Below, one piece after another: positions 1-39,548 of a stretch of DNA of 39,548 nucleotides. The translations under genes were made by a program, and so were the position numbers. The notes beneath the pieces are model-generated. The model worked only from the letters and a program-made list of their open reading frames with translations, was not told the DNA's origin and did not search any database. Each line of letters starts with the position of its first letter. Within the stretch, counting starts at the first letter, position 1. The stretch is from Desulfobulbaceae bacterium. GTDB lineage: Bacteria; Desulfobacterota; Desulfobulbia; Desulfobulbales; Desulfocapsaceae. The stretch is taken from contig WBUQ01000024.1 of NCBI GenBank assembly GCA_008933635.1, positions 1 through 39,548 of the forward strand, written 5' to 3'.

Positions 1-376
1 GGTCCTGCAGTCGCTTTTTGAAATAGGCCAGCACTTCCTCCGGCGACATCGCCGCCAGCTTCTTTTCGTCAAGGCCCAGGGCATGGGCCAGCCGTTTCGG
101 GTTCTTCAGCCACTCATCAAGCAGGCCTGCAGCTACCAGGTCGAACTCTGCCTCGCCGGCCTGCGGCAGGTCGGCCCCTTCGAAGGTATGGGCGAAGACC
201 TGGTCGTAGAGGTCGAAATACTTCTCGCTCTTGACCAGAATGGTGCGGGCGGCGATATAGAAGTCGGCCAGCGAATTGACCAGCCCCTCGCCCATCGCCC
301 GCTGCAGCAGCAGAAACGAGGTCGGGCTGACCGGGATGCCGGTGTCGCGGAGGGTATAGAAGAAGTGGATGAACAC
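1..376 (-). CDS. CoxE-like VWA domain protein, N-terminal part
   Basis: This is the first 125 codons of a protein that runs off the window edge. I read it from a GTG at 376, giving V-F-I-H-F-F-Y-T-L-R-D-T-G-I-P-V, the typical N-terminus of the CoxE-like von Willebrand A proteins. A later stretch, D-L-Y-D-Q-V-F-A-H-T-F-E-G-A, is also characteristic. The metal-binding VWA domain itself would lie beyond the window. The frame is open throughout. A purine-rich AGGCGGGGGC lies about 7 bases before the GTG and may be the ribosome site. It follows the MoxR ATPase gene after 15 bases, the usual MoxR-VWA pairing, in which the ATPase and VWA protein are thought to act together in assembling or maturing other proteins. 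The substrate cannot be told from this fragment. Confidence 0.8.
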   Translation of the reverse strand, partial: MFIHFFYTLRDTGIPVSPTSFLLLQRAMGEGLVNSLADFYIAARTILVKSEKYFDLYDQVFAHTFEGADLPQAGEAEFDLVAAGLLDEWLKNPKRLAHALGLDEKKLAAMSPEEVLAYFKKRLQD

Positions 377-391
377 ACGCGTCGCCCCCGC

Positions 392-1237
392 CTAGCGGAA
401 GAAGCCCCGCTTCAGCATCATGTTGGCCGATTTCAGGTAATCGCCGCTCTTCTTGAACAGCACGCCGAGATAGGGAATTTCCCGCTCCAGCGCCTCCCCC
501 CGCCTGAAATCGGGATCGGCCTGCAAGGCCCTGATCCAGTTGATCAGTTCCCTGGTCGCCGGTTTTTTCTCAAGACCGTCGATCGCACGGAGTTCGTAGA
601 AGGCGCGGATCGCGTTTTCCGCCAGTTTCTCTGGAATGTCGGGGAAGTGGGCGTCGATGATTCGCCGCATCATCTTCGGCTCGGGGAAGGCGATATGGTG
701 GAAGTTGCAGCGGCCGAGAAAGGGGTCGGACAGATCCTTCTTGGCGTTGGAGGTGATGACGATCACCGGCCGGTGGCGGGCCCTGACCACCGCGTCGGTC
801 TCGATGATATCGAACTGCATCTGGTCGAGAACATCGAGCATGTCGTCCTGGAACTCGGTCTCGGCCTTGTCGATCTCGTCGATCAGTAGCACCGTCCGCT
901 CCTCTGCCGTGAAGGCCTGGCCGATCCGGCCCATGCGGATGTATTCGTTGATGTCGCTGACGTCCCGCCGCGAGTCGCCAAAGCGGCTGTCGTTGAGCCT
1001 GGTCAGGGTGTCGTACTGGTAGAGGGCCTCCACCAGTTTCATGTTCGACTTGACGTTGAGGATGATCAGCGGCATGCCGAGGCTTTCGGCAATCGCATGG
1101 GCCAGCATGGTCTTGCCGGTGCCGGGTTCGCCCTTGAGCAGCAGCGGCATCTCGAGGGCCATCGAGATATTGACGATCTTGGCCAGTTCCTCATCGAGCA
1201 CATAGCGGCTCGAGCCGCTGAATCGATTGACTCCCAT
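392..1237 (-). CDS. MoxR-family AAA+ ATPase
   Basis: A 281-residue MoxR-type AAA+ ATPase. The Walker A motif is G-E-P-G-T-G-K-T and Walker B is V-L-L-I-D-E-I-D-K-A. Arginines downstream in the F-L-G-R-C-N-F region fit sensor or finger positions. MoxR ATPases act as chaperone-like partners of VWA proteins, and one follows immediately. I chose the ATG at 1237 because family similarity begins just after it (N-R-F-S-G-S-S-R-Y) and AAGGA lies 4 bases upstream. In-frame ATGs at 1264 and 1276 would add 9 or 13 residues, but these have no ribosome site and weaker GC third-position bias. The gene begins just past the terminator of the upstream superoxide dismutase gene. Its TAG stop is in frame with the VWA start 15 bases on. 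Confidence 0.9.
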   Translation of the reverse strand: MGVNRFSGSSRYVLDEELAKIVNISMALEMPLLLKGEPGTGKTMLAHAIAESLGMPLIILNVKSNMKLVEALYQYDTLTRLNDSRFGDSRRDVSDINEYIRMGRIGQAFTAEERTVLLIDEIDKAETEFQDDMLDVLDQMQFDIIETDAVVRARHRPVIVITSNAKKDLSDPFLGRCNFHHIAFPEPKMMRRIIDAHFPDIPEKLAENAIRAFYELRAIDGLEKKPATRELINWIRALQADPDFRRGEALEREIPYLGVLFKKSGDYLKSANMMLKRGFFR

Positions 1238-1288
1238 TGTGTCCTTCGCTGTTTGAATCGACATGTCGCGTTGCATACCCAGAGACTA

Positions 1289-1325
1289 CAAAAAAGCCCT
1301 CTCCCGTGTCAACAGGAGAGGGCTT
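1289..1325 (-). terminator. Rho-independent terminator after superoxide dismutase
   Basis: A perfect 11-bp stem (1294-1304 with 1315-1325) encloses a 10-base loop. On the minus strand it is followed by a run of T (complement of 1290-1295). It lies 17 bases past the dismutase stop and only about 13-50 bases before the possible MoxR starts. Confidence 0.9.
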
Positions 1326-1341
1326 CCGATTACGTAAAATG

Positions 1342-1956
1342 TTAACGGCGGAAGCGGCTGGTGGCAAGGTAGTTCTCGTTGACCGTCTCCCAGTTGATGA
1401 CATTGAAGAAAGCGGCGATATAATCCGGCCGGCGGTTCTGGTAGAGCAGGTAATAGGCGTGCTCCCAGAGGTCAATGCCGAGCACCGGCACTTTGCCCAG
1501 GATCAGCGGGCTGTCCTGGTTCGGCGTGGAGAGGATCTCCAGTTTGCCGCCGTCAAGGACCAGCCACGCCCAGCCGCTGCCGAACACCTTGATTGCCGCA
1601 ACGGAAAACTTCTCCTTGAACAGATCGAAACTGCCGAAGGTGTCCTTGATCGCCTCAACGACCGGGCCGGCAGGATTGACATCCTTTTTCAGCATCGGCC
1701 AGAAAAAGCTGTGGTTGGCATGGCCGCCACCATGGTTGCGGACGATGGTGCGGATGTCTTCCGGCACTTCGGCCAGGTTGCGAAGCAGCTGTTCAACGCT
1801 CAGTTTCTCGAGATCGGCCTTGTCCTTGATCGCCGCATTGAGGTTGTTGATATAGGCCTGATGATGCATGGTGTGATGGATTTCCATCGTTCTGGCATCG
1901 ATATGGGGCTCGAGGGCATCATAGGGATAGGGCAGTTCAGGTAGCAGGTGACTCAT
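1342..1956 (-). CDS. sodA: superoxide dismutase, Mn-type Fe/Mn family
   Basis: A 204-residue Fe/Mn superoxide dismutase, full length for the family, which converts superoxide to peroxide and oxygen. The four metal ligands fall in the expected motifs: the early [24 protein letters not shown], and [15 protein letters not shown] together with T-P-N-Q-D (the Gln of the second shell in the C-terminal half) matches manganese rather than iron enzymes; that is family knowledge, not proof of the metal. There is no signal peptide, so it is cytoplasmic. The ATG at 1956 is preceded by AGAGGAGG at good spacing; a longer in-frame start at 1986 lacks such a site. An intrinsic terminator follows. It is probably monocistronic. 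Confidence 0.95.
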
Positions 1957-2338
1957 GATGGTACCTCCTCTGACTTGGCACGGCATGCCCGGACGATAAC
2001 GGGCACGTGTCCGCGGGATGGGTTGTGTATCTGAAGTGAGCCTCCGGACGACTCGCCTATCAACTCGATCTGAACGGAAAATCCAGCTCGTTACAGATCA
2101 AACCCTTTCACAGAAGGGAATTCCGGACTCAATTCACTTTAGGAAAAGCTAATTACCGGCACCGTCGAAGTCAATCGGCGATCAACGGAATGACGGCGGG
2201 TCGGTCGCTGAGGCTGGGCCTTCGCGGCCAGCAGGAAGCGGCGGGGGAAAATGGAGCGGGAAGTCGGTGCATCCCAAGGGCGTGGTCGGTTCAAATTCGC
2301 CCCGGCCGCTTGACGGTCGAGGCGAAGACCGGCAGGAA
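1957..2338. other. intergenic region, no gene seen
   Basis: This 382-base gap separates the dismutase start from the murA stop. I see no convincing gene. Short GC-rich inverted repeats occur, for example CTGGGCC and GGCCAG around a TTCG near 2213-2231, but none has a T-run. The stretch near 2268-2312 resembles a tRNA T-arm (GGTTCAAATT) without a matching acceptor or CCA end. No clear promoter for the dismutase gene could be picked out. Confidence 0.5.
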
Positions 2339-3613
2339 CTACTCTCTGTCCTTCCAGACCCTGGCACCCAGGGCGGTGAGTTTGTCGACGAGATTTTCGT
2401 AGCCGCGCTCAAGGTGGTAGATCCGGGATATCTCGGTCCGTCCCGACGCGGCGAGGCCGGCGATCACCAGCGACGAGGAGGCCCGGAGATCTGTCGCCAT
2501 CACCTGCGCCCCGCTCAACCCGCTCATGCCGCGGCCGTTGACGACGCAGCTGTGGCCGTCGATCCGGATGTCGGCACCCAGCCGCTGCAGTTCCGCCACG
2601 TGCATGAAGCGGTTTTCGAATATGGTTTCGGTGATCACGCAGACATCGGAGCTGAGAGTCATCAGGGCCATGAACTGGGCCTGGAGGTCGGTCGGGTAGC
2701 CGGGGAAGGGCATGGTCTTGATATCGACGCTTTTCAGCGCATGTCCGTTGTCCTTGGGCCAGCGGACGGAGATGCTGGATTCGCCTTCCTCGACAATCAG
2801 GCCGGAAGCCCGCAGCTTCTCCAGCAGCGAAGGCAGATGGGCGGGATTGCAGTGGGTGACGGTCCCTTCGCCGCCGGTTGCGGCGATGGCAATCAGGTAG
2901 GTGCCGGCCTCGATCCGGTCCGGGATGATGTCGCAGTCGGCCGCCTCCAGCCGGTCGACGCCATGGATCGTCAGCCGATCGGTATTCCGGCCCTCGATAC
3001 GGGCGCCCATACCGGTGAGCATATCGATCAGGTTGGCTATCTCCGGCTCGCGCGCGGCGTTTTTCAGGACCGTGGTCCCCTCGGCCATGACCGCGGCCAT
3101 CAGCAGGTTCTCGGTGCCGGTGACGGTCGGGATGTCGAAATAGATGGTGCAGCCCCGCATCCTGCCGTCTATCTCCGCATCGACATAGCCGTGCTCGAGC
3201 CGGCAGGTCACGCCCAGTCTCTCAAGACCGGTGATATGAAAATTGATCGGCCTGGCGCCGATGGCGCAGCCGCCCGGCAACGACACCTTGGCTCTGCCCA
3301 TACGGGCCAGGAGCGGGCCGAGGACAAGCACCGAAGCCCGCATGGTCTTGACCAGGTCGTAGGGTGCTTCGGTGTTGCGCAGGTCCGTGCTGTCGATATG
3401 GAGGACATCGCCCTGCCGTTCATGCCGCACCCCGAGGTTTTCCATCAGCCGGAGAAACGTCCGGGTATCCCTCAGGTCAGGCACGTTGCCAAGCCGATGC
3501 CGGCCCGGCGCCAGGAGCGTCGCGGCAATCAGCGGCAGAGCCGCGTTCTTCGCACCGCTGATCCGTACCGTTCCATGCAGGGACCTGCCGCCCTCGATTA
3601 TCAGTTTATCCAT
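2339..3613 (-). CDS. murA: UDP-N-acetylglucosamine 1-carboxyvinyltransferase
   Basis: A 424-residue MurA, which transfers enolpyruvate from PEP to UDP-GlcNAc in the first committed step of peptidoglycan synthesis, in the cytoplasm. Near the start, [10 protein letters not shown] carries the conserved Lys and Asn. The active-site loop is [12 protein letters not shown], with the catalytic Cys that is the fosfomycin target. The conserved Asp sits in [11 protein letters not shown], and the Arg in [12 protein letters not shown]. Length is normal. I chose the ATG at 3613 (M-D-K-L-I-I-E-G-G), 7 bases after the prmC stop. A further upstream start would run into prmC. It is the last gene of prfA-prmC-murA. 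Confidence 0.97.
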
Positions 3614-3620
3614 CTTCTGC

Positions 3621-4502
3621 TCACCATGTGTTCCCTGCCATCCTGACGTGCAGGACGCGATCCCTTCCAGCATAATCCTTCAAAACCTCGACGTACTCGA
3701 AAAATCTCCGCGTTTCATCCTCTCCGGCAAACATCGCCAGCAATTCCCCCCCCTGCCCGGCCCCGATCTCGACGAACACCTCGCCGCCGGGCAGCATCAG
3801 CTCGGGCAAGCCCGCCTTGATCCGACGGATGACATCCAGGCCATCCTCCCCCCCATCGAGAGCCAGAAGGGGTTCATGGGCGGCCACCTCCGGATCGAGG
3901 TCCTCTCCGATCTCACGCCGGCTTATGTATGGCGGATTCGAGACCAGCAGGGATATCCTTCCCCGCCCGGCAAAGGCGGCAAGGAGATCGGCGCGGACGA
4001 GCGCAACCCGGCCCTCTACCCGGTGCCGCCTGCAGTTCTGCCGGGCGACCGCCAGCGCCTCGCCTGACAGATCGACCGCAATGATATCGCGCTCAAGCTC
4101 CAGGGCCAGGATGATGGCGATCACCCCGCTGCCGCAGCAGAGATCGAGCATGTGCCCCTGGGGCAATTGCCTCTTCCCCACTGCCGCCAGCACCTGTTCG
4201 ACCAGAAATTCCGTTTCCGGACGGGGGATCAGCACCGCCGGGTTAACGGTGAAGGGCAGCGACCAGAACTCCCGTTCGCCAAGGATATAGGCAATCGGCT
4301 CCCGCTGTCTGCGCCGCCCGAGCATGGCGGTGAATCTCTCCAGCGGCTGCGGCGGGATTTCGCTTTCTCCTGCCAGATAGAGCTCTGTCCGGCTCTTCCC
4401 CAGACAATGGCCCAGCAGCAGCTGCGCATCCAGTTCGCCGCCGGGAAGCCCCGCCTCGGCGAGTTCCCTGGCAGCGTTGCGGATGCAATCGATTATGCGC
4501 AT
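3621..4502 (-). CDS. prmC: peptide chain release factor N5-glutamine methyltransferase
   Basis: A 293-residue PrmC (HemK) that methylates the Gln of the GGQ motif in release factors using S-adenosylmethionine. It has a helical N-terminal domain (about residues 1-80) and a Rossmann methyltransferase domain. The SAM motif is [11 protein letters not shown], with C-C where D-L-G-T-G-S-G is common. The catalytic N-P-P-Y sits in S-N-P-P-Y-I-S. It follows prfA, the gene of its substrate RF1, by 48 bases, the classical arrangement, and precedes murA by 7 bases. CAGGTGAT lies just before the ATG. Confidence 0.97.
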
Positions 4503-4550
4503 GGGATCACCTGCGATTCCGCGGCAATGCGAAACATGACCGGTCGTTTT

Positions 4551-5621
4551 CTACTGGATGGCCTTCAGCCGTTCGGCCTGGTCATGGGCGGTCAGCGGAT
4601 CGATGACGTCCTCGAGCTTGCCGTTGAGGATCGCATCGAGTTTGTACAGTGTCAGGTTGATGCGATGGTCGGTCATCCGGCCCTGGGGGAAATTGTAGGT
4701 GCGTATCCGCTCGCTGCGGTCGCCAGAGCCGACCTGGCTTTTCCTGTCCTGCGATATCCTGTCGTGGTGCTCCTGCTGCATCCTGTCGAGCAGACGCGCC
4801 CGCAGGACGACCAGGGCCTTGGCCTTGTTCTTGTGCTGGGACTTCTCATCCTGGCAGGTGACGACCAGACCGGTCGGCAGGTGGGTGACCCGGACAGCCG
4901 AATCGGTGGTGTTGACGCTCTGCCCGCCGGGGCCGGAGGAGCGGTAGACATCGAACTTCAGTTCGTTCATGTCGATGTTGAGTTCGACCTCGTCGGCCTC
5001 CGGCAGGATGGCGACAGTCACCGCCGAGGTATGGATCCGCCCCTGGGTCTCGGTCTCCGGAACCCGCTGCACCCGGTGGACACCGCTCTCGTACTTCAGC
5101 CTGGAATAGACCTGGTCGCCGCTGATCATCGCGATGATCTCCTTGAAGCCGCCGATCCCAAGCGGGCTCGAACTCATGATCTCGACCCGCCAGCCCATCG
5201 ACTCGGCAAACCGCGAGTACATCCGGAACAGGTCGCCGACGAACAGCGCCGCCTCATCCCCGCCGGTACCGGCCCTGATCTCGAGGAAGATGTTGCGGTC
5301 ATCGTTGGGATCCTTGGGCAGCAACACGAGCTTGATATCCCGGTCAAGGTTTTTCTCCCTTTCCTCGAGCTCTTCGATTTCGACGCGGGCAAGTTCCTTC
5401 ATCTCCGGATCTTCATCTTCATCCTGGAGGATCGCGCGGTTGTCGACGATATCCTTCCGAACCTGGAGCAGGTCGGTATGCAGGGCATGGAGCTTCGACA
5501 GATGGGCGTGCTCCCGCACCACCTTCTGAAACTCCTGCTGGTTGCCGACCAGGTCGGGGTCGGACAGCCGGCCCTCCAGGTGCTCGAGTTTTTCCACTAG
5601 ATTTTCAAATACATCGACCAT
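4551..5621 (-). CDS. prfA: peptide chain release factor 1
   Basis: A 356-residue RF1, which recognises UAA and UAG and triggers hydrolysis of peptidyl-tRNA. The catalytic G-G-Q lies in [10 protein letters not shown]. The codon-recognition tripeptide is P-E-T in [10 protein letters not shown], the P-x-T form of RF1 rather than the SPF of RF2. The N-terminal part is a charged coiled-coil-rich domain. I chose the ATG at 5621 (M-V-D-V-F-E-N-L). An alternative at 5654 would place the first codons inside the rpmE terminator. No strong ribosome site is visible (GCGGATCC before the ATG). Only about 30 bases separate it from that terminator, so expression may depend on readthrough. Confidence 0.97.
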
Positions 5622-5651
5622 GGATCCGCGAAGATGCTGAGATGGTATGGA

Positions 5652-5696
5652 CAAAAGAAAAGCCCACAGTCATGGCAATGCATCACTGTGGGCTTT
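5652..5696 (-). terminator. Rho-independent terminator after rpmE
   Basis: A perfect 12-bp stem (5659-5670 with 5685-5696) is followed on the minus strand by TTTTCTTTTG. It sits about 60 bases past the rpmE stop and 31 bases ahead of the prfA start. Confidence 0.9.
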
Positions 5697-5757
5697 GTCG
5701 GCTGGGAACCGCAGGCGTGGGGAAGTCGTCAGCAGCAGCCTCCGGCAGACAGGGATA

Positions 5758-5976
5758 TCACTTGCCTTTCTTTTCGAAATGCCTGGCGTAGCGCTGTTTG
5801 AATTTCTCAATGCGGCCGGCGGTGTCGACCAGTTTCTGCTTGCCGGTAAAGAAGGGGTGGCAGGCAGAACAGATCTCCACCTTGATCTCGGGCAGGATCG
5901 AACCCATCTCGACTTCATTGCCGCAGGCACATACTGCCTTTATATTATTAAACTTTGGATGTATTCCATCTTTCAT
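5758..5976 (-). CDS. rpmE: large ribosomal subunit protein bL31, zinc form
   Basis: A 72-residue bL31 of the 50S subunit. It opens M-K-D-G-I-H-P-K, as in the family. Four cysteines at positions 16, 18, 36 and 39 (C-A-C and C-S-A-C) are the zinc ligands of the C+ form. The C-terminus is basic and ends in a short Lys-rich tail. GAGAGGAG lies about 9 bases before the ATG. It has its own near-consensus promoter at 6064-6091 and a strong terminator, so the main transcript should be monocistronic, with some readthrough into prfA possible. Confidence 0.97.
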
Positions 5977-6063
5977 GGCGTTCTGCTCCTCTCGTTCTCT
6001 CTATGTTGACGTTTTGCAGCGATAGTTGCTCAGGCTGGACAACTTTTTTTGCACAAGGTCGAC

Positions 6064-6091
6064 ATTATACCCAATCATCGGATTTGTTCAA
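6064..6091 (-). promoter_or_regulatory. sigma-70-type promoter of rpmE
   Basis: On the minus strand TTGAAC (6091-6086), a 16-base spacer and a perfect TATAAT (6069-6064) lie about 90 bases before the rpmE start. Transcription would begin near 6057, giving a leader of about 80 bases. Assigned by consensus only. Confidence 0.75.
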
Positions 6092-6113
6092 GGCAAAACA
6101 ACAGCGGGCACTG

Positions 6114-7364
6114 TCAGCCATTCATCGAATCGAGGAAGTCCTTGTTGGTTTTCTGGGATTTCAGCTTGTCGAGGAGAAAATCCATGCAATCGGAGGGATT
6201 CATCGAATTGAGCAGCTTGCGCAGGATCCAGACCCGGTTCAGGACCTCCGGTTTGAGCAGCAGATCTTCCTTTCTGGTTCCCGACCTCTTGATATCGATG
6301 GCGGGAAAAATCCGCTTGTCGGCCATCTTTCGGTCAAGGACCAGTTCCATGTTGCCGGTACCCTTGAACTCTTCGAAGATGACCTCGTCCATCCGGCTGC
6401 CGGTCTCGATCAGGGCGGTGGCGAGGATCGTCAGACTGCCGCCCTCTTCGATATTCCTGGCAGCGCCGAAAAATCGCTTCGGCCGGTGCAGGGCGTTGGC
6501 CTCGACACCGCCGGAGAGAATCTTGCCGCTCGCCGGGGTAACGGTGTTGTACGCGCGGGCAAGACGGGTAATGCTGTCGAGCAGGATGACGACATCCTTC
6601 TTGTGCTCGACCAGCCGCTTGGCCTTTTCAATGACCATCTCGGCCACCTGAATATGCCGCTGCGGCGGCTCGTCAAAGGTCGAACTGACCACCTCGGCGG
6701 TCTTGACCGAACGGGTCATCTCCGTGACCTCTTCCGGCCGCTCGTCGATCAGCAGGACGATCAGATACACCTCTTTGTGGTTGCGGACGATCGAGTTGGC
6801 GATTTTCTGCATCAGGACGGTCTTGCCGGTCCGCGGCGGCGCGACGATCAGTCCGCGCTGGCCTTTGCCGATTGGTGCGAACATATCGAGGACCCGCATC
6901 GAATAGTTGTCCGGCTGCCATTCGAGGTTGAGCTTTTCATTGGGGTGGAGGGGTGTGAGGTTGCCGAACAGAGTCTTTTGTTTCGACGCCTCCGGCGGAT
7001 CGAAGTTGATCGTCTCGACCTTGAGCAGGGCGAAATACCTTTCCCCTTCTTTGGGCGAGCGGACCAGACCGTCGATGACATCGCCGGTCCTCAGGTTGAG
7101 ACGGCGGATCTGCGACGGGGAGACGTAGATATCGTCCGGACCGGGAAGGTAATTGTAATCCGGCGCACGAAGGAAACCAAAGCCGTCCGGGAGTATTTCC
7201 AGAACGCCGCTGCCCCGCAGCTTGCCGTCCTTGTCGGCCTGGTCCTGGAGCAGGGCAAAGATCAGTTCCTGCTTGCGCATGGAACTGTAGCCCTCGACTT
7301 TCGCATTCCTGGCGAGTTTGACCAACTCGCCGATTTTCATCATCTTTAATTCCGCCAGATTCAT
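6114..7364 (-). CDS. rho: transcription termination factor Rho
   Basis: A 416-residue Rho, the hexameric RNA-dependent ATPase helicase that ends unprotected transcripts. Domains run in the normal order: an N-terminal helical domain (1-45), a cold-shock-like RNA-binding domain (G-F-G-F-L-R, about 60-66), and the ATPase core with Walker A P-P-R-T-G-K-T and Walker [10 protein letters not shown]. The Q-loop and R-loop regions are present, and there is no insertion, unlike some actinobacterial forms. TAGGAGAAGGTG precedes the ATG at good spacing. Upstream is a 459-base gap with two promoter-like sites, so a long, possibly self-regulating leader is likely. The next gene, rpmE, has its own promoter. 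Confidence 0.98.
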
Positions 7365-7472
7365 TAAACACCTTCTCCTATAGGACGAGTGGCAAGATGG
7401 ATGGGCGGCATTGGCAGATCAGCTGGTCCAGAGCAGATATGGGTCAGGATCGCCATACATCGAAGAGGCCGC

Positions 7473-7501
7473 ATAATATAATTGATAGTATTTTTCAGCA
7501 A
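7473..7501 (-). promoter_or_regulatory. candidate proximal rho promoter
   Basis: TTGCTG (7501-7496), a 17-base spacer and TATTAT (7478-7473) on the minus strand. Transcription would begin near 7466, about 100 bases before the rho ATG. Consensus match only. Confidence 0.45.
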
Positions 7502-7760
7502 GAATCCGCAGTGCATCGCAACCAGTGAATCCTAGCTGCACGTCAGCGGATAGGCAGAGACAGTATTTATCTGATAATTGTCAATAAGATCAAAAAGGAA
7601 ATGGAATGAAGACGTATCTCGAAATCAGGGATTTCTCAGCGACAACAGGATTCAACCCAAACCTACCCAAGACAGGGAATTGATCAAACAGAATGTCGTA
7701 CGGAAGTTATACGGATCCACCAGAGAACAGGCAGGAAATGTACTTCGCATCGTTCTCTCC

Positions 7761-7789
7761 CTTATACGTATTCAGTTCTGCAGTGTCAA
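7761..7789 (-). promoter_or_regulatory. strong candidate promoter, about 390 bases upstream of rho
   Basis: A perfect TTGACA (7789-7784), a 17-base spacer and TATAAG (7766-7761) on the minus strand, just after the coaE stop. This is among the best sigma-70 matches in the window. It would give rho a leader of about 390 bases, or drive a short RNA that I cannot delimit. Confidence 0.6.
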
Positions 7790-7823
7790 GCCTTGTCTTG
7801 CGGAATCGACGGCTTTTCCGTCT

Positions 7824-8420
7824 TCACCTGTTTTTTCCGATCAGGCGTACGAGGCGACTCACCTGCAGAAATGTCTGTGCCCACAACCCGGAATTATCAA
7901 CGACATACGCAGCCCGCGCAGCCTTTTCCTCGGGAGGCATCTGGGCCTGGAAAATCCTGCCGGCCTCCTCGGCGTCGAGACCATCCCTGCCGCATACCCG
8001 GGCAATGCAGACAGCCTCCGGGGCATAGACGACAGTAACGGCATCGAACTCGTCCTGCCACTGCACCTCGTACAGCAGTGGCACCTCGACAATGCTGACC
8101 CCGCCTCTGTTGTCAACCGCTGCCATGTTGTCCTTCAGTGTGCTCCTGATCAGAGGATGAAGGACCGTTTCAAGCCGGTGGCGCAGGGTCTCATCCCTGA
8201 AGACAGCATCCCGGAGGATACCCCTGTTGATCGTGCCGTCAGTGTTGAGGAATCTCTCCCCCCAGACCGTGACGATACCCTGCCATCCGGATGCCCCGGG
8301 CAGCATCAGCTGATGACACACCTGATCGGCGCTGAACAGGTCAGCCCGCAGGAGGCCGGCGAAAACAGCGGCGACACTGCTCTTGCCAGATCCGATGCCC
8401 CCGGTTATCGCCAACTTCAT
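7824..8420 (-). CDS. coaE: dephospho-CoA kinase
   Basis: A 198-residue CoaE, which phosphorylates dephospho-CoA with ATP in the last step of coenzyme A synthesis, in the cytoplasm. The P-loop G-G-I-G-S-G-K-S occupies residues 7-14. F-S-A-D-Q-V fits the acceptor-binding Asp region, and H-P-L-I-R-S lies in the CoA domain. I chose the ATG at 8420, which overlaps the rluD stop as ATGA and has GGGGAA just upstream; longer in-frame starts lie inside rluD. The overlap suggests translational coupling with rluD. Confidence 0.95.
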   Translation of the reverse strand: MKLAITGGIGSGKSSVAAVFAGLLRADLFSADQVCHQLMLPGASGWQGIVTVWGERFLNTDGTINRGILRDAVFRDETLRHRLETVLHPLIRSTLKDNMAAVDNRGGVSIVEVPLLYEVQWQDEFDAVTVVYAPEAVCIARVCGRDGLDAEEAGRIFQAQMPPEEKAARAAYVVDNSGLWAQTFLQVSRLVRLIGKNR

Positions 8421-9406
8421 GCGAATTCCCCGAGTTGTGACGGAATTTCCCCGAATACCGCCTTGACCGCCATGAAAAAATCCGGCCACAATGGGGCGAC
8501 GATCTCCAGATCCTGCCCTGTTACCGGATGATTGAAACCAAGACGGGCGGCGTGCAGCATCTGCCGCGGGAACAGGTGGCCCTTCGAGCCTCCGCCATAG
8601 ACGGCATCCCCTGCCAGAGGGTGGCCGATGTGCTGCATGTGCACCCGAATCTGATGGGTTCGCCCGGTCTCGATGACGATGGCGAGGAGGCTGTAGCGAT
8701 CCCCCGCCTCGCCGATTACCCGCCAGTTGGTTGCTGCATGGCGGCCGGTTGCGGGTTGCACTGCCATTTTCTGGCGATTGACCGGGTGGCGGCCTATCGG
8801 CGCAACGACACGCCCGGATTTCTCCGGCATGATCCCCTTCACTATCGCCAAATATTTCTTTTTCACCCGCCGGTTTTTGAAATCTGCCGCCAGTTTTCGC
8901 AAAACCCCTTCAGTCTTCGCGACCAGCATCAACCCGGAGGTGTCCTTATCCAGGCGATGGACGATACCCGGCCTGGCGGCATCACCGACAATGGCGATCG
9001 ACTGGCAGTGGTGGACCAGGCCGCTGACCAGGGTACTGCCTGTATTGCCGCTTCCGGGATGAACGACCATGCCCGGCGGTTTCGACAGGGCGATGAGGTA
9101 TTCATCCTCGAAGAGTATCTGCAGCGGCATCTCTTCAGGTTCGACACGGATGGGGATATCCAGCGTCCTTGGCTGGCCGCTGATCAGGTCACCGGTTTTC
9201 AGCCTGTAACTGCTTTTGCGAACGTTGTCGTTGACCTTGATGTCGCCGGAACGGACAGCGGAGATAAGCAGCGCCCGGGACAATCCGGGGAGTGCTTGCA
9301 CGAGGAAATGATCCAGCCTCAGCCCTGCCGATCGACTGTCGACGATGAGCGACAGTGATTCACCCTCCTCAGCTGGCTGAGGCGACTGAATGGTTATGGA
9401 GTTCAT
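8417..9406 (-). CDS. rluD: RluA-family 23S rRNA pseudouridine synthase (RluD-like)
   Basis: A 329-residue pseudouridine synthase of the RluA/RluD family. It has an S4-like RNA-binding domain at about residues 28-75 (G-L-R-L-D-H-F-L, then S-G-D-I-K-V-N). The catalytic Asp lies in H-R-L-D-K-D-T-S-G-L, and G-R-T-H-Q-I-R-V-H-M is typical of the catalytic domain. RluD is the most likely match given S4 domain and length, but RluA/C paralogues share these motifs, so the exact uridines modified are uncertain. It lies 72 bases after carD and overlaps coaE by 4 bases. No strong ribosome site precedes the ATG at 9406. Confidence 0.88.
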   Translation of the reverse strand: MNSITIQSPQPAEEGESLSLIVDSRSAGLRLDHFLVQALPGLSRALLISAVRSGDIKVNDNVRKSSYRLKTGDLISGQPRTLDIPIRVEPEEMPLQILFEDEYLIALSKPPGMVVHPGSGNTGSTLVSGLVHHCQSIAIVGDAARPGIVHRLDKDTSGLMLVAKTEGVLRKLAADFKNRRVKKKYLAIVKGIMPEKSGRVVAPIGRHPVNRQKMAVQPATGRHAATNWRVIGEAGDRYSLLAIVIETGRTHQIRVHMQHIGHPLAGDAVYGGGSKGHLFPRQMLHAARLGFNHPVTGQDLEIVAPLWPDFFMAVKAVFGEIPSQLGEFA

Positions 9407-9478
9407 TTTTAGTAAGGGAACGAAACCGATCCTACTCAGCTGGAAAGCGCCGCAGCAGCATACCGGGCTGCCCTCGGC

Positions 9479-9958
9479 TCAGGAGAAAATGGTGTCGATC
9501 CGTTGGCTGATTTTGGACTCATCGACGTCCTGAGCCAGGGAAAGTTCCTTGACCAGCAGGTTTTTGGCGGTATCGAGCATTTTCCGCTCGCCGTAGGACA
9601 GATCTTTGTCGATGCTGAGAAGGAAAAGGTCACGGAGAACTGTCGCCACCTCGTGCACGGAACCGGTCTTGATCTTTTCCATATAGTCCCGATATCGCCG
9701 GTTCCAGGTCTGGGTGCCGATCTCACACGTCCTGTCCTCGAGGATGGCGAGCACCTCATCAACCTCGCCCTTGCTGACTATCGACCTCAACCCGACGCTG
9801 TCGCTGCTGGCAGTGGGAATCATGATGGTCATGTTGTTCTCCAGGATTTCCAGTACGTAGAACGTCTGATCGAGCCCGCCCACCGTCTGGGTCTGAATCG
9901 CCTTGATAACGCCGACACCATGAGCTGGATATACTGCCATATCTCCTTCAGTAAACAC
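9479..9958 (-). CDS. carD: CarD/CdnL-family RNA polymerase-binding regulator
   Basis: A 159-residue CarD-family protein. The N-terminal RNA-polymerase-interacting Tudor-like domain is seen in the G-D-M-A-V-Y-P-A-H-G-V-G-V-I stretch. The C-terminal half is helical, as in CdnL, which binds the beta subunit and stabilises open complexes, often at rRNA promoters. The start is GTG at 9958, with AGGGGAGAG about 8 bases before it. Length matches CdnL rather than the much longer myxobacterial CarD. The 287 bases upstream (to pth) contain no gene and no promoter I could assign. Confidence 0.93.
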   Translation of the reverse strand: MFTEGDMAVYPAHGVGVIKAIQTQTVGGLDQTFYVLEILENNMTIMIPTASSDSVGLRSIVSKGEVDEVLAILEDRTCEIGTQTWNRRYRDYMEKIKTGSVHEVATVLRDLFLLSIDKDLSYGERKMLDTAKNLLVKELSLAQDVDESKISQRIDTIFS

Positions 9959-10245
9959 TCTTTTCTCTCCCCTTAAAAGAACCTCATGCTACTCGAGACT
10001 GCATTCGGACATCACGCAACCGGAACCCGAAAGATATTGCGATTGAAGACGCCAGGACTCCTCAACAGATACAGGAACGGCAAGGAACGGCACAACGACT
10101 CTCTGCCTCCTGGAATCATTGTGTACACGAGACTACTTCACTGATGCAGGCTCTCAACCTACCATAGAATAGAAAAAATTGCCCTGTTTTTCACCGGCAG
10201 TTAGATGAGCGGCCTGGAGGAGACAAACAGATGGAGGAAAATGTG

Positions 10246-10839
10246 CTACTTACAGCTGTTAAGCAGATTCATCGCTGCCGGCAACCCTTTTTCCAGCAGG
10301 AGTTGAATACCTGAATCGATGCTTTCAATACGTTCTGTGAGCAGCTTCGCCTCATCCTCGGCAAGAGGAGACAGCACGAATCGTTCTACAGGAATCCCGG
10401 GGTGAATACCGCCTTTTCCCGGCCGGCCGATACCGACTTTCAGGCGAGTGAATTCGCTGGTCGCAAGGCTCTGGGTGATCGAGCGGATACCGTTGTGCCC
10501 ACCGGCGCCGCCATTGAAAACGAGTTTGAGCCTGCCGGGGGCCATGTCGATATCATCGTGGATGACCAGGATATTTGCGGCAGGGATCCTGTAAAAATCG
10601 GCATACTGGACGACAGCTCGACCGCTCAGGTTCATGAACGTGGTCGGCTTGATGACGTAGACACGGCTTCCCTGCACGAGAGCACTCGCTGGCAGGGCCT
10701 GCCATTTTTCAGACGAGAATGACCCTCCCCATCTCCGCACCAGTTCATCGACAACGACAAATCCGACATTATGCCGGGTCTGCTGATAATTGGCGCCGGG
10801 ATTGCCGAGTCCGACAATGAGATGATTACGCTCGCTCAT
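10246..10839 (-). CDS. pth: peptidyl-tRNA hydrolase
   Basis: A 197-residue Pth that frees tRNA from peptidyl-tRNA dropped off ribosomes. Motifs are complete: G-L-G-N-P-G with T-R-H-N-V-G-F (catalytic His), K-P-T-T-F-M-N-L-S-G, I-H-D-D-I-D, and G-G-A-G-G-H-N-G-I-R-S-I. Its ATG at 10839 lies only about 13 bases past the T-run of the upstream rplY terminator, and no ribosome site stands out, so expression probably relies on readthrough or an embedded promoter. The rplY-pth pairing is common in bacteria. Confidence 0.97.
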   Translation of the reverse strand: MSERNHLIVGLGNPGANYQQTRHNVGFVVVDELVRRWGGSFSSEKWQALPASALVQGSRVYVIKPTTFMNLSGRAVVQYADFYRIPAANILVIHDDIDMAPGRLKLVFNGGAGGHNGIRSITQSLATSEFTRLKVGIGRPGKGGIHPGIPVERFVLSPLAEDEAKLLTERIESIDSGIQLLLEKGLPAAMNLLNSCK

Positions 10840-10851
10840 GCAGTCTTGATG

Positions 10852-10894
10852 CAGGAAAAAAGAAATCCGGGGAGACCATGATCTCCCCGGATTT
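10852..10894 (-). terminator. Rho-independent terminator after rplY
   Basis: A perfect 13-bp stem (10863-10875 with 10882-10894) with a 6-base loop is followed on the minus strand by TCTTTTTTCC. It is the strongest terminator in the window and lies between rplY and pth. Confidence 0.93.
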
Positions 10895-10944
10895 GTCTAC
10901 AACCGCTTGCAGGACCATGAACATGCCTTACGGCACCCAGGCCG

Positions 10945-11508
10945 CTATTTCCCGATTTTCTTGTCCACTTTCACACAGACAGAGTCGGCCTTGGAGACAA
11001 GCTTGAGGTTTGCCGGCAGTTGAATGCTGCCGAGCGTCAAATGGTCACCGATCTTCAACTCGGTTACATCGAGAGAGCACTGGTCTGGAATATCGAGAGG
11101 CAGCCCTTCAATGGCCACGCTGTCGTGCTCGACAAACATCTCGCCACCAAAATCGACACCTTTGGCAACGCCGGTGAAAACCAGCGGGACATTGAAACAC
11201 CGGGGCTTCTGGAGGTCAATTTCACAGAAGTCGGCATGGATCAGGGTGTCCCGGACCGGGTCTGTCTGGACTTCACCAAGCAGGACATGGCGTTCTTTAT
11301 CTCCTTCAACCTTGAGGGTGACCACCGCGTTCTGCCGGTAGATCTCCAGCAGCTGCTGCATCATCACCTTCGAATCCAGCGCCAGAGGCACTGCTGCGGC
11401 ACCACCGCCATAGACGACGGCAGGAGTCTTCCCCTGTAAGCGTAATTGCCGCATTGCGCCTTTGCCTGTCACGGTCCTCAACGAGGCCGACATTTCAACC
11501 TGAAGCAT
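10945..11508 (-). CDS. rplY: large ribosomal subunit protein bL25, Ctc/TL5 type
   Basis: A 187-residue two-domain bL25 (general stress protein Ctc) that binds 5S rRNA. The N-terminal 5S-binding domain includes R-T-V-T-G-K-G-A-M-R-Q-L-R and T-P-A-V-V-Y-G-G. The second beta domain spans about residues 95-180 (D-F-C-E-I-D-L, then I-E-G-L-P-L-D-I-P). It ends in the basic tail K-V-D-K-K-I-G-K. The ATG at 11508 has GGAGGA at good distance; a start at 11526 is disfavoured. It is preceded by prs and followed by a strong terminator. Confidence 0.95.
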   Translation of the reverse strand: MLQVEMSASLRTVTGKGAMRQLRLQGKTPAVVYGGGAAAVPLALDSKVMMQQLLEIYRQNAVVTLKVEGDKERHVLLGEVQTDPVRDTLIHADFCEIDLQKPRCFNVPLVFTGVAKGVDFGGEMFVEHDSVAIEGLPLDIPDQCSLDVTELKIGDHLTLGSIQLPANLKLVSKADSVCVKVDKKIGK

Positions 11509-11611
11509 ACTTCCTCCTTCGCCCAATGGCCGACACCATGGCAGGAACCCACTGCCGTCGGACGTTTCTTTTATTAATAATACCAGTTATATTGCAATGT
11601 TCACAATTCAA

Positions 11612-12550
11612 TCAGACGAAAAGCGAACTGACTGAATCTTCATTGTGAATCCGTCTGATTGCCTCCGCCAGAAGCGAAGACACCGACAACACCTTGATCT
11701 TTTCGCACTCTTTCGCTTCCGGCCCCAACGGAATGGAGTTGGTGACAACCAGGGTCTTGATCTCTGAATTACGGATGCGCTCCACGGCTGGCCCTGACAG
11801 CACCGGATGGGAGCAGCAGGCGTGCACCTCCTTCGCGCCGTTCTTGATCAGCGTCGCTGCGCCGTTGCACAGTGTTCCGGCAGTGTCGACCATGTCGTCC
11901 AGCAGGATCGCCGTCTTCCCCCTGACATCACCAATCACGTGCATGGCCTCACATTCGTTCGGCCGGTCTCGACGTTTGTCAATGATTGCCAGACCAGTAT
12001 TCAACCGCTTGGCAAAGGCCCTAGTTCTCTCGACCCCGCCCGCGTCGGGAGAGACCATGATTGCATCGCTGTATTCTCTCTCGATGAATTTCAACAGCAC
12101 CGGGGCAGCGTAGAGATGATCCACGGGAATATTGAAAAAGCCCTGGATCTGCCCGGCATGCAGATCCATGCACAGAACCCTGCGGACACCAACAACCATC
12201 AGCATTTCGGCAACAACCTTCGCGGAAATCGGGACCCGCGGAGCGTTTTTCCGGTCCTGCCGGGCGTAGCCGTAGTAGGGTATCACCGCGGTGATTCTCC
12301 TGGCCGAGGCCCGTCGCAGGGCATCCACCATGATCACCAACTCCATCAGATGGTCATTGACCGGGGTGCAGGTCGGCTGGACAACAAAAACGTCGGTTCC
12401 CCGGACGTTTTCACCAATCTCGACAAAAATTTCACCGTCGCTGAATTTCCTCACCTCCGCCTGGGAAACCGGCAGATCGAGGTGGGCGGCAATATCAAGA
12501 GCCAGGCCCTTGTGGGCGTTCCCTGAAAAAATCTTGATTATATTGGCCAT
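11612..12550 (-). CDS. prs: ribose-phosphate pyrophosphokinase
   Basis: A 312-residue PRPP synthetase, which transfers pyrophosphate from ATP to ribose 5-phosphate for nucleotide, histidine and tryptophan synthesis. It begins I-K-I-F-S-G-N-A-H. The flexible catalytic region includes [10 protein letters not shown], the signature is [12 protein letters not shown], and the PRPP loop is D-D-M-V-D-T-A-G-T. Length is typical of class I. It starts 36 bases after the 3' end of tRNA-Gln, so the tRNA lies in the leader of the prs transcript. A 14-base perfect palindrome stands just before the start. Confidence 0.97.
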
Positions 12551-12556
12551 CGTCCC

Positions 12557-12570
12557 GTTGTTATAACAAC
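12557..12570. repeat. 14-base perfect palindrome before prs
   Basis: GTTGTTATAACAAC is its own reverse complement and lies 7 bases upstream of the prs start, between it and tRNA-Gln. It could be an operator, or a short hairpin in the leader left after tRNA processing. No function is shown. Confidence 0.5.
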
Positions 12571-12586
12571 AATAAAAATGCGTAAT

Positions 12587-12662
12587 TGGCTGGGGCGGAA
12601 GGATTCGAACCTACGAATGCCGGGATCAAAACCCGGTGCCTTAGCCGCTTGGCGACGCCCCA
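12587..12662 (-). tRNA. tRNA-Gln (anticodon TTG)
   Basis: A 76-base tRNA on the minus strand. The acceptor TGGGGCG pairs with CGCCCCA, followed by discriminator G and an encoded CCA. The anticodon stem CCGGG/CCCGG holds the loop TTTTGAT, with anticodon TTG. The T-arm is GTAGG-TTCGAAT-CCTTC. The first 22 bases overlap the end of ispE. The cognate GlnRS gene is in the window. Confidence 0.97.
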
Positions 12663-13570
12663 ACTTTCGCCCGTGCCACAAAAACCCTTTCGCCGAACTT
12701 TCGTCGCATTTCGTCGGCAACCGCCTGCAAGGCAACTGCACTCTTCGACGCATCGGGGAAAAGACCGAAGACTGTCGGCCCACTGCCTGACATGAGCGAG
12801 ATCTCCGCTCCAGCATCCACGAGATCCGACTTGATCTTCATCAGTTCCGGATAACTGGCCAAAGTCACGGACTCCAGATCGTTGACAAGTTCCCCCCGTG
12901 TCAACAAAGCGAAGGCATCTTTTCGAAAACTCGCTAATTTAGATTCTTTCAATTCCGTTGTCAATCCTAAATTCTCAAAAACCCAGCGGGTGGAAACTGA
13001 AAATCCGGGATTCACCAATACGATCCCATAGCCCTGCAGGCCCGGGAGCGGGTACATCTCCTCGCCCACTCCTCCGGCGATGACCGCATCGTGTCCGGTG
13101 GCGAAAAACGGTACATCAGCCCCGAGCTGCAGGCCCATCGAGGCGAGTTGCTCTTCAGAAAATTCACCCCCGAACAAACGGTTGAGCCCGCGGAGGACAA
13201 CTCCGGCATCACTGCTGCCACCGCCCAGCCCTGCAGCCACGGGTATCCGTTTCTCGATACGGATGTCGGCGCCATATCCCTTTCCCCGGGAAGACAGGGC
13301 AAAGAACAGTGCCGCCGCCCTCGAGGCCAGATTGGATGAATCCTGCGGGAGTGAGCTGTCGCTGCAGCTGAGGCGGATGACGCCATCGAGCGTTGGCTGC
13401 AACGACACCGTGTCGCCGAAATCGAGCTTCTGCATCCAGGTCTCGAGCTGATGGTAGCCATCTGCCCTCCTGCCGAGAACCCGGAGAAACAGATTGATCT
13501 TGGCCGGCGCAAAAAGCTCGAGAACCTTGGGGGGATCACTTTCCATCAGCTGCCAGTCCATCAGGGGCAC
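12641..13570 (-). CDS. ispE: 4-diphosphocytidyl-2-C-methyl-D-erythritol kinase
   Basis: A 309-residue IspE, which phosphorylates CDP-methylerythritol in the MEP isoprenoid pathway. The family start is seen as A-P-A-K-I-N-L-F-L-R-V, and the GHMP-kinase ATP-binding motif is P-V-A-A-G-L-G-G-G-S-S-D-A. The C-terminal G-S-G-P-T-V-F-G motif is present. I chose GTG at 13570, with AGGACGGGGG 5 bases upstream; the in-frame ATGs at 13561 and 13546 are alternatives. The last codons and the TAA stop lie within the first 22 bases of tRNA-Gln, so cutting the tRNA 5' end would remove the stop codon from the message. Confidence 0.95.
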   Translation of the reverse strand: MPLMDWQLMESDPPKVLELFAPAKINLFLRVLGRRADGYHQLETWMQKLDFGDTVSLQPTLDGVIRLSCSDSSLPQDSSNLASRAAALFFALSSRGKGYGADIRIEKRIPVAAGLGGGSSDAGVVLRGLNRLFGGEFSEEQLASMGLQLGADVPFFATGHDAVIAGGVGEEMYPLPGLQGYGIVLVNPGFSVSTRWVFENLGLTTELKESKLASFRKDAFALLTRGELVNDLESVTLASYPELMKIKSDLVDAGAEISLMSGSGPTVFGLFPDASKSAVALQAVADEMRRKFGERVFVARAKVGASPSG

Positions 13571-13592
13571 GAGAGCCCCCGTCCTGTCCCTG

Positions 13593-13970
13593 CTATTTTT
13601 TGACGGCCTTGACAAAACGCAGCTTGACATCGTAGATGATGTTCTTCAGCAGTTCCTCCTCATCTTTCTCGAGGTTGCCCTTGGTCTTCTGCTCAAGCAG
13701 GACCAGGGTGTCGATCCCGTGCCGGGCAAGGTCAAAGTCCTGTGCCCGCTTGCCGGTCGCCGGATCGGCAATCTCGCCCAGATGATACAGGACGGAGGTA
13801 TTCAGGGACAGGACGAAAGCCGGGAAGGTCACCTCCGGCATGACGCACTTTCCCTGCCTGTCAGGCACCTTCCCCTCGCCGCAGTGGCACTCGTCCGTCA
13901 TCTCGTCTTTCGCTGTCGTCTGCTCTTCCATCTGTCCGACCTCCTCGTCTGTACGACCGTCATCGCTCAT
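13593..13970 (-). CDS. DUF1844 domain protein
   Basis: A 125-residue protein with the DUF1844 core (P-A-F-V-L-S-L-N-T-S-V-L-Y-H-L-G-E-I, then D-L-A-R-H-G-I-D-T-L-V-L-L-E-Q-K-T-K-G-N-L), which is helical and of unknown function. An acidic N-terminal stretch of about 45 residues contains C-H-C and one further Cys, a possible metal site, but not a recognised domain. Its ATG overlaps the serA stop as ATGA, so it is probably translated with serA. ispE follows after 22 bases. There are no membrane segments. Confidence 0.88.
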   Translation of the reverse strand: MSDDGRTDEEVGQMEEQTTAKDEMTDECHCGEGKVPDRQGKCVMPEVTFPAFVLSLNTSVLYHLGEIADPATGKRAQDFDLARHGIDTLVLLEQKTKGNLEKDEEELLKNIIYDVKLRFVKAVKK

Positions 13971-15559
13971 ATCCGGTTCAACTCGAGAACTATCGCGTCA
14001 TCGATATGTTCCAGCTGACGAACCTTGGCGAGCAGCTCCCGGGAAATCAGCTCATCGGTGCTGAGGAAAATGATGTTCTGGTTGCTCGCCTCCTCCCGGC
14101 CCACCGTCATGCGGGAAATATTGACTCCGGCGTTGCCGAGGGTGGTGCCGAGGGCGCCGATCACCCCGGGGACATCCTTGTTGTAGACCAGCAGCATCGG
14201 GCCGGCCGGCAGGGCCTCGAGACGGAACGAATTGAGGCGGACCAGCCGCGGCTCGTTCTTTCCGAAGACCGTCCCGACCAACACGTTTTCGCCCTCGGTG
14301 GTGACGACCTTGACCGACAGCACGTTATTGAAATCGTGGGCCTTTTCCGATTTCGACTCGACAACCCGGATCCCCCTGTCCTTGGCGATGACCGGGGCGT
14401 TGACATAGTTCACCGCATCCTGGAGGATCGGGGTGAACAGGCCTTTGAGGAAGGCCACGGTGACCGGGGCGGTGTTGAGTTCGGCCAACTCGCCGCTGTA
14501 CTCGATGTTGATCGTCTGCACGCCGCCCTTCGCCATCTGCATGTGCAGCGAACCGAGCATCTCGCCGAGAACGATGTAGGGGCCGACCTGGGCAAGGACG
14601 TCGGCGCTGACCGATGGCATGTTGATGGCGTTGGTCACCGACCCGCGCAGGAGATATTCGGCAACCTGTTCGGCGATGATCAGGGCGACGTTTTCCTGGG
14701 CCTCACAGGTCGACGCACCCAGATGCGGGGTACAGATGAAGTTCTTCAGGCCAAGCAGGGGGCAATTCTCCAGGGTAGTCGGTTCGGAGGCGAAGACATC
14801 AAGGGCAGCCCCGCCGATCTCGCCTGCCGCCAGCGCCTCGTACAGGGCCTGCTCATCGCAGACTCCGCCGCGGGCGCAGTCGATGAACATCGCCTCCTTT
14901 TTCATAGCCCGGAAGAACTCGGTGGATAGCAGCCCCTTGGTCTCCTTGGTCAACGGCACATGGACGGTAATGAAATCGGCACGGCGGGCCAGTTCCATCA
15001 GGTCGACCAGTTCGACACCGATCTTCTCCGCCATTTCCTTCGGCATATGCGGATCGTAGGCGATGGTCTTCATCTTCAGTCCCTGACCCCGGCTGGCGGC
15101 GATCCCGCCGATCCGGCCGATACCGACGATGCCGAGAGTCTTGCCGGTCAGTTCCCGGCCCATGAAGCTCTTCTTCTCCCACTTTCCTTCCTTCATCGAG
15201 GCTGTCGCCTGCGGAATATTGCGGGACAGGGCCATCATCATCGCGATGGCGTGTTCCGCCGCGGTGGTGGCGTTGCCATCGGGAGCGTTCATGACGACGA
15301 TGCCCTTCTGGCTGGCGGCCGGGATATCGACGTTGTCGAGACCGATGCCGGCCCGGCCGACAACCTTCAGCCTGTGCGCCGCCTCGAGCAGATCAGCGGT
15401 GACCTTGGTCGCACTGCGGATCACCAGGCCCTCGTAGTTGCCGATGATCTTCTTCAACTCCTCGGGCTTCAGGCCCGGGATGCTGTCCACCTCGAGCCCG
15501 GCCTCTTCCAGTATCTTCACCCCTGCTGGCGACAGATTATCGCTGATCAGTACCTTCAT
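13967..15559 (-). CDS. serA: D-3-phosphoglycerate dehydrogenase, long form
   Basis: A 530-residue SerA that oxidises 3-phosphoglycerate to phosphohydroxypyruvate, the first step of serine synthesis. The NAD site is G-I-V-G-I-G-R-I-G. The catalytic residues are Arg in C-A-R-G-G-V, Glu in F-A-S-E-P, and His in P-H-L-G-A-S-T. After about residue 315 come the allosteric substrate-binding domain and a C-terminal ACT domain (from about 455), which mark the long form. Serine feedback through ACT is known for some members, not shown here. AAGGAGCGGAG precedes the ATG, and a good promoter lies about 110 bases upstream. Confidence 0.97.
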   Translation of the reverse strand: MKVLISDNLSPAGVKILEEAGLEVDSIPGLKPEELKKIIGNYEGLVIRSATKVTADLLEAAHRLKVVGRAGIGLDNVDIPAASQKGIVVMNAPDGNATTAAEHAIAMMMALSRNIPQATASMKEGKWEKKSFMGRELTGKTLGIVGIGRIGGIAASRGQGLKMKTIAYDPHMPKEMAEKIGVELVDLMELARRADFITVHVPLTKETKGLLSTEFFRAMKKEAMFIDCARGGVCDEQALYEALAAGEIGGAALDVFASEPTTLENCPLLGLKNFICTPHLGASTCEAQENVALIIAEQVAEYLLRGSVTNAINMPSVSADVLAQVGPYIVLGEMLGSLHMQMAKGGVQTINIEYSGELAELNTAPVTVAFLKGLFTPILQDAVNYVNAPVIAKDRGIRVVESKSEKAHDFNNVLSVKVVTTEGENVLVGTVFGKNEPRLVRLNSFRLEALPAGPMLLVYNKDVPGVIGALGTTLGNAGVNISRMTVGREEASNQNIIFLSTDELISRELLAKVRQLEHIDDAIVLELNRI

Positions 15560-15671
15560 CTCCGCTCCTTCTCCTTCTCAGAATATGCCTGCCCATGGCC
15601 TGGACAGGCTGTTTGGTTAATCACGTGTGCGACCTGGCTCGCTTGAAGCCGTTCACCCAGTAAAATCTGCA

Positions 15672-15700
15672 ATTATAATGATATCGTCGACAGAGGACAA
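15672..15700 (-). promoter_or_regulatory. serA promoter
   Basis: On the minus strand TTGTCC (15700-15695), a 17-base spacer and perfect TATAAT (15677-15672). Transcription would begin near 15665, leaving a leader of about 105 bases before serA. Confidence 0.7.
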
Positions 15701-15795
15701 CAGAAATGCGTTGACTGCGATATCCGTCAACATGCGTCGGACAGCTGGCACGGGATGCAACTGTCGCGCGGCTGATCCCGTGCTTCAATGAAATG

Positions 15796-15824
15796 TTGAA
15801 CAATTGCAGGGAAGACGATATAAA
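15796..15824 (+). promoter_or_regulatory. gltX promoter, distal
   Basis: TTGAAC (15796-15801), a 17-base spacer and TATAAA (15819-15824) on the plus strand, about 200 bases before gltX. Good consensus match. Confidence 0.65.
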
Positions 15825-15891
15825 GCAAACTCTTCGTAGACATGTGCCAATCTGCCCTTACCTCCGTGGAGTCCGCCTGAATCTGCCGGAT

Positions 15892-15921
15892 TTGACTTAC
15901 AGAAATAGCGCATTCGATATA
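15892..15921 (+). promoter_or_regulatory. gltX promoter, proximal candidate
   Basis: TTGACT (15892-15897), an 18-base spacer and GATATA (15916-15921) on the plus strand. It is a weaker match than the distal site. It would give a leader of about 97 bases. Confidence 0.35.
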
Positions 15922-16024
15922 CAATACCCATAATTGCTGGCATCAGGCCGCCTGTTCCGCAGCCTTCCCGAGAAGGGGAGCACGACCGGCACTGCCGCAC
16001 GATATTCCATTCAAGGAGCTGTTC

Positions 16025-17509
16025 ATGACCGAGACACGACTGCGCTTTCCACCGAGCCCTACCGGCTACCTCCATATCGGCGGCGCCCGTACCGCGCTGT
16101 ATAACTGGCTGTACGCGAAAAAGACCGGCGGCAAGCTGATACTGAGGATCGAAGACACCGACACCGAGCGCTCGACCGAGGAGTCGATCCGTGGCATCCT
16201 CGAAGGCCTGGAATGGCTCGGCATCACCTACGACGAAGGCCCGTATTTCCAGACCGACTTCACCGCCGACCACGTCGCCGCCGCCGAGAGGCTGCTGGAG
16301 CAGGGGCTGGCCTACCGCTGCTTCTGCAGCAAGGACGAACTCGACGCCAAGCGGGAAGCGGCCTTGACCGCCAAGCAGAACCTCGGCTATGACCGGACCT
16401 GCCGCCACCTGACTCCAGAACAGGTGGCCGGGAAGATGGCGGCAGGGCTGCCGTCGGTGGTCCGGTTCAAGGTGCCCGACCGTCAGGGCATGCTCGGCTA
16501 CGACGATAAGGTCCTGGGCCGGATCGAGTGCGACTACCGCGAAGTGGACGATTTCGTCATCCTCCGTTCCAACGGTAAGCCGCTTTACCTGCTCTGCAAC
16601 GTTGTCGACGACATCCGCGACCGCATCACCCATATCATCCGCGGCCAGGACCACATGACCAACACTACCCGGCAGGTCCTGCTCTACGAGGCCCTGCAGG
16701 CGCCACTGCCGGTCTTCGCCCACATCCCGCTGACGCTCGACACCAAGAAGTCGAAGATCTCCAAGCGCAGCCACGGCGAGATCGTCGCCGTCCATTTCTA
16801 CCGGGATCACGGCTTCATCCCGTGGGCCTTCAACAACTTCCTCGTCCTCCTCGGCTGGTCGCCCGGCAACGACCAGGAAATTTTCTCGAAAGAGGAGCTG
16901 ATCGAGGCCTTTACTCTGGAGCGGATCAACCGTTCCAGCGCCATCTTCAATTTCCGCCGCGACGACCCCAAGTTTTTCACCGACCCGAAGGCAATAGCCA
17001 TCAACGAGCACTATCTGCGGACGATGGCCATCGACGAACTGGCACCGATGGTGCAAAAAGAACTGGAAGCGGCGGGACTCTGGGATGATTCCTACGCCGG
17101 CGGGCGCCGCGATTGGTTCCTCCACACCATCGACCTGATCCGCGACCGCTTCCACACCCTGAAAGATTTCACCAGCCTCGGCAGGGCATACTTCGCCGAC
17201 GATTTCACCGTCGAAGACAAGCCGCTGCAGAAAAACGTGCTGAAATTTCCGGAGCTCACGAATTGGCTGCCGGCACTGGCCGACCGGTATGCGCAGCTGG
17301 CAGTCTTCGATGCCATCGAAACCGAACGGGTCTCCCGCGAGATGGCCGAAGAACTCGATATCAAACCGGGAGTGCTGATCAATGCGATGCGCACCGTGGT
17401 GACCGGCCAGCTGGCAGGGCCGTCGATGTTCGAGATCCTGCCGGTCATCGGCAGGGATCGCGTCCTCGCCCGGATCCGCGATATCGCCCGGTTTTTCCCG
17501 GCATCCTGA
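16025..17509 (+). CDS. gltX: glutamate--tRNA ligase
   Basis: A 494-residue class I GluRS. The HIGH motif reads Y-L-H-I-G-G-A, and the KMSKS motif reads K-I-S-K-R. C-F-C followed by C-R-H about 24 residues later matches the zinc site of bacterial GluRS. The C-terminal third is the helical anticodon-binding domain. AAGGAG lies 9 bases before the ATG. Because a GlnRS is encoded next door, this GluRS is expected to charge only tRNA-Glu; that is inference. The glnS start follows after 35 bases, so the two are probably co-transcribed. Confidence 0.97.
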
Positions 17510-17544
17510 TCTCCATCCCTGAGGATACTGCAAAGGACAACGCC

Positions 17545-19239
17545 ATGGACACCACCGACAAGCCAGTCGTCAAGCCCGTCGATTTCATCCGCCAGATCAT
17601 CGCCGAGGACCTCAAGTCCGGCAAGCACCGGACCACGATCACCCGATTTCCGCCGGAACCGAACGGATTTCTCCACATCGGCCACGCCAAGTCAATCTGC
17701 CTCAATTTCGGTATCGCTCTGGAGAATGGCGGCGTCTGCCACATGCGCTTCGACGACACCAACCCGAGCAAGGAGGAGGTCGCCTATGTCGAATCGATCA
17801 TTCGCGATGTCAGGTGGCTCGGTTTCGACTGGGGTGACAAACTGTTTTACGCCTCCGACTACTTCCCTGCCCTCTACGACTATGCAGTGGAGCTGATCAA
17901 GCTCGGCAAGGCGTATGTCTGCCAGCTCTCCACCGAAGAAATCCGCCAGTATCGCGGGACCCTTACCGAACCAGGGAAAGAGAGCCCTTACCGCAACCGC
18001 AGTGTCGAGGAGAACCTCGATCTCTTTGCACGGATGCGAAACGGGGAATTCGACGAGGGCAGTCATGTGCTGCGAGCCAAAATCGACATGGCCTCCCCCA
18101 ATCTGAACATGCGCGATCCAGTCATTTTCCGGATTCTCAAGGTGCCTCACCACCGCACCGGCGACACCTGGTGCATCTACCCGATGTACGATTACACCCA
18201 CTGCCTGTCCGATGCCATCGAGGGAATCACCCATTCGCTCTGCACCCTTGAATTCGAGGATCACCGGCCCCTCTACGACTGGGTCCTCGACACCCTCAGG
18301 ACGCCCTGCCACCCGCAGCAGATCGAGTTTGCCCGCCTGAACCTGACCTTCACCGTCATGAGCAAGCGCAAACTGCTGCAGCTGGTGAAGGAGGGATATG
18401 TCGACGGCTGGGACGACCCGCGGATGCTGACCATTTCCGGTTTGAGGCGACGGGGCTACACCCCGGCCTCGATCCGCAGTTTCTGCGACGTGATCGGGCT
18501 GGGGAAGAAGGAAAGCTGGATCGATATGACCGTCCTCGAAAACGCCGTTCGCGACGACCTCAATGTCAATGCGCCACGGGCGATGTGCGTCCTCGACCCG
18601 GTCAAGGTGATCATCGACAACTATCCCGAGGGCCAGGTCGAGGAGATGGAAGCGATGAACCATCCCCAGAATCCCGAAATGGGCAGCAGGATGCTGCCTT
18701 TTTCACGCGAGCTGTTTATCGAGCGTTCCGACTTCATGGAGAATCCGCCGTCGAAATTCCACCGCCTCGGCCCCGGTCGCGAAGTCAGGCTGCGCTACGG
18801 CTACCTCGTCACCTGTACCTCTTTTGTCAAGGACGAGGATGGGATCATCCAGGAAATCCATTGTACCTACGATCCGGCCTCACGCGGCGGATCGGCCCCT
18901 GACGGACGCAAGGTCAAGGGCACGATCCACTGGGTTTCCGCCACCCACGCCCTGCCCTGCCGGGTCCGGCTCTACGACCGGTTGTTCCTCGTTGAGAACC
19001 CGGAGGCAGACAGAGAAACCAGTTTCAAACAGCACCTCAATCCGCACTCTCGAGTTGTCATCGAAGGGGCAATGGCGGAGCCAGCCCTGGTAGGCATTGC
19101 CCCCGGCGCACAGGTCCAGTTCGAGCGCCAGGGATTTTTCTGCGCGGATTCCGTCGATTCCCGACCGGGACAGCCGGTTTTCAACCGCATCGTCACCCTG
19201 CGTGACACCTGGGCCAAGGAACAGCAGAAGGACACCTGA
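17545..19239 (+). CDS. glnS: glutamine--tRNA ligase
   Basis: A 564-residue class I GlnRS. HIGH is seen as F-L-H-I-G-H-A-K, and KMSKS as V-M-S-K-R. The two C-terminal anticodon-binding beta barrels are present. The eukaryote-like early motif P-P-E-P-N-G is present, as in all GlnRS. I chose the ATG at 17545, with AAAGGA 9 bases upstream; the frame is open further upstream, but that stretch is antisense-like sequence inside gltX. GlnRS is patchily distributed in bacteria, where many use GatCAB amidation instead. The tRNA-Gln(TTG) gene lies 5 kb away. Confidence 0.97.
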
Positions 19240-19415
19240 CATCCCCCCACAGAGCCGTCCGCGATTGACGCGAAAACAGCAATACAGCAGCACTGGCGGG
19301 CGGCTTCATCCTGCTCCGATGATCTGCTAAGTCGCTGTTGATTGAACAAATACTCGGTTGGCTGGCAACAACAACTTAGTTGCGCCTGATTTTTATCCTG
19401 TGCTTGAAAAAGCTG

Positions 19416-19451
19416 TTGACTGTGTCTAATGTTTGGTGTACCTAATACCAA
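19416..19451 (+). promoter_or_regulatory. promoter with overlapping palindromic operator, feo locus site 1
   Basis: TTGACT (19416-19421), a 17-base spacer and TACCTA (19439-19444). A 19-base imperfect palindrome, TTGGTGTACCTAATACCAA (19433-19451), covers the -10 element; its outer TTGGT/ACCAA arms are perfect. Placement before an iron-transport gene suggests a metal-responsive repressor site. It does not match the usual Fur box, and resembles DtxR-type sites only in the GGT...CCTAA content. Confidence 0.5.
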
Positions 19452-19473
19452 CATTCTCAGACTGGAGCACGGC

Positions 19474-19785
19474 ATGGGATTCAGAAAGCTGCATCACGGG
19501 TGTCACTGTCTTGCCGACAGGGTAAGGAACTGCTGGGGCAAAGAGAAGTGTGACGGCTCAATCGCCCCGCTTTCCACAAAAGGCAAGGCCGGTCGGATTC
19601 GCATCTGCAAGGTCACCGGCGACCGGCGGCTCTGCGCCCGGATGGCCTCGATGGGCGTCTATCCCGGGATTGAAGCGGAATTGATCTGCCCGGAGAACGG
19701 CAGCCAGTGCCTCCTCAAGGTCGAAGGAGGAACTATCAGCCTCGATAACAGCGTCAGCGACAATATCCTCGTAACAGCCCTGTAG
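19474..19785 (+). CDS. FeoA-like protein with Cys/His-rich N-terminus
   Basis: A 103-residue protein whose C-terminal ~75 residues are a FeoA/SH3-like domain (I-R-I-C-K-V-T-G-D, M-A-S-M-G-V-Y-P-G, then L-K-V-E-G-G-T-I-S-L). The first 27 residues are unusual: H-H-G-C-H-C, then Cys at 20 and 26, a possible metal or Fe-S site. FeoA proteins interact with FeoB and modulate ferrous iron uptake. I chose the ATG at 19474, with GGAG 7 bases upstream; an ATG at 19429 lies inside the promoter. It is followed by a terminator and is separate from the feoA next to feoB. Confidence 0.85.
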   Translation: MGFRKLHHGCHCLADRVRNCWGKEKCDGSIAPLSTKGKAGRIRICKVTGDRRLCARMASMGVYPGIEAELICPENGSQCLLKVEGGTISLDNSVSDNILVTAL

Positions 19786-19797
19786 TCGAACGGAAAC

Positions 19798-19825
19798 GAG
19801 CCCTTGCCCAGGGCTCATTTTTTTT
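19798..19825 (+). terminator. Rho-independent terminator after the first feoA-like gene
   Basis: A perfect 7-bp stem GAGCCCT/AGGGCTC (19798-19804 with 19810-19816) with a 5-base loop, followed by A and eight T. It separates the first FeoA-like gene from the rest of the feo locus. Confidence 0.88.
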
Positions 19826-19852
19826 GCCAGAAAGGTTAGGGAATCCTAACTT
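19824..19852 (+). promoter_or_regulatory. candidate promoter with palindrome, feo locus site 2
   Basis: TTGCCA (19824-19829), a 17-base spacer and TAACTT (19847-19852), a weak -10. The inverted repeat GTTAGG-GAAT-CCTAAC (19835-19850) fills the spacer and -10, and the AGGTTAG half resembles a DtxR/IdeR half-site, though the two halves are spaced about five bases too far apart. It may control the Cys-rich peptide, feoA and feoB. Confidence 0.4.
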
Positions 19853-19874
19853 GCAGTGTCAGATGGAGGTGCAT

Positions 19875-20054
19875 ATGTTGGAAAAAAGTATAATATGGCT
19901 TGCGATCGCAGCCGCCGCCGTTTATCTCGGGCGCAGGCTGTGGCGGCAGTGGCGGGCGGCAGTCGCTCCAGGAAAGAGCATCTCCTGCGACTGCGGGTGC
20001 TCCGGCTGCAATGTGATATGCGATGAGAAGCGGCAACCTCAACCCAGGCGATGA
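19875..20054 (+). CDS. FeoB-associated Cys-rich membrane protein
   Basis: A 59-residue protein with one N-terminal membrane segment (about residues 5-20, I-I-W-L-A-I-A-A-A-A-V-Y-L), a basic stretch (R-R-L-W-R-Q-W-R), then a Cys-rich motif C-D-C-G-C-S-G-C and a further Cys. This is the architecture of the small Cys-rich membrane proteins found with FeoB, thought to help in ferrous iron transport; the exact role is unknown. GGAGGT precedes the ATG at 19875. feoA follows after 4 bases. Confidence 0.9.
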   Translation: MLEKSIIWLAIAAAAVYLGRRLWRQWRAAVAPGKSISCDCGCSGCNVICDEKRQPQPRR

Positions 20055-20058
20055 CATC

Positions 20059-20292
20059 ATGCAGACCATTCTCCTCAGACAGATGCAAAAGGGACAATCC
20101 GGAACGATCCAGGCCGTCAAGGTCGGCGGGGAGCTGGGCCGCCGCATTCGCGAGATGGGACTTATTCCGGGAACCCAGATCACCATTCACGGACGGGCGC
20201 CGCTGAACGATCCTGTGGCCATCCGGGTGATGAACGGCACCCTGACCCTGCGCAACAGCGAGGCCGACTACATTCAGGTCGAAGTCGAATAG
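20059..20292 (+). CDS. feoA: ferrous iron transport protein A
   Basis: A 77-residue FeoA, an SH3-like cytoplasmic partner of FeoB. Family features are L-R-Q-M-Q-K-G-Q-S-G-T-I, R-I-R-E-M-G-L-I-P-G-T, and a closing D-Y-I-Q-V-E-V. I chose the ATG at 20059, 4 bases after the previous gene; a start at 20023 would overlap that gene by 32 bases. AGGCGATG is the only ribosome-site candidate. feoB follows after 47 bases. Confidence 0.95.
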   Translation: MQTILLRQMQKGQSGTIQAVKVGGELGRRIREMGLIPGTQITIHGRAPLNDPVAIRVMNGTLTLRNSEADYIQVEVE

Positions 20293-20339
20293 AATCGCGT
20301 CCCTCATCCCAATACGAAATCAATTCATATCAGGCATTC

Positions 20340-22553
20340 ATGACATCGCAATCGATTATCGCTCTCGCGGGCAATCCCAACGCCGGCAAGACCACTCTGT
20401 TCAACCAGCTCACCGGCGCCCGTCAGCACGTCAGCAACTATCCCGGCATCACCGTCGACCACAAGGAAGGCCACCTCGAACACAAAGGCACTGGAGTCAT
20501 CATCACCGATCTCCCCGGCACCTATTCCATGACCGCCTATTCGGTGGAGGAACTGGTCGCCCGCGATTACCTGATCAGCCATCGCCCGGATACGGTCATC
20601 AACATCGTCGACGCATCCAACCTGGAGCGCAATCTGTACCTGACCTGTCAGTTCCTCGAACTCGGCGTCCCGCTCGTCATCGCACTGAACATGATCGACG
20701 TGGCGCGGGACCGGGGCATCGAGATCAAGGCGGAAAAACTGTCCGAACTGCTCGGCGTTCCCGTTGTGCCGATCATCGCCCGTTCCGGCTTCGGCAAGGA
20801 ACAGCTTCTCGATGAAGCCCTGGCAATCGCTTCCCAGCGGCGGCAATGGCATCCTCGCGACATTTCCTATGGCGATGATCTCGATGCCGCGATTGCAGAT
20901 CTGATGACCACGATCGAATCATCCAGCTTCCTCGACAAGGAGTATCCGCCACGATACACCGCCATCAAATACCTTGAAAACGATGAGCAGATACTGCAGA
21001 AAGGCCGTGATACCGACCTGACGACAGCCACCCGGCTCGAAAACATCGTCAACAAAGTCTGTGAACACACGGTCAAAACCCTTGACGTCTATCCCGAGGC
21101 GATCATCGCCGACCACCGCTACGGTTTCATCAAGTCGATTCTCCGCCAGGGGGTGGTGACCCACAAATTCGACACCGACCGGCTCTATACCTCCGACAGG
21201 ATCGACAAAGTGCTCACCAACCGCCTTGTCGGACCAGTTATCATGCTGGCCGTTTTGTTCGGCGTCTACCAGTTCACCTTTGCCTGGAGCGAGCTGCCGG
21301 TAGCCTGGCTGGAGAATTTTTTCGGCTGGCTGTCAACACGAGTCGACGGCATTCTCCCCGACGGGCAACTGAAATCCCTCGTCATCTCGGGGATAATAGA
21401 TGGCGTCGGCGGCGTCCTCGGCTTCGTGCCGCTGATCATGTTCATGTTCTTTTCCATCGCCATCCTCGAGGATACCGGCTATCTGGCCCGGGTCGCCTAC
21501 ATGATGGACCGGGTTTTCAGGACATTCGGCCTGCACGGCTCATCGGTTATGCCGTTCATCGTCTCGGGCGGGATCGCCGGCGGCTGTGCCGTTCCCGGGG
21601 TCATGGCCACCCGGACCCTGCGTTCGCCGAAGGAGAGGATGGCTACGCTGCTGACCGTACCCTTCATGAACTGCGGCGCCAAGATGCCGGTCCTGGCTCT
21701 GCTGATCGGCGCTTTCTTCAGTGAGAACAAAGCGCGGTACATGTTTCTCTTCACCATGCTGGCCTGGATCGTCGCCCTTCTTGCCGCCAAGCTGCTCCGG
21801 TCCACGGTACTGCGCGGGGCCCCCACGCCCTTCGTCATGGAACTGCCGCCGTATCGTTTCCCGACCGTCCGCGGTCTGCTGATTCACACCTGGGAGAGAA
21901 CCTGGCAGTACATCAAGAAGGCCGGCACGGTCATCCTCGGCATTTCGGTGCTGCTCTGGGCGATGATGACCTTCCCGCAGCTGCCGGCAGAACGCCTTGC
22001 CGGCTTCGACAGGGAGCGGCAGACCGTCACCGCCGGCTATCCCGCGACCGTCGTCGCCGAACTGGAACAGGACGCAGGCGAACTCTCCTCCCGGGCGGCT
22101 GAGCTGGCCGGCCAACTGACAGCTATCGGCAGGCGGCAGTCTGAGGAGGCCCTCAGGCATTCCGCGGCCGGCCGCATCGGAACGGCCATCGAATCGGTAT
22201 CGCACCTCGCCGGCTTCGACTGGCGCACCAATATCGCCCTGCTCGGCGGTTTCGCCGCCAAGGAGGTAATTATCTCAACCCTCGGGACAGCCTATTCGAT
22301 GGGGGACGTGGATATTGAGGCCGCCGACTCCCTCGGCGACCGCCTGCGAAAGGCCGAGAACTGGAACAGGGTAGTGGCGGTTGCCGCCCTGGTATTCATC
22401 ATGTTTTACGCCCCCTGTTTCGTCACGGTAGTCTGCATTGCCAGGGAGGCATCGTGGCGGTGGGCCTTCTTCTCAATGGGTTTCAACACCGTGTTCGCCT
22501 TTGTTCTGGCGGTGGCGGTATTTCAGGTCGGCACCTTCCTGGGCCTCGGATAA
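20340..22553 (+). CDS. feoB: ferrous iron transport protein B
   Basis: A 737-residue FeoB, the inner-membrane Fe(II) transporter. The N-terminal G domain carries G1 G-N-P-N-A-G-K-T-T, G3 D-L-P-G-T-Y and G4 N-M-I-D. After about residue 280 come the membrane core segments. The two Gate regions hold conserved cysteines: G-G-C-A-V-P-G and N-C-G-A-K-M-P, and later Y-A-P-C-F-V-T-V-V-C. A charged insert at about 590-640 with Glu- and Arg-rich helices lies between two membrane segments. Length is normal. It is the last gene of the feo locus and converges on a DUF4177-like gene 55 bases on. Confidence 0.98.
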   Translation: MTSQSIIALAGNPNAGKTTLFNQLTGARQHVSNYPGITVDHKEGHLEHKGTGVIITDLPGTYSMTAYSVEELVARDYLISHRPDTVINIVDASNLERNLYLTCQFLELGVPLVIALNMIDVARDRGIEIKAEKLSELLGVPVVPIIARSGFGKEQLLDEALAIASQRRQWHPRDISYGDDLDAAIADLMTTIESSSFLDKEYPPRYTAIKYLENDEQILQKGRDTDLTTATRLENIVNKVCEHTVKTLDVYPEAIIADHRYGFIKSILRQGVVTHKFDTDRLYTSDRIDKVLTNRLVGPVIMLAVLFGVYQFTFAWSELPVAWLENFFGWLSTRVDGILPDGQLKSLVISGIIDGVGGVLGFVPLIMFMFFSIAILEDTGYLARVAYMMDRVFRTFGLHGSSVMPFIVSGGIAGGCAVPGVMATRTLRSPKERMATLLTVPFMNCGAKMPVLALLIGAFFSENKARYMFLFTMLAWIVALLAAKLLRSTVLRGAPTPFVMELPPYRFPTVRGLLIHTWERTWQYIKKAGTVILGISVLLWAMMTFPQLPAERLAGFDRERQTVTAGYPATVVAELEQDAGELSSRAAELAGQLTAIGRRQSEEALRHSAAGRIGTAIESVSHLAGFDWRTNIALLGGFAAKEVIISTLGTAYSMGDVDIEAADSLGDRLRKAENWNRVVAVAALVFIMFYAPCFVTVVCIAREASWRWAFFSMGFNTVFAFVLAVAVFQVGTFLGLG

Positions 22554-22568
22554 GCCCCGGAGGCGGTA

Positions 22569-22600
22569 CAGGGCCCATCCCCAGCGACGGGCGAGCCCTG
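22569..22600. other. hairpin between convergent feoB and DUF4177-like genes
   Basis: CAGGGC (22569-22574) and GCCCTG (22595-22600) can pair around a 20-base loop between the two stop codons. There is no T-run on either side, so I do not call it a terminator. Confidence 0.35.
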
Positions 22601-22608
22601 CAAACTGA

Positions 22609-22995
22609 CTACTCGATGCGGATCGAACCGATGCCGGAATACGGCTCAGTCTCATCTTCCGGATCGGCGATGGCTCTGATCGCCGGCTCGGTCTCGCGGG
22701 CCGGCCGCTCATGGATTACCGGCGGCTTCGGCGCAGCTTCCTCCTGATCCCGCTCGATCGCCATTCGGTCAGGCTCGGCCAGAGCCTGCCCGAATGGCTG
22801 TTTGAAGACGGCGATGATACCATCCCGGGTCTCGAGCATCGCCACCAGTTCCCAGCCAGCGGCACCGAATTCGTTCAGCGACTGTTCGATTTCCGACTCG
22901 TCGAGGAAGGCGCTTCCCAGCAAACCCTCCTTCTTCAATTCATACAGTACTGTCTTGTAACTCCAACGCATTTCCTTGCACACCCCTTGCCGCAT
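22609..22995 (-). CDS. DUF4177-like protein with acidic tail
   Basis: A 128-residue protein. Residues about 9-70 (W-S-Y-K-T-V-L-Y, then L-N-E-F-G-A-A-G-W-E-L-V-A-M-L) match the small DUF4177-type fold, which has no known function. The remaining ~55 residues are a low-complexity tail rich in Pro, Glu, Arg and Asp. I chose the ATG at 22995, which overlaps the upstream MORN stop as TGATG; an ATG at 22971 is also possible and matches the domain start better. It is the last gene of the ten-gene run. There is no signal peptide, although its partner is exported. Confidence 0.78.
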   Translation of the reverse strand: MRQGVCKEMRWSYKTVLYELKKEGLLGSAFLDESEIEQSLNEFGAAGWELVAMLETRDGIIAVFKQPFGQALAEPDRMAIERDQEEAAPKPPVIHERPARETEPAIRAIADPEDETEPYSGIGSIRIE

Positions 22996-24770
22996 CAATT
23001 GTTCGGGCCGACAAACGTGTCGTCTTCGAACGTTCCTTCATATACCTTGCCCGCCTCCGTTTCGAGGCGCCCTTCACCACTGCGTTTGCCGCGGCGGAAC
23101 TGTCCTTCATAGCGGCTGCCGTCCTTGCCGACCAGCACCCCTTCACCGTGCGGCAGATCGTCCTTGAAATCCCCTTTGTATTCGGATCCGTCGGGGTATC
23201 GGAGCCAGCCCCGGCCGTTGAACATGCCGCCGGCGAATTCCCCTTCGTAACGGCTGCCGTCGGCAAAGCTGTATTTCCCTTTACCGGAAAACTGGTCTTC
23301 CTTGAATTTGCCGACATACCTGGTGCCATCGGGGTAGGTAAAGGTTCCCTTGCCCTCCTTCATGCCGTCACGGAACTGACCATCGTATTCCCGCCCGTCG
23401 GCGTAGCGGTACACGCCTTTGCCGTCAAATCTGCCCGCCGAAAATTCGCCCTTGTAGGTATCGCCGCCGGGCAGCAGCAGCGATCCCATGCCGTCCATTT
23501 GGCCGTCCTTGGCCTGGCCTTCATAGACCCGGCCATCCGGATAGACCACCTGCGCCTTGCCGCTGACCGGCGATCCGTCTCCGGCCCTGAGAATCCGCCC
23601 ATCCTCGAACCGATAGCCTTCCGGCTGATCCGTTCCGGTATCGCTGCCACTGCCGCCTGAGCCGCCGGCAAGGTCATCGCTGACCTCTTCCTCGGGCTTG
23701 AGCAGCCAGTCGGGCACGTCTCCATCCTGGCCGTCGGCAACCACTGCCGGAGCTTCGGCCTTGGCATCGGATTCAGGTGCCGGCTTGCCGTTCAGGAAGG
23801 GACCGCGGTACTTTCTGCCATCAGCGTAGCGCATCGACCCCTTGCCATGCATGACATCGCTGACGAACTCTCCCTTGTAGACGCTGCCGTCGGCCAGGGT
23901 CAGTTCTCCCCTGCCGTTGCGTTTGCCCCCGGCGAACTCACCCTCGTAACGACTGCCGTCGACATATTCGCGGACGCCCTTGCCCTCTTCCAGGTCGTTG
24001 ACGAAGGTGCCTTCGTACCAGGATCCGTCGGCATACTCCATCCGCCCCTTGCCGTTCCGCCGGCTGTCCTTGAACTCTCCCTTGTAAACGCCGCCGCCGG
24101 GATAGCGCTTAATACCCTCACCGTTCAGCCTGTCCTCGACGAAGGTCCCCTCGAATTCTTCGCCGTTTGCAGCGGTGTACACCCCGAACCCGTGGCGGAC
24201 GGTCCCGCGGAAATCCCCGGTATAGGAACCGCCGTCGATATACTTGCGGGTTCCCCTGCCCTCCGGTTTGCCATTGCGGAACAATCCCTCATACCAGGTG
24301 CCGTCCGGATAGGTCAGCTTTCCATGGCCGTCGACGGTGTTACCGAGAAAACTTCCCTGGTATTCGCGGCCATCGGGGTAAAAGAGTATGCCCTGTCCAT
24401 GGAAGAGACCGCTCTCGAACTCGCCGGTATACTGCGTCCCGTCGCCGCGGAGCAGATTTCCCTTGCCGCTGAAGAGATTGTTCCGGAAGCCGCCCTCGTA
24501 ACTGAATCCATTAGGACCGGTAATCCGGCCCACCCCATGGTACCTGCCGTCCTTGAATTGACCGGTGTAGGTGATGCCATTGGGCAAGGCCAGAGTCCCG
24601 ACACCGCTGATGACCCCGTTTTTGAACTCTCCCTGGTAGCGCCGCCCATCCTTCTGGACAAATACCCCTTTGCCATTCCGGCAGTCTCCTTCCAGGCACT
24701 CGGCTGTGGCCAGACACGGCAGCAGGACAAGGGCAAGGACGGCGCATCCGCGTAATACTGCAAGTTTCAT
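22995..24770 (-). CDS. exported protein with 21 MORN repeats
   Basis: A 591-residue protein with a signal peptide (residues 1-23, hydrophobic core A-V-L-A-L-V-L-L-P, likely cleaved after A-T-A). I count 21 MORN units of 23 residues (pattern G-x-G-x-x-x-Y-x-D-G-x-x-Y-x-G-x-F). Thirteen come first, then a ~70-residue acidic, Gly/Ser-rich linker (D-Y-type repeats absent), then eight more to the C-terminus. MORN repeats form extended beta structures that can bind lipids or proteins; the partner here is unknown. I chose the ATG at 24770, preceded by GGAGG at 12 bases; a GTG at 24803 would spoil the signal peptide. The acceptor gene downstream is translationally coupled. Confidence 0.9.
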   Translation of the reverse strand: MKLAVLRGCAVLALVLLPCLATAECLEGDCRNGKGVFVQKDGRRYQGEFKNGVISGVGTLALPNGITYTGQFKDGRYHGVGRITGPNGFSYEGGFRNNLFSGKGNLLRGDGTQYTGEFESGLFHGQGILFYPDGREYQGSFLGNTVDGHGKLTYPDGTWYEGLFRNGKPEGRGTRKYIDGGSYTGDFRGTVRHGFGVYTAANGEEFEGTFVEDRLNGEGIKRYPGGGVYKGEFKDSRRNGKGRMEYADGSWYEGTFVNDLEEGKGVREYVDGSRYEGEFAGGKRNGRGELTLADGSVYKGEFVSDVMHGKGSMRYADGRKYRGPFLNGKPAPESDAKAEAPAVVADGQDGDVPDWLLKPEEEVSDDLAGGSGGSGSDTGTDQPEGYRFEDGRILRAGDGSPVSGKAQVVYPDGRVYEGQAKDGQMDGMGSLLLPGGDTYKGEFSAGRFDGKGVYRYADGREYDGQFRDGMKEGKGTFTYPDGTRYVGKFKEDQFSGKGKYSFADGSRYEGEFAGGMFNGRGWLRYPDGSEYKGDFKDDLPHGEGVLVGKDGSRYEGQFRRGKRSGEGRLETEAGKVYEGTFEDDTFVGPNN

Positions 24771-24806
24771 ATGCTGCTGAACCTCCGCAAAGAGATGACG
24801 CACTGA

Positions 24807-26072
24807 CTACTTATTGAACGCATCGTAGGCATTTCTGGCCTCACGGCCGATAATGGCGATGCCCCGGGCGACATCCTCGTCGTCCTGGGAATAGGTTACC
24901 CGGATGCATTCCTGCCGGTGTCGCCAGTCATCCCGCAATCCGGGAAAGAAATAGTGCCCTGATACCACCAGTGCACCCTGCCGTTTCAGCCGGCGATAGA
25001 AGTCGAGACTCGATATCGGCAGGCCCTCGAACCACAGCCAGAGAAACATCGCCCCCTCCGGTCTGTGGATGCGATACGGCAGACCGGCACATTCCCGCCT
25101 GACAGCGGCCACGGCGTGTTCCATCTTGTCGCGGTAGAACGGACCGATCAGATTGTCGCACAGACCGATGATCTCGCCGGAGGCGAAGAGTTTCCTCGTC
25201 ACGACCGCCCCGAAGCTGCCAGGCGACAACGACATGATCGCGTTCATGCTGGCCAGGGCGCGAACGACCTCCGGCCTGGCGACGATGATGCCGGTGCGGA
25301 CGGCGGGCAGCCCCAGCTTGGACAGGGACAGGCAAAGGACGACGTTCTCGTTCCACAGCGGTGCAGCCTCGGTATAGACCATGCCGGGGAACGGCAGGCC
25401 ATAGGCGCTGTCGATGATCAGCGGCACGCCATGGATTGCGGCCAGCCTGTCGAGCTTTCTGACTTCGTCGTCGGTGATGACGTTGCCGGTTGGATTGGTC
25501 GGACGGGAAACGCAGATAGCGCCGATATCACCGGTGATCGTCAACGCATCGAAATCGATATGATACTTGAACATGTCCTCGCCGATCCGCTCGATCTTCG
25601 GTTTCGTCGAGACAAAGAAATCATCGCAGAGGCCGAGGTCGGCATAGCCGATATATTCCGGGGCCAGCGGCAGGCAGATCTTTTTCCGGCTGCCGTCGGG
25701 GTGCTCGCCGGCGAAGAGATTGAAGAGCATGAAGAAGGCGGTCTGGCTGCCGTTGGTAAGACAGATGTTTTCAGGTCCGATCGGCCAGCCGAAATGCCTG
25801 GATAACAGGGTGGCGAGCACTTCGTTGAATGCCGCGTCGCCCTGGGGCGGACTGTAGGCGCCGATCAGTTCCCGGAAGGCGCGGCGGTCGCCGCAGATAT
25901 CCTGCAGGTGGCGACGGAGCAGTTCCTGGAACTCGGGGACATGGCCGGGGTTGCCGCCCCCCATCATCATCATCTCTCCTGCGAATTCTTTCCGGGCCGA
26001 TCCCAGATCATCCATCAGCGAGAGAATGCCTGCATCGCAGGTCAATCGTTTCCCAAAAGTCGAAAAGTGCAT
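24807..26072 (-). CDS. avtA: valine--pyruvate aminotransferase
   Basis: A 421-residue PLP-dependent aminotransferase of fold type I, matching AvtA, which swaps amino groups between valine and pyruvate or alanine. Typical stretches are F-G-K-R-L-T-C-D-A-G-I-L-S-L-M-D-D-L near the start, M-M-G-G-G-N-P, L-T-N-G-S-Q-T-A-F-F and the PLP-lysine region L-S-L-S-K-L-G-L-P-A-V-R. I chose the ATG at 26072, where family similarity begins; the frame stays open another 86 codons upstream but that overlaps the preceding gene. No ribosome site is obvious. It lies 32 bases after the gate-domain gene and 36 before the MORN gene. Confidence 0.92.
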   Translation of the reverse strand: MHFSTFGKRLTCDAGILSLMDDLGSARKEFAGEMMMMGGGNPGHVPEFQELLRRHLQDICGDRRAFRELIGAYSPPQGDAAFNEVLATLLSRHFGWPIGPENICLTNGSQTAFFMLFNLFAGEHPDGSRKKICLPLAPEYIGYADLGLCDDFFVSTKPKIERIGEDMFKYHIDFDALTITGDIGAICVSRPTNPTGNVITDDEVRKLDRLAAIHGVPLIIDSAYGLPFPGMVYTEAAPLWNENVVLCLSLSKLGLPAVRTGIIVARPEVVRALASMNAIMSLSPGSFGAVVTRKLFASGEIIGLCDNLIGPFYRDKMEHAVAAVRRECAGLPYRIHRPEGAMFLWLWFEGLPISSLDFYRRLKRQGALVVSGHYFFPGLRDDWRHRQECIRVTYSQDDEDVARGIAIIGREARNAYDAFNK

Positions 26073-26104
26073 GGCTGTAAGGTGCAGGGGGCCGTCGTCG
26101 CCTC

Positions 26105-27097
26105 TCAGGCCGTCCCTGCGGAATTCCCTGTTTTTCGTTGTTCGAAGGTGCGGACGACACGGACAATACACAACACTATACCAAGAGAGAAGAGAATCCT
26201 CCCCCAAAATATGCCGCCGAACCTGCCGCCAAGGGCCATCATCAGCAGGGTATCCTCGACCAGGGAATGGCACATCCCCATCAGCGCCATCGAATAGAAG
26301 ATCTCCCGGCGGTCGAGCTTGCCCGAGCACGCTTCACGGATAATCAGGGCGCCCCCATAGCTGAGTCCCATGACCATGCCGACGACGGTGAGCGGCGCAG
26401 CCTGCCGACTCATCCCGAACACGGGCAGCACCGGCCCGAGCAGCCGCTCGAACAGCGTCAGTACCCCGATGGCGCGAAGAATCCGCATGCAGACCATGAT
26501 GCAGAAGATCACCAGGATGATCATGCCGAGATTGGAGACCTGGTTCAGGATCCAGGCGCCGAGCTCCGGGTCGGCCTCGCCGGTCCTGAAGAGCAGACGG
26601 GCAGGCTCCTGCCAAAGGCCCAGCAGTCGACAGACCCTGTCGAGCAGGAAGGCGTAGAGGACCGCCCCGCCGACCCGCAGGACGGCCACCGGCATCACCG
26701 CAGCACCCGCCCTCCGGCTGATGCTCAATTCCAGCGGCAGGGAATGGGCGATCAGCATGATCGAGCAGATGATCGTCACCTGCGCCGCGGTCAGCGACAG
26801 CCCCGGCGCCAGGGCGGCAAAAACCGCCATCCCGCCATAGATGCTGGTCAGGAGCGAGGTCGCCCATACCAGTCCCAGGGAACCGGGCAGGCCGACCAGT
26901 CTCATCACCGGCTCCAGCAGCAGGCTCAGCCAGGAAATCAGCCCCAGTTCCTCGAGGATCTTGGTGATGATGACTACCGGCACGGTAATTCTGATCAGTT
27001 CCCAGCTGGTCAGCGCCGTATCTTTCAGCAACGACTGCAGGTAGTTCCTGGATGCGGCGGCGGCCGAAGGCAATGCCGTCTTCTCCGTGTCAGCCAC
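26105..27097 (-). CDS. gate-domain (nucleoside recognition) membrane protein
   Basis: A 330-residue inner-membrane protein with about eight hydrophobic segments, e.g. I-T-V-P-V-V-I-I-T-K-I-L and M-I-I-L-V-I-F-C-I-M-V-C-M. The sequence fits the Gate/nucleoside-recognition family, in which two repeats contain conserved G-x-x-x-G turns (S-I-Y-G-G-M-A and L-S-Y-G-G-A-L-I). Substrates are generally unknown. The start is GTG at 27097, with GGAGAGAAGG 6 bases upstream, overlapping the previous gene by 8 bases. A poly-Ala/Ser N-terminal stretch precedes the first membrane helix. Confidence 0.82.
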   Translation of the reverse strand: MADTEKTALPSAAAASRNYLQSLLKDTALTSWELIRITVPVVIITKILEELGLISWLSLLLEPVMRLVGLPGSLGLVWATSLLTSIYGGMAVFAALAPGLSLTAAQVTIICSIMLIAHSLPLELSISRRAGAAVMPVAVLRVGGAVLYAFLLDRVCRLLGLWQEPARLLFRTGEADPELGAWILNQVSNLGMIILVIFCIMVCMRILRAIGVLTLFERLLGPVLPVFGMSRQAAPLTVVGMVMGLSYGGALIIREACSGKLDRREIFYSMALMGMCHSLVEDTLLMMALGGRFGGIFWGRILFSLGIVLCIVRVVRTFEQRKTGNSAGTA

Positions 27098-27296
27098 CCT
27101 TCTCTCCTTTCCCGGTGTTTCCCGGGCGCATTTTCATTGAAAAAAGCTGGCAGACAAGGCCGGAGGCGGCATAGACCACCTGCGCCGGCATCCTGCGGCT
27201 CTTGAATCTCATCGCCCGGCAGCCGTAGGGTTTCGCCGGGTCATAGGTTACATAATAGTGCATGCACTTGATGCACTCCGGCAGGTCAACAGCCAT
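27090..27296 (-). CDS. small Cys-containing conserved protein
   Basis: A 68-residue protein. Residues 8-11 are C-I-K-C, followed by M-H-Y-Y-V-T-Y-D-P-A-K-P-Y-G-C and a last Cys in V-C-Q-L-F. The four Cys could bind zinc or an iron-sulfur cluster. I recognise the motif as a conserved short family in sulfate- and metal-reducing bacteria, sometimes labelled as DNA glycosylase without basis. GAGGATGAG precedes the ATG. Its stop overlaps the next gene, so the two are probably coupled. Confidence 0.8.
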   Translation of the reverse strand: MAVDLPECIKCMHYYVTYDPAKPYGCRAMRFKSRRMPAQVVYAASGLVCQLFSMKMRPGNTGKGEKGG

Positions 27297-27305
27297 GGCT
27301 CATCC

Positions 27306-28535
27306 TCAGAAATCATTCCTCCCGCCCACCGGTATCACCGGCATCTCCCTGGTCAGGGTAAATGCGGCAAACAGTGCAGCCGTGATCATCGCACAACCTG
27401 CCACGACAAATCCGGCGCCGAGGCTGAAGTGATCGCCGATGCTGCCGATCAACGTCGGCATGACTCCGCCGCCGACCAAAAACGCCACCGGTATGCAGAG
27501 GGAGACTGCCGCCGCGCCCCTTTCCCTGCCGCCGGTTGCGCTGAGCATGGCAAAACCGGAAGGGAAAAAGCAGACCGCTATCACCGGCTGCAGGAAAATG
27601 GCGGCGAGCAGCGGGACACCGGCCAGCAGACCGAGGGGGACAGTCATGATCCCGGCCAGCAGCAGCACGACAAGCATCGTCCGCTGGTTGCCGAAGCGAT
27701 CGCCCAGCCAGCCGGCCGCAACCGGCATGACGATGGCGCACAGCCGCGACAGGGCGAGCAACCGATTGGCGGTGCCGGCATCCATGCCCTGCCCGGAAAC
27801 CAGCAACAGCGGCAGCATCGCATAGATTCCCATAGTGGAACAGATCGCCAGGGAAAACAGCAGGATCATCAGCCAGAAGCGGGGCATCGTCAGAAAATCC
27901 CGCAGAACGCCGAAATCGGGCGGACGACCCCGCTGCCGGCCCCCTTTGCCGGCAAGGCCAAACAACAGCGCCATCACGACAAGACCTGCACCCAGGATGG
28001 CCAGCCCCACCCGCCAGGTTGCCCAGCGGACCATGATCCCGCAGACCAGAGGGGCTATGACGAAACCGACGTTCGGTGCCAGCTCATGCACGGCAATTCC
28101 CCGTCCCCAGTATGGCGGCGCGATCATCCCGGTGATCGTCGAGAGCGCGGCCGGCAGGTAAAGTCCGGCTGAGACACCGAGGGCGAACAGGGCGGCGCGG
28201 AGACCAGGCAGATCCTGACAGGCGCTCAGGAGTGCCAGAGAGCAACCGGTGGCCAGGGTTGAACAGAAAATGGTCCATTTGAAGGTGATCCGTGCCGAAA
28301 TGAAACCGGAGGACAGTACCGAGAAAAAATAGCCGGCGGAAATCCACAGGAAGAATGAACCGGCGACGGTATGACTGAAACCGAGCTCCTGCTCAATCTG
28401 AGGCAGCAGGGGCGAGAAGATGATGCGGGAGAGGAAATTCAGCAGAAAGAGTGAGGCCAGCAATACCAGCTGGGGCAATATCCGGCGGAAAGGGAGATAT
28501 CCATCCCTTTCCGGTGAACAGCTGGCGACGGCCAT
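27306..28535 (-). CDS. major facilitator superfamily transporter
   Basis: A 409-residue membrane transporter of the MFS with about 12 hydrophobic segments. A central charged loop (G-K-G-G-R-Q-R-G-R-P-P-D) separates the halves, and a G-D-R-F-G-N-Q-R motif between segments 8 and 9 fits the second MFS signature A. The substrate cannot be predicted. Its ATG overlaps the sixA stop as TGATG, so it is translated with sixA. The next gene follows after 9 bases. Confidence 0.9.
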   Translation of the reverse strand: MAVASCSPERDGYLPFRRILPQLVLLASLFLLNFLSRIIFSPLLPQIEQELGFSHTVAGSFFLWISAGYFFSVLSSGFISARITFKWTIFCSTLATGCSLALLSACQDLPGLRAALFALGVSAGLYLPAALSTITGMIAPPYWGRGIAVHELAPNVGFVIAPLVCGIMVRWATWRVGLAILGAGLVVMALLFGLAGKGGRQRGRPPDFGVLRDFLTMPRFWLMILLFSLAICSTMGIYAMLPLLLVSGQGMDAGTANRLLALSRLCAIVMPVAAGWLGDRFGNQRTMLVVLLLAGIMTVPLGLLAGVPLLAAIFLQPVIAVCFFPSGFAMLSATGGRERGAAAVSLCIPVAFLVGGGVMPTLIGSIGDHFSLGAGFVVAGCAMITAALFAAFTLTREMPVIPVGGRNDF

Positions 28536-29041
28536 CACTCACTGCGTCCGTGATGTTTTTTCGGAAAATCGAAGAACAGCAGCCGGCCGGATCCCTCCTG
28601 CAGACCCTGCCATGACAGCCGGTCGAACTCGATGCCGACGACGCCGCAGGTCGGCATCACGCCGGTATTCCTGCCGGTCAGCCATTGCGCCAGGTCGGTG
28701 ATGCCGTAATTGTGGCCGACAAAGAACAGCACATCATGTTCGTCGGGGACACGGGCGATAGCCGCCAGCAGATCGGGGACATCGGCCTCGTAGATAGTTT
28801 CGTCAAAACGGATCAGGTCTTTGGGAAAGCCGACCGTTTCGGCGATGCGCCGCGCGGTTTTTCTCGCCCGTTTCGCCGGGCTGGACAAAATCAGGTCCGG
28901 ACTGACGCCGTGATCAGCCAGCCTCCTGCCCATGAACGGCGCATCGGCCTTGCCGCGGCCATTCAACGGCCGGTCGAAATCGGGCAGTCCGGGTTCGGCC
29001 CAGCTCGACTTGGCATGCCGGATGAGATACAGTCTCTTCAT
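28535..29041 (-). CDS. sixA: SixA-type phosphohistidine phosphatase
   Basis: A 168-residue histidine phosphatase of the SixA branch. It has L-I-R-H-A-K-S-S-W (catalytic His at about residue 9), S-S-P-A-K-R-A-R-K-T-A, and the second His in V-G-H-N-Y. SixA in E. coli acts on the phosphohistidine of ArcB or the PTS protein NPr; the substrate here is open. The ATG at 29041 overlaps the ParA-like stop as TGATG, while a longer start at 29074 lies in that gene. Histidine phosphatases of this type often lie beside CHAD genes, and one is nearby. Confidence 0.9.
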   Translation of the reverse strand: MKRLYLIRHAKSSWAEPGLPDFDRPLNGRGKADAPFMGRRLADHGVSPDLILSSPAKRARKTARRIAETVGFPKDLIRFDETIYEADVPDLLAAIARVPDEHDVLFFVGHNYGITDLAQWLTGRNTGVMPTCGVVGIEFDRLSWQGLQEGSGRLLFFDFPKKHHGRSE

Positions 29042-29784
29042 CACCGCCTGCTCCTTTCCCACACTTCCTGCCACAGCTTATCGTACTGACGGGCCGCCGG
29101 TGACAGCCGGGCCGTGGCGCCAACCGGCTGACGCAGGATCCCCATCTTCTCGATCTCCGCCAGGAATGGGATGGAAGTCTTCAGAAAGAGCGGATATTTG
29201 CTGTATTTTTCCATCATCGCCAAGTGCATCGATTTCCTCCGCTCGACCATCGAGAAGAAGGCCAGGATTTTGCCCTTGTCGGCATCGAGCTTGCCAAAGA
29301 GTTTCAGCAGCTGTTCCAAGGCGATCAGCGACAGGGTGGTGGGGATGACAGGACAGACCAGGTTGTCTGCCGCTTCAATGATGTTTTCCGAGAGCAGCGT
29401 CAGGTTGGGTGGACAATCCAGGACCAGGACATCGTAATCATCCTTCAAGGGAGCGAACACTCCTGTCAGGACCTGACGCCGTTTCTTCTCGGCCAGCCGG
29501 TTGAGGACAAGGTCGAGGTTGCGGAAGGAAAAATGCGCCGGCAGCAAATCGAGACCTGGAAAATCGGTTCCCCGGATATTCCTGGCGATTTCGCCTTCAA
29601 GGAGCTTTTCACTGTTGAACTTCTTCTTCGGCTTGATCCGGAAATAATAGGATGCCGCCCCCTGCGAATCCATATCGCAGAGCAGGGTGCGCTGACCGGA
29701 GATGGCAGCGGTGTACGCCAGATTCACCGCCGTGGCGGTCTTGCCGACCCCTCCCTTGCTGCTGTATATGGCCAGTGTATTCAT
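29041..29784 (-). CDS. orphan ParA/MinD-type ATPase
   Basis: A 247-residue ParA-family ATPase. The deviant Walker A is K-G-G-V-G-K-T at residues 10-16, and D-M-D-S-Q-G-A-A and the Walker-B-like V-L-V-L-D-C-P-P follow. It lacks the N-terminal DNA-binding helix domain of plasmid P1-type ParA, and no ParB, parS repeats or MinE are near, so it is probably not a chromosome partition gene. Basic residues (K-P-K-K-K) could bind the nucleoid. ParA-like ATPases of this size position cargoes such as carboxysomes. Coupling to the CHAD gene and sixA by TGATG overlaps suggests the cargo is linked to those. A GTG at 29787 is an alternative start. Confidence 0.9.
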   Translation of the reverse strand: MNTLAIYSSKGGVGKTATAVNLAYTAAISGQRTLLCDMDSQGAASYYFRIKPKKKFNSEKLLEGEIARNIRGTDFPGLDLLPAHFSFRNLDLVLNRLAEKKRRQVLTGVFAPLKDDYDVLVLDCPPNLTLLSENIIEAADNLVCPVIPTTLSLIALEQLLKLFGKLDADKGKILAFFSMVERRKSMHLAMMEKYSKYPLFLKTSIPFLAEIEKMGILRQPVGATARLSPAARQYDKLWQEVWERSRR

Positions 29785-31370
29785 CACCGCCTGCCCGCTG
29801 CCTCTCCGGGAGGCCCAACGCCGCCAGCCCTGACGATCGTCTGCACCAGTTCCCGGTTCTCGGCGCAGGCGAAATCGGCGAATATCGCCTCGAACTCGCC
29901 CCGCACCTGCTGTTGCCGCTCAAACAGCCGGGTCATAAGACCACCCAGGGCGGCGGCAACGGCCAGGGCCTGTTGCGGCTCCCCGTTCCGACCCGGACTG
30001 CGGAAGGTCCCGAGCATCACCTGCTGCACCGACAAATCATTGAATTCGCCAAGGTTGTTCTGCAGTTTCTTCATGTGTTTAATCAGCAGTTCGACCTCTT
30101 CCGGTGGAAACAGCGAATGGAAGAATTCCAGGAGGTACCGCAGTTTCTTGACCTCGATGCGCAGGGCATGGAGGGCCGCCGGAGGGCTGTCTGGCCCGAG
30201 GTCTTCACCCCGGGCGATCAGCTTGCGAAAGCGTTTCTTCACCGCCCTGGCGGCAAATACCCGGCACAGTCCAGCCTCCTCCGCCGCTTCCTCCGGCAGA
30301 TTCTCCAGAAAGTGCTGCCACTGCCCGAGCAGGCGCGTAAACCTTTGAGATTTCAGGCTCTTCCGCATCGACCTGAACTCCCTGTTCCGGTACTCCCGCA
30401 TCCCGCGGACAAAACCGGTCAGCCCGGGGTGCAGCACCGTCGGCAGCATCTTCCGATAATCATCTTCCTGCAGCAGATAGACATCACTGTCGCGGACATT
30501 TCCGGTCGTCTGGGTGATCCAGCGGAATTCGGCGCGAAAATGGCGCCCCTGCTCTCCGGGGATCTTCTTGGCGAAAATACTGAGAAGGGACCGGGTCCGG
30601 CGCAGGGATATCCGCAGGTCATGGAGGAACTCGGTATCGATGTCATCGACGGTTCCCGGCAGGTTTCTCCGGATGTCGGACAGCACGGCCAGTCCCGCCT
30701 GCCGCAGCCCGCCCCGGATAGAGATGTCCCGCGGCAGAAGTATGGCCGTTTTGGAACCGTGCGAATCGACGTCGATGCCTGCCCTGGCCAGGATCGGAAC
30801 CAGAAAATGGGTTCCGTTCGGTATTTCCTCCAAGCCATCCTCCCGCATCAGCTGGAGGACGGTCTGGAATTCCTGGTCGTAGCCGCGGATGCCGGTAAGA
30901 TGGAGATGGCAGATGTCCGCCGGCCCCGAAGCCCCAGCGGGGATGATGGTCCGTTCCAGCCTGAGGCGGAGGACGGTCTTTTCGTCCTCATTGAGCAACT
31001 GGAAGAAGCGGCGATGCCGTACCAGTTGCAGTTTCGGACACAGGGCCCGGATGTCGGCATCTTCGATCAGATCATCCCGCAGCGGCCCCTCCTGAAAATT
31101 CCACCAGAACGGTCGTTTCTTCCTCGGCCCCCTGCCCTCACCCAGCAGTGTCCCGTCAGCCGAGAACAGCCTATACCGCCTGCCGCTGCGGGCAAGCGCC
31201 CTGCCCGAAATGAGCAACCTCCATTCAAAGGTGTCAAGGTACTCCTCCCGCACCTCCTCCGGTTCCAGTTCACCGACGGCATACCCGTCGCCAAGACGCT
31301 CGGCAAGAGAGGCAATCTCAATCCCGGTGGGAGCAACAAACGTGCTGGATGGAACCTTTTCGATCATCAT
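29784..31370 (-). CDS. CYTH-like/CHAD domain protein
   Basis: A 528-residue protein. The N-terminal ~205 residues resemble a CYTH triphosphate-binding fold (Y-L-D-T-F-E-W-R-L-L-I-S-G-R-A-L), but the usual E-x-E-x-K signature at the start is missing, so it is likely inactive. From about residue 215 to 510 comes a CHAD domain, with the hallmark helices L-H-D-L-R-I-S-L-R-R-T-R-S-L-L and L-H-A-L-R-I-E-V-K-K-L-R-Y-L-L-E-F-F. CHAD domains bind inorganic polyphosphate and localise to polyP granules (family knowledge). The ATG at 31370 is followed by a second ATG, 10 bases past the argJ stop. The next gene, parA-like, begins at a TGATG overlap. Confidence 0.9.
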   Translation of the reverse strand: MMIEKVPSSTFVAPTGIEIASLAERLGDGYAVGELEPEEVREEYLDTFEWRLLISGRALARSGRRYRLFSADGTLLGEGRGPRKKRPFWWNFQEGPLRDDLIEDADIRALCPKLQLVRHRRFFQLLNEDEKTVLRLRLERTIIPAGASGPADICHLHLTGIRGYDQEFQTVLQLMREDGLEEIPNGTHFLVPILARAGIDVDSHGSKTAILLPRDISIRGGLRQAGLAVLSDIRRNLPGTVDDIDTEFLHDLRISLRRTRSLLSIFAKKIPGEQGRHFRAEFRWITQTTGNVRDSDVYLLQEDDYRKMLPTVLHPGLTGFVRGMREYRNREFRSMRKSLKSQRFTRLLGQWQHFLENLPEEAAEEAGLCRVFAARAVKKRFRKLIARGEDLGPDSPPAALHALRIEVKKLRYLLEFFHSLFPPEEVELLIKHMKKLQNNLGEFNDLSVQQVMLGTFRSPGRNGEPQQALAVAAALGGLMTRLFERQQQVRGEFEAIFADFACAENRELVQTIVRAGGVGPPGEAAGRR

Positions 31371-31380
31371 CGACCGCGGG

Positions 31381-32580
31381 TCATGTCCGGTAGTTGGCGT
31401 TGATCTTCACATAATCCATTGAAAAATCACAGGTGTAGATCTCCTCGCAGCCCGCCCCGTCCTTGAGGTCGATACAGACGGCGAAATGTTTTTCCTTCAG
31501 GACCCGGGAGGCAGCCGCTTCCGCTTCCTTGCCGAGACTCTGGCCATTCTTGACGATGAGCACGTCGTTGAAGGCGATGTCGACATGGTCCGGATTGAAC
31601 CGTACGCCCGAGCGCCCCATGGCGGCAATGATCCGGCCCCAGTTGGCATCCTCGCCGAAGAAAGCTGTCTTCACCAGATTGGAATTGGCAACGGTCCGGG
31701 CAAGACGCTCGGCGTCTTCGTTCTCCTTGGCGCCGCAGACTCGGACGGTGATGGTCTTGGTCGCGCCCTCGCCGTCGGCGACGATCATCAGGGCAAGCTC
31801 CCGCAGTACCTCCTCGAGGGCGTCGGTGAACACCTGACGGTCCTTCTGGGGGGCGTCCTCGTCGATCCACGGATTGCCGGCACGGCCATTGGCCATCACC
31901 AGGACCATATCGTTGGTGCTGGTGTCGCCATCGACGGTGATGCGGTTGAACGTCCGCTTGACTCCGCTTACCAGCGAGGTGTGCAGTTCGGGGAAACTGA
32001 TCTGGACATCGGTCAGTACGAAGGCCAGCATCGTCGCCATGTTCGGCATGATCATTCCCGAACCCTTGGCCATTCCGGCGATATTGACCTCCTTGCCGCC
32101 AAGCTCGATCGTGCGGAAGGATGTCTTTGGCACGGTGTCGGTGGTCATGATCGCCCTGGCCACCTGGTCAAAGCCTTCCGGGGAAAGCCCGGCGACGAGC
32201 TTGTCGATGCTGGCGGTAAAGGCCGGCATGTTCAACTGCTCGCCGATCACCCCGGTTGAGGCGATCTGAACGAGATTATCCTGAATGCCCAGCGCCTGCG
32301 AAACAAGCGCGCTGGTCATGCGGGCGTTCTCCATGCCCTGCTCGCCGGTACAGGCGTTGGCACAGCCGCTGTTGACCAGGACAGCCTGGGCCCGCCCCTG
32401 CTTCAGGCGCTCGATATCGAGCAGTACCGGCGCGGCCTTGACCTGATTGGTGGTGAACACCCCGGCGGTCACCGCCGGGGTGTCGCTGAAAATCAATCCG
32501 AGATCGAGCCTGTCCGCATACCTGATGCCAGCCGCAACGGCTGACGTGGAAAAACCTTTGACTACCATTCGACGATCCAT
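31381..32580 (-). CDS. argJ: bifunctional glutamate N-acetyltransferase / ornithine acetyltransferase
   Basis: A 399-residue ArgJ that recycles acetyl groups in arginine synthesis. The precursor self-cleaves before the Thr in the motif M-A-K-G-S-G-M-I-M-P-N-M-A-T-M-L, giving alpha and beta chains. The C-terminus includes F-F-G-E-D-A-N-W-G-R-I. The start at 32580 has AAGGG upstream. This is the first gene of the long minus-strand run, and its promoter must lie in the following gap. Whether it is one- or two-substrate cannot be read from sequence. Confidence 0.97.
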   Translation of the reverse strand: MDRRMVVKGFSTSAVAAGIRYADRLDLGLIFSDTPAVTAGVFTTNQVKAAPVLLDIERLKQGRAQAVLVNSGCANACTGEQGMENARMTSALVSQALGIQDNLVQIASTGVIGEQLNMPAFTASIDKLVAGLSPEGFDQVARAIMTTDTVPKTSFRTIELGGKEVNIAGMAKGSGMIMPNMATMLAFVLTDVQISFPELHTSLVSGVKRTFNRITVDGDTSTNDMVLVMANGRAGNPWIDEDAPQKDRQVFTDALEEVLRELALMIVADGEGATKTITVRVCGAKENEDAERLARTVANSNLVKTAFFGEDANWGRIIAAMGRSGVRFNPDHVDIAFNDVLIVKNGQSLGKEAEAAASRVLKEKHFAVCIDLKDGAGCEEIYTCDFSMDYVKINANYRT

Positions 32581-32876
32581 TTAGAATAATTCCCTTCCCC
32601 GGCACGTACGATCCCCATGGCCGCACAACGGTCTCGCCAGACCGGCCTCCCTTTCGTCACTCCGAAAGCGGTGCCTGCCTCCCGTTCGGAAAATAATATT
32701 CATAATAATCTACCATCCCTAGCCCTGGCTATGCTAGTATAAAATGGGCAGAGGGCCGGCTCGCCGACGCGACTGCCGCACCAGCCCGCTCCGGAAAGCC
32801 GGAAATCTTCCCCTGCGCTCTTTCCGGGGATGCGGCGGAATCTCGACCAGATCAACATTCCTCAGCACAACCTTGT
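32581..32876. other. divergent argJ/cls intergenic region
   Basis: A 296-base gap. On the plus strand, TATAAA at 32739-32744 could be a -10 for cls, but no good -35 stands 17 bases upstream. The sequence TAGCCCTGGCTA just before it is an inverted repeat. A convincing argJ promoter was not found. The rest shows nothing. Confidence 0.4.
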
Positions 32877-34382
32877 ATGCCGCCCGATCAGCTGCACTGG
32901 AGTTATCACCTCTTTTCCACCATCTTCCTTCTCGCCGACCTGACCATCCGGATCGGACTGTCCGTCAGGGTCATCATGCGCCGGCGCCCGTATCCGATCA
33001 CCCTTGCCTGGCTGGTCGTCATCCTCCTCGTCCCGTTCGCCGGCGGTTTCTTTTATCTGCTGTTCGGCGAAAACCGCCTCTCGGACAAACGGACGGCTCG
33101 GATTCTGCTGTCGGTCCCCCTGTACCAGCACTGGCTGCAGACCCTCCATGGCCGATCGCCGGTGCAGTGGCAGCATCTCAACCCGGAATGCTCGCACCTG
33201 CACCAGCAGGCCGTGGCGCTCGCCGGCATACCCGCCCTCGACGGCAACGCCCTCGAGCTGATCGACAGTCCGGAAGTCATCCTCAAGGCAATTATTGATG
33301 ACATCGAACAGGCCCGTTCCACCTGCCACCTGCAATTCTATATCTGGGAAGAGGGCGGCATGGTCGACGAGGTGATGGCGGCCCTCGGCCGGGCCAACTC
33401 CCGCGGGGTGGGCTGCCGCCTGCTGCTCGATGCCATCGGCAGCCGGGATTTCCTCCGCAGCAAGACAGCGAAAACGATGCGCGCCGCCGGAATCAAGATC
33501 CAGGAATCTCTGCCGGCCAGCATCTATTCCACCCTCTTTGCCCGGATCGATATCCGCAATCACCGCAAGCTGGTCATCATCGACGGCAGGATCGCCTACA
33601 CCGGCAGCCAGAACATGGTCGATCCCAGCGTATTCAAGCAGGACGCCGGCGTCGGCAAGTGGATAGATCTGATGGTGCGGATCCGGGGCCCGGTGGTCGA
33701 AGCCCTGGCCGGAACCTTCGTCAACGACTGGTTTCTTGATGCCGATATCCGCCATTTCAGGCCCAAATCGGTGCGGGAGGACATCGATACCGTCCGACGA
33801 ATCGCCGACATCCATCCATCCCCGCCGGTCGGAAAGATCGCCGTCCAGCTCGTCCCATCCGGTCCCGGAATGGCGCAGGACTCGATCCACAGCCTGCTCC
33901 TGGCGACCATCTACGCCGCTCGCCGGGAACTGACTCTCACCACCCCCTATTTCATTCCCGACGAACCGCTGCTCATCGCCCTGAAGGCGGCTGCACAGCG
34001 CGGCGTCGCTGTCCGCATCATCGTCCCGGCCAAGAATGATTCCCGGCTGGTCGAGTATGCCAGCCGGGCCCGCTTCGAGGAGCTCGTGTCCGCCGGGGTG
34101 ACGATCCTGCAGTTCACCGGCGGGCTCCTCCACGCCAAGACCATCACCGTCGATGGCGACATTGCCCTGGTCGGCTCGGTCAATCTCGACATGCGCAGCT
34201 TCTGGCTCAATTTCGAAGCGACGCTGTTCATCTACGACCCGGCATTTACCAGCACCCTGCGGCATCTGCAGCATCGCTACGTCAACCAGTCCGTGCCCCT
34301 CGACAGCAGAGTCCTGGCCGAACGCACGCGATTGGAACGGTTCAGGGAAAATCTCGCCCTGCTGATCGGCCCCCTGCTCTAA
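32877..34382 (+). CDS. cls: cardiolipin synthase (PLD superfamily)
   Basis: A 501-residue cardiolipin synthase, which joins two phosphatidylglycerols in the inner membrane. Two N-terminal membrane segments (about 10-30 and 40-60) end in F-Y-L-L-F-G-E-N-R. The two PLD motifs are H-R-K-L-V-I-I-D-G and H-A-K-T-I-T-V-D-G-D-I-A-L-V-G-S, complete for catalysis. No strong ribosome site precedes the ATG. Which of the cls paralogues it is cannot be fixed. It is transcribed divergently from argJ and ends 26 bases from the ferritin-like gene. Confidence 0.92.
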   Translation: MPPDQLHWSYHLFSTIFLLADLTIRIGLSVRVIMRRRPYPITLAWLVVILLVPFAGGFFYLLFGENRLSDKRTARILLSVPLYQHWLQTLHGRSPVQWQHLNPECSHLHQQAVALAGIPALDGNALELIDSPEVILKAIIDDIEQARSTCHLQFYIWEEGGMVDEVMAALGRANSRGVGCRLLLDAIGSRDFLRSKTAKTMRAAGIKIQESLPASIYSTLFARIDIRNHRKLVIIDGRIAYTGSQNMVDPSVFKQDAGVGKWIDLMVRIRGPVVEALAGTFVNDWFLDADIRHFRPKSVREDIDTVRRIADIHPSPPVGKIAVQLVPSGPGMAQDSIHSLLLATIYAARRELTLTTPYFIPDEPLLIALKAAAQRGVAVRIIVPAKNDSRLVEYASRARFEELVSAGVTILQFTGGLLHAKTITVDGDIALVGSVNLDMRSFWLNFEATLFIYDPAFTSTLRHLQHRYVNQSVPLDSRVLAERTRLERFRENLALLIGPLL

Positions 34383-34408
34383 CCCCTGCCAGCAGCCAGC
34401 AGCGACGG

Positions 34409-34879
34409 TCAGCCGGCATGTTCCGCCCCGGCCATCCCGTTCAGCATCTCGACGTGCCGACGCTCCTCGTCGATGATGGCGGCCAGTTGCTGCCTGACCC
34501 CCTCATCCTCGACCAGGTCGGCGAGGAACTGATAAAACAGGATGGTATCCTCCTCAAAGGCCACGGACTGCCGGAGGAATCCGGAAATCTCCCCGGCTCC
34601 CGCCAGTTCGTCCGCATCAAGGGCGAACGTCTGCTCCTTGACCATCTCCTGCAGCAGACTGCGCCCCATCCGTTCCGCCTCCGTCAGCCCTTCCGGATTG
34701 TGGGAACATCCACCTATCGCTGCAAAAATGCGGGCATGGCGGGCCTCCTCCTTCGCCATCCAGCGCAGCAACTCCGCCATTGCCGGTTTTCCCACCCGAT
34801 CGGCGGCCCGGAGATATGTCGACTCGCCGTTGCGTTCGATCTGAACGGCGATGGCGCAGATATCCTCGCGAGTGAACAT
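34409..34879 (-). CDS. ferritin-like diiron protein
   Basis: A 156-residue protein of the ferritin-like superfamily, rubrerythrin-like but without a C-terminal rubredoxin domain. The helix signatures are E-R-N-G-E at residues 15-19, E-E-A-R-H at 44-48 (E-x-x-H), F-E-E-D-T-I-L-F-Y, and D-E-E-R-R-H (E-x-x-H) near the end. These can bind two irons. Rubrerythrin-like proteins in anaerobes reduce peroxide; that role is likely, not proven. The ATG at 34879 is preceded by AAGGAGAG. It follows the exported protein gene by 5 bases, so they are an operon. Confidence 0.87.
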   Translation of the reverse strand: MFTREDICAIAVQIERNGESTYLRAADRVGKPAMAELLRWMAKEEARHARIFAAIGGCSHNPEGLTEAERMGRSLLQEMVKEQTFALDADELAGAGEISGFLRQSVAFEEDTILFYQFLADLVEDEGVRQQLAAIIDEERRHVEMLNGMAGAEHAG

Positions 34880-34884
34880 GCGCG

Positions 34885-35319
34885 TCACTCTCCTTCCGGG
34901 GCCATGCTTTCCATGATCATCATCAGCCGCTCATTGGCCTTCTCCACCTCGGGATCCTCCATGAACGGGGCGATGCGGATGAACGACTGGCCGAACCGCT
35001 CCCCCAGCGCGTCGGCCTTCTGCTCGAGTTCCGCATACTTCGGCGGAACGGACTGTTCATTCTGCAACTCCGGATACTTCCTGTTCAGCTCCCGCATCTT
35101 CGGCGCCAGTTCTGCCATTTCGTCGGCGAAGGCATTGATCGCCACGGCGAACGCCCCGGCGCTTTGCGCCTTTTCCACAGCATCCAGGTAATTTTCCAGG
35201 GCCGGCACATACTCCGCGAACAGTTCGCTCGCCTCTTCGTATTTATCCCCTGCTTGGCAGACTGCAGCGAACAGCAGCACCAGGACGGCGGCACCGGCAC
35301 ACAGCATTTTTCTGTACAT
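34885..35319 (-). CDS. exported alpha-helical protein, unknown function
   Basis: A 144-residue protein with a Sec signal peptide (M-Y-R-K-M-L-C-A-G, core A-A-V-L-V-L-L-F-A-A-V, likely cleaved after C-Q-A). It does not fit a lipobox. The mature part is about 120 residues, acidic, and helix-rich with Ala, Glu and Lys, which suggests a helical bundle; no motif was recognised. The ATG at 35319 has AAGGAGTGAAGAAA upstream. It is directly followed by the ferritin-like gene, which suggests shared regulation. Confidence 0.8.
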   Translation of the reverse strand: MYRKMLCAGAAVLVLLFAAVCQAGDKYEEASELFAEYVPALENYLDAVEKAQSAGAFAVAINAFADEMAELAPKMRELNRKYPELQNEQSVPPKYAELEQKADALGERFGQSFIRIAPFMEDPEVEKANERLMMIMESMAPEGE

Positions 35320-35587
35320 TTTCTTCACTCCTTGCGTGTTGATTGGATGGTTTGTCGCATTGCCGAAAAAATTACCCGGCCAAGGTAGCACGAATCGGGC
35401 GAATGCAAAACCTCAAGATACCTCTTTTTCCGTGCGGGCAGGAAAATTTCCCGGTTTTCCGATTGCCGCAGATGGTTCGACCTGATACTCTGCGTCATAT
35501 TCGAAACTCCCCTGATCACCGAGACTTGTCGGAGCTGCCGGCGCTCATGACCGTTCCCGGCCGGCACCGGAGTGAAGCCACCACACC

Positions 35588-36325
35588 ATGAACATCCTGC
35601 TGCTTTCGGACATCCACGGCAACTACCCCGCACTGGTGGCGATCGAAGCCTTTTTTGCCGGCCATTCCTTCGACATGATCCTCAACGGCGGCGATTCCGT
35701 CGTCTATGCCCCCTTCCCGACAGAGACCCTTCGCTGGCTGGAACGGCACCAGGCCCTCTCCATCCTCGGCAACACCGACAAGAAGGTCATCCGCCTGCTC
35801 CAGGGCAAGGAGCTGCGCAAGCCAAGGAACAAGGAAAAGCTGGTGATGTACACCTCGACCGCCGACCAGCTCGACAAACGGGGCAGAAAATATCTGCAGT
35901 CCCTGCCGCTTTCCCGTGAGATCAGTCTTCCCCGTGGGGACGGCAGCCTGCCTGAACAGATGATCGGTCTGCATCACGGCAGCCCGGCGGAGCCGCATGA
36001 ATTCCTCTTCGCCGACACCCCGGTCGAGCGATTCGTCGAACTGGCCGCCAACTGCGACAGCCGGATCATCGTTACCGGCCATTCCCATTCTCCCTACCAC
36101 AAGCAGATCGCCGGCATCCATTTCATCAACCCGGGTTCCGCCGGCCGGATGTTCGACGGCGATCCGCGGGTCAGCTGCGCTGTCCTGCGCATCGCCGGCG
36201 ATGACGTCACTGTTGAGCACTTCCGCATAGCCTACGACATCGAGGCCGTCACCCGGGCCCTCGCCGATCGCCGGCTCCCGGAGATCTACATCCGGATGTA
36301 TCGGGAAGGCAGAAAACTGAACTGA
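35588..36325 (+). CDS. calcineurin-like metallophosphoesterase
   Basis: A 245-residue metallophosphoesterase of the YfcE/Mre11-like fold, often acting on phosphodiesters. Metal motifs are S-D-I-H-G-N (8-13), N-G-G-D, G-N-T-D (where G-N-H/C-D is usual; T replaces H), G-L-H-H-G, and G-H-S-H, ending in N-P-G-S-A-G. The substrate is not known. Only a weak ribosome site precedes the ATG. It lies 105 bases before ppk2 on the same strand. Confidence 0.88.
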   Translation: MNILLLSDIHGNYPALVAIEAFFAGHSFDMILNGGDSVVYAPFPTETLRWLERHQALSILGNTDKKVIRLLQGKELRKPRNKEKLVMYTSTADQLDKRGRKYLQSLPLSREISLPRGDGSLPEQMIGLHHGSPAEPHEFLFADTPVERFVELAANCDSRIIVTGHSHSPYHKQIAGIHFINPGSAGRMFDGDPRVSCAVLRIAGDDVTVEHFRIAYDIEAVTRALADRRLPEIYIRMYREGRKLN

Positions 36326-36430
36326 GACATTGCCTTTTCAATCGCATCTCTGCTAACGTAAGGCACGTCAGAGCTAAACCCACGACCCGGGCAACCGGCC
36401 GAAACCACATCCAGAAAAGGAATCCACACC

Positions 36431-37336
36431 ATGGCGAAAAAATCGAAGAAGCAGGACAGCAACGGTACCGAAAATGTCAGGCTCGCCGAGGGGACCGCTT
36501 ACAGGAACGTCGACAGCAAAAAGGGTGACGACAAGGTTGCCGTGTGGGTAAGCAAGAGTCAGATCAAATACGAGCAGGAACTGAAGAAGCTGCAGATCGA
36601 ACTGATGAAGCTGCAGCTCTCGATGAAGCAGAATGGCGAACGGGTACTGGCGATCTTCGAGGGACGGGACGCAGCCGGCAAGGGCGGCACCATCAAGCGG
36701 TTCACAGAACATCTCAACCCGCGCAGCGCCCGGGTGGTGGCGCTGGCCAAGCCGAACGAGACGGAGATGACCCAGTGGTACTTCCAGCGCTATATCGCCC
36801 ACCTGCCTTCAGCCGGAGAAATCGTCCTGTTCGACCGCAGCTGGTATAACCGGGCAATGGTCGAGCCGGTGATGGGCTTCTGCACCGACGAGCAGAACAA
36901 ACGCTTCCTCAAGGACGTCCCGATGTTCGAGGAGATGTTGGTCAAGAACGGCATCAGGCTGTTCAAATTCTACTTCTCGGTATCGAAGGCGGTGCAGAAG
37001 GAAAGGTTCGACAGCCGCAAGACCGATGTCCTGAAACAGTACAAACTGTCACCGATCGACAACCTGGCCCAGAAATACTGGGACCAGTACTCGATCCGCA
37101 AATTCCAGATGCTCTCCGAGACCAACCGCACCATCGCACCCTGGACCATCATCCGCTCCGACAACAAGAAACAGGCCCGCCTCAACTGCATGAAATTCGT
37201 CCTCAGCAGCATGGAATACCAGGACAAGCTGCCTGATGCTGAATTGACGCCGGACCCCGAGCTCGTCATCTCCGGCATCGATGAACTCCGCCACATGGAG
37301 GAAAACCTGATGCAGCCCAAAGAGCTGCGGGGCTGA
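36431..37336 (+). CDS. ppk2: polyphosphate kinase 2
   Basis: A 301-residue PPK2, which transfers phosphate between polyphosphate and nucleotides, mainly polyP with GDP or ADP. Walker A is G-R-D-A-A-G-K-G-G, and D-R-S-W-Y-N-R-A-M-V-E-P-V-M-G-F is the lid/Walker B region. The first ~35 residues are Lys-rich and unlike the core. AAAAGGAATCC precedes the ATG. The subfamily (one or two domains; class I-III) is not decided by sequence reading, but length fits a single domain. It is followed by a terminator shared with secA, and lies 6 kb from the CHAD gene. Confidence 0.95.
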   Translation: MAKKSKKQDSNGTENVRLAEGTAYRNVDSKKGDDKVAVWVSKSQIKYEQELKKLQIELMKLQLSMKQNGERVLAIFEGRDAAGKGGTIKRFTEHLNPRSARVVALAKPNETEMTQWYFQRYIAHLPSAGEIVLFDRSWYNRAMVEPVMGFCTDEQNKRFLKDVPMFEEMLVKNGIRLFKFYFSVSKAVQKERFDSRKTDVLKQYKLSPIDNLAQKYWDQYSIRKFQMLSETNRTIAPWTIIRSDNKKQARLNCMKFVLSSMEYQDKLPDAELTPDPELVISGIDELRHMEENLMQPKELRG

Positions 37337-37348
37337 CCGGCTTCAGAT

Positions 37349-37385
37349 AAAAAAAAGGCCGGCGCCCCGAACAAGGGGCCCGGCC
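37349..37385 (-). terminator. Rho-independent terminator of secA, shared with ppk2
   Basis: An 11-bp stem with one bulged C (37357-37368 with 37375-37385) and a 6-base loop. On the minus strand it is followed by eight T, so it ends secA. On the plus strand only ATTTGTT follows, so ppk2 would end less efficiently here. Confidence 0.88.
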
Positions 37386-37411
37386 ATTTGTTCCTCATCC
37401 CGCGCCGTCGA

Positions 37412-39548
<2,137 letters not shown>

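Follow-up and report, generated by a model that had tools for sequence, protein, structure and literature searches.

A conserved CHAD–ParA gene pair and its possible part in positioning polyphosphate granules

A gene for a CHAD-family protein lies directly upstream of a gene for a ParA-type ATPase in 104 of 111 evaluable loci that were collected irrespective of linkage. The sequence-only reading of the window (the whole stretch of DNA analysed, 39,548 nucleotides) had proposed a translationally linked trio of CHAD, ParA and a SixA phosphatase, in which the ParA moves polyphosphate (polyP) granules and the CHAD protein is the adaptor. The CHAD–ParA half of that proposal is backed by the linkage, by neighbouring polyP genes and by the related protein CtCHAD, but the trio did not hold as a unit: the genes flanking the pair change from locus to locus and a SixA-like gene is missing from many of them. 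The conserved unit is the pair. The pairing itself is strongly supported and is very probably functional. We lean slightly towards the view, drawn from the protein families involved, that the role of the pair is to position or partition polyP granules, CHAD being the adaptor bound to them.

Genes in the window were assigned from open reading frames and Pfam matches, which upheld the positions and identities given earlier for CHAD, ParA and the histidine phosphatase. The relevant features are the following.

27306–28535, minus strand: MFS transporter (MFS_1, 3.1e-37), with a TGATG join to the SixA-like gene
28535–29041, minus strand: SixA-like histidine phosphatase, 168 residues, ATG at 29041 and stop at 28535 (His_Phos_1, PF00300, 4.2e-12)
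29041–29784, minus strand: ParA-type ATPase, 247 residues, deviant Walker A KGGVGKT (AAA_31, 5.5e-34)
29784–31370, minus strand: CHAD-family protein, 528 residues (Pfam CHAD, 2.9e-56)
31381–32580, minus strand: argJ (ArgJ, 9e-151), ending 10 bp before CHAD
36431–37336, plus strand: PPK2 polyphosphate kinase (Pfam PPK2, 2.2e-95)

The order on the minus strand is argJ, the 10 bp gap, CHAD, ParA, the SixA-like phosphatase and the MFS transporter. In the window sequence the CHAD/ParA, ParA/SixA-like and SixA-like/MFS junctions are each a one-base TGATG overlap. The overlaps on which a translationally linked trio had been proposed are real, but they do not by themselves delimit a three-gene module, because argJ and the MFS gene are packed equally tightly. 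Both of these are context genes; the MFS gene is kept in part of the family members, and argJ is conserved at the locus within this order alone. The PPK2 gene does lie about 5 kb upstream of the CHAD locus, as had been pointed out, but taken alone it is a weak argument, since it is on the opposite strand, is separated from the locus by several genes and is conserved by local synteny in the family. Scans for promoters and terminators gave no enrichment over shuffled sequence. A defence-system reading was unsupported, with PADLOC returning merely a 20-bit P-loop match.

To follow the pair among relatives, 58 genomes were searched with the ParA, the surrounding DNA was extracted and genes were called and clustered. 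Of the 36 loci obtained, that of the window among them, 33 had CHAD immediately upstream of ParA. CHAD occurs together with this ParA in 32 of the 58 genomes, one has CHAD only (G047), one has ParA only (G009) and the remainder have neither, setting aside a distant homologue in one genome; because of shared ancestry, these counts are not independent of one another. A broader scan yielded 80 ParA loci at 45–69% identity. Four of these repeated genomes already seen and one of the other 76 was cut by a contig end, leaving 75 evaluable loci, in 71 of which CHAD was found directly upstream by a six-frame HMM search and inspection. The sources were Desulfobacterota, alpha-, beta- and gammaproteobacteria, Chlorobi and Verrucomicrobiota/Kiritimatiellota, together with MAGs labelled KSB1, Calditrichota, Latescibacterota, Gemmatimonadota, Chloroflexota, Actinomycetota and an archaeon, for which single-MAG assignments may reflect contamination. 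The pair is also present in the cultured bacteria C. tepidum, Nitrosomonas europaea and Ruegeria. Among 109 linked pairs the two genes overlap or abut in 54 and lie within 50 bp of each other in a further 40.

The linkage has limits. In a tree of 135 ParAs, a core clade of 98 sequences (SH-aLRT 95) contained 95 that were CHAD-linked, the exceptions being those of G025 and G009, from the same genus, and one at a contig end, whereas a smaller sister group of 30 mixes linked and unlinked sequences. The linkage label required about eight changes on this tree compared with about 24 for shuffled labels. In a random Desulfobacterota sample, ParA scored above 250 bits in six of 148 genomes and was beside CHAD in five of these six. 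A related ParA was found in 61 of 299 genomes of a random Pseudomonadota sample and was adjacent to CHAD in five; the remainder fall mostly in the sister group, and the notion that every ParA of the wider family is CHAD-linked was rejected. The unlinked Pseudomonadota ParAs are near genes such as alaS, truA, gyrB and cysM (identified by visual inspection of the sequences). Two of these observations count against a positioning role: close sister ParAs (Burkholderiales and others) are not CHAD-linked despite their similar charge, and ParA is kept without an adjacent CHAD in G025 and G009, the latter having no CHAD at all. Loss of PPK1 was dropped as the cause of the broken linkage in these two genomes, since G036, of the same genus and likewise without PPK1, keeps CHAD–ParA.

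The CHAD protein was modelled with AlphaFold2 (pLDDT 89.6) as an N-terminal degenerate TTM/CYTH fold (residues ∼4–204) followed by a C-terminal CHAD domain (residues ∼204–517). The model matched CtCHAD (6qv7) with a Z of 34.5, and residues ∼5–198 of its N-terminal domain matched CYTH/TTM structures with a Z of about 11–12. The earlier description of this region as a degenerate CYTH was borne out, in that the fold is modelled while Pfam gives no CYTH match to the protein and the catalytic ExExK motif is not found at its N-terminus. An ExExK pattern occurs within the first 60 residues in three of the 93 CHADs of the cluster, at the N-terminus in none of them; of 17 sampled unlinked long CHADs, 16 keep the motif at the N-terminus. 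Against a profile of the linked CHADs, linked sequences scored 360–679 bits and unlinked CYTH-CHADs 48–152 bits. In CtCHAD, the residues that contact polyP have been established by mutation and long polyP is bound tightly (PMC6537752). The six main contacts are identical in the window's protein (His250, Arg253, Arg257, Arg293, Arg411 and Tyr412), six surface Arg/Lys residues are identical or conservatively replaced, and the core contact set is invariant across 30 CHAD sequences. Judged by these sequences, the ParA-linked CHADs are a distinct subfamily in which the catalytic ExExK is lost and the polyP-contact residues are retained; it includes CtCHAD itself, which was crystallized with polyP. 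An adaptor, more than an enzyme, would be expected to combine an inactive catalytic domain with a polyP-binding domain that is intact. The linked CHADs were also searched for the basic tail that ParA partners typically have at the N-terminus; none was found (mean N20 charge −0.6), which weighs against positioning, and a ParA-activating tail on CHAD was accordingly rejected. At one locus a histidine phosphatase–CHAD fusion was suggested by eye from an RHA motif; Pfam called CHAD alone.

In the ParA, Lys10 and Lys15 (Walker A with the signature lysine), Asp39 (Walker A′) and Asp123 (Walker B) are invariant in 34 orthologues, and the predicted model gave Foldseek TM scores of 0.85–0.88 to Soj/ParA structures. 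The description of this ATPase as a ParA without ParB or parS was confirmed: no ParB gene is found among its neighbours in the window, where the partner gene is CHAD, and a search of the window for canonical chromosomal parS gave no match at up to three mismatches. A ParABS reading was rejected on these grounds. The linked ParAs have a mean net charge of about +11 compared with +0.6 for 12 chromosomal-type ParAs; charge fails to separate linked from unlinked ParAs, because the unlinked sisters are nearly as basic (about +9). Such a charge is compatible with binding to the nucleoid or to polyP, and is only suggestive of ATP-dependent dimerization and non-specific DNA binding.

We infer the following scheme from the families concerned. 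The CHAD protein, in which a dead TTM domain accompanies the polyP-binding CHAD domain, would sit on polyP granules, and the adjacent, strongly basic ParA would bind ATP, dimerize and associate with the nucleoid. Granule-bound CHAD would then engage ParA and trigger hydrolysis, a step that in one clade might fall instead to a small basic ribbon-helix-helix protein. Granules would be dragged or spaced along the ParA gradient and shared between daughter cells, much as McdA does with carboxysomes. Granule binding by the window's CHAD, DNA binding by ParA, contact between the two proteins and positioning itself are all put forward as predictions. The wider claim, that CHAD–ParA may be a widespread, unrecognized ATP-driven positioning system for polyP granules, built on a dead TTM–CHAD adaptor with a ParG-like activator added in certain lineages, is offered more tentatively.

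The ParA-like BcsQ acts in cellulose synthase assembly. By analogy, the ATPase here could be a regulatory or assembly subunit that governs, together with CHAD, how polyP is made, how its chains are handled or how granules nucleate. PPK1, Ppx, CYTH and histidine phosphatase genes are frequent neighbours, the ParA has some similarity to the CBP_BcsQ domain (1.7e-06) and a dead TTM domain could serve as a regulatory fold. We nevertheless consider this unlikely, as both the sequence and the fold of the ParA are nearest to Soj/ParA, not to BcsQ, and the protein is strongly basic, which a nucleoid binder should be, though a polyP binder should be too. It is improbable that the pair tethers granules statically to the nucleoid with ATP gating only the DNA-bound state: AlgP in Pseudomonas aeruginosa provides a precedent (PMC9239181) and the high positive charge of the ParA would suit a tether, but its Walker A, A′ and B motifs are complete and invariant, which points to hydrolysis in use.

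Positioning by CHAD–ParA is favoured by the surrounding polyP genes; the families PPK1, PPK2, Ppx-GppA, CYTH, Nudix and His_Phos were checked with Pfam on cluster representatives. When argJ-type loci are set aside, PPK1, PPK2, Ppx or CYTH is found within 5 kb at 41 of the 82 remaining linked loci and at none of 24 unlinked sister ParAs (Fisher p = 1.5e-6, a value that ignores kinship and rests on a somewhat hand-picked comparison group). One genome (G188) has PPK1, CHAD, ParA, CYTH and a Nudix–histidine phosphatase fusion in this order on a single strand. In C. tepidum the order is PPK1, a 273-residue repeat protein of unknown family, CHAD and ParA, with 2 bp between the last two, and this CHAD is 100% identical to the crystallized CtCHAD.

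The third gene of the proposed trio contains a histidine phosphatase branch 1 domain, but its score against the NCBIfam SixA equivalog TIGR00249 (56.8 bits) is below the cut-off (74.5 bits), so the protein is called SixA-like here and not a demonstrated SixA. Most Desulfocapsaceae loci carry the gene. Both in this family and in Desulfobulbales it often lies downstream of ParA; elsewhere it turns up in other positions. Many other linked loci have a CYTH gene, PPK1 or nothing in its place. It recurs independently beside CHAD–ParA in four loci and as the Nudix fusion of G188. It is a lineage-specific accessory with a plausible role in phosphate metabolism, while tuning of ParA by this protein is unsupported. 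The SixA-like, CYTH, Nudix, PPK and Ppx neighbours may together be accessories of polyphosphate and phosphate metabolism.

The same neighbours admit a reading in which CYTH, SixA-like, Nudix and CHAD proteins form a phosphate-metabolism enzyme set, with ParA as a chaperone or signalling protein that depends on nucleotide and with a cargo other than granules. Nudix–histidine phosphatase and CYTH–Nudix fusions do adjoin ParA in some loci. Of the 33 relatives with CHAD, 11 have no PPK1, so that granule formation is not assured in these 11, which also counts against positioning. The reading has a low probability all the same, given that CtCHAD, of the same subfamily, binds long polyP tightly and that PPK1 adjoins the pair in several lineages. 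Chance or operon hitch-hiking, with adjacency due to shared descent only, is very improbable: the whole secA–argJ–CHAD–ParA region is syntenic within Desulfocapsaceae, but across phyla the pair persists in about 45 differing flanking contexts (45 upstream families in 95 cases and 44 downstream families in 101 cases).

In one clade (17 loci) the gene directly upstream of CHAD encodes a basic-tailed protein of about 57 residues that weakly matches ribbon-helix-helix. This gene is absent from the window, which has no room for it. ParF–ParG is a type Ib plasmid partition system, and the protein of this clade is ParG-like in plan. The differences from ParF–ParG are that the ribbon-helix-helix gene is absent here, the loci are chromosomal, CHAD intervenes and no centromere was identified.

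The sequence-only reading knew of no described system of this make-up. A functional model was indeed not found, but ppk/parA/CHAD clustering has been published: a folD–ppk–parA–CHAD gene group was reported in 2024 in Acidithiobacillus, for this one genus, without a functional model and with the ParA described solely via plasmid partition (PMC10892726). No other mention of the pairing was found in a literature search, with subscription papers and preprints largely outside its scope. AlgP likewise links polyP granule spacing to the nucleoid, but it is a histone H1-like protein with no known ATPase (PMC9239181). A 2025 review of organelle positioning has AlgP, with no ATPase, as its sole entry for polyP granules and leaves the energy need undecided (PMC13052382). 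The occurrence of CHAD–ParA across many bacterial phyla suggests an unstudied, energy-driven positioning or inheritance of these granules. The pair would supply a concrete ATPase and an adaptor for which, in CtCHAD, a polyP-bound crystal structure exists and, if the proposal is true, a likely cargo could be assigned to a sizeable set of orphan ParAs.

The phosins (in R. eutropha, and CtCHAD; 3E0S, 6QV7, 6QVA) have the CHAD fold and the polyP-contact residues in common with the window's protein, but many of them are CHAD alone or an active CYTH-CHAD and are unlinked to ParA. Genes for A/D ATPases are often near those of their cargo (PMC10241942), and the known partners of these ATPases have basic, often disordered N-termini (PMC10241942, PMC12204374). 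McdAB resembles the pair in plan, with a small ParA-type ATPase likewise encoded beside a cargo-associated partner and a nucleoid-gradient mechanism proposed. Here, in contrast, PDB searches place the ATPase nearer to Soj than McdA, the place of McdB is taken by a CHAD/dead-TTM protein whose N-terminus lacks a basic tail, and the cargo would be polyP granules.

Downstream of the CHAD, ParA and SixA-like genes, the window encodes a MORN protein (15 repeats) and then a DUF4177 protein (22609-24770), a gene order that is kept in many Desulfocapsaceae. The following features were recorded in the window and in loci extracted from other genomes (L numbers, with locus-internal coordinates).

Window 34409-34888: rubrerythrin-like protein; its similarity to ferritin-like encapsulin cargo of the EncB type is weak, at 32 bits against a cut-off of 90
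L149:1-867: Nudix-histidine phosphatase fusion adjoining CHAD-ParA
L132:2562-3410: CYTH-Nudix fusion adjoining CHAD-ParA
L178:7531-8352: CSGNRL-type repeat protein, ~273 residues, Chlorobi
L146:3308-3484: basic-tailed protein, ~57 residues (also L102, L105, L109, L126, L169 and others)

The two fusions hint that nucleotide polyphosphates may be substrates. The Chlorobi repeat protein, encoded between PPK1 and CHAD-ParA, gave no Pfam match. An unlinked CHAD protein (L211:1429-2847) resembles SixA-like phosphatases at its N-terminus (LIRHAK); CHAD was its sole Pfam call. A sister group of ParAs in Burkholderiales and other Pseudomonadota (L152-L168) is as basic as the CHAD-linked ParAs and is not linked to CHAD, and no partner was evident for its members.

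The basic-tailed protein, encoded directly 5' of CHAD in 17 loci of one clade, matches the ribbon-helix-helix fold weakly and is a candidate ParA activator. Its plan resembles that of ParG, the small ribbon-helix-helix partner of ParF in plasmid partition.
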